Source: Ditylenchus dipsaci (lineage: Eukaryota; Nematoda; Chromadorea; Rhabditida; Anguinidae). Taken from it: a stretch of 64,000 bases of DNA. The position numbers and the translations under genes are program-made. Positions 1 to 64,000 of the stretch are shown piece after piece (position 1 is the stretch's first letter; every line of letters begins with the position of its first letter). The notes beneath the pieces were generated by a model. The model made no database searches. It was not told the DNA's origin and worked only from the letters and a program-made list of their open reading frames with translations. The stretch covers positions 1-64,000 of the forward strand of contig SADC01001356.1 in NCBI GenBank assembly GCA_004194705.1, given 5' to 3'.

Positions 1-726
1 TTTTTGAGTTCTGCCTATTTTTAGCCAACTTTTGTAAGCCAGAGCTTAATTTTTATAACACACCTTCCTAACAACTTTTAATGCTTAACAAACATGCTAT
101 ATTGGATTTTCGTAATTAAATATTTTATTTCCAGAAAACAGCTCTCAAAAAAACATCGCAAAGAGGAATTCCATTTTTCGGCTTGCGATGTTTTTGCGAT
201 GTTTTTTAAAAGGTTTTTTTCATAAAACATTTGTATAATTTTTACTAGATGTTATATACCAAAATATAGCTCAATTAAAGTTAGCTGAGGAATGTGAAGT
301 TTGTTTAACCAACATTTTCATCATCATGGTCAAAATTGAGCCGAAACATGACGTAAAATTATTTTTTTGATTGTAATTTCTGTCATGTTTCGGCTCAATT
401 TTGACGATGATGATGAAAATGTATGTTAAACAAACTTCACATTCCTCAGCTAACTTTAATTGAGCTTATTTTGATATAACATCTGGTAAAAATTATAACA
501 AAATGTATGAAAAAACCTATCAAAAAACCATCGCAAAACATCGCAAGCCGAAAAATGAAATTCCTCTTTGCGATGTTTTTTTGAGAGGCTGTTTCTGGAA
601 ATAAAAATATTAATTACGAAAATCCAATAATAGCATGTGTTAAGCATTAAAAGTTGTTAGGAAGTGTGTATAAAAATTAAGCTCTGGCTTACAAAAGTTG
701 GCTAAAATAGGCAGAACTCAAAAAAT
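1..726. repeat. Foldback (inverted-repeat) element, ~726 bp
   Basis: The two halves are near-perfect reverse complements. The left edge, with GAGTTCTGCC, pairs with GGCAGAACTC at 711-720, and the arms meet near 340-400. The inner arms carry a CATCGCAAAG...CTTTGCGATG pair and a GAGCCGAAACATGAC...GTCATGTTTCGGCTC pair around a short loop. There is no coding capacity. The left end may extend beyond the window. This is most simply a non-autonomous foldback DNA transposon. Confidence 0.85.
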
Positions 727-1190
727 CGCAAAACGGAGTCGTCAGCCCTACTTTAGACACAAAAAATTTTCGCGAAGATTTAGAGACAGTTGAGTAAAAG
801 ATTAGAAGAAACACATAACAAATCAACCTTGAGCCTTTCAATTGTTTTTAATATCACAACTGTAATGATGAGATAAGTTAACATGGAAAGTAGAAGGGTA
901 TTTCATGCAAGTTGCCACGAAATTTATGAAGTAAACGCTCGAACTCATCCCAAGATAAGTTTTTAGCACTATTGTAATATAACCACACGCCGCCTCCCCC
1001 CCACCATATTTTAAGCTTGGCTAGGCTTAGGCTATCAGGCTGAAGTTAAAGCTTCAAGTTGAGTTAAGTTTTATTACTATAGCCATTACTAACAAGGCTT
1101 TCGTACATTTTTTTTAATGTTGGTTTTAAGTACTCTTCAAAATATCATTGGGACGGGAGGTTTATAATTACAGTAGCTTTGGGAACGGGG

Positions 1191-1388
1191 AACATCGCAA
1201 GCCGAAAAATAAAATTCCCCTTTGCGATGTTTTTTGAGAGAGGCTGTTTTCTGAAATTAAAAGTTAACTACGAAATCCAATAACACCATTTTGTAAAGCA
1301 TTAAAGTTGTAAGGAAGTGTGTTTAAAAATTGAGCTCTGGCTTCCAGGATTGGCTAAAAAAAAATCGAACTCAAAACATCGCAAAACA
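1191..1388. repeat. Half copy of the 1-726 foldback element
   Basis: This segment matches one arm of the element at 1-726, running from the CATCGCAAGCCGAAAAAT motif to the GGCTAAAA/CGAACTCAAAA edge, with scattered differences. The opposite arm is missing, so it is a solo arm. The stretch between the two (727-1190) shows no gene or repeat I can name. Confidence 0.7.
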
Positions 1389-2078
1389 GAATTTCTATCT
1401 CTATTCTGGAGCTTAGTTAGATCGAAGACAAGAGATTTTGTACGTTTCGTAATTCAAAAAATATATTTAAAAAAATTTTACTTTTATCATCCTTTAAAAT
1501 AAAAAGTAGAATAGCCGAAATGAGAATATTTGGATGAATATTTCAAGCCCAAGCCTCCAATTTCCTTCGTCCCTTAAAGAGGTTTCATAAGGGAATTTGA
1601 CTTACTTCTTTAAGACAAAAGTTAATTTTTGGTAAAAACCGTTTTTCGGGGGCAAAAAACTTTATATGGGAAAACGTGTTAAATTTTTTCAATTTTTTCA
1701 GAGTGAAAAATTCGAAAAAAATGAGTTAATCAGGTTAAGTGGATGGTCATCTTGAGTCAGGATGTCAAAAGCAATTCAAAAACAAGTCTAATTCTTAGAA
1801 GTCAAAAAGTAGTTGGCTCAATTTCGAGTTTCACAATTAGAAAAATAATTTTACGGCTTTTTTCAAAACTGAACAAGATGACTGACTGGCTGATGCATGA
1901 GGCACTTATATAGCATAATTCTTGCCCATAAAACAACCATCAGGCAATTTACAAACGTGGCCGACATATTGGCGCACAAGGAATGGCTCGGTGTTGACCT
2001 CTTTCTTTCAACAACATATAGAAGAACGATCAGGGGTAAATAATCATCAATGAATTGAATAGATTATCCAGTAAAAAA
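1389..2078. other. No recognised gene
   Basis: AT-rich sequence without a supported gene. A minus-strand open stretch near 1930-2015 reads like a fragment of coding sequence (contains VRQYVGHVCKLPDG), but it has no convincing splice sites or family match. Confidence 0.4.
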
Positions 2079-2311
2079 TCAGCTCTTTTCTTTGCTTCTA
2101 CTAGAAGAAAGTGAAGTTGAAGACAATGGTGTAGCTGTGGCCACAGGAGACACATATGGCCAGTAAGCAAGCAATAAAGATGGAGTTGGCGGATTGGGTG
2201 AGGTATATTGGCCAGACATATCTTCCTGATAACTTTGTACAAATGAAACACCATACACAGCAGAAATGAAAGTCAAGAAACTGATGAACCTAAAAAAAAA
2301 AAATGTTAAAT
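2079..2311 (-). CDS. Possible terminal exon, membrane segment plus Ser/Pro-rich tail
   Basis: On the minus strand a polypyrimidine tract and AG acceptor just above 2311 open a frame of about 77 codons that ends in a stop at 2079. It begins with a hydrophobic stretch (FISFLTFISAVYGVSFVQS) that could be one membrane helix. A Pro/Ser/Thr-rich tail ending in SRSKEKS follows. I do not recognise the family and found no upstream exon between 2330 and 3000. It could be the last exon of a gene whose other exons were lost, or a chance open frame. The next gene on the same strand ends at 3021, so this is not part of it. Confidence 0.3.
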
Positions 2312-3020
2312 CCAGGTCACAATGCAACTGGTTTTATTGATCATTGATGATTTTGTGAATATTTTGGTTTTGATTTTGTTGCTATAACGATTTTTTAAAG
2401 CGACATGTTTAATATGAAATCGGAATGTCGTCTAGAAAACGTATATAAAATGATACGCCATAGATGTCAGATTTGTCATTGAAAATCAAATGGAACTGGA
2501 ACTAACTTTCAAAAAACAAAATATACAGGGTGTCCAAAACATTTGATTTTATGGCAATGCTTGATATGATCTTCATTTTTTCCATATCTATATCTTAAAT
2601 TCCGTATTAATAGAGCATTGATCTTAAATTTTGTTTCAAATGTTTCAGTTATATGTAACAGAGGGAGGGTTCCTTGGTCGCCCCGTTTTTTCAGCATTTG
2701 CCTTAGCAAGGGTAGGTCAGCGTATGTTAGGACGGACTTAATCATATTTCAGACCCAAGTCAGGTTCAATATCCTAATTTTTTCAAAAAATCTATCGACT
2801 CTTTTTTGACTTCTTCCCGGTGTTGCTCAATTCACTCGAAATCACGCATGGAGCCATCCGACAGACCTGGTGTGTCAACACCCGAGAAAATTTACACAGA
2901 AGCCAATAAGTTCAAACTAAATCCGGTTTATTCTATAAAAGCTAATATGAGACAAAACAATTTGAAAGCTAGAACTAGGAGAATTCGTGCCAAAAATGTG
3001 AACTCTAATTTTAATACATG

Positions 3021-5150
3021 CTAACAACGCCCGATATTGTGGAACAGCATTCTCACTGTCTTGTCGTTGAGTGCAGGGTATTCTGGTTCTTTGATTAGCT
3101 TTTTCAGATGCTCCACAGATTTGTACTGAGCAATGCAAAATACCTAAAACGTTGTGATTAAATCTAAGAACGGAAAGTCACGAGCTGTACTTTTTTTCAA
3201 CTTACAAAACCTATATGAAAGATGTTCGCCCATGGCCAATCTATGTTGTAGAAATAATAAGTGTGGGAGGACAAAAACAAATACTGAATACAGTCACTAC
3301 GAAAGCATTAAAAAGGGCTCGACCATGGCGGTCACTTATCTCATGGTCTTCTAAATCACACTAAAACACATGTTCGAAGGTTGCCTCGCAATAAGGAATG
3401 CTAACCAAAAGCTTGTTGAAGCTATATTCCTGCGCATCAGCATCTTCCTAGCATAAGAAAAGCAATCAGACGAATCTCTTAAAAACTGTTCGCATCGATC
3501 CAGCACTGAACCAACATCGAAACGATCGGCCATCTTCAACAGACCAACCACATTCTTGGCTAAACGTCACAATAAAAATTCACACATTATAAAAAGGCCA
3601 ACCTGTAATAATCTCCCTATATTTGCTTGGGTATATGACTGTAGGAATTGACAGAAATCGGTGGCATCTAAATCTTCCATGACTATTTCACTGCTATCTT
3701 CTCGGCGAAGTTTCCGTTGAAAAGCGTGTTGAAGACTGTAGATTGAACAGATAGCAGCTAAAAAACAGTGTTGGAAAGTTATAGGTAAATGAAAAACCAA
3801 TTTGATACCCCTCTATTGACGTAAATTTTTTTTCCGTCAACAATAAGCACACAGTCAGAAGGAAAGGAAGTCGGAAGGCAAAACTCGTCCACTACTTCTT
3901 GAGATGCCTACAGTCTTTTGCACTAGAAGAATTTAAAAAAATATATACAAAGAAACCGACTTAATAACGGTGCTCTGTAAGATTGTCAAATCGATTTGAG
4001 ACGTATAGACATTGATGTCAGTGTCAAAAGAAACTCTATCTTTCTCATAGTTTATGAAACGATCAGAGGTCATAATCTCGTCAAAGCCGTCCTGTTCGTA
4101 ATTATCGGAAGTTGTCTTGAAGTGATGTATGAACTAAATATACTGACTAAAAATAGGATCATTGGCACGCCAAAGATTGGGCCATTTAAAATTGGGCCCA
4201 GTCAATTGGGTTAATTCGAATTAGGCCAAAATCGAATTGGGCCAAATTAAATAAGTTTTTTTTCTGACTGACGTTTGACCCTCTGTGCACTTTAATACCA
4301 CCTTTGAAGTACTTGAATTTTCAGTTGCAACGTAATGTTTAATTATTAACAAAAGATATTAACAAAAGTAAAACTTCCTTTTCCGCAGCAAATTGTGGCC
4401 CAATGTGAATTTAGCCCAATTTGATTTTGGTCCAATTTTGAACTGTCTCAATTGAAATTAGCCTAATTTGAAATGGCCAAATCTTTGGCGTGTCGAATAA
4501 TTCCGTTTTCTTTACCTCTTTGCGGCAATCCTTACCTATGCCTTGAAAGATGATTGTAAAAAAATGTGTCGTGTGAAAATCACTTCACTTTGACGGTAGC
4601 ATCGCAAATAGATGGAGAGGAAACCGCCGCCACGCCTACCCAAAGATACATAGATGCTCCTTGAAAATTAGATTACAAATTGAAATTTTTACAGGACATA
4701 GATGGAGCCATGCACTAAAACAGCGTGCTTTGAAAATTACTAACCATTTTGCACCACCTATGTCTACACTTGGTGATTCCAACTGCCCAAAGGTGAGAGT
4801 TCTTTCAGCTCAAACGAGAATTTTATTATCTTATTGGCCGGCACTAAGCTGGCTTCACGTTTACACGCACATGGTGTTTCAAAATAACTCACTTGCTTCC
4901 AACACGGCTTTAGAATAACTATGGCTGCCTTTCACCTCTTTCTGCAGATTAGCCACTGATTGCTCCACTTGAGACATCTTATTTTGAACCGACTCTTCCA
5001 TATGCTGCGAATGCTCTCCATCGGCCTTCATCGCTCCTTCTGCGATTTCACTTTCGAGACCTCTAATAGCTTCTTTCAGTTTTTCAAGACGTTCAGCATT
5101 GCTAATTTTTTCATTTTTACGGATTTGCTCATTTTTGCTTTGACACCTCA
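3021..5150 (-). CDS. Coiled-coil + MATH + BTB protein (BATH-like), with frame breaks
   Basis: MATH-BTB proteins are substrate adaptors for CUL3 ubiquitin ligases; MATH binds the substrate and BTB binds the cullin. Exons seen, in transcript order: 5150-4893, a charged coiled coil (for example NAERLEKLKEAIRGLESEIA); 4843-4693, MATH start (KIIKFSFELKELSP, then GGAKWLVIFK); a short one near 4635-4570; 4133-3969, MATH end; 3907-3809, BTB start (DCVLIVDGKKIYVNRG); 3757-3603 (LLSVQSTVFNTLFNGNF, then MEDLDATDFCQFLQSYT); 3559-3370 (NVVGLLKMADRFDVGSVLDR); 3143-3021, C-terminal helix. Introns are GT-AG and mostly phase-compatible. The reading frame must change near 4790 and 3700, and probably near 3440, to stay in the conserved domains. 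So this is a pseudogene or carries sequence errors. A foldback element sits in the intron at 4164-4494. The family call is firm; the intact product is not. Confidence 0.75.
4164..4494. repeat. Foldback MITE inside an intron of the MATH-BTB gene
   Basis: The inverted termini are GGCACGCCAAAGATTGGGCC on the left and GGCCAAATCTTTGGCGTGTC on the right. The arms are built from repeats of an AATTGGGCC-like unit. There is no coding capacity. The element lies in the intron between the two halves of the MATH domain. Confidence 0.75.
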
Positions 5151-5261
5151 ACAAACAAATATAGAATCTGACCTGGCCAATTAGAAGTACTTAAAAAATG
5201 AGGTAAAATAAATCTCAGTCCCTAGGAGAAAACGAACTTGCGAGAATTGTAACGACTTTTA

Positions 5262-5695
5262 CGATTTTATCGTACTCGTACTTCGTACCGCCTAATTGAT
5301 GAGCTCGTAACTCGTACTCGTATCATGGAAAGAAATTTCTTCGTACTCGTATTTGTACTCGTAGTACGAGCCAGTGTTCTCAATAGTCAGAGCAGAATGG
5401 AAAGTCAGAATGAAATTCAAAAATTCTGACAGTCAGAAAGCGCGGGAAATTATTCTGACTGTCAGACTCTTTCTGACTCTCAGAAATGACGATCAGACAG
5501 GGAAAAAACAGCGTGATTTGATCTATTTTTTTTCTGACTCTCATTTCTGACAGTCAGAAAAATTTCCCGCGCTTTCTGACTGTCAGAATTTTTGAATTTC
5601 ATTCTGACTTTCCATTCGGCCTCTGACTATTGAGAACACTGGTGCGAGCTAAAAAATGCTCATATTCGTACTCGTACATTGCTCGTACTTACCAC
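5262..5695. repeat. CTCGTACTCGTA-rich repeat split by a MITE
   Basis: Both sides of the element at 5372-5641 are made of degenerate CTCGTACTCGTA and CGTACTCGTAC units, so one repeat has been interrupted by the insertion. Its words resemble the inner arms of the hAT-like MITEs at 29016 and 32724, so it may be a damaged relative of those. Confidence 0.55.
5372..5641. mobile_element. hAT-like MITE (270 bp) with 8-bp target duplication
   Basis: The terminal inverted repeats begin CAGTGTTCTCAATAGTCAGAG-like on the left and end CTATTGAGAACACTG on the right. The flanks GTACGAGC and GTGCGAGC form an 8-bp target duplication with one mismatch. CAGNG termini with an 8-bp duplication are typical of the hAT superfamily. 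The interior is palindromic CTGACAGTCAGAA-type sequence without an open frame. Confidence 0.8.
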
Positions 5696-5924
5696 TTTTT
5701 GTCTTACCTGGCTCGTAGTTAATTTTAATTACAAATTTTTAAAACAATTTTTTAGTGATGGGCATTTGCCTTTGCCCAATAACAATATTTTTTGGCCGTC
5801 TCTAGACCCCATACCAATACCGATATTTCAAAGTTGTGGACCCCAATATATTGCCAGATACCAATATTTTTTTTAAAAGTCTATTTGTTTACCAAAAAAT
5901 TAACAAAAGGTTCCTAATTCAGTC

Positions 5925-6812
5925 TAATCTCGATTTAGTGGGACCGGCCAGTTAGCGATACGGTCAGTTAGCGATGCTTTTTTTTCAAATTTTTGATATT
6001 TTTTTGCCATAAAGTACCCTTTTTGTGAAAAACAGTTTTTCTGGGGCGCAGGACTTCCTTTTACGGAGTCCTCCCAAAAGTGTGTTTTGACCACTTATTC
6101 GAGCTTTTAAGGTCGTAATTAGTCGAAAAAAATGTTTTCAGGATTGGGAAAGACATCTGCAAAAAAAAATTTTGGTCAAAAAATTAAAAAATTTTTGACC
6201 AAAATTTTTAATTTTTTGACCAAAATTTTTAATTTTTTCTCCAAAATGTACCAAAATTTTAAGCCTAAGCCTAAAGCCTAAGCCTAAGCCCCCTATTCTT
6301 ACCGAAGCATGAAAAATAAAAATTTTTGGTAAAAAAGTCGATTTTGATCAAAATTTTTTTTCTCGAAAAATGTCTTTCCCAATCCTGAAAACATGTTTTT
6401 CGACTAATTACGACCTGAAAAGCTTGAATAAGTGGTCAAAACACACTTTTGGGAGGACTCCGTAAAAGGAAGTTTAGCCTCTGGGGCCACCCAGTAGCTG
6501 AAATTTCCTCAGGAATCCGAATCAAAAAACAGAATTTCAAAATAACGCGTGGTCGCTGAGATATGACCTAAAGTTGGTTGCTTGTCATTTTAAATGATGA
6601 CCATCCAACTTTAGGTCATATCTCAGCGACCACGCGTTATTTTAAAATTCTGTTTTTGATTCGGATTCCTAAGGAAATTTAAGCCGCTGGGTGGCCCCAG
6701 AAAAACTGTTTTCCACGAAAAGAGTACATTTATGGCAAAAAATATCAAAAATTTTGAAAAAAAAACCATCGCTAACTGACCGTATCGCTAACTGGCCATA
6801 CACCCGATTTAG
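5925..6812. mobile_element. Pogo-like element holding two nested palindromes
   Basis: The outer arms carry an iterated CAGTTAGCGATACGGT motif at 5949-5980 and its complement at 6768-6800, with CTCGATTTAG-like ends as in the other pogo-like MITEs here. Inside lie a foldback with ACTTCCTTTTACGGAGTCC arms (about 6050-6475) and a second palindrome (about 6483-6705). The second one contains GACCTAAAGTTGG and its complement. None has coding capacity. Confidence 0.65.
6262..6296. repeat. Interstitial telomere-type repeat (TTAGGC)n
   Basis: Five or so units of AAGCCT/TAAGCC, which is TTAGGC on the other strand, stand in tandem with one shifted unit. TTAGGC is the telomere repeat of most nematodes. 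It lies inside the nested foldback, far from any chromosome end in this window. Confidence 0.75.
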
Positions 6813-8768
6813 TAACACACTGGAACTGATTTTTTGGCCTAAAGAAACGAGAATTGATCCATTTTGGTTTTTTATTATGGCCACAAAATAAAAACGCCCT
6901 CGGAAATCGAATAATCGAAAAATTTTCAAACTCAAATTTTGTACGAATTAAATTTCGGACGGTCTGAATTTCGGACTAATTAACGTTGGGGGAACTGATT
7001 ATTGGACGAAAAATTGATGTCATTGCACCAGCTGTCGAATGGAACGAGGGTCAACTGCCGACCCCCAACTGCCGACCATTTCAACTGCCGACCTCCAACT
7101 GCCGACCAATTAACAAATTCTGTCAAAAGAAGGGTTTTCTTTTTGGGTGAGAAAAGGCAAATGCTCAAAATGTACTATACCTTTTTTCGATGCTGCGTAG
7201 GCGTTTGTGTAAAGATGTAAGGTTTTATACATTTCTTTAACTGACGTTGGCATATCCTTTTAGGTCAAAAAGGCAAGGCTAAACTGCGGAATACCCCCAG
7301 CAGTCAACTTCGGAACAACCCCAGCAGTCAACTTTGGTATACCCCCAGCACTTAATTCGGAACACACCCCTCATGTTACCCCAAAATTGAAAGCTGAGGA
7401 TTTTAGCTACACAATGGTGTAAAAATTTCGTGGTTTAGTTCACAAAAATGTATATTTTTCGATTAAAATAAAATTGAATCTTTTCGAATGAAAATCGAAT
7501 ACTCAAAAAATATTCAGTTCTATTTTAATTGAAAAATATACATTTTCGTGAACTAAACCAAGAAATGTTTACACCATCATGTAGCTGACATCCTCAGCTT
7601 TTAATTGTGAGGTAACATGAGGGTGTGTTCCTAATTAAGTGCTGGGGGTTTACCAAAGTTGACTGCTGGGGGTATTCCGAAGTTGACTGCTGGGGGTATT
7701 CCAAAGGTGTGCCAAAAGGCAAATATGTCAAATATTTCTTTGGGCATAGGGCAGGTTCCCCGATCTTTTTCTAATAAGCGGCTTCAAAATTAGCGTTTGC
7801 TCTTTTTAGTAAAACATAGTCAAGTTTTTTTTTTGAAATATTAGAAATTTCGGCGCTAGTAGCGAATACCCCACCCCCCCAAGCATCCAACCTTTAAAAA
7901 TTGCTGTAACTACCCTTGCAAACAACAAGTTTAGGCTTAGCCCTTAGGCTTGGGGGTAGGCCAGCGTACGGAAGTTGTGACTAATGAAGAGTTTGCGCAC
8001 ATTTTCCGGGGTCTGGGACATATATTTGGGTACTATTTACTAAAGTAAAAAAAGTGAAAATCGTTGGGGGGGGGGGGGGGCGAGTATTCGCTACTAGCGT
8101 CGAAATTTCGAAGGCGCTAACTCAAAAAAGGAGATCTGGGAACCCTGGGGCATAGGAGCATTTGAGTTACTCTGTGCCCTTTTTTTAATTCTCGCCTTTG
8201 ATGCATGTTTTTTCAAATTTTTTTAAGTTAGGCTTAGGCCTCAGGCTGAGGGTAGGCCAGCGTAAGCTAGCCGGGACTAAAAAATGTATTACGAACTGCA
8301 AGACAAACGAAAATTCAAAGAAGGTGAGAATTCAAAAACGGGCACAAAGTAACTTAAACGACTACGCACCATTTCTTTGTAAAACATTTTGTAGTCCGAG
8401 AAACATGTTTGAGCGTTTGAGTTCTCTTAAAAGGCACTGGGCTACCCTGCGCCTAAGGTTTCGCCTAAGTTACAAAATTTATAAAACTTTGCATTCGTAC
8501 GCAAACTTAGTTTGCGTGATATACCACAGTTAACAAAACTAAGTTAACCTTCTGTATTCCTGCCCTTTTTGTTGACTTTTTATGTATTTTAATGACTTCT
8601 AAAAAAGGGGTTAGTGCAGGGATCCCATATTTTTTTTAAAAATATGTAGATTTTTTCAAAAGCTAAGATTTTTCGTTTAAAGGAGCATATTATCCCAAAA
8701 AACTAAGATTTTCGGTACAAAAAAATCAGTAGCTCTCGAATAATTTTAGAATAATTAAAAAAAAGGCT

Positions 8769-9452
8769 AAACTTCCTTTTACGGAGTCCTCCCAAAAGTG
8801 TGTTTTGACCACTTATTCAAGCTTTTCAGGTCGTAATTAGTCGAAAAAACATGTTTTCAGGATTGGGAAAGACATTTTTCGAGAAAAAAAATTTTGATCA
8901 AAAATCGACTTTTTGCCTTGGGGGACCAAGGTAAACCACCTGAAAATGGTACCAAGAATCCTAAAAAGATGGGATTTGAACATAGTTTTGTTAGCTGGGG
9001 CCTACTGCATAAAGAAACTCTGGTATGCATGCTTTTTTCATGCATCCAGAGTCACTTTCGAGTGATTTGTGTCTAAGGTATGTGGGTGTGCGCATCTCAA
9101 CTCCAAGCCCCCAAGCCCCCTGCGCCCCGAAGGGGGCGCAGGGGGCTTGAGAGTTAGAGATGCGCGCACTCACTTACCTTAGACATAATTCCGAGCAGGA
9201 CTCTTGATGATAAAATGCATATGGAGACTCTTTTTGCCTAGCTCCAGTGACAAAACGAGGTAGAATACCTTGGTCCCCCAAGGCAAAAAGTCGAATTTTG
9301 GTCAAAAATTTTTTAATTTTTTGACCAAAATTTTTTTTTGCAGATGTCTTTCCCAATCCTGAAAACATGTTTTTTCGACTAATTACGACCTGAAAAGCTC
9401 GAACAAGTGGTCAAAACACACTTTTGGGAGGACTCCGTAAAAGGAAGTCCTG
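8769..9452. repeat. Foldback element, ACTTCCTTTTACGGAGTCC arms
   Basis: The left arm (8770-8930) and right arm (9265-9450) are reverse complements that share CTCCCAAAAGTGTGTTTTGA. The centre is a second palindrome made of a CATACCTTAGAC...GTCTAAGGTATG type pair around a GC-rich CCCCCTGCGCC...GGCGCAGGGGG stem. The same arms occur at 6050-6475 and the same centre at 13270-13540, 25840-26070 and 40790-41010. Confidence 0.75.
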
Positions 9453-9649
9453 CCAAAAAAAACTAAGATTCGGGGGGCCGAAATAAGTAGAATTCTTATA
9501 AATAAGTAGATATGGGATCCCTGGGTTAGTGACTTTCCAGAGTCAGAATTTCATAAGAAATCTGATACAAATATTTTCACAGAAAAGTTAATTCAAAAAA
9601 AAAGAAGTATACTTCGACAGTTTGATAAAGCAAAAATAAGTATTTTGAA

Positions 9650-10245
9650 GGGTAGGATGGCAAGGAGTTGCACATCGTTCGATGTTTTTTTTTAACTTTT
9701 ATACTAACTCAAGTATACTTTTTCTCTGTATGATATTCCGAAAGAGACTATAGAAATGTGCTTTGCAGAAAAAAAATTCAGCAAATATCAATCAGACCAA
9801 TCAAAGAAAAATCCAAAATCATGGATTCTAGACAAAAAGCAGGCTTTGACCTGCAACTCAACTGCAGTAGCTGTTTAACCCGGTAAAATTGCGACTCGCT
9901 ACAAATTGTGACTCGCTATAATTTTGAATTTTTTTAATTTCATTTTTGACTGTTTTTTGCATGTTATTTTAACTTTTTTTAAGTTAGGCCTTAGGCTTAG
10001 GCAAGGGTAGGCCAGCGCACGTTAGAACGGACTCAAACGTGTGTCCCAGACTGAGCACCAAAAGGCGCCAATTTGAAAAAACTGTAGCGTGTCACAGTTT
10101 GTAGCACAATTTGCGTTAATGATCTTCTTAAATTAATAATAGCCTGAGGATCATTTTGACACTAAACTTGTAAATAAGATATGGAAAAAAGGTTTAAAAA
10201 ATATGGTGTGCACCCAGTGGGATTCGAACCTGTGACCTAGGCGAT
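9650..10245. repeat. Dispersed repeat with tRNA-like B-box end (copy 1)
   Basis: This segment matches 34885-35230: GTAGGATGGCAAGGA at the start and AGGATCATTTTGACACTAAA near the end. It is interrupted at about 9890-10110 by an element with CGACTCGCTACAAA ends. The distal end holds GGGATTCGAACCTGTGAC, whose complement contains GGTTCGAATCCC, a tRNA T-arm/B-box motif. On the minus strand it may therefore be a tRNA-derived SINE. No A box is clear. Confidence 0.55.
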
Positions 10246-10719
10246 GAGTATATGAATGTTCCCACAAAGTATCCACACACCCTTCAGTTTGGATTAACTT
10301 GTTACAATAAACCGATTCTGTACGTTAATTTTTTTTCATTCTTTTCTACGACTGGAAACATTGTCTTTTGGTCAGACTTTGATAATTGGTCGGCAGTTGG
10401 GGGTTGGCAATTGGGATGGTCGGCAGTTGGGGGTCGGCAGTTGTCCTTTAACCGTCGAATGTGTGAGAAATAATTTGAAATAAATCTTGTTATGGCGTTG
10501 CAGAATTGTGGAAAAGAAAACCCTATTTTATCAAAAAAATCACTTCTGAGTGATAACTTCTAGCATTAGTTTTTTTAATCAATAAAGTATTTCGGGCATA
10601 AAAAAAGTCTTTTCGTTAAACTTTTTCTTTAAAATAAGACAATTTGAGTAAATCAATAAAAAAAAAATTAATAAAATTTGTTTAATGTCATCTATTAGAC
10701 CAAAAAAATGAGGAAATAT

Positions 10720-10872
10720 GAGTGAAATTTGAAATTTCTATTGGAAAATTTCACTATTTAGCACCCAATATCTTTGTCAAACCCAATACCAATATTTTCG
10801 GAAGACACCAACCAATATCCCAATACCAATATTTACGCCTTTATTTGACCCAATACCCCAATATCCCAATAA
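10720..10872. repeat. Tandem CCCAATACCAATATTT-type repeats
   Basis: Degenerate tandem units of CCCAATA/CCAATATT precede the MITE at 10873. A similar run occurs at 5770-5870. The remaining sequence from 10462 to 10720 shows no gene. Confidence 0.5.
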
Positions 10873-11059
10873 CAGTCAAAACTCCCATTAACATACACCC
10901 TTGGGACCGGGACTAGCCGTATGTTAATGAGAGGTGTATGTTAATGGAGAGTATGTTAATAAGGAAATCACTATGATCAGACCAAATAGATCTTAGCCAG
11001 CCGTATGTTAATGGGAGAGCGTATGTTAATGGGGAGTATGTTAATGGGAGTTTTGACTG
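10873..11059. mobile_element. Pogo-like MITE with iterated GTATGTTAATGGG
   Basis: The terminal repeats are CAGTCAAAACTCCCATTAAC and its complement GTTAATGGGAGTTTTGACTG. Several extra copies of GTATGTTAATGGG lie inside. CAGTC...GACTG ends match the other TA-flanked elements of this window. There is no open frame. Confidence 0.7.
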
Positions 11060-12410
11060 TACCATATATATTGTTTGTTCCCATCTCTACAATTTTTCGT
11101 TTTAAAAATGTATTCAAAGTTTTAATTAATTTTTCGACGAAAGAAATGTTCGCACGATTTTTTTTGTGTAACAAACTGTGTACAGAGTGTCCGGATTTTT
11201 TAAAATTATGTTTTGCACACCCATTTCTTCTATTCATGCTTGATTTCGCACTTTGTCTGCTTGATTTTGCACTTTGGAGTTAAGTCATGCGAAAAATTAT
11301 ATTGCAAGTTTGTGACCTTTTTAGGAATATAAATGACGGCTGACATGGCAACATAAAAAGCTGACATAGCAATATATGTTAGAAACTTAAAATGGTTAAC
11401 AACTATTTTCGTCAAATGGTCAAACAATTCTAACCTAGAAAGATAACAGATGTTGAAATCAATTTGTTATTGTTATCCAAATATCATCAAATTCAAAAAC
11501 GAATTTTTGTAATAAAAAGCTAACTAAAAGATAAAAAATTTACTGAAAAGGTGGGGGACCAGAATTTCTTTTCTTTCTCGACAAACTTTTTCATTTGTTC
11601 CTGTCTATATTTTTTAAGTTTTCCCTCTATTTTTTATAATTGTCATAACGTCATCAACATCAGATTTGACGCAAAACGAGTAAAAAATGGAACGATTCAA
11701 AAAAATTTTCTGGTTCTCGCCTTAAATTTTTGAAACGCACGCCCCTTTAAAGAAGAAGTTCTGTACTTTTGTAGTTTCATTAAGGTTTCATTATCAGTTT
11801 CATTTTCACTCATCTGTTTTCCTTGGTATGGTACCATAACTTGGTAGGGTAAAATATATAAATGTATGGTAAAATAGCTTTTAAATATTACAAGCATTTC
11901 TAATTACAGTCGAGTCATGATATAGTGTCACTCAGATTTAGTGGCACCCTCGCTATAGTGGCATCTTGGACTCGGTCCGGACTCAGTGAATTACCCTCGA
12001 TATAGTGGCACTAGCGCCTGATGACCAGTCTCGATGGTTAAATTAAAAGCCCGTGTTTGGGATCACGATTCTAAATGAGGTACAAGAATTTTAATTACTT
12101 ACAGCTAAATCAAAAATGTCGGGTTCTTGAGGCGGATACCCATTTAGGAAAACCACCAGGTGATTTTTTTCCACCTGCCCTGAGGCTTACTGGTCGACTT
12201 ATGACTGTTCTTGAAAAAAATAAAATGTATGCTACTACAGTCGACGCTCCCAATAACATACACCCCAGAGGTTCGTTCCCGCCTAGGGTCCAACACTTTT
12301 TTAGCCCCATTTTTTCAAAATTTTTCCATTTCTGGTTTGACAGTCTGGTCGCAAATATCGCAAGAATTCCGATTTTGCCGATCATTTTTGCGGAAAACAA
12401 TGATTTTTAG
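11060..12410. other. No gene; solo ends of pogo-like elements
   Basis: Solo CAGTCGA-type ends with GATATAGTGGCACC repeats lie near 11908-12010 and at 12238-12300 (CAATAACATACACCCC, GTTCCCGCCTAGGGTCC). They are halves of the element type seen complete at 21564-21963. The sequence from 11060 to 11900 shows no gene. Confidence 0.45.
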
Positions 12411-12424
12411 AAACTTTTCTTGAT

Positions 12425-12830
12425 TTTAGTGGGTTCGAGAGGCTTCGGGTGATTCGGGTAACTTCAAGGAGCTCTGGCTGATTTTAGTGGATTACAGTGG
12501 TATGAGGGTAATTTGGGTGGTTTTGAAAGGCTCAAGGTGATTTGGGTAGTTCGGAGTGGTTTGGGATGATTTCAAGTAATTTAAGAACTTTTTTAGTGGT
12601 TTGAAGTAAATCTGGTGGTTTCGTGTTATTAAAGATGAATAGGGTGATTTTGAGTGGTTTAGGGTGATTTCGGTGGTTTTGAGTGGTTTGGGATGATTTT
12701 AGTAAATTCGAAAAGTTTAGGGTGATTTGGGTAGTTTTCAGTGGTTTTTGCGTGATTATAGTAATTACAAGTGGTTTAGGATAATTTGATCTCGAGTATT
12801 CTGACTGGTTTAAAGTGTTTTTTTTTCTCC
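12425..12830. repeat. Degenerate GT-rich minisatellite
   Basis: About 400 bp of imperfect tandem units combine GGGTGATTT, GTGGTTT and GAGTGGTTTG. Unit length drifts around 20 bp, and the strand is strongly G/T-rich and cytosine-poor. There is no open frame. Confidence 0.65.
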
Positions 12831-13061
12831 AATAACTTTGGTGATTCCTGTGTTTATGTGCTTCGGCTTGATTTGAGCTGTTTTAATTAAAACCTTTCAC
12901 ATTTCGTCGCAGACAGCTGCAATATAGTTAAATTTTGAATAGGTTCTCATTCTGTGAATTCTCATTATCATCTTTGGAAACACTGGTTTTAAGTTATTCT
13001 TTAGGTGACTTCTGGATTTGAGGTTGGTTTAGTTCAAACCACCTTCGCGCCTACCTCACAT

Positions 13062-13757
13062 ACCGTGCTTTTTGGTCAACTATAAATAGTGTTAAGACGT
13101 CTTCTAAGTAATTTTTATACGCTAAAGCCAATAAAAAACAGTTTCCGCATAATTTCCGCACTAAAAATATGTTTTCAAAAAAATTTTGGTTACCATAAGT
13201 TGACCGATTGCCTTGGTCCCCCAAGCTAAATACACCAAAAAGGGTATTTCGATACGCTTAAAAATATTGAAAAGATGGGACTTGAACATAGTTTTGTTAG
13301 CTGGGGCCTACCGCATAAAGAAACTCTGGTATGCATATTGCTTTCATGCATCCAGAGTCACTTTCAAGTGATTTGCGTCTAAGGTATGTGGGCGTGCGCA
13401 TCTCAACCCCAAGCAACCAAGCCCCCTGCGCCCCCGAAGAGGGCGCAGGGGGCTTGGTTGGTTAGAGATGCGCGCACTCACTTACCTTAGACATAATTCC
13501 GAGCAAGACTCTTGATCAAAAATGCATATAGAGACCTTTTTGCCAAGCTCCAGTGACCAAAACGCGGTAAGATACCTTAATACCTGATATTTTAGCATGG
13601 GGTACCAAGGCAATCGGTCAACTTATGGTAACCAAATTTTTTTTGAAAACCTGTTTTTAGTGCGGAAATTGTTTGGAAACTACTTTTTTATCGGCTTTAG
13701 CGTATAAAAATTACTTAGAAGACGTATTTACACTATTTATAGTTGACTAAAAAAGCC
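13062..13757. repeat. Foldback element with GC-rich centre
   Basis: The arms contain TGGTCAACTATAAATAGTGT on the left and its complement on the right, then TTACTTAGAAGACGT, GTGCGGAAAT and CAATCGGTCAACTTATGG. The centre (13270-13545) is the recurring palindrome with CCCCCTGCGCC/GGCGCAGGGGG. A related arm occurs near 22250-22330. Confidence 0.75.
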
Positions 13758-14232
13758 CACTTTGAGCTGTGAACCTTGAAATTTTCTACCTTTTTAATTT
13801 CTTCAATGAGTGTGATAGAATGAAGTCTAGCGAAAAGATGTATTTTAAGTTCTCTTTGGCAGAACTTATGAATGGAGTCTAGATAATGAATAAACACCAT
13901 TTCAGAATTATTATCAATTATTGTGAAGTGAATTCAATGTTTTGACATTGATAAAATGCACACAATTGGCAAAAGTTAAGGGTAAATTGTTCGCAGAATA
14001 AAACTTCAGTTTGGAGCACCGCAAAATAGAAGGTTCTTCAAGCAATGGAGCTAACATTTTTTGATCAACAGACCAGTATTTCTTGTTAGAGCTTTTCACA
14101 GTTAAGTTTAGAGTAGAGTCACTCCAAATATGTGAAATAATTAGCGTCACTCCAAATATGTGAAATAACTGTTCCCGTAGTTTATTTAGGTTGATCTTGG
14201 AATCGATGGAGAAAATTAAACTTGTATACATA
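13758..14232. other. No recognised gene; short tandem duplication
   Basis: The segment contains a 23-bp direct repeat (GCGTCACTCCAAATATGTGA type) near 14115-14170. A 105-codon minus-strand open frame spans 13914-14231 but shows no family signature and abuts a MITE, so I do not call it a gene. Confidence 0.4.
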
Positions 14233-14483
14233 CCGTATTACCTCTAATGAGAGCCCAGGGCTCTTATTTTTCAAACCCCCAAAAATCGGAAAATTTGGAA
14301 TTCGATTCCGAGAATTTCGGGTGCTCAACCAAAATCTAAAAAGTGGAATCGGTAGAGCTCGTGGGAGTTAAGAAAACGTATCGAACAGCTTTGAAAAATA
14401 TTGCTTCTACACTGAGATCCAGACCCTCAAAGTCGAGGGGGGGGCTCTTAATAGGACATGGGCTCTCATTAGAGGTAATACGG
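14233..14483. mobile_element. CCGTATT-family MITE (251 bp), TA-flanked
   Basis: The ends are CCGTATTACCTCTAATGAGA and its complement, flanked by TA on both sides. The interior has the family core: AAAATCGGAAAATT, GGTGCTCAACCAAAATCT, and AGAGCTCGTGGGAGTTAAGA. TA flanks suggest a Tc1/mariner/pogo-type mover. Confidence 0.8.
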
Positions 14484-15185
14484 TAGTTTTTAGATGCTTT
14501 GACTTGAGCATATCATATAAATTTTCTAAAGTATCAAATTTGAAATAACTTTTTTGAGCTATTATTTTTGACCGCAGTTAACACTCCGAGACTCATGCGT
14601 GACTTTTGCCATTTCTGAAGCAGAATTTCATGGAGAACACGATGGCTTTTCAAATTTTTTTTCAAATCTAAAAAGTGGTTCAAATCGACCTTTGAAACAT
14701 GTGACCCATAGGCCGGGCACTAACAACTTAGATAAGGCTGTAACTTTTTCCCCGGTTATTATTTTGATCAGTTTTAAAAACTATAAATGTTCCTCGTGAG
14801 CTACTTTATCTTTCTGTAATCGCAAAAACATGACTTTTACCAAAAATAAGAATTAAATTCATCAAAGATTCCTAAAATGTGAGTTTTGAAAATCGCGGTT
14901 ATTTTACAAAAATCTCAGCCCCTCTTTTGACTCCGCCTACACCTCCCCCCCCCCTCTAGAGAATTAACGGCTCAGAGACAATTTGTGCAAATTTCAGCTT
15001 TTTCTCAAAAAAGTATGTCTTTAGGGTTACCTGAAATATTATTTAGGGAGGGAGGAGTGGTAGGGGTTGGTATTCCGTTTAGTTTTTTAAGCGTCAAAAT
15101 CTAACTAAAATGAGATTCGTTATAATGACTTTTGGTATACCGACCCTCTCTTTGTAATGAACAAACTTTTTGAAATTTCTTCTAA
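14484..15185. other. No recognised gene
   Basis: AT-rich sequence with chance open frames only. A poly-C tract lies near 14945-14955. Confidence 0.4.
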
Positions 15186-15257
15186 TAAAGCAAAACCTCG
15201 ATGCACTGACACCCTTTTTTTCAAGATAGGGTGTCGGTTTATCGAGGTTTTGCTTTT
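15186..15257. repeat. Short hairpin with CCTCGAT...ATCGAGG
   Basis: AGCAAAACCTCGATGCACTG pairs with the complementary GTTTATCGAGGTTTTGCT over a small loop that also pairs GACACCC with GGGTGTC. It looks like a minimal version of the pogo-like MITE ends seen elsewhere. Confidence 0.6.
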
Positions 15258-15667
15258 TTTCCCCAGAATTCATTTCTTTATCTTCTTTCCATAACAACAG
15301 AAAAATAAAAGGCTTGTCAACGAAAAAAGATTTAGGCGATAGAAAAAAATTTCGTCCGCATAAAAAGTTTTGTCCATTGGATTTTACGAATTCTTTTAAT
15401 ATCGGAGATATATTTAATAAAAAGCCACTTTTTGAACTAACTAAAAAAATTTTTATTTGCAAAACTTAATATTCTAAAATTTCATTCAATAATTTCATTA
15501 TCGGAATGCAGAGACCTTAAACAGACATATACAGCCACCATATCGAGTGCCTATTGACTAGGTGGAGAATATTGTGTGCGTAAGTGTACCGAAACTTTAT
15601 AAAATTTTATCAAGTGATATCAACAAAAAATCAATTGAAAAGTCAAAAAAATGGGTTGTTTTTTCAT

Positions 15668-16852
15668 TTACTGGCACCAGACATTTTCCTTTCGAATGGT
15701 GTCTTTTTCTTCCTCAGTCATGTCGTCTTCCAATTGAAAAAGTTCACGAACCTGTAACAGTCAATATTTTATATTCTGTTTTATGAGTTAAGGACCCACC
15801 TCTTCTGGACTCTTGTTTTTCATGAGAGCAGCCACAGTCTGGCAACCATACAAGTAGAGAGACTTGATGTCCAAATAGTTGGCAGCCAACAGTAATTCTA
15901 CAATCTGCTCCATCGGCACATTGTAGAAGGTCTTCTCAGCATCGTTCAACTTGAACCAAATACGTTCCCGAGTGGCTGGGTCTTCTTGGATCACTGGTTC
16001 TGGCAAACCTGCAATCATTGCAACCAAATAGATGTTTTAAACGGTTGAAATCCATATAAAATCACACTCAAGTTGGTTCTCGCCTTGAGTCCGATACTTT
16101 TAACATACATTTTCTGACTTTTTTCGAGTTGGATTGAGTTTCAGAAGTTCTATTGACCAAGTTTTAGTGATTATTTTTATGGCAGTTTTTTCTCGTGCTG
16201 TTCTTTAGTTCCATTTTCTAAACTCCGTGAGCTTTCACGAGATCTATTGCTTCCAAATTTCGGATTTGGTTCAGAGCTCCTCCCCCGGGGCCACAACTTC
16301 AATTTTTCTTGAGCCCCAAAAATTTCTTAATGACTTCAATAAGATCCACTCTCCGCTGAAGGTCTATTGGAAAAGCACCCTCGGCTATTAGAAAAAATAT
16401 GGTATGTAGTTTTTTTTAAATAAAAGGCATGAATTAGTTTGCTATGCGACCGCTCCACAACTTAAAAAGAAATCAGAGGCACATTTTATTGAAAAATCTC
16501 AATTCCTATTTTTAAAAACATAACCACTTTAAACATAAACACCCTGGTTCATTTTGTGGACTGCAGCCAGCTATTTTCAAGTAAAATATAAATTGGAACA
16601 CCCACCAACATGGTCTTTGCACCATTGCAGCACTTTTTCAAACACCTTGCTGGTCACAGCTGGGATAGGAAACTCAAATTGGTCGCCCTCAGCCAAGTTC
16701 AAGTCTTCGTACATCTGAGAGAATGTCTTAGACTGACTGATCACGGCCAACTCCACCTGGAACAGCTCTCCATCCTGCGTCTTCACTGTCACCTGTCCAG
16801 GCCCATGAGCAGAAGGGGTAGAGCAAGCGGCCACTTCACGATCAGAAGACAT
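15668..16852 (-). CDS. skr: SKP1-like protein, 179 aa (SCF ubiquitin ligase adaptor)
   Basis: SKP1 proteins bridge CUL1 and F-box proteins in SCF ubiquitin ligases. Three exons join in frame: 16852-16606 (ATG start, phase 1 end), 16008-15800, and 15751-15668 (stop), giving 179 codons against about 160 in typical SKP1. The first exon has the N-terminal BTB-like fold (VTVKTQDGELFQVELAVISQ). The second has the diagnostic core (LLLAANYLDIKSLYLYGCQT and NKSPEE). The last has the F-box-binding tail (LEDDMTEEEKDTIRKENVWC). An N-terminal extension of about 15 residues is unusual. All splice sites are GT-AG and all phases agree, so the gene looks intact. Nematodes carry many skr paralogues; which one this is cannot be told here. 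Confidence 0.92.
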
Positions 16853-17340
16853 TACTTGACTATGAGGCTTCAGAGGTTACAGTAACTGAAAAAAGCTAGC
16901 GGTTGCTTAATAACTTACTTATTAAAGGACCATGAAAATTGATAAGCACAGCAATTTGCGGAATTGAAACTCGCGCGGGACCCGGTACGTGACGATTGAT
17001 CCCATCGGCCGATTGATCCCATGGGACGATTGATCCCATCCTGTCAAAAAGGGACGATTGATCCCATCCCGTCAAAAGGGGACGATTGATCCCATCCAAT
17101 AAAAAAGGGACGATTGATCCCATCCGATTAAAAAGGGACGATTGATCCCATCCAATAAAAAAGGGACGATTGATCCCATCCCGTTAAAGAAGCGATGATT
17201 GATCCCATGCCGTTTAAAAGGGACGATTGATCCCATCCCGTTAAAAAAGGACGATTGATCCCATCTAATTATAAAGGGACGATTGATCCCATCTTGCTAA
17301 AGAAGAAACGATTGATCTTATCTAGAGATGGCCTCGGTAC

Positions 17341-17566
17341 GGGAGTCACGTCCCGTCCCGAAGAGATTTTAGGGCTTGTCCCGTCCCGGTGTCCCGTCCC
17401 GGAATGATTTTCCGATTTTTCCTTTATTTTTCCTTTATTTTTCACTTATTAATGGGTCTGGACGTCCCGTCCCGTCCCGGAGGGTTTTTAGGCCTTGTCC
17501 TGTCCCGGTGTCCCGTCCCGAAATTTTTTAAAGTAAATTTTATCCCGTCTCGTCCCGAAATAGTAT
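17341..17566. repeat. GTCCCGTCCCG-rich insert inside MULE A
   Basis: Two clusters of GTCCCGTCCCG and GTCCCGGTGTCCCGTCCCG words flank an AT-rich spacer. The block is far more GC-rich than its surroundings and lies where the catalytic domain would be expected. Its origin is not clear. Confidence 0.6.
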
Positions 17567-17639
17567 GGAGCAGGAGTGATTTTGAAAGAGCCATCCGCGT
17601 AAATAACTTTCATTTCGTGGCTCCATTCGATGTGTTTTT

Positions 17640-18387
17640 CGCGACCAAACAGCAAAATTCTAAATTAATCAAACATGAACAAATTATAATCAAAAGTTCA
17701 CCTTTCTGGGTCATTTCTCCCAGAATCGCCGAGCAAAAATTGTTCTTCACGACCGGTTGCATCTGTATACCGTTGGCACACTGCTGGAATGTCAATTAGC
17801 TGTACATCGTTTCCTTCGGTAACCGGAACATCATTCTTTCTTCGAATTCTACGAACTTGCTTCCGAACTGCGCTGCCAATAAGACTGGGAGCCAGAGCCA
17901 ACGGAGCTGATTGCAATTCCTAATTCAGCAACTGTTTCGGTTTCTTAATAGGTTATACAGTCTTTAACATTCTTATAAAGTCTACCTCACGAGTTTCCAC
18001 TGCTCTCCTCTTCAAACTCGCTTTAATATTACTGAGTGGAACTGCCATCGGATCCTTATTGTGATTGTGATTGAATATGGCATTGTGTGGAATAAACTTG
18101 ACAAATACATTGCCGACGACAGTTGAATGAAGACGCGCTTTGCAGCCACCATTTGCTTCTTTATATTTCTCGCATTTCCAGTGTTGCCTTGTACCATTCA
18201 TCACCTTCACGTGCTGTTGAAATAAAAATCCTTTGTGCGCTGCTTTATTTCGGCCCCTTTCAGACAATACGATTGTGAGTAAATCCTGTGAAAAATAAGA
18301 TTATCAACATTTCGCAATAGGACGTACATTTTCTTCAATTACTGCTTCTTCTTCATTATTGACGTTGGTGTTGCTGTTAGCTTGCAT
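17640..18387 (-). pseudogene. FLYWCH-type MULE transposase N-terminal remnant
   Basis: Exon 1 (18387-18328) starts with ATG and ends at a GT donor. Exon 2 (18285-17986, 100 codons) holds a FLYWCH-like zinc finger: GFLFQQH, then HWKCEKYKEANGGCKARLHS, then FNHNHNKDP. The paired Cys and His spacing fits a C2H2 FLYWCH domain that binds DNA. The next block (about 17945-17640) starts with an in-frame TAG (LLN-stop-ELQ) and continues with PLALAPSLIGSAVRKQVRR. It then loses frame. The catalytic DDE part seen in the 60.7-62.6 kb copy is absent, replaced by a GTCCCG-rich block. This copy cannot make a working transposase. Confidence 0.82.
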
Positions 18388-18924
18388 TTCGATACTAAAA
18401 TACGAACATTGAGATACAAAATACAAGATACATGAAACAAAATACAAAAACAAAATACATGCTACACTTCAGTTACACGTGAAAATAAACAATAATTTAT
18501 TTAAATCGACCTTTTAATGGTATGGGATCAATCGTCCCTTCTTTAACGGGATGGGATCAATCGTCCCTTTTTAACGGCACGGGATCAATCGTTTCTTCTT
18601 TAACAAGATGGGATCAATCGTCCCTTTTTATTGGATGGGATCAATCGTCCCTTTTTAATCGGATGGGATCAATCGTCCCTTTTTTATTGGATGGGATCAA
18701 TCGTCCCCTTTTGACGGGATGGGATCAATCGTCCCTTTTTAATCGGATGGGATCAATCGTCCCTTTTTTATTGGATGGGATCAATCGTCCCTTTTTAATC
18801 GGATGGGATCAATCGTCCCTTTTTTATTGGATGGGATCAATCGTCCCCTTTTGACAGGATGGGATCAATCGTCCCATGGGATCAATCGGCCAATGGGATC
18901 AATCGTCCATGTCCGCGCGGGACC

Positions 18925-19837
18925 ACCCTAATTTTGTCCATAATGTTTTCGAATTAATTTTTATCTGTGCATTGAAAATTTGAATTTCATTAATGAGTGA
19001 ATTTTCAGCACAGACTGACATAAGAAGTTATGGTGCAGTTAAACTAGGATTAGTCGTCCGATCTGTCAGTGTCGAGCAGTGTTGGGCTCGACTAGTAAAC
19101 GGTTATATATTTTGAAAAAAATTTACATGCAAACAAAAACAATTCGAAAATATTATTGACAAAATTAATTGCGAATTCCAAATTTCCAAATAGCTGTGCT
19201 TATCAAGTTTCATGTCCTTTAACCTATAAAATACTCTTGCTACTTGTTTATTTAGGTTCGGGTCATTTTTACTAGGGTTATGGATATGATAAATTCACCG
19301 GTGACATCACTGGCGAATCCGCCGGTGAATTCGCCTGTTGTATACAAAATGGCAGAACCAAATACGTAAAAGTTTTTTCAAAAAACTTTGAAAAAGTCAA
19401 TTTTCAAGAAAATCTTGATTTTTAGGACTGCAAAAGGTCTAGAAAATGGTTGTTTTAAGCGAAGAAAGTAGGTTGGAAAGAAAGCTCGGGTGATTTTTTA
19501 CAAATAGCTTGTGTGGGCTCTGATAATGAGACTAGCGTACTGCAGAAGGTATATTTAGATAGTAAAATAATACCTTTTAATACCCATCAAGGTATTAAAA
19601 AGAAATTGGATTTTACACATAAGGTATAACGTATTTACTGTATAAGGTCTCCATCAGGAATTTTTCAACTTCTAGAAAATCGAAAAATTTTGAGGTCGAT
19701 TTTGAGATTTTCGGGTGCTCAACCAATATCTGGAAAGAAGAATCAGAGAGGCTCGTGCTAATTAAGAAAAGGCAATAAACAGGTTTGCGAAATGATTGCT
19801 CTAGGCTTAAATATAGGGCCTGTAGGGTGGGGATTTA
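18925..19837. other. No recognised gene
   Basis: AT-rich sequence. Near 19290-19340 there is a small cluster of CACCGGTGA/GGCGAATTCGCC words resembling the iterons of the 40501 and 50327 elements. It may be a remnant of one such end. Confidence 0.4.
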
Positions 19838-20231
19838 CCGTATTTCCTCTAATTAAGCCCTCCCCCCTAATAGAGCCCCCCTCTAGAGGATAGTGGAAAA
19901 ATAGAGCCTCCGCTTCTAATAGAGCCCTCCCCCCTAAACTTATGAACTTTGTTATTAACAAAGTTATTGTAGGTAATAGACTTTGTTATTAACAAAGTTA
20001 TTATTAATAATGAATCTGGTTATTAACAAAGTCTATTATCTACAATAACTTTGTTAATAACAAAGTTATTACAGAATATAAGCTTTGTTATTAACAAAGT
20101 TCATATCATCGTCTCCCAAAGTCAGAAAATTCGGGAGGTGAGAAATAAAGCCCCTTCCTCTATTAGAGTCCCCTCCCTCTGGAGGGTAGTCAAAAAATGA
20201 AGCCCCGGGGGCTCTATTAGAGGAAATGCAG
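19838..20231. mobile_element. CCGTATT-family MITE with internal TTGTTATTAACAA palindromes
   Basis: The left end is TA-CCGTATTTCCTCTAATTAAG and the right end is a degenerate complement near 20215-20231. Next to the ends are repeated AATAGAGCCCTCCCCC words. The centre (19938-20105) has five copies of the palindrome ACTTTGTTATTAACAAAGT separated by short AT-rich spacers. There is no coding capacity. Confidence 0.65.
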
Positions 20232-20644
20232 TATCAGAGGGTGGGGAGTTAATACAGTGAACACGGTAGGTATAAAAAACTTTCACCGAAACTCGTGATG
20301 ATTCACGGTATTTCATAACTTTGGCTTAGGTACTGCACCAGTTTTTGTAGACTTACTGCCTGAATGGCCCAGTTTTGCTAGGAATTCAGGAAAGCTCTAC
20401 ATAAATATGTGAGAAAAAAGTTCCCGCGATAAGATCCCCAAAACCACACCCCGATTTGTGCAATTCAAGTGGTCTGTAGCTTTTGTTTTTCTAAAATTTT
20501 AAAATCTGTAAAAAGTGTCTACTAGATTTATAAAATCTCTAACAGGTACTTTTCACAGAACTCAGAAATTAAATAAGAAAATAAATTTCAGCCTACTTAA
20601 ATTTAGGGTTGGGGGATAATTAGAGACTGGGGTATAATTTGACA

Positions 20645-22105
20645 AAATACGGCAGTAAAATTTAGGCTTGACTATAAGATAAAAAATCACAAAACAATTT
20701 GCACTAAAATTAATACATAACTTAAAATGGTGTATCAATAAAGCTAAAATAAATTTAAAAAGTAAGTTTTTATTATCCTAATCAAATGCCACAACAAGAT
20801 AATTTTCAATCAAAGAGATAAGCGATTTGAAAAAAAAAGTTCACTTAATTTCTTTCATTGTGCTAGAAGTCATGAATAACCAGCATGAAAAAGGCGGCAA
20901 GGCGGCACCCTCGACTTCGAGGACCTACATCTCAGCCCAGAATAAATATTTTGCGAAGCTGTTTTTGACTTTTCTTAACTTTTTCGAGCTCTACCTATTT
21001 CGTGTTTTGAATTTTACATTTTCACCCCAAAATTTTGAGATCGACCTTAAATTTTTCAGATTTTAAGCATCCAAAAAAAGGCGGCTAGCCGCCTAATTCA
21101 AGGAAATACGGTGTTTGATATCAAACACCTTGTCAAATTCAGTTTATTTCATTTCACAATCATTTGTTATAAAAATTCAAAGACACTTTGTTTGGAAGAG
21201 GCAAAAGCAATGTTTTGTTTTATTTCTCGGTTCCAATCTAAGTTGATCGCCAATGCTGTTTTCAAGACAAAATAAATCAGCAGAGGTTGAAAAGTATAAA
21301 TACGAAAAGTTTGAACAGAAAGAAGTTTGAATTAACGTTTGGCAGAGTCAAATTGCTAACTTTGAATTGTTTTTTCTTCCAAATTTCATGTCCGAAAATT
21401 TTTATAGTTTAGGCTTTTAAGAGCTACATTTTCAGAACATATTCAGACCACATATTTTCAGGCCGCGGTTAATGATGCTGTCATACATAACTTCTGCTCT
21501 AAGTATCTTCTCTGTTTTGTTCCTCTTTTCAGCTTTCGGTTTATACATTCAACTCTTGATATACAGTCAAACCTCGATTTAGTGGCACCCCCAAAAGTTC
21601 GTTCCCGCCTATGGTCCGACACTTTTTTTAACCCAATTTTCAAAATATTTTATCGATTCTGTTATGACAGTCTGGTCGCAAATATCGTGAGGATTCCGAT
21701 TTTGCCGATCGTTTTTTGAAAAAGTAAACGAATTTTGGGTTAAAAAAGTGAAACCTCGATATAGTGGCACCTGTTTTCAAAAAAGGGGTGCCACTATATC
21801 GACTTTTCAAAAAACGATCGGCAAAATCGGAATCCTCACGATATTTGCGACCAGACTGTCATAACAGAATCGATAAAATATTTTGCAAATTGGGTTAAAA
21901 AAAGTGTCGGACCCTAGGCGGGAACGAACTTTTGGAGGGTGCCACTAAATCGAGGTTTGACTGTAACGCTATCATTGGAGCGATTCTAGAAAAAAAATTC
22001 CAGACAAATTTAAGTTTGAAATAAAGCGGGACATAATACAACGGGACCTTTTTTCTGGATAATATATCGCGCTTAGAACTGAGGGCTTAAAAAAACAAAG
22101 TGACT
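20645..22105. repeat. Diverged duplication, copy 1
   Basis: This copy aligns with 23325-24285 in the same orientation. Shared words include AGTAAAATTTAGGCTTGACT, CGAAAGTTTGAACAGAAAGA-like text, GAATTAACGTTTGGCAGAGT and GGATAATATATCGCGCTTAG. It is interrupted by the MITE at 21564-21963, which copy 2 lacks. There is no conserved reading frame. Confidence 0.8.
21564..21963. mobile_element. Pogo-like MITE (400 bp), TA target site proven by empty copy
   Basis: The ends are CAGTCAAACCTCGATTTAGT and its complement, followed by GGCACCC and GTTCGTTCCCGCC words, with TA on each side. The duplicated sequence near 24130 shows the uninterrupted site CTTGATATAACGC. So the insertion and TA duplication can be read directly. 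CAGTC ends with TA duplication fit the pogo/Tigger group of Tc1/mariner elements. Confidence 0.88.
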
Positions 22106-23324
22106 CTGGACGCATAAAATTGATACGCAGGCCAGAGTTTCTTAACGCGATAGGCTACAGCTAACAAAACTGTTCAAATCCGATCTTTTCCGTATTTTTA
22201 GAGATGTCCAAGTACCATTTTTTGGTTTATTTATCTTGACTAAGACAATGGGTCGACTTATGGTGACCAAATTTTTTTGGAGCCCTAATTTTTTAGTACG
22301 GAAATTGTTATGAAACAACTTTTTCGTCGTTTTTAAAATATATTATATTATTATAAACAAGCCGAAGAGGCGCCATTTGGCGCCTAAAACAATGATTTTG
22401 AACAATTTTTGGGTCTCGGGTTCGAATACGGTCCTGAACATGCCCCTTTTGAGAAACTTATGTGGAAAAACTTATGATGTCATTCTTGATGCACTTTTCG
22501 AACTATACGCCATCAATTTACCCTAAGAAACATAAAATAAACAATTTTGAGAACAAAATTTTTTTTGACGAAAAGTATGCCTTGCTCCCCAAGGCAGATG
22601 GGCTGGCAATTTTCGAAAATGTCATTTTTAGGGGCGATCCTGAAATTATTAAGGGCCTTTTTTTCATTAGCTTTCTCAGCACAAAAAACTGGATAGGTCG
22701 TGACACTCAAAAAAGTGTTACATACATAAAAGTGTGACATACATAAAAGTGTGACGCACAAAAAAAACGTGACATACATAAAATTGATGACAGAGAATCC
22801 TATCAAAATACTATATGTAGATATTACTTACAAGAAACTTCACATAGTGTCGTCGCGATATCGAAAAAACCGACCCCAGTATAGAGTACCTCCCCATGAT
22901 ATTTTTTTTAAACTTAAGCGAAGAGTACCCAAATATATGTCCCAGACCCCGGAAAATGTGCGCAAACTCTTCATTAGTCACAACTTCCGTACGCTGGCCT
23001 ACCCCCAAGCCCAAAGGCTAAGCCTAAATTTGCTGTTTGAAAGGGTAGTTATAGTGATTTTGAAAAGGTCCGATTTTGTTGTTTCTGCAATTTTTATTTG
23101 TTTTTACAGTAAGGCTTAGCAAAAGTTGGTCAGCGTATGTCAGGAAAGCCTTAACACGAGTTTTAAGCATGTCTAAGTCAGTGTGGAGATACGCTGGCCA
23201 GCCCTTGCTAAAACCTAAATTTAAATTTTAACAAAAACAACAGGGGGTCCAAGGCAGATTTTTTTTAATGTGGGGGGGGGGGGTTGTTTTCTCAACAAGA
23301 AAAGTGCCTATAATTTGAGTAAAT
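22106..23324. other. Repeat fragments, no gene
   Basis: The stretch contains an arm of the GC-rich foldback family (22106-22330), a short tandem run of CATACATAAAAGTGTGA units (22715-22785) and complements of the 7940-8090 sequence (22870-23050). Two TTAGGC-associated motifs lie at 22985-23030 and 23105-23215. The longest open frames cross these repeats and are not credible genes. Confidence 0.5.
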
Positions 23325-24285
23325 ACGGTAGTAAAATTTAGGCTTGACTGTAAGATAAAAAAATCACAAGACAATTTTGCAAATACTGCTAAAGTTAATA
23401 TGTAACTTAAAATGCTGTATCAATGAAGCTAAAATAAATTTAAAAAAAAAGTTGGAAAGCATATGTAATGTGAATATAATTCTTGCTTGCTCATCTTTTT
23501 TATCCTAATCAAATGCCACATCAAAGATAACTTTTAATCGAAGAGATAAAAAATTTGAAAAAGCGGCTTATTTAATTTCTCGTATGCAGTAAAAGAGGTA
23601 GAAATCATGAATAATCAGCATAAAAGGATGCCCGCTCGACTTTGAAGACCTACGTCTCAGCCCAGAAAAAATATTTTGCAAAGTCTTCTCCTCAAATTTT
23701 TAGATGGACCTCAAATTTTTCAGATTTTTTAGCATCCGAAAAATCATTTGTTATAAAAATTCAAAGACACTTTGTTCGGACGAGGCAAAAACAACAATTT
23801 GTTTTATCTCTTGGGTCACTTTTAGTTGTTTTTAAAACAGAATGAAGATAAAGCTTCAGCAGAGGTTTAAGAGTATAAATACGAAAGTTTGAACAGAAAG
23901 AAGTTTGAATTAACGTTTGGCAGAGTCAAATTGCTAACTTTGAATGGCTTTGCTCCCAAATTTCATGTCCGAAAATTTTCTGGCTTAAACTTGAGGACAT
24001 ACATTTTCAGAACACATTCAGACCACGTATTATCAGACAACGGTTGTTGATGCCGTCATCCTTAAGTTTGCCCTAAGTATCTTCTCTCTTTTGTTCCTTT
24101 TTCAGCTTTCGGTTTAAACATTCAACTCTTGATATAACGCTATCATTGGAGCGATTCTAGAAAAAAATCCAGACAAATTTAAGTTTGAAATAAAGCGGCT
24201 CGCAATACAACGAGACATTTTTTCTGGATAATATATCGCGCTTAGAACTGAGGGCTTAAAAAAGAAAGTGATTCTGGATCAGTGT
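23325..24285. repeat. Diverged duplication, copy 2 (MITE-free)
   Basis: This is the partner of 20645-22105. It keeps the empty target site of the 21564 MITE near 24130. Its right end is cut by a GAGTGAGAAT-rich partial MITE (about 24290-24440) that starts CAGTGTTTGTACTCAC. Confidence 0.8.
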
Positions 24286-24610
24286 TTGTACTCACTCTGA
24301 TTTTCGGTCAGTGAGTGAGAGTGAGAATGAAAATATGTTAGGGCAGTGAGAATGAGATTGAGGGTGAAAATTTTAGAGCAGTGAGATTGAGAGTGAGAAT
24401 CAAAAAGTCAGTGAGTGAGTGAGCTCACTGAGATTCTCTTGAGAATGAATAAAATTTAATCATTTTTATCAAAATTTAATTATAAAAAGGCATTTTTATT
24501 GATAACTAATAAACGTTTCTAGAACTAGTGCAGACAGATGTATATACGTTTAACAGCATGAGCTGACCCATTATTTCAGATACAAGATGCTTGTCATTTG
24601 GTCAGATTCT

Positions 24611-24795
24611 ACAGTCAACTTTTGATAAAACGCAACGCCGATAGAACTCGACTCTTGAGTTCTATATAACGTGACCTTCAAAATGCTACCAGCAAAAGAA
24701 AGTCAGTCCAATTTAACTTTGATAGAACGGCGCTCACGATACAAAGAAACTGTTTTCTGGTCCCAAGGGGTCGCGTTGTATCAAAGGTCGACTAA
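24611..24795. mobile_element. Pogo-like MITE, degenerate
   Basis: The left end, ACAGTCAACTTTTGATAAAA, pairs with GTATCAAAGGTCGACT on the right, with CGCAACG/CGTTG words inside. There is no coding capacity. The sequence from 24800 to 25840 holds a palindrome (24845-24965), a partial pogo-like arm near 25125-25250 and another end near 25740-25757, but no gene. Confidence 0.5.
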
Positions 24796-25844
24796 AAAGG
24801 CCCCCCTGTAAACACGCATCATTTTTTGTGTCAATGTGTCTGACAATATTTCAGAAAATTGTGGAAAAAATCAATCTATTCTAAATTCCACCCGAGTCAA
24901 TGAATTTTTCAATAAGGAATTTTTCAATATTTGTTGTCTCGAGCGGAATTCAGAATGGATAGTTTTTCGATATTTCTCTTCAATTTTTTAAAACATTGAC
25001 AGGCACATTTACATTTATTCAAAAAGCGGTAATTTCTGCATGTAGTGAGCTGTGAAACTAAAATGAAAGTGTTTTTCGAGAAAATCTATGGCGAATGAAC
25101 AATAAATAGTTCTAAGTATAAAGTCAAACCTCAATGACCTTGCCAACCCCGCATCTCGGTCCAGCTCAATTTGAATATAGAAAATAGATAAGGTAAACTG
25201 ACGTCCCGATAAGCCAATACCTCGATAACCTGCACCTTGTTGACGGTCCCTAGGAGTGCCGAGCTATCGAAATTTGATTATAGTAAATTCTACCTAAACA
25301 GCAAAAATTATTCGCAGAAGAGTGTTTCGCCCAAGAAAAACAATGAAGAAAAAAGAATCTCTATTAAACTCTCTTTTCATATGCTTATTGTGTCTGTTCT
25401 TATGATAATCTGGCAGCATGGACTTGTGTTAGCGGTACCGGCAAATTTTTCTTTACTCAAACAATACTAGTTTAATTAAAAAAAATTACTGGCTTGATTT
25501 TTGATTTGTGTTCTGATCTGAGCGTGATCTGAGGCGTTTAATAGAGAAAATACGGTATGTATTTGTTTGTTCAAATTTGTTGTTTATTTATGAATAAAAT
25601 ATTGGTTCGAAGAAAACCTCTTCATAGTGTACGATTCGGTGATGTGATCGTTAAATAAACCTCTGAGTAGTGTACACTCCAATTAGTCTACACTTCCGAA
25701 TAGTGTACAGCTGGGATTTGTTCCCAAGGGGTACACTATTAGGAGGTTCGATTGTATCAAGGTATTCTAGTCCGTTTTGGTAACTGGTGCTGGGAAGAAA
25801 GAGTCTCTTTGTGAATTTTTGATTAAAAGTCTTGCTCGGAATCA

Positions 25845-26235
25845 TGTCTAAGGTAAGTGAGTGCGCGCATCTCTAACTCTCAAGCCCCCTGCGCCAACTT
25901 CGGGGGATTGGGGGCTTGGAGTTAAGATGCGCACACACACACACCTTAGACACAAATCACTCAAAAGTCTCTCTGGATGCATAAAAATGTATGCATACCA
26001 GAGTTTCTTTTTGCTGTAGGCCCCAGTCAACAAAACTATGTTCAAACTCCATCTTTTTGGGGCATCCAGGTTGAGGGACCACGGCAAAAAGTCGAATTTC
26101 GGTCAAAAAAATTTTCAAAAAATCTATTTTGTGTGGAAAAATGTCAGAAAATAACTTTTTTATCGTTTCAAGCATATAAAAATCACTTAGGAGTCGTTAA
26201 AACACTATTTTTAAAATATTCGAAAAATGCGCCCC
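25845..26235. repeat. GC-rich-centre foldback family copy
   Basis: The centre (25845-26065) has the ATGTCTAAGGTAAGTGAGTG half and the complementary CACACCTTAGACACAAATC half, around CAAGCCCCCTGCGCC and a complementary stem. The right arm resembles those at 13600-13745. Another degenerate copy follows at 26505-26960. Confidence 0.65.
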
Positions 26236-26994
26236 CTCCCCCAACCCAATAAGTGCCTTTTTAATAACTAGAAATACACGCACATCATGCGTATCAAGCC
26301 AATACACCTATATCTCACCTCAGAGAATGTATTTTCGCAAAGCTGTTCAATGCATTTCTTAACTCCCACGAGTTCTACCGATTCCGCTTTTTACATTTTT
26401 TAAATTTCTCCCAAAAATCTTAAGAAAATCTTTTTTTAATAAAAGTAGACGTTTAAAGTCATAAAAGCGTTAGTGCTATTTGGGGTGGCTAACAAAACCA
26501 CCATGGGCGAGTGTGCACATCTCTTACTCTAAGTCCCCTAGTCTCTGTCGAACGCGCTGGGGACTTGGAGTTGAGACTCGCACACCCACATACCTTAGAC
26601 ACAAATCACTCGAAAGTGACTTTGGATGCATGGAGTAGGTTTGGAGTTAAGATGCGCACACCAACATACCTTGGACACAAATCACTCGAAAGTGACTCGG
26701 GATGCATGAAAAATAAACGCATGCCAGGGTTTCTTTATGCGGTAGGCCCTGTTAATAAAACCATGTTCAAATTCCATCTTTCGGGGGTATCTAGGTACCC
26801 TTTCAGGTTAAATTGCCTTAGGAGACCATGGCAAAAAGTCGAATTTTGGTCGATTTTGTTTCTTAAAAAATCTATTTTTATGTAAAAAAGTGTCAGAAAA
26901 TAACTTTTCCACTGCTTATAGCATATAAAAGTTACTTAGAAACGTCTAAACACTATTTTTAAATAAGTAAAAGACCGGCCTCCGAATCCAATAA

Positions 26995-27500
26995 GTGCCC
27001 TTAATCCAATTGCTGCAAATATCGCATACAGGAGGTGTAGCCAGTGGAGTCGTTGGTAGCTGTGCTACAGCTTGGGTTAAATTTCTGTTGAATTTTATAG
27101 TTCCTAATGCTTTAAAAAACTTTTTTCTACACAGAAAAGGCGGAATTTACTATATTATGCGAAAAGAGGGGGGATTCTCACGGATGAAAGAGCTTCTTAA
27201 AAAAGGTCACCTGCACCTTCACCTAACAATCTGGAATTTAAGGAAAATATGAATAGCACTCACTCAAATTTAAGCACCACCTAGGAGCAGAATCGTAGAT
27301 ATCTTATGCGCTTCAATCTGTATCTGAGGGATTAGAATTTCACAGAAATTTTTTCATTTTCTCTATGCAAGACAGTTTTCGGAAATTCTTCATTTTGGCT
27401 ATATAATGAACAAAAGTTTTTGTGGACAGCAGTCATTTAGCTAAATTTTAAAAAGTGAAAAAAGCAACAGAATCTCACGGTTATTTTGACACTGAATATA
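26995..27500. other. No recognised gene
   Basis: Chance open frames only. I see no splice-supported coding block between the foldback copies and the mariner remnant. Confidence 0.35.
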
Positions 27501-28085
27501 CAGGGTGGTCTTTTATAATCTCCCTAGTTTGTTTTCGCCATAACTTTTTGAATTCGTGTTTTTCGGCGAGATCTTTTTTTATTCGAAAGAGCTGCTCTGC
27601 GCCGAGCGATTGATACCAAATTTTGGTTTTTGTCATGATTCTGTCGATCAGCTACGGCTTGTTTAAAAATGTGGATTTGGATCAAGAGAAATTTGGATCA
27701 AGAGCAAGGTCTACACAACTCCAATCGCCAACATGAATGTTCTCCAAAGAAGAATCGAGCAAGCTTTTGAAGAACTGCCTCAGGACATAATTGACAGAGC
27801 CATTGGAGCATATGAACGCCGGAGTACAGCCTTGCCGTGAATGGACGAAGCACAGAACAGAAATACCGAGATTAGAAATTCAGAAAATATCCGAAATTTG
27901 TTGAAATTGTTGTTGATTTGTTTTGGTTATTTTTGGTGTTTCGAATAAAGTGTTATAAGCATGTTTGGTACCAATCGCTCGGCGCAGAGCAGCTCTTTCG
28001 AATAAAAAAAAGATCTCGCCGAAAAACCACGAATTCAAAAAGTTATGGCGAAAACAAACTAGGGAGATTATAAAAGACCACCCTG
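27501..28085 (+). mobile_element. Tc1/mariner-superfamily deletion derivative (585 bp), TA-flanked
   Basis: The terminal repeats start CAGGGTGGTCTTTTATAATC and extend over 120 bp on each side. TA flanks both ends (27499-27500 and 28086-28087). A short transposase C-terminus remains at 27703-27840, with KVYTTPIANMNVLQRRIEQA and ELPQDIIDRAIGAYERR. This resembles the tail of IS630/Tc1 DDE transposases (MNVLQRRI...DIIDRAI). Everything upstream of the tail is deleted, so this copy needs help to move. Confidence 0.85.
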
Positions 28086-28267
28086 TAGAATAGAGCTTAT
28101 GGTTAGAAGGAATATATGAGTTGTAACACAAACTTCCTAAAATTTTGTCCTTTCCGTGTTAAGGCATGTATGAATTAAGTTGTTTCAAATTTATTAAATT
28201 TTTTATTAATTGTTCGGATATTTACAGATAATTAACAAAGCTGTTTAAATTTGTTAAGTGTTCTTTG

Positions 28268-28374
28268 TTACGAGATCAAAGTGTTTACATCAGAGCTGTA
28301 AAAGCCTTCTTCACTCAAAAATTGCAGGAGATCAGTCCAGTTGTGACCGATGGTCTTTCCTAGCGGAATCTGGT
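28268..28374 (-). CDS. Possible terminal exon, weakly death-domain-like
   Basis: Below an AG acceptor the minus strand is open for 35 codons to a stop at 28268. It contains QIPLGKTIGHNWTDLLQFLS followed by EEGFYSSDVNTL. The IGHNWTDL motif recalls the tryptophan helix of death domains, but the piece is too short to be sure. A second open block at about 28672-28560 (PALAICKAAVLESVVPVLEN) could be an upstream exon, although it lacks a clear donor. I cannot name the gene. Confidence 0.3.
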
Positions 28375-28671
28375 CTAGAAAACGCACATATGTTTTAAAA
28401 CAGAATGAATTAGATTGATTTCATATAAAAGTAGTTTTTTAGTCTATTTTTATTTATATGTGTTTTTTTTTAATTTTAAAATATTGTTACCGTTAAAGGT
28501 TTTTACATTTTTGTCTGCTTTTGTTTTTCTAATGTTTTTCATTTTTTATGTGCATTGCCTAGCTAGATGGCAATAATTTTCCAACACAGGAACTACAGAT
28601 TCTAGAACAGCTGCTTTACATATTGCTAGCGCTGGATGTTGTTCAATCTATTGCAGCGAATAATTTTTTTG

Positions 28672-29015
28672 AATTAACCAAGTGGTTTAATGAAAAAATT
28701 AACATGTTTAAGCTAATGACCTCATATCTCCGCTGGTACTATCACCGTTGGCCCCCACCCAAATTTTTTCTAAAGTGACCCAAAAACATGTCCTATGCTA
28801 CTTTTTTCTTCTTGTTGTTAAACTAACCAAAAAAACTCGAAAAAAATTTGAAATCTGCAATAAAAAAGTGTGGAACCCTAGACGAGAATGAATTTTTTGA
28901 TATGTTGCTTAAAAAACAATACTTTTTTTAGCGCAAATCCACTTCTTTAGACGCAACTTTGTTTGCCTGTTTCTCTCAAAAAAAAATGTTTTCAAGGTTT
29001 TAACACCATCAAGTA
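28672..29015. other. No recognised gene
   Basis: AT-rich sequence between a possible exon and a MITE. A solo GTGTGGAACCCTAGACG word (28865-28885) is a damaged pogo-like end. Confidence 0.35.
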
Positions 29016-29243
29016 CAGTGTTTGGACCTCGTACTTGGCTCGTACTTGCTCGTACTTGATACTTTGTATTTTTCGTGTTAGAAATTCTTCTTTTTTCTGA
29101 AAAGTTTTAAACTAGATGGCTTCAGAACAACCACAGCTACATTTTTACAAAAAAATATGCCTGTGTCGAGATTAAAAATAGTTATATATTGATATTTTAA
29201 GTGCAAGTACGAGCTCAGGTACGAGCACTCGGTCCAAACACTG
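29016..29243. mobile_element. hAT-like MITE (228 bp), perfect 8-bp TSD
   Basis: The ends are CAGTGTTTGGACC and GGTCCAAACACTG with CTCGTACTT/AAGTACGAG words just inside. ATCAAGTA flanks both sides exactly (29008-29015 and 29244-29251). These are hAT-type features. A 40-bp-arm hairpin with AACAATAAGGTCAAAGTATG lies just downstream at 29300-29390. Confidence 0.88.
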
Positions 29244-29805
29244 ATCAAGTAGCGCTGAAATTATACTTCCTCGTATAAAATTATTTATTTCATTACTTAT
29301 TCAAATGTAAAACAATAAGGTCAAAGTATGAAGGAAGTCAAAACCATAATTTGGTTCATACTTTGACCTTATTGTTTTACGTTTTTGTGAGATAATATAA
29401 TAAATTGTTCCTCATCAGAAAGTAGGATCGCAGGGCTACCTTATAGTGTGAAAGCCTTATATAAAATATAAAATTTTTTGAGAGAGGCGGCGAAACAAAA
29501 ATTTGCGCTAAAAAAGCCAATTTGCGCTAGAAAAAAGTCAATTTGCACCAAAAAATGCATTGTGCTTAAAAAAACAGCAGAAAAATAAGGTCATATTCAA
29601 AAACTTTAATGACAGAACTCCAATGTCGATTTCGCCTTTCGACGTATTTGATACCCCGTGTTCAACGTTAAATTTCGCCCAAAACATTCAGCTTGGCATC
29701 TACCGTCTTTCCGGTGTTTATAAAAGCAATTGATAGCGCTACCATCTAACCATAATTCCTTTTTTTCAATATTTTTATGTGTTTTAATATGTTCATTTCC
29801 GAAAA

Positions 29806-31150
29806 TTAATGGTTATTACCAAAAAGAGCTTCCATATCTGGTGCGTTTGGGTGCTGATCTATAGTGGATTTATCCATAGATTCGTTCCTCGGCTCTTCGC
29901 ACCTCTTTTCAATTTCTTCTTCTTCTTTATTTAGCGAGCTATGTTCATCGACAGGGAGGTTTTCAGTCGCAACATTCTCTTGATTTTTAGTCAAATACGG
30001 AGACCTATCAAAGCGAACAGCATCTAGTTTCATCTCATTAGGAAGACTATTTTCTGGCGTCAACACAGGCGGACTTCCAAGTTTGTTATTCAGACCTCCG
30101 GAATTTTTTCTTAAACCTCTAGTTAGATTTTTTTGTATTGGCGCCTTCCTCGCTATCATCTTCGGAGCTGATGTGTATACAAAGCGAATCGGAGCTGCCT
30201 TAACTGGTGCACTCATATAAGGCACGTATTGCTGCTCTGAAAACAATTTATTAAAATTTATCGGTCAAACAAAAAGAAAAGTTGATTCAAAAGCTTGAGA
30301 AATTTTGCAATTTTTTAAAATTAGCTTGGCTGACCCTGTTGTTTTTGCCTTTTTGTCAAAAAAAATCAATCAGTGATCCAGCTGGTAGGACTAAAGTCAT
30401 GGCTAGTTAGATGCCTAGGTGGTAATTACGTGCGATTGTTATCTGAGCAGCAAGATTGGTTGAGCCCGGTAGAAGAAATGAAAATGGAGCTGTGAATCAT
30501 TCAAATCGAATTTTTTTGAACACTGTCGTAAATACAAAAAAGCTGGTTAAGTTCTGGCCTAATAAGAAAAGTGCTGAAATCGTGAATTTAACCAGCTTTT
30601 TTACTGTATATAACACTGTTCAAAGAAAATTCGTCTCGGGTATGTGCTCGGCTCAAAGTGAATGTTTTAAATATATATTCACTGATCACTTTCGACTACC
30701 ACAAGCTCTACTGATTTTAGTTGAAATCGGTTTTAACCATTTTTAGGCGGGACTTGCGGAGGATAAATGACACTAGCGTCGGAAACACCATATTTTTGTC
30801 ATTTTTAAAAAGCACTGAGCAAAAAAATGTTAAAAAAGTTTGCTAAACCAAAAAATTTGCCAAATTTTTAAATTTAACATATGAAATCAAGCTTTTTTAA
30901 ACAATTTCAAATTCTAACAAACTTTCCAAACAACCCTGCAGTGAATATTACCTGGATAAGATGAGTAAACCACATATTGAGGCTGGCTGTATGGCGAATT
31001 ATGACTCTGCTGGGAGGTGATAACTCGATAGCGCTGGTTGGAGTAGGCGTATGAGGTGGTCGCCTGGTCTAATGTGGTCGACTTGACTATCACTTTCCTG
31101 GTCACTCTTATAAGCCTTCTGGGTCTGTTGATCATCTGAGAGGACTCCAT
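29806..31150 (-). CDS. Orphan 209-aa disordered protein, two exons
   Basis: Exon 1 (31150-30952) starts with ATG (MESSQMINRPRRLIRVTRKV) and ends in phase 1 at a GTAATA donor. Exon 2 (30236-29806) starts after TTTTCAG and runs to a stop. The join is in frame and gives 209 residues. The N-terminal part is basic, followed by a Tyr/Gln/Ser/Pro-rich segment (YAYSNQRYRVITSQQSHNSP) with no predicted fold. The C-terminal half is acidic (NKEEEEIEKRCEEP) and ends in MEALFGNNH. There is no signal peptide, membrane helix or family motif. Phase agreement over 630 coding bases supports a real gene. Function is unknown; the composition suggests an intrinsically disordered, perhaps RNA- or protein-binding, product. 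Confidence 0.65.
30505..30632. repeat. Mini foldback in the intron of the 209-aa gene
   Basis: TTTGAACACTGTCG with AAAAAAGCTGGTTAA on the left pairs with TTAACCAGCTTTTTTAC and CACTGTTCAAA on the right. It is about 128 bp with no coding capacity. Confidence 0.65.
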
Positions 31151-32085
31151 TTTTTTGCAAAATTGTCTTAAAAGTCAGATGAATGAGATTTCTAAAATTT
31201 ATCTGATATGTTTTTTTCGGTTGGGAAATAATACAATTAGTCAGCACAGTTTTTTTTGGTAAAAAAAAAGATAAAGAAATAACTTCTCAAAACATGATAA
31301 ATGACACTTTCACCAAAACTAATTTTTTTACTTGCTGTATTATTGTGAAAGTGGCCATATTAATTGATGTTTCCCACGACTGGACACCACCAAATGAATA
31401 ATATTCTCTGGTTTTATACCTGTCAAACGGCTCAAATCTTAACACTTTGACGGAATTTTGATTGAAAGGTAGTCAAGTTGGGGACGGAAATTGGAATGTT
31501 GGCTGAATAGTAATCTTGTTTTTTTGCAAATTTATTAGGTTTACAAAATTTTTGGAAAAGGCTGGGTTGTTTCGTAGGGAAAAGGGGTGTATGTAGAAAT
31601 TTCCAATCCAAAACGTTCAGTGAATTTTTTCGTTTTAAAGTGATGATATTGTTATGCTGACTAGTACGATTTCTAAATATTGACGGCTAGAGAAACTTGG
31701 AATAACACCCCCTTAGAGAAGGGGAGAGGGGTTTTCTGGCGGTGGAAAAACCTGAATAATGCTACGAAAAAACTGAAATATGCCACGGAAACCGGGTTAC
31801 ATGAAAAAGATGATTTTCAGCACATTTTTGTTACAATTTGTAAATTTTTTGCCTGAATGTGTAGCTGCGGATCTAAGCCTTTTAAATAGCTATTAAAGTC
31901 TGTTGAATTATTTCAGAAAAGTGGATATTTAGAGGTTTGAATCAGTGAAGTTTTATGCTTTTGTTACTTCATTCAACAACACCCCTTCCTACCCCACTGG
32001 GGCCCCCACATCATTTCTACATTTTGAAATCCTACAATGTAATTTGATAGCTTGTTAAAAAACTAAGATCGTGCGCTATATGATA
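31151..32085. other. No recognised gene
   Basis: Probable promoter side of the 209-aa gene, then AT-rich sequence without supported exons or complete repeats. Confidence 0.35.
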
Positions 32086-32394
32086 TTGGGTTGGTCCATA
32101 AGCTCGCGGGTGGTTATACTCAACTCGAAAAGTTTCTGCATGGGTTCCACAATCAAAATTTGATTCGTAAAAACAGAACAAATTTTTTTGATGGGTTTCA
32201 AAATTAAAATTCAAAATACGAAATTTTAATTTTGAAACCCATCAAAAAAATTTTTTCTGTTTTTACGAATAAAATTTTGATTGTGGAACCCATCCATTAA
32301 TTTTGAATGGCTTGTATTAATTGAAACTTATGAAACCCATGCAGAAACTTTTCGAGTTGAGTATAACCACCCGCAAACTTATGAACCAACCCAA
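32086..32394. mobile_element. Mariner-type MITE (309 bp), TA-flanked
   Basis: The ends are TTGGGTTGGTCCATAAG and CTTATGAACCAACCCAA, each bordered by TA. The arms continue with GGTGGTTATACTCAACTCGA and its complement and meet near 32230. Ends of this kind are typical of mariner elements. No transposase remains. Confidence 0.85.
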
Positions 32395-32723
32395 TATTAT
32401 AAAATTTTTAAACAATTGCAGCAAAAAATAAGCATATTTAGGTTATAAATTTTTCGTGGCATAACTACAACTTATATTGCGAGTGATTTGACTAGACCGA
32501 TTTAACTCATACCCTTTCAAAATTTGAATTTCCTTGTAGTTCAACTCAAACAAAACGCCAAGAATTAAATGCCGTTTTTACGCGCCTTTTTAAATTTTTT
32601 GTCTTCTCTTCCCCGAAATGTACTGTTTTTTTGCAAAAAGCACACGGTCTTTCACTTCAAAAGATCTTTTGTTTAGAAATTACATCATATGCCTTTTTCA
32701 AAATCTTGTTTGTCCGTTGCATG

Positions 32724-33114
32724 CAGTGTTGGGACCTCGTACTTAGCTCGTACTTGATACTTTGTATTTTTCGTTCGACAAGTTCTTCTTGTTTCTGACA
32801 TTTTTTTGACTAGATGGCATCAGAGCATCCCTAGCTACATTTTTTCAAAAAAAATATATTTGGAAACCTTATAAATTCGTATTTTAAGTGCAAGTACGAG
32901 CTCAAGTACGAGTGCTCGTACCTGAGCTCGTACTGGCACTTAAAATACTAATTTTTAAGGTTTTATAAGCTCGACACAAGTAGATTTTTTTGTAAAAATG
33001 TAGCTGTGGACGTTCTGAGGCCATCTATTTTAAAACTTTTTAGAAAAAAGAGAAACTTTTCGAACGAAAAATACAAAGTATCAAGTACGAGCTAAGTCCG
33101 AGGTCCCAACACTG
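32724..33114. mobile_element. hAT-like MITE (391 bp), 8-bp TSD
   Basis: The ends are CAGTGTTGGGACCTCGTACT and its complement. The flanks GTTGCATG and GTTACATG form an 8-bp duplication with one change. Each arm has CTTGATACTTTGTATTTTTCG, also present at 29050, so the two elements are related. The arms are joined by GAGCTC-type palindromes. Confidence 0.87.
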
Positions 33115-33372
33115 GTTACATGAGCTCCGTGAATCAAATTCCGGCATCCCATAATTAGTTATGCATCATGTGAATAAATGTACTAAAAATGTCGGGAAAA
33201 TTATGTCGGTCAAGTTTATCGCACTCTCTATCAACACCGCTCTATTCGAAAAACAAAGTTCAAGCAGAGATTTTTATGTCAGATAAAAAGAAAAAGAACG
33301 AGTGTGAGAACAACATAAGGTGGTAACGGACCATTTTTGATAGAAGGTGATGGCTGGTCAGCAATTTCCGGC

Positions 33373-33894
33373 TCAAGCCAACAAACCACTGTACTTGGAC
33401 ATAGTTTTGGTTCCCTCCAGGATAGCGTGCTTGGCCAGCTCTGCAGGCATGACGAAACGAACGGAAGTCCGGATTTCGCAAGAAGAAAGCGTACAAGTCT
33501 TGCCATACTTGACCAGGCGGGCGGGTTCATCCAGCGAGCGGTCGAAGAGATCGTTAACCTGATAAAGAGACTAAGTTACTGCACTACACTTGCAAAAAGA
33601 CCCACCATAGAATTCATGACATCCATGCCTTTCGAGGTGATTCGCATCTCCGGTTGAACTTGCTTGAGCACTCGATTGAGGTAGATCTGAAACGGATTCT
33701 TAGCAAATTTGTTGGTAATAATAAAGTGGTAGAACCTACACCATAGCTTCGCTTGTTTTTACCCTTGCTCGAGCTCTTCGGCTTGACATCCTTCGACTTC
33801 TTCTTGGTCCTTTTCACACCTTCCTTCTTTTCAGTGAACGACGAAACGACGAGAGCTGGAGCTTTGAGCAGCACGTCTTGTGCATTTGGATTGC
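33373..33894 (-). CDS. Histone H2B variant, intron-containing (5' exon not found)
   Basis: H2B pairs with H2A in the nucleosome core. Exons: 33894-33740 (lysine-rich tail ending KGKNKRSYG), 33686-33606 (IYLNRVLKQVQPEMRITSKG, the start of the histone fold), and 33558-33373. The last exon contains the C-terminal helices (SCEIRTSVRFVMPAELAKHA) and the KYSG-like end before the stop. GT-AG sites and phases agree. The first exon needs one more coding base upstream, so the ATG lies further 5' and was not identified. Replication-dependent H2B genes normally lack introns. Two introns, many substitutions in conserved positions and a longer tail therefore suggest a divergent, replication-independent variant. 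There is no 3' histone stem-loop that I can see. Confidence 0.85.
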
Positions 33895-34118
33895 CTGAAA
33901 ACGCGAAAAAAATTATTTTCAAACACACGACAGAAAAGTCAGACCGATTTTTGTAAAGACAAAATTTTCGAAACTAGAGACCGTTCAAAGCAAAGACCTG
34001 GCATTTTTTCTAGTAAAAATTTTCAAAGAAATTTATTGTGGTTTTGAAATTTCAACTGTTTTATGGGCAAGTGATGGCTCATTAGAAAGCCCTGAATTTG
34101 AGGAAAATTTTGGGTATA

Positions 34119-34362
34119 CTGTATATTCTCTATTAGAAGGCCCGGGCCTTATATTTTTCAACCCTAAAAAAGTCGGAAAAAATTTGGGTCGATTTCGAGA
34201 TTTTTGCGTGCTCAACCAAAATTTTAAAGTGGAATCAGGTAAGCTCGTGCTAACTAAGAAAACGCGAAAAACAGATTTGCGAATTTCTTTTTCTAGGCTG
34301 ATATATAGGTCCTCAAGGGAGGCCTTCTATTAGAGAGGGGCCTTCTAATAAAGAATATACGG
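34119..34362. mobile_element. CCGTATT-family MITE (244 bp)
   Basis: CTGTATATTCTCTATTAGAA on the left pairs with the right end up to ATATACGG, then TA. The interior has the family core (GTGCTCAACCAAAATTTTAA, AAGCTCGTGCTAACTAAGAA) and AGAAGGCCC iterations next to each end. Confidence 0.78.
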
Positions 34363-34884
34363 TAAGCATGTGGAAACCAAAAATAAAAAAATCTCATCAG
34401 AAGCATGAAACAAAAACGGCCTTAAAATTTAAGGCTTAAATCGACCATTTTTTTATAGTTTTTCGTTTGGCGCCAAATTTCCCTATTACACTAAGATTCA
34501 AATTTTGAAAGGGTGTGAACTGTTTGAAGTCGTATTTTAGATTCTGACTTCATATATTTATTTGATTTTCGCCTATTTATTTTTGTTCGGTGATTTTGCT
34601 TGTTATTTATACTTGATTGTATAAAAAAAAGTTGGCAAGTTGCGAAGGTTTAAACAAGGATGAAAAGAGTGCTGTCGAGGGGTAAGGTTTCGGTATTTTT
34701 GTAAAACTGACGTTTTTTCGCAATTTTGATTCGCATGATCATTTACAACCATATAATGAATATGACGCCAAGAAGCTTAGTTAGATTTTGAGTATAAGGT
34801 TGTAAATGATCGTGTAAATTGAAATTGCAAAATACGTCAGTTCCAAATATATTACAGGACAGTTTTAGGACAGCCCTGAGTAGG

Positions 34885-35230
34885 ATGGCAAGGAATCGGG
34901 CATGGTCGAATGTTTTTCGAATTTTAATCATGACTCGAGTTCTTTCTTTCTGTGTATGATAGCTCAAACAAAAGCCCAGAATCTCGGCTACATTTAGGTA
35001 TGTGAAACGTGTGACTTGTAGAAAAAAGGCAGAAAATTTCAATGAAAAAGGTCAAAGAAAGATCCCCAAAATGATTGATTTTCTGGAATTCAGCCTATTT
35101 TAATCTGGATACAAGACCCAATAGGTGTAAAACCCTGCGCTGATGATCTCGTTAGATAGTCGATAATATGAGGATCATTTTGACACTAAACTTGTGAGTA
35201 AAAAATGGAAAAAAATAAGGTGTGCGCCCA
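34885..35230. repeat. Dispersed repeat, copy 2
   Basis: This copy matches 9650-10200 (GTAGGATGGCAAGGA, TATGATAGCTCAAA-like, GAGGATCATTTTGACACTAA, GGTGTGCGCCCAGT). It lacks the insertion carried by copy 1 and most of its B-box end. It lies directly upstream of the NDPK-like gene. Confidence 0.65.
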
Positions 35231-35486
35231 GTTGTGGTCAAAACTGCGTTCAAACTATTCGCAATATAAGTTGTTCCCCTCCTTTAACCCCCAACTGGCC
35301 ACACGCCTTACTTAGAAAAATCGATTATGGAACTTTTCGCAAAACGTCATATTATCGAAAATTTCAGATACGAGACCTACACAAAATCCAGCAGCACTTT
35401 TCTAAACAAGAAAACAAAAATAAATCAAAATAGACTATGGACTTCAAAACAATTTCACCTGAATATCCAAACTTATTTTAGCTATC

Positions 35487-35982
35487 ATGAGCCAGAAAGA
35501 AAGCGTTTCATCTGAGGAAAAGTGCTTTGTCATCGTCAAACCTGATGCAATTGATCGTCGCCTGCAATACTTAATTCTCTCTCGTATAGCCAATATCTCG
35601 GGCTTGAAAAACCTGGGGATTGTGTTCCACGTTGCTTCGGTCGCCAATGTTGACGTTTATCTCGTCAATCAAAGGCAACTGTCAGCTGAAGATCGTCTGC
35701 GTCTGCGCACTTGGCTGACAACGGAGTCCTCGATTCTAACTCTATGGGAAGGAAAAGATGCTTGCAAGCTTGTGGGCAACATGAAAAGGGAAATTCGAAG
35801 ACAGTACTCCCAGACAAATGCAGACGGAAGCCTGGTTGACCCGATGAAGAACTTAAAAAAATCTGACAAAGAAAATCTGGATGATTTGAATCAAGTGAAA
35901 TATCGAATTTGTTGCTGTTAATTTGTTGTTTGTCAATTTGTTGCAGGATAAAGGTCGATTTAAAATTTTAAATTTAAAATGA
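35487..35982 (+). CDS. Divergent NDPK-like protein, probably non-catalytic
   Basis: Nucleoside diphosphate kinases pass phosphate between nucleotides through a histidine. ATG at 35487 opens 136 codons to 35894. A 52-base GT-AG intron then leads to a short last exon (35947-35982); reading through instead adds only VKYRICCC. Residues 11-24 (EKCFVIVKPDAIDR) match the first strand and KPD motif of NDPK domains. TLWEGKDACK matches the WEG motif. The active-site Asn-x-x-His-Gly segment is missing, so phosphotransfer is unlikely. The product could be a regulatory NDPK-like domain. The C-terminus is charged (KNLKKSDKENLDDL). Family assignment rests on two motifs and overall length. Confidence 0.6.
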
Positions 35983-36022
35983 ATGGAGGTCTCGTGCCCA
36001 TGTCGTTTGTTCTGTTTCTATT

Positions 36023-36232
36023 TTAGGTAAAATTTTCAATACCAAAAATGAAAACAACTGCAGAAAAAGAAAGGTACGAGACATGGCTTAAATCCAGACT
36101 GTAGACTCTAGACCAAACAGAAATCAGAATGACCAGAGCAAAAAAATTTACGTAGAACAGCGCGTCAGAGTTGATGCTCATTTTTCTTGCCATCGAAGCG
36201 CCAGGGCAGAAACAGGGCAAACGGGCTAACAT
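36023..36232 (-). CDS. Small open frame with one membrane helix (uncertain)
   Basis: A minus-strand frame of 69 codons contains SDALFYVNFFALVILISVW, which could be one membrane helix after a basic start (MARKMS). A possible 56-base intron with a good polypyrimidine acceptor interrupts the second half. No family is recognised. It could be a small membrane protein or chance. Confidence 0.22.
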   Translation of the reverse strand: MLARLPCFCPGASMARKMSINSDALFYVNFFALVILISVWSRVYSLDLSHVSYLSFSAVVFIFGIENFT

Positions 36233-36657
36233 GACGGCGAGCTTTTAGCAATGCTTGACATAATTTTCTGAAAAAAATGTAAAAGACAACGCAACGACAG
36301 AAACGTGACTCCCCTTGATACTTCCGGAAGTAGACTTTATCTCAAATTTGGAACTCCCGAGGTCGGTCATTATGATATGAATTGAAGTTACGTTCCATGT
36401 TTGAATAATATTGATCTGGAAGCTGGAAGCTATCGAGTTTGAAGGCCCGACGAACCTCTCGGCTTGACCGTTACTTTGCGGATGGTATGGTGAAGAATGA
36501 ATAAATTGAATGCCTTTACTTCGGATGTACCGAAGAATTTAAAGAAATCTTTGCTAAAAGGCACATTTGCTGAAAAAAATTGTTAAAGGCACTTTTGCTA
36601 AAATTTCTTTTGTTAAAAGCCTTTTCTGGTTCCTTTTGTGTCACAGACCCTAAAGTA

Positions 36658-36907
36658 CCGTAAATGTTCTAATAGAGCCCCGGGGGCTCTACTTTTCGAT
36701 CCCTTAAAAATCGGAAAAATTCGGAGTGGATCTCGATATTTTTGGGTGAAAATAAAAAAACTAAAAAGCAGATTTAGTAGAGCTCGTGGGAGTTAAGAAA
36801 ATGCAAAAAACGGCTTTGCAAAATGCTGTCTCTGCTTTGACATACAGACCCTCAAAGTCGAGAGGGCGGCTCTATTAGGAAGGGGGGCTCTATTAGAACA
36901 TTTACGG
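36658..36907. mobile_element. CCGTATT-family MITE (250 bp), TA-flanked
   Basis: The ends are CCGTAAATGTTCTAATAGAG and its complement, with TA on both sides. The AATAGAGCCCCGGGGGCTCT palindrome lies next to the left end. The interior has the shared core with AGAGCTCGTGGGAGTTAAGA. Confidence 0.83.
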
Positions 36908-36924
36908 TATTTCGAAAAATGCAG

Positions 36925-37245
36925 GTACATGGAATCGATCCTGTGACTTAAAAATCGACCCAACCACACTCACCATCGCATCACCGTAAAACCCCATGTG
37001 CACCTCCTCCCCCTAAGTGCATCATCTGGATAGTATCCAAACCATTTGAATAGTGCTCACATTATCCAGACCGGGGCTAACCACCTCATGGTACCTAAAC
37101 CACCTGGATACTGCTCCATCCATCTATACGGTACCCCAAACCTCTACCCCAAACCCCCTGTAGGGTACTCAAACTACTCGCATCTTATTGTCTCAAGAAT
37201 CGAGTATATAAAACATGCAGATGGAATCGAACCTGTGACATGGAA
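36925..37245. repeat. tRNA-like (SINE-type) B-box segments with GGTACC-rich repeats
   Basis: At 36930-36985 and 37205-37235 the minus strand reads GTCACAGGATCGATTCCATG and GTCACAGGTTCGATTCCATC, which are tRNA T-arm-like motifs. Between them are repeats of CCAAACC-x-CTGGATA and GGTACC words. These look like tRNA-derived SINE ends; I see no complete tRNA. Confidence 0.5.
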
Positions 37246-37591
37246 AAGTGAAAAAGGGGAATTTAAATTTTTCAGTCCGAATCAATTTTACTTATACAAT
37301 AATTTTGAAAGTCGAATGACGTGAATGGCGAGCCATCATCAGAAACTAAGACTCTTGGATAGTGACTGCAATAACCGAAACAGCAATTAGAAGTGGTTTG
37401 TTGCATGCGGAAAACTTCTGGTTATTTGGACAATCGACAATACACAGGAAATTTTTTCCCATGAAAGAACCAGGAAAGTTGACGTGGAATCTGTCCCAGG
37501 GATTAGTCGACTTTAGCCACAGATGATGAATGTTTTGATTGGGGTCTTTGCATGATTGGAGCATTCAGTGCAACCCTTAAAGGGCATACCC

Positions 37592-37778
37592 ACGCTAATA
37601 AGGAGTAGTGCCCGTGACTTCAAAATTTTTTGCTAATTATTGAACTTGGTTTCTAACAAAGCAAGGCCTAGAATTTAATTTTAGGTATGGTTTTGTTAGA
37701 AACCAAAGTGAAAAATCCGTACAGAAGTTCAATGATTAGGAAAAATTTTGAGTTCCGGGCACCACCACTTATTAGCGT
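37592..37778. mobile_element. MITE (187 bp) inserted in the gypsy remnant
   Basis: ACGCTAATAAGGAGTAGTGC pairs with the complementary ACTTATTAGCGT end. Inner arms with TCAAAATTTTTTGCTAATTA and CTAACAAAGC/GTTAGAAACC words form a hairpin. It interrupts the zinc-binding region of the retroelement remnant. Confidence 0.72.
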
Positions 37779-37940
37779 AAGCAAGCCCTTTTTACTGTAT
37801 TTTCAATATCAGAGAATAGGCCTGGCCAATAAACATAGTTTTGAGCAAGAGCCCTCATGCCTGGGTGACCTAGACGAAGTGTCTTCAAAACTCTATTTCT
37901 CAAAAAGAAGAAATGACGACTCTATCGTTTAATAGCAAAC

Positions 37941-39807
37941 TACCTTTGATTGCGTAGAGAGAACTTCTTTTAGTGAAGTAGGAAGACATAGGTCCCGGCT
38001 GTGAATAGTTCAAATGGTCAACCATTTTAATTATTGTGTAGAACTTTTGTTAGGAAGATATCGGACAGAATTTGATTTCCTTATCGCTAATGGACGCTTA
38101 AGGCCTTATTAGGCGCACAACTCGTAGCTCTTTCTAATTGCAATAAAAAAATTGAAAAGTGAAAAAAATCGTACAGTAAAACGCGTCTAAAGTCAAAGTA
38201 AAAGTTTCACTAAACTTTTTTTCGCGCCTTAAATATCCGGATCCTGTATTGCTTTTTCAAAATAGTTTTTTACAGGTTCGACCCACTGCCGCTGCAGAAC
38301 ACGATTTTTCGGATTTATAATATGCAGAACTCGCAAATAGATGTTTTGTTCGAAGATGCGAAATAATCTATAGGCTGGCCTGAAAAAAATCGGATTATGT
38401 TAAAAAATATCTCCTTGCCCCATCGATTTCCCCATCGAAAATCTATCACTGTAGTTTAGCTATCTGGGATACTAGTAACTTGAAAAACCCAATAGATATC
38501 CGTATCCTGTATTGCTTTCTTAAGATCTTTGCCAGACATCCGAGATTTTCAATCGCACTTCTTTCGGTTTCTCATGTCTTAAAAAAAGTTATGTACAATT
38601 TTATGATTCTTTGTGTGTTTTTGTGATCACTTCAATTAACCAAACCTAAGTTTTTTGCAAAACAGAAATATTTTTGACAAAAACACAAAACAATCCTACA
38701 ACTTTATTCTCGGCAATTTTAACACTTTTAAAGACTTTGCAGCAAAAACTAGTCTTCATCGTTCATATGTAAAAAAAACACTCAAATCACCCATTTTAAT
38801 TGCAAAGACACATACCACCTTAATCAAAAATTAATTCTAGCAAAAGTGCAAAAAAGGGCAAAGTCACACATACACATTTTATCAGTTTCATTATTTTTAC
38901 TTCTTTTGTTTTGCATTTATTGTGATTTTGAAATTGCAAATCAAAAAATTTAATTCTTAATTTTCTATACATTTTAATTTTAGCTTTTTATTTCTCAGTT
39001 TTTCATAGTTTAAAGATAAGAAGACTATATAAAAAATATAAATATAAAAAGACTTTGTTTATGTTAGGTTATTCGGAAACTTAGCGGAATTTCTTAATGG
39101 TGCCCTGTTATTTTCGTAAAAGCCCATAGAGTATTTTTCTCTAAGCCTATCTTTTTCGATTCCCTTGGTTCTTTTTCACCCCAATCCATTGCAATGTGGA
39201 TTATGCTGGCCAAATACCCTTGGTATTGTCAGCAAAAAAAGGTGTGAAATAGGTGAAAAATGAAAAAAAATTGGCTTAGAGAAAAATAATCTTTGGAGAA
39301 GGCGGGCACTTGGGTTGCTGTCTTGTACTTTTGGCGTTTCGGCTTTTGATTTTTTTTGCAATGAACAGACTTTTCAAACTTTTTGATTAAAAAATGACAA
39401 GAATTGACAAAAAAAAATCACCTCTGCACAGGGGTGTTTACAATAACATCTCACTCCAACTCTGATTGTGACCGATTCACAGCGGTTGTGTAATGTTCGA
39501 CCCTAATTTTTTTTGTTCATTTTTTATATTTTGCTAGAAATCAACACTTGCGGGGTAACTAAAGGAACGGGCAATTTGTGTGACTAGAATTTTTTTCGAT
39601 GACTCAGTGAATGAGGCCCGAAATTTTATGGCCCGAAATTTGGACCCCACCTGGTAGCATGTTGATTATATTGGTTGGTTTGGCCGATTTGAATGGATAA
39701 TTTGGGTTTCTGACTGCGCCATTTATCAAGAAAATTTTTAGCCAGCCAGGTCGAGTTAAACATTAAAAGTGATTTTGATCTGGAAAAAGCGAATTCATTG
39801 TTTTTAT
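37941..39807. other. No recognised gene
   Basis: About 1.9 kb of AT-rich sequence. A weak palindrome with CTAAGCC/GGCTTAG words lies at 39125-39290. No reverse transcriptase, LTR or splice-supported exon was seen. Confidence 0.35.
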
Positions 39808-40193
39808 AATGGCTTGTTCACATTTTTAGAGTTAGAGTTCGAGTTAAAGTTAAAGTTCGGATAAGAGGTATTCATGTACTCAAAAACCCAAACTCTAACT
39901 CGATGGTGTTCACGTACATCGAGTTAGAGTTCGAGGTCGAGCTTGAAAATTTTCATGTATATAGCTTAGATAGCTCAGAATCTCACCCCAAAGCCGTCTA
40001 AAGCCACTAAAAGTTAGTTTTTGGAGGATTTGCTACAAGGGAATCTAAGTTATATGCATGAACACCTTCAAATTTAACCTCGAACTCTAGCTCGAGGTAC
40101 ATGAACACCCTCGAGTTAGAGTTAGAGTTAGGATCAGAGGTGTTCACGTAACCAAATCCTGAACTCTAACTCTAACAACGTGAACGAGCCATA
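39808..40193. repeat. Foldback built on GAGTTAGAGTT units
   Basis: TGGCTTGTTCAC on the left pairs with GTGAACGAGCCA on the right. Both arms consist of iterated GAGTTAGAGTTCGAG and its complement, with GAGGT(A/G)TTCA(T/C)GT words between. It is another element whose arms are short tandem repeats. Confidence 0.75.
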
Positions 40194-40500
40194 ACGCAAA
40201 ATCATCCAGTTGAGGGACCGCTAAACTAACAAGAGTACCCTGCGGACTTGTTTTTCACTCGCAAATTAGAGTTTGGTATCATGGACAGCGACTTAAAATC
40301 AAATCTGTTGAGATCTCGGCCCATATGCCAAAACGTTGGAAAGAGAAAGCTCGTAAAGTAGTGAAAAACCACAGGGGGACCAAGGCAATTTTGAATTTAA
40401 ATGGGGCTTTATACAACTTTTTGGCCTATAGACCCGAGATCTCAACATATTTGATTTGGCTGGCAATAAGACCAAACTTTAAATTTGCGAGTAAAAAACA

Positions 40501-41140
40501 GGCTCTAGGTGAATTCGCCTACAAGTGAATTCGTCTACAGGTAAATTCGCCTACAACTCGAATTTTGATTTTTTCATTTCGATATTCATAATATTGTGAT
40601 TGTCATACTATTATGCACAGAAACGCGTTACCAAGAAGGTTTCTGAAGACTAAAGCATCGGTTTATCAACCCAAAGCTCCTCTCGAGTCATAAATAAAGC
40701 CATATATTTAGGCATTCTACCCCGTTTTGGTCACTGGAGCTAGGCAAAAAAGTCTCTATATGCATTTTATGATGAGGAGTATTTCTCGGAACCATGTCTA
40801 AGGTAAGTGAGTGCGCGCATCTCTAACCAACCAAGCCCCCTGCGACGCTTTCGGGGCGCAGGGGGCTTGGTTGCTTGGGGTTGAGATGCGCACACCCACA
40901 TACCTTAGACACAAATCACTCGAAAGTGACTCTGGATGCATAAAAACAATATGCATACCAGAGTTTCTTTATGCGGTAGGCCCCAGCTAACAAAACTATG
41001 TTCAAATCCTATCTTTTTGGTGTTTTTGAGGATATCTGTGTCCCTTTTTTGGTTAAATGGCGAATTTACTTGTAGGCGAATTTACCTGTAGGCGAATTTA
41101 CCGTAGGCGAATTTACCTGTAGGCGAATTTACCGTCGCCC
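40501..41140. mobile_element. MULE-like foldback (640 bp) with AAATTCGCCTACA iterons
   Basis: AAAAAACA flanks both ends (40493-40500 and 41141-41148). The left end starts GGCTCTAGGTGAATTCGCC and the right end complements as GGGCGACGGTAAATTCGCC. Each arm has three to five tandem copies of GTAAATTCGCCTACAG. The interior is the recurring GC-rich palindrome. There is no coding capacity. Confidence 0.75.
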
Positions 41141-42583
41141 AAAAAACAAGTTCACGAGGTTCCCTTGTAAGACAATTCTGTTTCTAACCACATAAAAAAT
41201 TCAAAAATACAACTTTAAAAACATAATTGTCAACAAAACGCCAGACAAAACTTAAATAAAAGCTTTTTATATTTTTTATTACTTTGAATATATTCGTGGA
41301 TTAATTTCCCACAAAAGCAAACATTCACCAACAAAACACCTATATATGTTACGTGTTTTTAAGCTTTTTTCAAAATAAAGTCAGTTGGCAGTACCAGTGG
41401 TAGCACTCGCCAATCGCCAATTGCTACCTGTTTATTATCTATAATTGGGGGGCCCTAAACCAAAGTCTGGCTTTCAATGTTTGGTCTCTAGCTAGCGGAG
41501 AAAGAGACAACACGTGCGAGCACCATACCCACACACATATATATTTTCTTCCTGTTTTTGTGTTATAATTTGTGTATGAACGATGATAGTAATCAATTGA
41601 TTTCCCTTTTCCTATACTTAAAATTTTTTTCTTTACACTTTTTATCAATTCTAAATAGCATGTGTTCGCCAAAACTATTTTGTGTGTAAGAAAGATGGCT
41701 GGCCCACTTCCCAATAATTATTAATAAAAAAAAAACCCCCAAAAAATATCTTGGTAGCTCAGTGTTTATCAGCGCCTCAGGCTTGCCAAACTGGTAAAAA
41801 ACAGTCTGTGAGCTTTTTCATGAGTCTATAAGTCTTTTTTTTTTGGCCGAGGGGTCAAATGCTAATTTTAGGCCTTAATGTAGGCATTTGACCGCCTGAA
41901 GAAAACCAAATTTTTGTTCGAAAGTGGAAAATCGGTTATTACAGGACCTAAGTTAAGCACAGTTAACGCATATATTGATTGGTAAAGCAGTTTGATATAT
42001 ATTTGCTCCTGCTTTTTATTTATTTTTCAATAAATAAATTTTTGAACATCGAGGCTGAGCCTCTCTGCCCGGGCATTTTGGCAGCGCCATTTTTTCCCAG
42101 GCATTTTGACTGTGGAATTTGGCCCCGAAACTCGACAAAATATGCCATTTACCCCTCAGTTGCGCTTTTTTAAGGCACTTTTTAGGCCTTTAAGGGCAAC
42201 ATTCCACAGCAAGAGTGCTCCGGGCAGAGTGGCACAGTTAAAATGCCCAGGACAAAATAGAACAGCCAGAATGCAATTTAAATTATTTAGCAATTTAAAT
42301 TCTTGTCATTATTCAACTAGTTTAAGGCTCCCTAATTTGCTGATTTTTCATAATTTTGCTGATGTTGACGCATAAATGCTGGATCAAAAAATCGGCATTG
42401 TTCGAGCGATTTTGCTGATTTTTATCCCAAAATGCTGATTTTGGAAGATTTTTAGTTTGAGTTGACTAGACAGGAATTTTTTTTTGAAAATCAAGGTAAA
42501 AAAGTTCAAGACCCAGAGAGTGCAGGAGTAGCGTGGACTTGACTGTGAAATTGTTTAATTCTAACTTTATTATAATTTCAGGA
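41141..42583. other. No gene; small palindromes upstream of the lipase gene
   Basis: AT-rich sequence with a degenerate inverted pair around TGCCCGGGCATTTTGGC (42068-42260). A 5' non-coding exon or promoter of the lipase gene may lie here but cannot be identified by eye. Confidence 0.4.
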
Positions 42584-45500
42584 ATGACCATCGATTTCTC
42601 ACAGGCCAACTTGTCATTTGCCGGCTGCGGCTTTTTGTGCATATATCATGCTGGAGTGTGTGCTGCTCTAAGAGAATATGCCCCACAATTGACCAAAAAC
42701 CGTATTTACGGCGCTTCAGCCGGCTCCATAGCAGCTGCTGGACTGATCTGTAATGTTTGTATTTCGGAAGCAACAAGTGCTATTCTGCAAGTGGTCTGTG
42801 AGGTGAGCCCTTTCAATTGTTTTTTTTTATTGTTTATTATCAATCAGCAGAGAAGAATTGTTTTTTGCACGGTCTGAGAAACCTTGCTGCACAAAAACAG
42901 CTGAATAAAATGTGAAACATTTGCTGCACAATAACAGGAATTTGCAATGGTTACAGCAATATTTCGTTGGCAAGAATTCAATTTATAAATTCTCCTAAAA
43001 ATAAATTATCAAAAATTATGTTTTTTTAAACCTTTGAAAATGAGAAAAATTAATTTTTTAGGTGCGGGAAGACATTTTTAATGGATCATGCCAGTGCGTT
43101 ACATAGAAAAACCGCGGAGACTAGTGAATTTTTTTTGGATGATTTTGTTTTACCGTATTTCCTCTAATTAACCACACCCTCTCTAAAAAACCCACCCCCC
43201 AACTTTGAGAACCTATATCTCAACTCAGAGATTTTTGGGCTAAAGTATAGAATGTGTGAAACGCCCGAAATCGTCCAAAATGATGATTTTCGGGAGTTTT
43301 GACCACTAAAACGTGCTTAAAACACGTTTTCAGGTGGCGGAAGACCACTTTTGGACATAAAATTTTTTTGACCAAAAATTGACTTTTTGTCCTGGTCCCC
43401 TTTATGTGTCAAAATTGTCAAATTCAAAATGTTTTTATATATTCAAAATTTATTCGGCGTATGAAAGAAATAAAAATCCTCCCCGTGTTACTTATACAGA
43501 AGTTCGGTCAGCCCTTGTCCCGGACATGTCGACTCCCGGGCTTTCTTTTTTAAAGCAGCGTAGAGCCGTTAGGCTTTAGGCTTAGGTAATCTGGTAATAC
43601 AGGTTAGAGATATTGCTTCTTGTTTGTTTATCGGCTGCTGGGATGTGTCTTTCTTTTCCATTCAAAAAATTCTAGTTTTTTATTTGTTTACTGCACATTG
43701 CTTAGGCTTAGAATTTGACAATTTTTGACACATAAGGGGGGACCAAGACAAAAAGTGAACTTTTGGTCAAAAACTTTTTATGTCCAAAAGTGGTCTTCCG
43801 CCACCTAAAAACGTGTTTTAAGCACGTTTTAGTGGTCAAAACACCCGAAAATCATCATTTTGGACGATTTCGGCCGTTTCACACATTCTCTACTCCTACC
43901 GATTTTTGAGATTTCAAAGCTGTTTATTGCGTTGTTTTAACTTTCACAAACTCGGCTGATTTCACTTTTAAGATTTTGGTTGAGCACCTGAAAATCTCGA
44001 GATTGACCTCAAGTTTTCAGATTTTGAAGGGGTTGTAAAATAAACCCACGTGTGGGGTAATTAGAGGAAATACGGTAATCAAGTTTTGTATAAAATCGGA
44101 TGTAGACTATCTCATACAGTCAACCACTGATTTAACGTCCCGAAAATGGACTAATTTGGTCAGTTTGACTTAAATTCAGTCAAAGTGAACCCTCGAAATA
44201 GCGTCACCTTCGATTAAACGTAACTTTAGGTCCGGTCCCTGGGGTTGACGTTAAATCGAGATTGACTGCGATACTTTTCATAAAAGGCAGAAGAAGTTAA
44301 AAATATTGATGATACTGACATTAAAAGCCTGCGAGAAAGAAAAAGCTGCTGGTCACCACTTTAACCTTTTAAAACGCAGAGGGTACCACTTTAAAGGGAT
44401 GCTCGCCACCGATGGGAATATTTTGAAGGGCGATTACCAATAATTATTTTGAAATGCTACTTTGTTGAGTATCCTACGGGGAATTAGTAATCAAAAACAT
44501 CACCATTTTTTAATGTCATCGGTGGCCTAGTGAAAAGGTGGCGGCGGACTGTAAAAGTTGGGTAAACGGCCAGTTCGACCCGTTTTTGTTTTAGGCTTAG
44601 GCAAGGGTAGGCCAGCGTATGTTAGGAGGGTCTCAAAAATGATGCCCGAATTTCAAAAAAGTTAAAAAGTATGCTTGGGGACCTTCCTTGTCACAAAATG
44701 ATCATTTTAAAAATGGAGCGAACTGGCCTGTCTCCTAAAAGTTGGTCGCTGGTTTGATTCCCACTGGAGGTGTAGTTTTTCTTCGACTTTTACATAATCG
44801 CGCCAAATGAGTTCTCGTTTGAATTTCGCTGGTCCCGCCTTTCAAAATATTTCCATCGGTGAATAGCAATGCCTCTTTAAAAGGGCGTACCAGCGCGTTA
44901 CACTGCAAATTATTGCGGGGACCAGAAACTTTTCTTAAAATCGTCAGTTTTTTACTCGTTCCAACTCAAATCTGACAATTATGACCTTATCCTACTTTTA
45001 AAAAGTAGGCAGAAAACTTTCGTCGGATCAGGTAAAACGCTTATAGAAAAAACAGTTAAGAGAGAAACAAATTTCTGGTCCCCGCCTTAATTGCAGTGTA
45101 ACGCGCTGGTACGCTTCTTTAAATAGCTTTTTTAGTTACCTTGTTTATTCCGGAGCTTTTTTTAAATGTTGTGTAAGATAACGAAACAATTTTTTTACCG
45201 CTTTTTAAGGGAAAAATTCCGAAAATGTAAAAATTGCCGCATCGGTAACCTTGTCTCTAACTCTTAAAGTCTGGAGCTGAAAAAAGAAACCATTTGAAAA
45301 TCATCCTGAAGTCATCTAAAAGTGCTGATTTTGGTTTTTATTGCATTTTAAGCATAAATAAATTAGCACTTCCGGGTCTTAATCAGCCAAATCAGACCAC
45401 TTGGGACCGCCTGGCTTAGAGGCTATACCAATAATTTTGAACAGAGATTTAACTTTTTATCAGCGAAATTTTAAAATAGATAGAGTATCAAAATATTTGC

Positions 45501-48500
45501 TATGTTTTTCTTGAGGTTGCCTATACTTGATTTCCTAAATAAAAAATGGGATGTTTAAGGTTTGAAACTATTGATCAGACCTTTTCAAAGATCTCTTTTA
45601 TTGTTTTTTATATATTTTTGTAGGAATTCTTTTAGGTGTTTATTAACCTTTTATGTGAACTTTTTGAGATGCTTGTTTTGACAGGTTGGAGACACCGAAA
45701 ATCGTTTTAAAAAAGTCTGCAACCTAAATTATTGAATTGGATATGCTGAGAAGATTTTTCATTCGAAAAAACAAAAACCACAAAGCAGCTTAAAAATTGG
45801 ACAAAAATTTAGTTTTTTTTCAAATCTAATTAAAATGAAAATAAATTTTTCGAGTCGATTTTTGCTAAATGTAGAAATTAAGACTTCAGGCCTAAAATAC
45901 ATTGAAAATGAAATAATATTTTAAAATTTTAGGCTAGAGCAGGCACATTGAAAGCAATGAGCCCCACATTTGACCTGATGGGTCTGGTAAGAGATGGTCT
46001 ACATAGGATCCTGCCAGACAATGCTCATGAGTTATGCTCTGGAAAGCTCTACATTTCGCTGACTCGCCACTCGGACGGCAAGAATGTGCTCGTTTCCAAC
46101 TTCACTTCCAAAGCAGAACTTATTCAAGTGATTTAAACTCACGTGCCTTGTTTTACATTAGAATAAAAAATAAGTTAAGGCAATTGTGTGCAGCTGCTTT
46201 ATCCCAGTGTTTTGCGGTTTCCTAGTGCCCGAATTCAGAGGAGAGAAATTCATAGACGGTGGCTTCTCTGACAACCAGCCAATACTTGATTCCAAGACTA
46301 TTACTGTTTCTCCATTTAGTGGTAAGGAAATTACAATGGATTTAGTTGAATCGGCCTACATTTTTGCCTTGGTCTCTTTTTTACTCTAATTTTTACACAA
46401 AAAACAACGGCAAGACCAAGGCGAAAAATAGGACCCAACTTTCCACTGCAGCCTTGTTGCTTTTGCAAAAATTCCATATTTTATGATTTTTAGGCGAAAG
46501 TGATATTTGTCCATTGGATTTGGACAGTGCTAGGTAGGCTAATTTTTTAGATTATCAATCACACACTAAACCAACACTTTGACTTTAGTATCCTCGGTTT
46601 TGTTTACTTCAACAGCTCTATTCGGTTTACTACAGAAAACTTTTATCGATTTACTTCTGCTTTCTACCACCATCACAAGACATTTGCTCCAAGATTTGTA
46701 GACAAGGCTTTGCTGACGCACTACGATTCTTGACCAAAAATTGTAATAGTCAATAATTTTTATTTTTCCATCTGTTAGACAAACTATTTCAGCAATAACT
46801 CCATGTGCCAAATGTTTAACTGTCCAGTCCACCTACTGCCACTGCCTGTATACAAAAGAAGTCGAGCTTATTCCATGGCCAATAGTGAAGCTGGTTCTCC
46901 TTGCACAAGGTAATACTTTTAAAATGAGCTGTCGACAAGCAAAGCTTCAAAATGAACTGTTGAGAAGCAACATCTGTTTAAAAAATGAAGTAAAAATGCT
47001 TAGATCCGCAATCAGGTCGACACTCCACGGAATGTGCGCCTGAGTGTCGACCGGAGTGCGGACCTAATCATCTTACCCCAGGGCCCGTAACGTTCTTTAT
47101 TTAAAGATTTATCCTTATTTGAGATTTCAAATCTTTGGAGTTTTTGAGATTTTAGGCCAAAATCTTTATTTTTGTTTCTCAAAAATCAATAAGCACTTGA
47201 TAAAATGACTCTTTTTGACCAAAAGTCGTTATTTTACCAAAATGTCCTTTATTTGAAAATTTTGATTTCCGAGCTCTGTTTTACCCCAATTTTTTATCCG
47301 ATTTAGCTTGTCAACAGCTCATTTTGAAGCCCTGAATCTTAGGTACAAAATGGTACTAACAGAAAAAAGTTTCAGTCAAAAAAAAGGTACGGCTCTTCCC
47401 GAGCTAAAAACACGCTAAATCTCACACTAAGGTCGACACTCATTGTGCACGTGCCTTAACATTTCTTTCAACTTTACATCTTTTTTAAAAAAATGGCTTT
47501 TGGTTTACTGTTAATCTAACCTATCATCAAACAAAACAACCATATATAGACGACGCCTTGACTCAGAATGTGAGGTATGCATGGAAAAGCTGGAGCCAAC
47601 ACTAGATTCTGAAGCCACTGAAGTGACCGCTCTTTTCCCTGCAATCATGCAAAAAAGTAGGGTATTTGTGTATTTGAATGCAAAAATAAAACTAAAATCA
47701 ATCGAATTTTAGCATTGAATGAGACCCAGGCAGCAGAATACCGGTACCTAAACTACCTGCTTTCGTTCAGATTAGTCCGATGGTCTGTCAAATTCATGAC
47801 TCCAGTGATAACACCTTTGGAGTACACAATACTTGTCTTCAAAATGTAATCGCTTTCGAGCTTACAGAGTTTTTTTACAAAAATAATGATTGAAATATTC
47901 TTAGGCTAAAAGCTTGGCTAGACAGTGCCTCTAAAAAAGACTTTGTGTTGGAAAGACTGCATACTATTGTGGACTTTATACTCAAAGAAGTGGAGGAGAA
48001 CAGTCTTCTCTGCAGTCCTAAGTTCTCATGCCAGTTGTCTATCAACAAGATTGGTGCACGTACTAAGTCTCAGGCCAGATTAATAGGTTCAAAGCGCAAG
48101 GAGCCTGTTCAGTTCAGAGAGGAGGATGTAAGTTAGAAAACGACTCTTATTTTAGATTTTTTACCAAAAAAATTTCAGGATTACTCAGAATATTCTGCCC
48201 GATTTGATGATGAGGATTCAGTCTCCAGACTTATTGACTACACAAAACACCACGAAGCTATCCTCCATTATTACTATAAAGACAGTGCTAATCAGGTATG
48301 AAAATTTATTTTTTTCAAAGCTTTTCACTTGAAGAGGGGGGTGGGGAGTTACTTATGTATGAAAAAGTGGCCTCCATGGCGCAGTGCATAAGCGTTTTCG
48401 TGTTGCAGGTTCGAACCCATGTGGTTTCATGCTATTTTTTTTTGGCTCGTTTGACCAGTTTTAGAGGTGATTGGACTTTTTTGACGCCAGGTTAGGGAAC

Positions 48501-51500
48501 CAGTGACCCAAATTACCCCTAGAACTGGTCAAACAAGCCATAAATAAATAGCATGCCACCACGTGGAATCGAACCTGCAACACCATTTTGTGCCGAAAAA
48601 CGAAAACGCTTACGAGTTGCGCCATGGAGGTCAGTTTTTCAAACCTAAGTACAGTGTTTTGCTGAGGACACTTTTTGGGCCAGTGAGAGTGAGTGAGAAT
48701 GACATTTGTCCTTACAGACTGTGAGTGAGAATGAGAAGAAAATTCGTCCTCACAGCTTATGAGTGACAGTGAGAATAAAAAAAAAGTTTTTATTCTTAGT
48801 GAGATTCTCACTAACAGTGATAATCTCACTGAAAATGAGAATCTCAGTGAGAATTAAGACAAAATCGGAGCTATTTGAGGGTGAGAACGTTTTTTTTGCC
48901 TGTGAGTAAGAATGAGTCAGAACAGAATTTGTCCTCACAGGTTTTAAGTGAGATTAAGAATAAATTTTTTGTCCTCATAGTTAGTGAGTGAGAGTGAGAA
49001 TTGAAAAAAACCCTGTGAGTGAGATTCTCACTCGAAGTGAGCTCAGCAAAACACTGCCTGAATAAGTTTCACCCCCCCCCTTTAAAAAGCAAGTGTGACC
49101 TTTGTTTAAATTCGCGCTTTTTTATACTTTTCCGATTATTACGGCAGTTTTTTAATTTCAGAAACATAGACGAAGCCTTGAGCGCAGGGTAGGTCGGGCT
49201 CAAACGTGTTCCCGCACTATAAAATGGCTTCAACGAATTCAAAAATGTCACGAAAAGTCTCGAACGCCTACGAACCAAATAAATTAGTACTAAAATCTTC
49301 AAACAACGACACATAGCGAATTTCAGGTCCAAGTCTGTGAAATATTCGACATGCAACGTCCTCGCAAACAATCCAGAGGTTACTTCCCTCCCCCACAATT
49401 TTCCATATCTGGCCAAAAGCCTAAAAAGCTATTGGACGGTCTTCCACGAAACAGCAACCAAGAGACCTTGACCGAAGAAGAGGATGACCAGTCAGAACAT
49501 GGATTCATATTGGGAAGCCCTCCAGTAACTGCCTCAAAAGCACAACCCCAGCTACATAGTCATATCAGCAGTAGTGCCGACCATATCTACTCTTATACTC
49601 CTAAACAAACTTGTGAAAACCTCACAAACTCACTGCCACTAGACTTGCAGACCAGTCAAAACAGCAATAAAGGGGAGGACTCCGGGGTGAACTCGCTGGC
49701 TGAAGAGTCTTCAGTAGCAAAGCCAGAAGTGAAGTAAGTATTAAGCTAGACCAATAAATACCTTTGTTAGTTGAATGAATGTTTCAGAAAGAGAGATGCA
49801 TGTTGTTCCCCTGTTCGTCACTTTGCAAATGCGGGTATTCACCACAAATCTAGTCTACGCTTGGGAGCTGGCTCTTCTAATTCTCAAGCTAAACATTTTG
49901 GAGCTGTTAGAAGACACACTACTTTGGGAGTGTCCACCCACAATCCTAGCTTGTTGGGACCTGCAGCAAATATACGGAAACATGTTTCTTCTTTTTGTCT
50001 TCCAAGGCTTCATTAACAGGTAATACAGTAAAGTGCCGATAACCTGATACCCCTCGGGTTTGTTTCCGCCGAGGGTCCGACACTTTTTTCACGCCTATTT
50101 CCGAAGGCTTTTAAAGACTACATTTTGACAGTCTGGTGCCAAATATCGTGAGGATTCCGATTTTGACGATTGTTCAAAAAGTCGTTTTTCGTGTTATATA
50201 CGTGAAATTCTACAGTTATCTTATGGGGTCTTATTCTGAGTCAGAATGAAAAAAATATAGTCAACAGAACAAAATCATGCCTAGCCCCCAAAAGTCAGAA
50301 ATAAAAAATTAAATTCAGTTTTGTATGGGAAACGGTAAGTTCGCCGACAGTAAATTCGCCGACAGTAAATTCGCCGACACGAATTCGCCGACAGGTAAAT
50401 TCGCCGACAAGTAAATTCGCCGACAAGTAAATTCGCCGACAGGTATATTCGCCGACAGGTATATTCGCCGACAACTCTAATTTTGCGGGAATTTAAATTT
50501 TTTAGTCTGAACCAACCAAACCAAGTGGTCGTCCACTTGGAGCAATTGTTTTTGTTACGTTTTTCATGTTCCAAAACCTGTTTTCTGGACTAATTTGTGT
50601 ATTCTGAAGATTGTTTGACAGTGGTAAAATGACGTTTTCTCGAGTATTTTTTTAGTTTTGCGTAATAATTGATTTCACCAAAATCAATTATTGCCCAATA
50701 CTCAGAAAATACCCGACAAAACGGCATTTTGCTATTATCAAACCGTCTTCAGCATGTCGGAGTTAGTCCAGAAAACAGGTTTTGGAACCCGAAAATGTAA
50801 TTTTTTTTGATAAGTGGACGACCACTTGGTTTAGTTGGTAGATGGATAATATAGTAGAACTGAGGTTGAAATATAGAAAAGATTTCAAAACCTACAGGAA
50901 CCACAGTTTTGGAGTGATTTCGTATCCCGTGGGGTATCCAGGTGTATGGAGGTGGTAGTACCAAGAAAGTGGTATCGGTACTCAGGTGGAAGTGCTTAGG
51001 GAGTGGTACTTGGGTGGTGGTAGAATGTAGTTTCAAAGTAGCGGTGTCTGAATGGTAGTACTCTGTTGGCAGTACCCAAGTTGTATATTAAACCATTAAA
51101 ACCAAGTGATCGTCCACTTGGATCAAAATTTTTTTTTCACGTTTTTGGGTTCCAAAACCTGTTTTCTGGACTAGCTCGGACATGCTGAAGATGATTTGAT
51201 GATAGTAAAATGCCGTTTTCTTGGGTATTTTCTGAGTATTGGGCAATAATTGATTTTGGTGAAATCAATTATTGCGCATAACTAAAAAAATACTCGAGAA
51301 AACGGCATTTTACCACTGTCAAACCATCTTCAGAATGCACGAATTAGTCCAGAAAACAGGTTTTGGAAAAAACAATTGCTCCAAGTGGACGACCACTTGG
51401 TTTGGTTTGTTCAGACTGAAAAATTTAAATTCCCGCAAAATTAGAGTTGTCGGCGAATATACCTGTCGGCGAATATACCTGTCGGCGAATTTAACTGTCG

Positions 51501-51909
51501 GCGAATTTACTTGTCGGCGAACTTACCTGTCGGCGAATTCGTGTCGGCGAATTTACTGTCGGCGAATTTACTGTCGGCAAATTTACCTAGAGCCGTTTTG
51601 TATAGTTAACCAATATTTGACAGTTAGCTAAATTTCGGACATGATTTTTTAAAGTGTTTAAGATCCATAAATTTTCTCCATTAATTTCTAAAGTTACTTA
51701 AATGGTGAAAAAAAACTTGTGGTTTAGGAGCTTCATCTTCCAACCGCAATACCACCAAAAAGGCACCTGGCCCATTTTCCTCAGATTCGGATGCAGATGT
51801 GGGTGATGAACTGTTTATAGCCAACCCCCGCAAACGAACCACAAGCAATGAGTATGACGGAGAGCCTGAGCCTTCCGACACAGATCCTGGACATGTTGCA
51901 GTCAAATGA
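42584..51909 (+). CDS. ATGL/PNPLA2-type patatin-like triglyceride lipase
   Basis: ATGL hydrolyses the first ester bond of triglyceride on lipid droplets with a Ser-Asp dyad. Exons: 42584-42802, 45933-46127, 46180-46321, 46494-46533, 46589-46742, 46828-46909, 47550-47656, 47713-47845, 47905-48127, 48179-48295, 49327-49733, 49788 onward, 51728-51909. Exon 1 has the oxyanion loop ([13 protein letters not shown]) and nucleophile elbow GASAG. Exon 3 has the catalytic Asp ([10 protein letters not shown]) followed by TITVSPFSG as in ATGL. Exons 8-10 cover the C-terminal region, and the rest is a low-complexity tail. Phases agree at nearly all junctions. Exon 5 has a frame break between [18 protein letters not shown] and [18 protein letters not shown]. 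The exon 12 to 13 junction is unresolved; exon 12 also has a stop at 50017. Transposons fill introns 1, 10 and 12. Confidence 0.85.
43153..44075. mobile_element. CCGTATT-family element (923 bp) in lipase intron 1
   Basis: The ends are CCGTATTTCCTCTAATTAAC and its complement, both flanked by TA. It is longer than its relatives. An inner foldback (about 43300-43860) carries GTGTTTTAAGCACGTTTT-type arms and CTTTTTGTCCTGGTCCCC. The right side keeps the family core (TTGGTTGAGCACC). Confidence 0.75.
44117..44268. mobile_element. Pogo-like MITE in lipase intron 1
   Basis: CAGTCAACCACTGATTTAAC pairs with GTTAAATCGAGATTGACTG. TA lies on the left; the right TA has decayed. It is related to the element at 53931-54102. 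Confidence 0.75.
44515..44780. repeat. tRNA-like motifs and a TTAGGC-associated motif
   Basis: GGTGGCCTAGTG near 44520 resembles a tRNA A box, and GGTTTGATTCCCACTGG near 44750 resembles a T-arm/B box. Between them, 44590-44630 is a copy of the TTAGGC-linked dispersed motif (GCAAGGGTAGGCCAGCGTAT). It may be a SINE disrupted by that motif. Confidence 0.45.
48370..48640. repeat. Foldback whose two arms are tRNA-like
   Basis: The left arm (48372-48434) reads CCTCCATGGCGCAGTGCATA as an A-box region and GCAGGTTCGAACCCATG as a B box. The right arm (48548-48632) is the same in reverse orientation. The spacing between the boxes fits a tRNA-derived Pol III promoter, as in SINEs, but no cloverleaf with a proper acceptor stem forms. 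It lies in lipase intron 10. Confidence 0.7.
48652..49056. mobile_element. hAT-like MITE (405 bp) with GAGTGAGAAT iterations
   Basis: The ends are CAGTGTTTTGCTGAG and CTCAGCAAAACACTG. The flanks CCTAAGTA and CCTGAATA agree at six of eight positions. The interior is a long run of degenerate GTGAGTGAGAATGA words on one side that change to CTCACT words on the other. A partial relative lies at 24290-24440. It sits in lipase intron 10. Confidence 0.75.
50327..51594. mobile_element. MULE-like foldback (1.27 kb) with TTCGCCGACA iterons, 9-bp TSD
   Basis: GTTTTGTAT flanks both ends exactly (50318-50326 and 51595-51603). The left end starts GGGAAACGGTAAGTTCGCCG and the right end complements as GGCTCTAGGTAAATTTGCCG. 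Each arm has eight to nine units of GTAAATTCGCCGACAG. Inside is a second long palindrome with CCAAGTGGTCGTCCACTTGG and CCAAAACCTGTTTTCTGGAC, and a GGTGGTAGTAC-rich centre. No transposase. It lies in the last lipase intron. Confidence 0.85.
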
Positions 51910-53046
51910 GCATTGTATTTCTAAACTTGTATATAGCTCACTCAGAATACTTGTAATTTGTTACGGTTTCTAATTTTTGAACTTCTGAAGGTTATGGAAA
52001 ATATATAGCTCTGGAATTTGGGGCTGAAGACTGAGAGACAGATTTTTAAAGCCAAAACTTTTTGTAATGGAAATTTGGTGAGTAAGACCAGTAAACCAAA
52101 AATGTGAAAAATTCTTACTTTTTCGAAAGTCTAGTTTCACAAATTTTTGTATAAAAATGGTATGTGCGTTTATTTCCATCTTTAGCGTCAAAAAAAATCT
52201 ATTACGCAGTATTTTTTTATAGAATAATGCTTTCTGCTAGTTCGTTTCGAGCGTCTAACATTTCCATAACCTCTAAATTTTTGTTTATTGTTATTTGTTG
52301 AATCAAAAAATGAGCTAAAATTTAACTTTTGTTGAACCAACTTAAATTTTAAATGTTAAATTTTAATCTTAAATTAAAAGTATTAAAAAAATGAAGCCAA
52401 TTGTTCTAGCCATTAAACGTGTAAGCTGTTTAATTCGCCTTTTTTGTTGTTGTGTACTCGTCTATTTGTACGAAACGGGCATTTTGACCATATCCTATAT
52501 CGGATAGCGATTTTCGAACCTGGTCCCCTATTGTTTTTTTCAAAAATTTTTTTTTACTCTAAAAGTTTAAAAAAACTATTTATTTGCACTTATAAATTAT
52601 TTTCAGCAAAAAAATTTTTGGTACAATAATTTCAAAAAAAAAATTGCTTTGGTCCCGCAAGGTCATTTTATTTTTGGAATTTTTGTTTTTTATAAAATCC
52701 TCCAAAGCTTGGAAAACCAAGGCAGTAATTTTTTTCAAAATTTTCATACCAAAAATTGTTTTTTTACTAAAAGAAAATAAAAAGTGCAAATACATAGTTT
52801 TAATATTTATGAAAAATATTTTTTCGGAAAAAAAAACAACAGGGGACCAAGTTCAAAAATCGGTGCCCAATATAGATTAGGGCCGGCATTTGAAAGAAAC
52901 TAAACTTTGCTCACTTATTTGATTGTACTATGTGATTTTTCAATAATAAACTTATTTTTTTTCGCATTTTGTGCAAAACTACTGGATCTTACCAACTTTC
53001 ATCTTATCAAATTTCAAAACAGGCAATACCCAAATTATATTTAGTT
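51910..53046. other. Intergenic between lipase and porcupine
   Basis: AT-rich sequence of about 1.1 kb. A diffuse inverted pair (52540-52800) with AAGTGCAAATA/TATTTGCACTT and AAAATTTTTTT words is present. No exon is supported. Confidence 0.4.
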
Positions 53047-56000
53047 ATGGAAGAGAACGAAGAACTTTCGCTAAATGAAAATGACTATCTTTTATTTTCT
53101 CAAGACTTAAATCGAGAATTGGGATACCCAACTGATATTTTGAAGAAAATGAGTATTATGTTGGAGGAGAATCCGCTTATGCTTTAACCCAAATCAGGCA
53201 ATGTGTGCCGGGAGTCATTAGCTCGTTGCAGCCCTTCTTGCTTAAATCTCTAGTGTTCTCGATTCTTCAAAGGCTCGTACTAGTAATAGGTATTGCTTTT
53301 AATTTTCAGCACTGATCTTAGCACCTACAGGACTGACTGTCACAAATGTATATTCTGATGCAGAATTTAATGCTCTACAAGAATTAGAGCTTTCTAAAAC
53401 ACTAAGAATGACCCGCAAATGAAGTATTTAAGAAAGTTAAAAGCAATTTCATGAAAACACTGTTTTTTTAAAAGCAAAGTTCTGAATATAATTGACGAAA
53501 CTTAAAACACGAAAAGCGCTAGCATGAGAAGATCCTACAAATTCAGTCCAAACATGAAAGCAACAAAATTTGCAAGAAAAGTTAGAGGTATTTTAAAAAA
53601 AGTAGCAAATTTTTTTTGGCGCCAATTCAATAATAGTACTACTTTGCCGTTCAATTCACGTTTTTGAATTTTCGATTCGCGCCATCTTGTAGAGCACGAA
53701 ATTCTGCACCAGAATGTACATTTGTGAGAGTTGGTCCTGTAGGTGTTAAGTATTATTTAAAAATGTTTCAGCGAGATGATTTCACAACAAAATATTACAC
53801 AAAATAAAAAGCGATTCGTAAAAGACAAAATAAATTTCAGGCGAAACTCTTTTTTGAAACCAAAACACCCTTCTTGTTGAAAACTTTGAGTCTGACTAAC
53901 AATGAAATTGCCCGAACTGTAAAACTGTTACAGTCAACCCTCGATTCAACGTCACCGCCAGGGACTGGCCCCTAGGTGACGTTAAATCGAGGGTGACGCT
54001 AAATCGGGGGTTCACTTCGAATAAATTTCAGTCAAGGCCAACCAAATTGGTCCATTTTTGGGTGACATTTTATTGGAAAAACCTTAAGTCGAGGGTTGAC
54101 TGTAGTATTATCTAGAAGAGCATAGTCAGTTTACTATACCTAGCCGCAAGCTTTTTTCGGAAAGCTCTCTGGGTTGAAGAAAGCCGTGAAAACCCGGAAA
54201 AGTGCTAATGTTGGTTATTCTAGTGGCTGAATTATCGGTTCTTTGTTTGTCAAATGCTAAATCTGATTATCATGACCTGTATTGAAATTCAAGAATATCG
54301 CCAATGAACGTGGAATCAAAAATAAACGTATGTGAATGATCAGATTTGTCATTTGACAAACAAAAAACTTAGAATTGGGCCTTGAAATTTCCAAAATTTG
54401 CACTTTTGGTGGTTTTTCCAGCTTTCTTAAACCCAGAACTCGCGATTTTTTTGGCTTCCGCAAGAAATCTTGCGGCTAGGTGAAGTAAATCAACTATGCT
54501 CTACAAGATAGTTCTAACAAAAAATTTCGGATTCAATTTTATAGTTCGGCCGGTTTCTTTGTCCTAAGCCAAAAAATAGAGCAAAAATTCGTTAGAATTT
54601 TTCGTGGAATAAATAACTTGTGAATAAATAACTTTTTAGGTTTACCAAACAATTTTTCCAACTCACTTATTGGACTACTCGGGTATGGTCTTTTATGGCT
54701 GCATTCGACTTCACAATTTCAATTAATAGCTCTAAGCACTTATTTTTGGTCACTACTTCTTTGATATTTCTCTTGAAAAAGCAACAATACACTGGTCATT
54801 GGTGTTTGACGGCAACTCTATTATTCACAGCTTTGTGGTAAGAATAATGTTCAAGGGGCATAATAATTAATTAAGATCATAATCAACCATAAACCTGGCT
54901 TAGGCTTACGATCTAGCGATCCAACTATGGATATAATACAGATCGGTTATCAAATTTTTGAAAACTTCGGGTTGGTCATTAATTATTGATTGATGAGTGA
55001 TATGATAATGAATGACTGTTGAGTTTTTTCAAATTTACCGAATTTCGGTCATTTTTCAAGAATTCTTTTTTTCTCTCAAAATGCCATATCTCAACACTCA
55101 GATTATTAAAAATCATTCTGTAAAACAGGTTTTCTAGCTTTTGAGCTGAGCTACAACATCGGGTTTTAATTTTACTAGTAAACTCTAATCAGTTTTGATT
55201 TCTAAAGATTTTATTGATTTTTTATAACTTTTTGTCTTATTTCATAGCCTGTGGTTTTCAAAGTGATCTTTATAACTCATTTCAAAGGCTTGCTAACGGT
55301 ATATTACTTGTTTGGATGCGCATTTAAAAAACTAAAACAATCCAATGAAAAAATGGCCAATAATTAATGACCAACCCAATAATAGAATTTATGCTTCAGC
55401 CAGCTCTACTTCGACGCAACTGAATTTACGTCTTTTCGTGGCTCACTTATGATTGCCTCAATGAAACAGATCTCATTCGCTTATGATACTCAGAAAATGG
55501 TTACCCAGCCAAGTTTTCTTCAAACATTTGCTTTTATTTTCAACCCTGCCACACTACTATTTGGTCCGTTTATCAGCTATGAACAGTTTGCACTGCTCAG
55601 ACTAGTGCAAATCATCAATCACTTAAAGTAATTTTAAATTATTTTGAAGAAAAATCGAAATAATCGTAATTTTATAGGAATCTCTGTGTTCTATGATCTC
55701 TTCTCTAAAATACCTTGCCATCGCCATTTTCTTCGTGACCTATTCATCTTGTTTGGCGGAGGAAATGCCTCATTTACTAGGCTTCCCAATGCTCCACAAA
55801 TACACAACTGCTCAGTCCTACCGTACAAGTCACTATTTTGTTAGCTACTTTGCCATGTTCACAGCTTACATCAGTGGGTTTGGTGATGCTGCTGAAACTA
55901 CCAAATGGAGTAAGGTTGAATGGCCCAGCTCCATGTCTGATGTAGTTGTCTATTGGAATATGCCAATGCATCGATTCCTTCACAAGTGTCAGTTTTCGCT

Positions 56001-57423
56001 TGTCAAAAGTATAATAGGCAAACTCTTTTTAGATATTTTCCAAAAAACTCGCTTTAACTTTGGATATGCAACAGCTATGTTTTCCACCTTCCTTGCCAGT
56101 TCATTGCTGCATGTAAGTAATTAGAAAAGATCAAAAGCTAGCTTAAAAACAGAAGACTGTTATTTAAACAAGAAAAATCCAGGGTTTCAACTTTCTGCTG
56201 ACTGCAGTCCTCCTTTCACTCGGCTTCTATGCTTATGCCGAAAGTGGTGAATATGGCTCTACATTTGTTGGGGTGCTCCCGAAAATTGCATTGGTCGCCT
56301 TTTATTGATTTTTTCGAATTTTTTCTTAATACCGTATTTTTCCTGATAACTCGCCTCCCGAATTTCGGAATTCGCCGGAATTCCGGACTTTAAAGGAGGG
56401 GTGAAAGCTGTGGCTGTATATACTCTCGACACAAAAAGATTAATCCAAGTTTTTAAATGTTGTTTTTGAGCCATATTTTGTCGACAATTCGGTTTTGCGA
56501 TGTCGAACAAACTTGTGCGGAATTCAAAATTGGATTAGCATCATCAATATCAGAATTTCTAAATTTTTTCAAAAAATGCCCTATAAACTGAAATGGAAAA
56601 GTAAAACCCCATTGAAAAAGATGGATTATGTTTTCCGTCACATATCGATTTTCAGTGCATTTTTCGAAAGAATTTAGAAATTCTGATATTGATGTTCTTA
56701 ACCCAACTTTTAATTCTGCACTAGTGTGTGTGACATTGAAACGCTGAGTGGTCGACAAAATATGGTTATCAAACCTCATTTAAAAAACATAAAACTTGGT
56801 GTAATCATTTCGTGCCAATACTATCTCCTTAACAGCTTTCACCCTCCTTTAAGGAAGTCGGTTGTCAGGAAAAATACGGTATTTAAGCATAAGCTTTTCA
56901 TTTAGGCTTAGGCCAGTGTATGTAAGGACGAATTCAAACATGTTTTCCAAATAAAAAAAAATAAAAAAATAGTTAATGAAAAATATTTAAGGACGGGACC
57001 AAGGCAATTTTTTGAGGAGGACACCCAACACATAACGCCCAACTTATTATCTACTACAAAATTTTAATTTGTTTTTTTAAGCATTCCGCAATGGTCTTTC
57101 CAACAAATTAAATGCCTGTTTAAAATCCAGAAAATGCGTGCCAGATTGTCAACATCGATTTAAAAAGGTTGGTTTTTTAGTTTTGTATGACAATGAAAGT
57201 ATCTTTGAATATTAGAATGAGTTCTGGGTGGCTGCGTTAAACCTAGCCTTTGTATTCCTAAAACATTTTTCATCTGGCTTATTTGGGAGCTCCTTTCCAA
57301 CAAACAGATGCCCAAGAATCAGGCTATAGTTGGAGTCACACAATCGCTGTTTGGCACCAGGATTGGCTATTTTCAAGTCCCTTGATTGCTGTTGTCATGT
57401 TACTTTTGTCTTTTCTGCTGTAA
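53047..57423 (+). CDS. porcn: Porcupine-like MBOAT O-acyltransferase (Wnt lipidation)
   Basis: Porcupine is a multi-span ER membrane enzyme that attaches palmitoleate to Wnt proteins. Exons: 53047-53289, 54640-54837, 55400-55627, 55678-56113, 56183-56246, 57082-57167 and 57216-57423 (stop). Key features are the FNPATLLFGPFISYEQF motif, YWNMPMHRFLH with the conserved MBOAT Asn, and SSLLH|GFNF with the catalytic His split by an intron. Exon 6 has ACLKSRKCVPDC. The last exon has IFHLAYLG and a hydrophobic end. Exons 4 to 7 join in phase. Frame breaks are needed in exon 1 (about 53150-53180), exon 2 (about 54770), at the exon 3/4 junction, and in a run of four A in exon 7 (57251-57257). The family call is strong. 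The ATG and the acidic N-terminus (MEENEELSLNENDYLLFSQD) are less sure. MITEs lie in introns 1 and 5. Confidence 0.85.
53317..53750. repeat. Foldback in porcupine intron 1
   Basis: CTTAGCACCTACAGGACTGA on the left pairs with TTGGTCCTGTAGGTGTTAAG on the right; GATGCAGAATTTAATGCTCT pairs with a similar complement. There is a weak reading frame in the left arm (TGLTVTNVYSDAEFN) but nothing recognisable. Confidence 0.7.
53931..54102. mobile_element. Pogo-like MITE (172 bp), TA-flanked
   Basis: The ends are CAGTCAACCCTCGATTCAAC and CTTAAGTCGAGGGTTGACTG, with TA on both sides. The interior has GTGACGTTAAATCGAGGGTG. It lies in porcupine intron 1. Confidence 0.85.
56332..56879. mobile_element. CCGTATT-family element (548 bp) in porcupine intron 5
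   Basis: The left end is CCGTATTTTTCCTGATAACT and the right end complements it as GTCAGGAAAAATACGG, with TA on both sides. Internal arms share TTTAAAGGAGGGTGAAAGC-type words and an AATTTCTAAATTTTTTC pair near the centre. No transposase. Confidence 0.8.
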
Positions 57424-57639
57424 TTTATGGTTTTAATCAAGAATATTTTGAGCATAAAAATGCTGTAACATCATGATCTCATATTTTTGACAAACAAAAC
57501 TTTTAAATGTAAATTGAAGAAATAAAAAATGCAATCCTCTTAACAATTATTGGTCATGTTTTAAGCTGATTTGTAGGAGATGTTGATTAGATATTACTGT
57601 CTTTTTTAGGGTAATTTTGACTAAATTAAAAGGGCTTTA

Positions 57640-57690
57640 GGCTCAGACAAGGGTAGGCCAGCGTATGTTAGGAAGGATCAAGCATCTTTC
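57640..57690. repeat. TTAGGC-linked dispersed motif
   Basis: GGCTCAGACAAGGGTAGGCC followed by AGCGTATGTTAGGAAGGATC. Other copies of this motif lie at about 2700, 7950, 8250, 10000, 44600, 49180, 56905 and, on the minus strand, 22990 and 58105. Confidence 0.6.
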
Positions 57691-57834
57691 CTGAACTACA
57701 AAAAAGTAAGACAAACGGTAAAACCCCAACTGACATGAGCCCCAACTAACATTCCTTACTTAGTAATAAACAATGTAACAAATAATTTTATTCAATGAGT
57801 TAACAACAAAATAAGATCTAATTATAGCGACAAT

Positions 57835-58077
57835 TCAATAAAGGTTAAATTCTTCGATGTTCTCCACAGCCCTTGTTTCTTCCTCCTCCTCGTCCATCCC
57901 TTGCTCGGGAGCTGGCTCCTCTTCCATTTCTTCGTCCACAATTTGAGCTGGCCTGTTGTTGTATCCCATGAGGTATCCAATGTGCAGCAGGAAGGCTGTG
58001 AGGTTTTCTTCGAAGTTTTCGCCTTCAATTTGGTACTCCAGAACCGCTACAAATTGCTGTTGTGCATCGACAAACAT
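57835..58077 (-). CDS. Small acidic protein, 80 aa, with poly(A) signal
   Basis: ATG at 58077 opens 80 codons to the stop at 57835. The first half could form helices (YQIEGENFEENLTAFLLHIG then YLMGYNN). The second half is strongly acidic (VDEEMEEEPAPEQG, then DEEEEETRAVEN). On the minus strand AATAAA lies about 45 bases after the stop, as expected for a 3' end. The frame stays open upstream into a copy of the TTAGGC-linked motif (58080-58115), and an AG acceptor occurs there, so this may be only the last exon of a larger gene. No family is recognised. Confidence 0.5.
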   Translation of the reverse strand: MFVDAQQQFVAVLEYQIEGENFEENLTAFLLHIGYLMGYNNRPAQIVDEEMEEEPAPEQGMDEEEEETRAVENIEEFNLY

Positions 58078-58369
58078 ATTTGAGACCCTCCTAACATACA
58101 CTGGCCTACCCTTGTATGAACCTAAATGCTAACTCAATTAATTAAAATTAGAAGAAAAGTTGGCCCTAGTGTACAATCGAGATGTTATTTTTGCTTAGTC
58201 TCGCTTGCAGAGGCGTAGTCAATAAAATCTGACGGGAGGAGGGTGGCTGATGCCCCGAGAGGTCATTTTAAAATACAGCAAAAACATGCTATCCCTATCC
58301 TCAATTCGTATGAAAATCTGCGTGAAAATGTAAAAGGTAGAGATTTAGAGTAATAGGCTAAAATCAAAA

Positions 58370-58722
58370 ACACCCATCAAAATATGTAAATCTCGCATCA
58401 AATTTTAAAAACTTCTTGTTCTCGGTGATTACTTTACAACTTTTGTGTTTTTTTGCACCAGCATATAGCCCTGAATCTCTAGTTCATAATGAACTATCAA
58501 CTTGCTGAATACAACATTAAAAAGTGGGAGAACAATTCATTTTAAAAAATAGGTGTAATTTGAAAAAAAAACAATTTTTCTCCTAACTTTTCTTATTGTA
58601 TTCAGCCAGTTGATAGCTCATTAAATGCTGGTGCAAAAAAAAATAAAAAATTAAAAAGTAAAGACAGAGAACAAGAAGTTTTAAAAATTGTACGCTAGAT
58701 TTAATGAATTTGACGGGTGTTT
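58370..58722. repeat. Foldback element
   Basis: AACACCCATCAAA on the left pairs with TTTGACGGGTGTT on the right. Inside, AAAAACTTCTTGTTCTC pairs with GAGAACAAGAAGTTTT, and TTTTTTTGCACCAGCAT pairs with ATGCTGGTGCAAAAAA. It is non-coding. Confidence 0.7.
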
Positions 58723-58812
58723 TCACTGACAGCCGGGAGTGATTAACGCATCTCACGGTTTTCTATAATTGACTTTCAACAAAAAGGTCGATTTTTGATG
58801 CCAATTGTCTTT

Positions 58813-59111
58813 ATGGCTCATTTATAAACGTTGACGTTGTCGTTGGAAAAAAATGTTTTATAAAGGCACTTTTACGCTAACGATTCAACTACATTCTCAA
58901 CTATATTCTCTTAACTATATTCTCCCCACGTTTTTCCTCGAAATCTCGACTAAAAATGCGAAATTTGTCCAATTTCGAATAAAAAATTTTGTTGTCGTTG
59001 GCGTTGTCGTTGGACTCTTTGTAAATAAGTCGTCGTCGTCGTTGGCGAAAAAAAGGGTTTTATAAAAAAAATATTCCAACGACAACGACAACGTTTATAA
59101 ATGAGCCATTA
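58813..59111. repeat. Foldback with GTCGTTGGCGTTGTCGTTGG units
   Basis: TGGCTCATTTATAAACGTTG pairs with CAACGTTTATAAATGAGCCA. Next to each end are iterated ACGTTGTCGTTGG words. A degenerate half of a CCGTATT-family element with AATAAGCGCCxAC iterations follows at 59150-59258. Confidence 0.7.
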
Positions 59112-60429
59112 TAGTTTTTGTCAGCGCTGTCGGCTCCGATAGATTGAAATATAAGCGCCCATTCTCTAATAAGCGCCGACGTTCTAATAAGCACCCATGC
59201 TAAAGAGAGGTCGAAAAATAAGCGCACATGAGCTCTTTTTGGAGGAAATACGGTATTTTGGCTTATTCGACCGATGAGGTCGCTGATTCTGAATCTGGCG
59301 CTAAAAAAGTCGAATAAGCCGCTCCCAAAAATTTTACAAAAATAGGGCCAATTTTTTAATTGACATTTGGCGGTTAAATTTCTTCGCATGCGACTACAGT
59401 CGAGTCTCGCTAATCCGGCACCCATCGGGACCTGTGCTTGGGTGCCAAATTAGCGGGGGTGCCGGATTAGCGAGGGTGCTTCTAGATGACCCCCACTTGG
59501 CGTCATTTTTGGATTATGTTAAGCTTTCATTTAGCCCAATACCTGTGAGAGAAAGAGGGAGATGTCTTCATATATTTATTGAAAAGAGATGCTTTATAGA
59601 AAGCGTAGACCGTAGATAGAAAGGTACTGAAGATTTATCAGATTGGTCAGAAAGTTCGCAACTACCCATAAACACATTTGTTTTGACCTTTTAAACAGAA
59701 CCATTTTTCAACCTTTCTTAAATTATAACGATTCGATAACAATAAATAATTCATAATCATTCAGTAACAAATTTATCATTTTAATCATCTTGTTCCATAA
59801 CTATCTACCATCGACGAGTGAAATTCGTCAAGCCGCAACATAGAAAGCAACGAAAAATTGTAGCATTCTGAACCATCCTCGGATGTCTTCAAAATTTAGA
59901 GTCTAACTGTTGTTTTTCAGTAATTTAACTGCTTTAATGCAAGTAAAAGATATTATTGTGACAGAGAAAACAAAAAGACAAAAAAATAAATCTAGACAAA
60001 AAAGTAGATAAAATTTGTCTTTTTGGATAGGAGACCAGGATGGAGTCCCTTACATACTGGGTGTTTCAAGAAATTCGCTGGTTTTGAAATGAGCATAACT
60101 ATTGAAATATACATAACTATAAAGGCGTAAGAAAAAACAATTTTCAAAGACCGTTTTCGAATTGCTGTTTTTGCCAATCGTTTTCTCTTGACGGGCATTT
60201 TGTCTAGTGTATAGTGTCGAAAACACGATTTTTGCTTGGTCACCCTTGTGGTTCTGGTCCTGGTCTATGGGTAGCCCCTGGATGGCTAAATCCCTAACCA
60301 CAGTGAGTACCAAGCAAAATTTGTGCTTTCGACATTATACACTGAACAAAATTGCCCGTCAAGAGAAATTGGTCTGTGAAAACAGAATTTTGGAAAACCG
60401 CCTATAAAAAAAGTTATGCCCATTTGTAA

Positions 60430-63023
60430 CGGTACGTGACGTAAGCCCCCATCGCCGTTCGCCCCATGGGACACTAGCCCCCATTTCGCAAAAGAGAGAC
60501 ACTAGCCCCCATTTCGCGAAAAAAGGACACTAGCCCCCATTTCATAAAAAATGAACAAGAGCCTCCACTTTTTGAATTAGAGTTAAAGCGGGAAATAAAT
60601 GTGTGCGTGCTTTACTTTCTCATCTTTCCTGTTCAGTTATCTGTTGTTGTTTTTGTAACCGCTTCTCTCGCAAAATTTCATTGTCTTGTCACAACTGCTT
60701 TGTTTATTGCACTTTTTCAGCTACGATGGAATTAAATGGAAGAGTGCTCAACGAACAAATCAATTTTGCTGCGATTGGACGAGCTTTGGGAATGGAGCCG
60801 TGGGCTTTGTTTCAATATATGCATAATCTCATTCCGGGGGGGTGCAAGAGCCTGCTGGATGGTCGCCGAAGTGCAGCCAAATCTGGAGGAGGAAAACGTT
60901 TGTTTCAATTTATTATTACACTCTTTATTGCTTTGTTTTAAGATCAGATCACCATCGTCAAATTGGTGAAAGTAGAGGACAAAGCGGTGTATCGAGGATT
61001 CATGTTCCAGAAAAAGCGCCAGAATAAAGACGGATCGAAGCAAGAATGGCATTGCAACAAGCACAAAGAGAAGAACGGATGATGCAAGGCTGGTCTCCAC
61101 ACGCTGGTCGAGGGGAATGTCTTCATGAAGTTCAAGCCGCACGACGTCAACCGCTCTCACAACCACGCCGAGGATCCGATGGCCGTTCCGCTCAGCGTCA
61201 TGAAGGCAAACATGAAAAAGATCAATGTGGACACTCGAGAGGTTAGAGATTTATTCGGGTTACCTCAGTCGGTTTTTTTTACAATCTTCTTGGCTGTTTC
61301 AGGCGCCGAAGCAACTGCTTAACAACGAACTCCAGTCGATGCATTTGGCTCTCGCTCCAAGTGTCACTGACAGCGCTGTTCGAAAGATGGTCCGCCGCCG
61401 ACGTATTCAAAATGAGATTCCGGTGGTTGAAGCTTGAGACGTGGGCAACATCGATATTCCGCTAAAATGTACAGAGATGGAGCTGGGCACGAATAACTTT
61501 TCATCTTGGGAGACTCTGGCAAAGAAGATGCTCACCGGTAGAAGCTTTGAAGAATTTCTTGTGTTTTACTTTCGTTTTTCAGAATCCTTCTTTTCAGTCG
61601 CACATCAGATGGTCGGAGGAAATAGATGTCGTTTTCGGGGATGGAACCTTTGATCCTACGCCAAAGCCTTTCACAAAAGTAATATTTCAGGTTTGCTTTG
61701 TAAAAATTGCTTATCTTTGCCGATCTACGTCATCTTAGCCGAACGAACTGCGCGTGTCAACAACGGCGGAAAATAGGGTCTTTCCGGTGCTCTACGCCCT
61801 GCTTAGGAACAAGAGCCGCCAGACTTACAAGAAGCTGTTCAGGATGATTCGAGAACTGTGGCCAGCCTTTAAACTATCTTCGTTCAATGTGGATTTCGAG
61901 CTGGCCGCCATTCAAGCGCTAAATGAGGTTTTCCCGGAGCCAGGTTGGAATTTTTTTGTGGGTTGCGTTTCATACTGTTTACTTCAGAAGTAAAGATCCC
62001 GGTTGTTAACTGCACCTCGTCAAAAATTTCAAGAAGCAAATCGCGCTGAATTGGCTGACAGTGCGCTATCGGGATACGGAATTCTCTGTGCAAGCTAGAA
62101 TGATCATCTCTCTGGCATTCGTTCCGGAACCTGAGGTAAGCAAGTGCTTCGACCGACTAATGGATCATCTGCCTGCCGAATTGGAGCCGGTACTGAATTG
62201 GTTCAAGACGTACTACATTGGTTCGTGGTCTTTTGATTTTGTTGGTCTTACATCGATTATTTTAGGAACTGTGTTCCTGATTCCTTTATGGTCATGCTAC
62301 GAGAGAACTCTTGCTGGAGAGGACCGAACGAACAACTTCGCTGAGGCTGCTAATCGTCGTCTGCAAGATGCGCTGGGCGTGGATCATCCGACTGTAGACC
62401 GTCTCCTGCAAGACTTGAAGCGGATTCAACGAACGCACGACATGCACTACGAACAGCACCTGGCAAGACAAACGGCTCCGAAGAAGCGACGGGCATACTT
62501 CGAATGCGATGCACGGATTCTGACCAAGGTTCACCGCTACAATTTTGCTAATCTCATCCCGTACCTCCGAGGGCTGGCTTACAACTTTATCATGGACCAA
62601 TAGTGTTCGAATTTTTTGTTGTTAACCTCTCATGCTCTCACATATGCTGTCTCATTTGTTGTTGCTTTTTGTTTTGTTGGAAATAAACTTATCGGTTGTT
62701 GTCGACTTTTATTAATTTGAAAATGAGAATGGGGCTAAAAGCGGTAACCAATTTTTTTTGCTTTTTCAAAAAAGTGGGGGCTAGTGTCCATTTTTCGCGA
62801 AATGGGGCTAGTGTCCTTTTCTTGCGAAACGGGGGCTAGTGTCTTTTTTTTTGCGAAATGGGGGCTCTTGTTCATTTTTTACGAAATGGGGGCTAGTGTC
62901 CTTTTTTCGCGAAATGGGGGCTAGTGTCTCTCTTCGCGGAATGGGGCTAGTGTCCCTTTTTTGCGAAATGGGGGCTAGTGTCCCATGGGGGCAAACGGCG
63001 ATGGGGGCTAACGCCCGTGTACG
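60430..63023 (+). mobile_element. MULE (B), 2.6 kb, iterated terminal repeats, exact 9-bp TSD
   Basis: CATTTGTAA flanks both ends exactly (60421-60429 and 63024-63032). The left end is CGGTACGTGACGTAAGCCCC; its first 12 bases equal those of MULE A. The arms (60430-60570 and 62770-63023) hold three to eight tandem units of GGGACACTAGCCCCCATTTCGC plus A-rich spacers. The transposase gene lies between. Its arms keep the GGGAC-N7-CCCAT frame of MULE A with a different middle. Confidence 0.92.
60726..62603 (+). pseudogene. FLYWCH-MULE transposase, nearly complete, with stops
   Basis: This is a DDE transposase of the Mutator-like group with an N-terminal FLYWCH zinc finger. Exon 1 60726-60897 (ATG); exon 2 60943-61241 with the finger (EWHCNKHKEKNG, CKAGLHT, HDVNRSHNHAEDP); exon 3 from 61303; exon 4 about 61583-61689, holding the first catalytic Asp (DVVFGDGTFDPTPK); exon 5 about 61740-61942 with DFELAAIQALNEVFP; then about 62005-62219 and 62266-62603 (the latter with TNNFAEAANRRLQD). 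Three in-frame stops occur: a TGA replacing Gly in the finger (61078-61081), a TGA near 61436, and a TAA at 62009 where a Cys-x-His motif is expected. Exon 3 to 4 also needs a frame change. Overall conservation is high, so inactivation is recent, or active relatives exist elsewhere. Confidence 0.88.
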
Positions 63024-63714
63024 CATTTGTAATGCCCATTAAAACCGGCGAATTTCTTAAAACACCATCTATATCGGTTTATTCTACCGAGCCCTGGTTT
63101 CTTTTTTAGCAAATTCAATTCATCGATGAGATTTAATTACAGAACACGAAGAAAACTACTCATTGGATAAATAATTCGGTAACGCATCGTTATGATTTTA
63201 AAAAAAGGTTTGAACAAATTGCCGAAAACCAAAGACAAATACGTTTAGGGGTGGTCGCAAACTTTCGGACAACCTGATATTTCAGACGAAATTTAACAAT
63301 CGAAAATCACATTGAACCATTAAAAAAATCTGTTAATGCACTCTGTGGTCCTTTCTTAAGCTGTTCTTTGTTGATGAAGTCTACCAATTGAGACCATTGA
63401 AACAAAATATTGATACAAATGTTGTTTAGTCAATTTATTTAATACGACTGCCGGATTACTGAGGTTAGTTAATCAGGAGTGTTCAGCGTTTGAGTGCCGG
63501 ATTAGCGAGGGTGCCGGATTACCGGAGTGCCGGATTGTCGAGGGTGAACATTAAGGGTTTTCTTCGGCGGCCAACCAAACTAAGCTCGCGGTGCCAGATT
63601 AGCGAGGGGTGCCTGATTAGCGAGACTCGACTGTATACTGAAAAATAGAAAAAAAAATTATTAAAAAAATTATTTCAATGCAGAAGTTAATTTTACAATC
63701 TTCACGTTTAATTT

Positions 63715-64000
63715 TCATTCATGTACTTTGCATCCGATGCAAGGATTAGGTCTTGCATCGCCATCATAAATATCGGGTCTCGGTTTTCCAGCCACTTTCA
63801 AGTATCCACAGCTCCTTTATCAATTCTATGAATGGCATGGTCTACTAAAGTGTAAGTGCCTGGCACCACTGTCTTGATATCGACTACAGTTGATCCTCCA
63901 GGAGGCACCAGGGTAGTTTGGATGCCCTCAGCTGGGGGACTGATCAGTCCTCCGTCCCTATACACCTTATCAAAAATGGCTCCAATTACATGAAATGCTG
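63715..64000 (-). CDS. Copper nitrite reductase (NirK/AniA)-like C-terminus, partial
   Basis: NirK reduces nitrite to nitric oxide at a type 1/type 2 copper pair in two cupredoxin domains. The minus strand, entering at the window edge, reads AFHVIGAIFDKVYRDGG, then GIQTTLVPPGGSTVVDIKTV and GTYTLVDHAIHRIDKGA. These match the second cupredoxin domain of NirK. Both type 2 copper histidine motifs are present (FHVIG and LVDHAI). The next block, GYLKVAGKPRPDIYDGD, is in another frame, so one base is missing or extra near 63801-63812. The end is ARPNPCIGCKVHE followed by a stop, which is unlike the usual bacterial end. No intron occurs in this part. The 5' part lies beyond the window. It is only 82 bases from the pogo-like element. 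Confidence 0.8.

What the first reader, a model, noticed from the sequence alone, without database searches (positions are those of the whole stretch)
63715..64000. Copper nitrite reductase-like gene in animal DNA
The last 286 bases encode a NirK/AniA-type second cupredoxin domain with both type 2 copper histidine motifs and an odd Cys-Ile-Gly-Cys tail. NirK is a bacterial denitrification enzyme; eukaryotic copies are known mainly from fungi and some protists. Here it adjoins eukaryotic transposons, so simple bacterial contamination is unlikely. Possible meanings are horizontal transfer, an old eukaryotic nirK line kept in this animal, or a related multicopper protein with a new role such as nitric oxide production.
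Basis: partly seen in the sequence, partly recalled or inferred. Interest (0 to 1): 0.8.

Follow-up and report, generated by a model that had tools for sequence, protein, structure and literature searches.

The report
Nitrite reductase gene in stem nematode
The end of this window is part of a real, intron-bearing gene of the stem nematode Ditylenchus dipsaci for a copper enzyme that, in microbes, turns nitrite into nitric oxide; relatives in three other nematodes suggest that some worms may make this signal gas without the usual animal enzyme.

Summary
63715-64000 (minus strand) is the 3' end of a NirK gene that runs on to 65661 of the same contig: four exons, three GT-AG introns, 378 residues. 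All nine copper/catalytic residues are present; the best solved relative is Neisseria AniA (8.7e-98). The organism is Ditylenchus dipsaci: a Skp1 gene on the contig is 100% identical to that species. Relatives occur in D. destructor, "Aphelenchoides avenae" and Panagrolaimus davidi. With two unnamed proteins they form one clade (100/98) inside a clade with every named eukaryote and no bacterium; grouping with bacteria or fungi is rejected. The "odd" CIGC tail is usual here (162 of 166 hits), but lies in another reading frame: a PacBio indel or a real truncation. No NO synthase was found in this incomplete assembly. Best reading: a mitochondrial nitrite-to-NO reductase of some clade IV nematodes, of eukaryotic, non-fungal origin. 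Activity, expression and targeting are inferred. The open literature searched listed no paper titled for NirK in an animal.

The parts
63798..64000 (-). 3' part of exon 4 of the NirK gene, second cupredoxin domain up to the TGA at 63800-63798; exon 4 runs to 64390 of contig C1321, exons 3, 2, 1 at 65144-64987, 65422-65224, 65661-65475 (all outside the window)
63715..63807 (-). C-terminal tail of the same family (30 residues, ...PCIGCKVHE, stop at its end) in a different reading frame from the domain
   Evidence: matched on its own to residues 389-420 of D. destructor NirK, 72% identical; tail present in 162 of 166 hits
60576..62600 (+). neighbouring transposon-like open frames, not part of the gene; resemble by eye the Pfam FLYWCH match at 17956-18300
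   Evidence: direct reading; Pfam FLYWCH 6.8e-6 for 17956-18300; the 62010-62600 frame itself gave no significant Pfam match
15701..16876 (-). Skp1-related gene on the same contig (first exons; the gene goes on below 15701), product 100% identical to a Ditylenchus dipsaci protein; fixes the organism (exons joined by hand for the search)

Best explanation
This is the 3' end of a nuclear gene of the nematode Ditylenchus dipsaci, found once in the assembly, for a two-domain copper nitrite reductase (NirK) of the eukaryotic type (that of fungi, Naegleria and green algae). SHOWN: four exons with GT-AG introns, complete type 1 and type 2 copper ligands and catalytic Asp/His, a predicted NirK fold, relatives in three other named nematodes, one supported clade for them among eukaryotic NirK. 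INFERRED: a basic N-terminal leader followed by one hydrophobic segment brings the protein to mitochondria and anchors it in the inner membrane with the head in the intermembrane space; the type 1 copper takes an electron from a respiratory carrier such as cytochrome c and passes it to the type 2 copper, which reduces nitrite to nitric oxide and water. In worms without NO synthase this would supply NO and/or an electron sink under low oxygen or desiccation. The nematode line acquired it once from a eukaryotic, protist-like source, or kept it from early eukaryotes; the tree does not decide. The frame change before the tail is more likely an assembly error than a real lesion.
For: Gene model, introns 52/79/596 bases, all GT-AG; a database protein identical to residues 22-378 exists, source not shown (P0001). 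Nine of nine functional residues and no HxH motif; eight of the nine invariant in 166 of 166 hits, the Met in 165. AniA match 8.7e-98; AlphaFold model (mean pLDDT 72.4) best matches AniA, TM 0.85 by target length. Nematode relatives at 66-73% identity, two of them on contigs of 232,900 and 214,243 bases. Clade support 100/98, and 100/98 for the clade with all named eukaryotes; bacteria and fungi rejected as partners (p 0.002, 0.015). Skp1 on the contig = D. dipsaci. Flanks share repeat families, best 80% over 340 bases. Leader: 9 K+R and 1 D+E in 50 residues before the hydrophobic segment. No NO synthase match, while HNOB gave 3 exon matches in the same genome. Fungal NirK is tied to mitochondrial electron transport (PMC4686598, passages).
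Against: In the assembly the last 30 codons are out of frame, and no second, intact copy was found. TIGR02376 gives 294.9 bits against a cut-off of 296.3 (without the tail). Transcripts, mitochondrial import and nitrite reduction are untested; three of 14 database proteins examined (P0004, P0006, P0007) do not show the basic stretch before a hydrophobic segment in their listed N-termini. 27 of the 46 rows of the eukaryotic clade are unnamed. The absence of NO synthase is weak: 537 complete, 133 fragmented and 312 missing of 982 BUSCO genes in the published assembly.
Confidence: 0.75

Rival explanations
1. The D. dipsaci copy is a recently broken pseudogene: the frame change is real and removes the conserved tail, and the enzyme is being lost in this plant parasite although relatives keep it.
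For: One copy in the assembly, and it is frameshifted; the tail is kept in 162 of 166 hits, so it probably matters.
Against: The tail after the break is intact to the family stop codon (72% identical to D. destructor), the rest is open with all nine residues kept, and the assembly is 42x PacBio RSII/Canu for which the paper mentions no short-read polishing (PMC6929663, whole text).
Confidence: 0.2
2. A contaminant (protist, fungus or bacterium from the culture) misassembled into a nematode contig.
For: Fungal, protist and bacterial NirK are the well-known kinds, and the gene is somewhat GC-richer (0.41) than its flanks (0.36-0.37).
Against: Spliceosomal introns; nematode relatives that group with it 100/98; repeat families shared by both flanks, and a 42-base piece of intron 3 with an 83% match in the right flank; D. 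dipsaci Skp1 on the contig.
Confidence: 0.02
3. Direct bacterial gene transfer into nematodes.
For: Five bacterial MAG sequences (Elusimicrobia, Omnitrophota, Planctomycetales) share the CxGC tail at 51-57% identity.
Against: The named eukaryotes are one clade to the exclusion of bacteria (100/98); nematodes held with bacteria rejected, p-AU 0.002.
Confidence: 0.03
4. Vertical inheritance: NirK was in early eukaryotes and in the animal stem, and was lost in nearly all animals but kept in some clade IV nematodes.
For: Eukaryotic NirK as an inheritance from the mitochondrial endosymbiont has been proposed (Kim et al. 2009, as cited in PMC4686598, passages). The nematode clade branches among diverse rows and not inside any named group.
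Against: In the two listings of 120 proteins no other animal is named (most rows carry no name), so very many losses would be needed; fungi, nearer kin of animals, are not the partner group (AU 0.015).
Confidence: 0.25
5. The protein is folded and active but does something else, for example copper-dependent oxygen or peroxide reduction or NO scavenging.
For: I know of no member of the nematode clade whose function has been measured (recall, not searched).
Against: Catalytic Asp and His and the type 2 site of nitrite reductases are unchanged in all six members of the clade.
Confidence: 0.1

Closest known systems
Eukaryotic NirK, clade 1g of PMC10999283 (fungi, with Naegleria and algae clustering)
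   Same: Two-domain architecture, ligands, CxGCxxH tail in most, and in most a basic leader plus hydrophobic segment; about 55-65% identity
   Different: Animal host; separate well-supported nematode clade; tail out of frame in this assembly. That this is the same clade as 1g of the paper is inferred from shared members, not from its tree file
Copper-containing nitrite reductase of Ditylenchus destructor (P0002; sources call it multicopper oxidase domain-containing protein and copper-containing nitrite reductase)
   Same: Likely orthologue, 66% identical over 347 columns
   Different: Tail in frame
AniA of Neisseria gonorrhoeae (PDB 1kbv, 5ue6)
   Same: Fold, copper ligands, 52% identity in the Foldseek alignment
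   Different: Bacterial outer-membrane protein; the Neisseria row L013 lacks the CxGC tail and lies far outside the eukaryotic clade
Elusimicrobia/Omnitrophota/Planctomycetales MAG NirK (L004-L008)
   Same: The only 5 of 80 fetched bacterial loci with a terminal CxxC
   Different: Bacterial single-frame genes outside the eukaryotic clade

Membership tests
Copper nitrite reductase (NirK) | Type 1 copper His, Cys, His, Met and type 2 copper His x3 | tested here: met
   H148, C189, H197, M202; H153, H188, H345 in P0001 numbering, aligned with 5 bacterial NirK
Copper nitrite reductase (NirK) | Catalytic Asp and His | tested here: met
   D151, H294
Copper nitrite reductase (NirK) | Two cupredoxin domains, NirK fold | tested here: met
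   Pfam Cu-oxidase_3 and Cu-oxidase_2 above cut-off; Foldseek AniA first
Copper nitrite reductase (NirK) | NCBIfam TIGR02376 above its curated cut-off | tested here: inconclusive
   Best family for 6 of 6 proteins given, but 294.9 vs 296.3 bits here (no tail); 1 of 6 passes (P0003 302.2)
Copper nitrite reductase (NirK) | Reduces nitrite to NO; trimer | not testable with these tools
   needs protein
Eukaryotic NirK (clade 1g) | Falls in the clade of the other eukaryotic NirK, apart from bacteria | tested here: met
   100/98, 46 rows: 19 named or EukProt, 27 unnamed
Eukaryotic NirK (clade 1g) | C-terminal CxxCxxH tail | tested here: inconclusive
   Encoded at 63807-63715 but out of frame with the domain
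Eukaryotic NirK (clade 1g) | Mitochondrial protein | not testable with these tools
   Leader composition fits: 9 K+R, 1 D+E, then a hydrophobic segment; not a localisation
Laccase/ceruloplasmin-type multicopper oxidase | Trinuclear copper cluster with HxH motifs | tested here: not met
   No HxH motif in P0001

The most novel reading that the evidence does not exclude
Some clade IV nematodes have an animal nitrite-to-nitric-oxide enzyme in mitochondria, taken up once from a protist-like eukaryote and kept for long. It replaces the missing NO synthase and serves survival of hypoxia or drying; the carriers named so far include worms studied for drying, cold or cryptobiosis (A. avenae, D. destructor, Panagrolaimus).
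Probability: 0.4. Interest if true: 0.85.

Novelty: new member of a known kind. Interest (0 to 1): 0.68.

Why it matters
NirK is known from prokaryotes, fungi and protists; the broad 2024 survey (PMC10999283, passages) searched bacterial, archaeal, fungal, plant and protozoan genomes and foraminiferal transcriptomes, not animals. An animal NirK would give worms without NO synthase a route to endogenous NO (C. elegans lacks the gene: PMC6066330, passages), would make a nematode step in the nitrogen cycle testable, and adds a patchy eukaryotic gene whose history (repeated loss or transfer between eukaryotes) is an open question. Conserved residues and relatives in several genera make it testable in free-living worms.

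Tried and rejected
Laccase/ceruloplasmin reading: rejected on ligands and absence of HxH. Contamination and direct bacterial transfer: rejected. Fungal partner: rejected (AU 0.015 for all six rows, 0.009 for this sequence alone). Heterolobosean partner: not rejected (p 0.12). A clade of the four named nematodes without the unnamed P0005 and P0006: not rejected (p 0.23) but not in the best tree. The order inside the nematode clade is unresolved (SH-aLRT as low as 5, 17 and 28). P0005 and P0006 are of unknown source; I suspect nematodes. The AU groups were chosen after the tree was seen. Rows used: 20 labelled and 41 unnamed of 166 proteins plus 30 of 80 bacterial loci, 46 proteins plus 10 loci. 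Rfam and tRNA scans of the window: nothing. Organism by 18S or COX1: not completed. Papers on the A. avenae and panagrolaimid genomes: no 'nitrite' in the main text (passage searches). The supplements were not read; those of PMC6889759 list transfer candidates of P. davidi and may hold this gene. Literature: titles seen were 20 of 23, 20 of 87 (25), 20 of 20 (26), 12 of 67 (33), 0 of 0 (34), 15 of 25 (58), 15 of 29 (59), 6 of 6 (93); by title none reports NirK in an animal.

Full report
OBSERVATION. The minus strand of 63715-64000 was translated in three frames. One frame holds 66 residues of a NirK second domain; it matches 35 distinct PDB sequences at E <= 0.001, the best being a copper nitrite reductase (6the, 8.1e-23), and TIGR02376 at 3.4e-16. 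The frame ends at a TGA (63800-63798). The remaining tail, GYLKVAGKPRPDIYDGDARPNPCIGCKVHE-stop, is at 63807-63715 in another frame.

THE WHOLE GENE. The window is bases 1-64000 of a 75,947-base contig (C1321) in a 226,978,389-base assembly of 1359 contigs. Reading on gives four exons: 65661-65475, 65422-65224, 65144-64987 and 64390-63798, with GT-AG introns of 52, 79 and 596 bases and a product of 378 residues. A database protein identical to the last 357 residues exists (P0001, source not shown), so a public gene prediction with the same splicing seems to exist already. With the D. destructor protein as query the genome gives 4 matches, all at this locus: exons 4, 3 and 2, and the tail separately; exon 1 was not matched. 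The gene is found once in this assembly.

ORGANISM AND INTEGRITY. A Skp1-related gene on the contig is 100% identical over the whole 169-residue query to a Ditylenchus dipsaci protein (P0167). The published D. dipsaci assembly has 227,234,012 bases in 1,394 scaffolds and 37.5% GC (PMC6929663, whole text); the held one is slightly smaller. Repeats left (1-63600) and right (65720-75947) of the gene belong to the same families (best 80% over 340 bases), and a 42-base piece of intron 3 has an 83% match in the right flank. Two nematode relatives lie on contigs of 232,900 and 214,243 bases. A contaminant or chimera is very unlikely; read coverage could not be tested.

WHAT IT IS. All nine functional residues are present: type 1 copper H148, C189, H197, M202; type 2 copper H153, H188, H345; catalytic D151 and H294 (P0001 numbering; roles from known NirK, recalled; alignment). 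Eight are invariant in all 166 proteins, the Met in 165. The protein has no HxH motif, unlike laccases. The full sequence matches AniA at 8.7e-98. A model from 17 sequences (mean pLDDT 72.4, pTM 0.72; under 50 at residues 1-57, 159-163, 307-317 and 346-357) finds AniA first in the PDB. TIGR02376 is the top family but 1.4 bits under its cut-off here; 5 of the 6 clade members scanned, this one included, fall under it.

RELATIVES AND TREE. The named nearest proteins are Ditylenchus destructor, 'Aphelenchoides avenae' (I take this to be Aphelenchus avenae; not checked) and Panagrolaimus davidi, then Naegleria and fungi. Both searches scored only the 8000 candidates sharing most words and listed 120; no other animal is named there, but most rows carry no name. 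Sources already label the D. destructor and P. davidi proteins copper-containing nitrite reductase. In a 56-row tree the four nematodes and two unnamed rows form a clade (100/98). The 46 non-locus rows form a clade (100/98) that holds every named eukaryote and no bacterium; 27 of them are unnamed. The nematode clade joins (95/85) a 16-row group of Chlamydomonas, three EukProt and 12 unnamed rows; the eight fungi are one clade elsewhere (100/100). A 91-row quick tree agrees on the nematode clade (SH-aLRT 98). AU tests: with fungi p 0.015, with bacteria 0.002, this sequence with fungi 0.009, with Heterolobosea 0.12. So the source looks eukaryotic and not fungal; vertical descent and eukaryote-to-eukaryote transfer remain open.

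THE TAIL. 162 of 166 proteins end in CxxCxxH; the four without include this one. Of 80 bacterial loci five have a terminal CxxC: the MAG sequences L004-L008 from Elusimicrobia, Omnitrophota and Planctomycetales. Against a simple story, the bacterial rows that join the eukaryotic clade first (L009 and L012, 93/91, not a starred branch) lack the tail; this part is unresolved. The tail's function is unknown; I suggest a disulfide or a docking/metal site (inference). In D. dipsaci it is intact but out of frame. The assembly is PacBio RSII/Canu at 42x, with 133 fragmented and 312 missing of 982 BUSCO genes, so an indel error is the likelier cause, but a real truncation is not excluded.

HOW IT PROBABLY WORKS. 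Before the domain lies a stretch of 50 residues with 9 K+R and 1 D+E, then a hydrophobic segment; D. destructor (12 and 2 in 54) and Fusarium solani (9 and 0 in 61) show the same order, while the listed N-termini of P. davidi, P0006 and P0007 do not (14 database proteins). In fungi the enzyme is tied to mitochondrial electron transport (PMC4686598, PMC10889981, passages). I infer an inner-membrane anchor, the head in the intermembrane space, electrons from a respiratory carrier, and nitrite reduced to NO at the type 2 copper. The D. dipsaci assembly gave no NO synthase match (exon by exon, controls that rang are bacteria), while the HNOB family gave three exon matches, one with stops inside; C. 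elegans also lacks NO synthase (PMC6066330, passages). The incompleteness of the assembly weakens this absence. A D. destructor stress transcriptome reports enrichment of 'nitrogen metabolism' in one of its comparisons (PMC7198036, passage), which does not name this gene.

NOVELTY. The broad survey PMC10999283 (passages) places eukaryotic NirK in clades 1b (foraminifera) and 1g (fungi, with protists and algae clustering) and did not search animals. Among the titles listed (one search found nothing) none reports NirK in an animal; subscription papers and preprints are not held, several lists were capped, and supplements were not read. Kim et al. 2009 and the D. destructor genome paper were not held. 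The enzyme is a known kind; the host and the nematode clade appear to be new. On checking, I mended the identity range of L004-L008, the description of the eukaryotic clade, the tail paragraph and the capped lists; the odds did not need to change.

Noticed in passing
L004-L008 (Elusimicrobia, Omnitrophota, Planctomycetales MAGs): These five bacterial NirK sequences alone among 80 share the terminal CxGC of eukaryotic NirK; alphaproteobacterial rows lie far off in the 91-row tree. This sits poorly with a protomitochondrial origin of eukaryotic NirK, though sampling was capped.
   Followed up: partly
window 63460-63640 and 59305-59449: Repeat with units like 'gtgccggattagcgag' just downstream of the NirK gene; translations near 59.3-59.4 kb look alike by eye.
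   Followed up: no
window 62770-63000: Run of 'gggggctagtgtcc'-like units between the FLYWCH-like element and the NirK gene (by eye).
   Followed up: no
L002:4717-4836 (intron 3 of NirK): Two 60-base arms, 75% complementary with no gap, inside intron 3, with short matches in the right flank: perhaps a small mobile element.
   Followed up: partly
window 15701-16876: Skp1-related genes seem multiplied in D. dipsaci: of 11 hits, six further D. dipsaci entries at 45-89% identity.
   Followed up: no
window 42500-42874 and 35463-35918: Patatin-like phospholipase exon (1.5e-9) and a weak nucleoside diphosphate kinase-like frame (below Pfam's cut-off).
   Followed up: no
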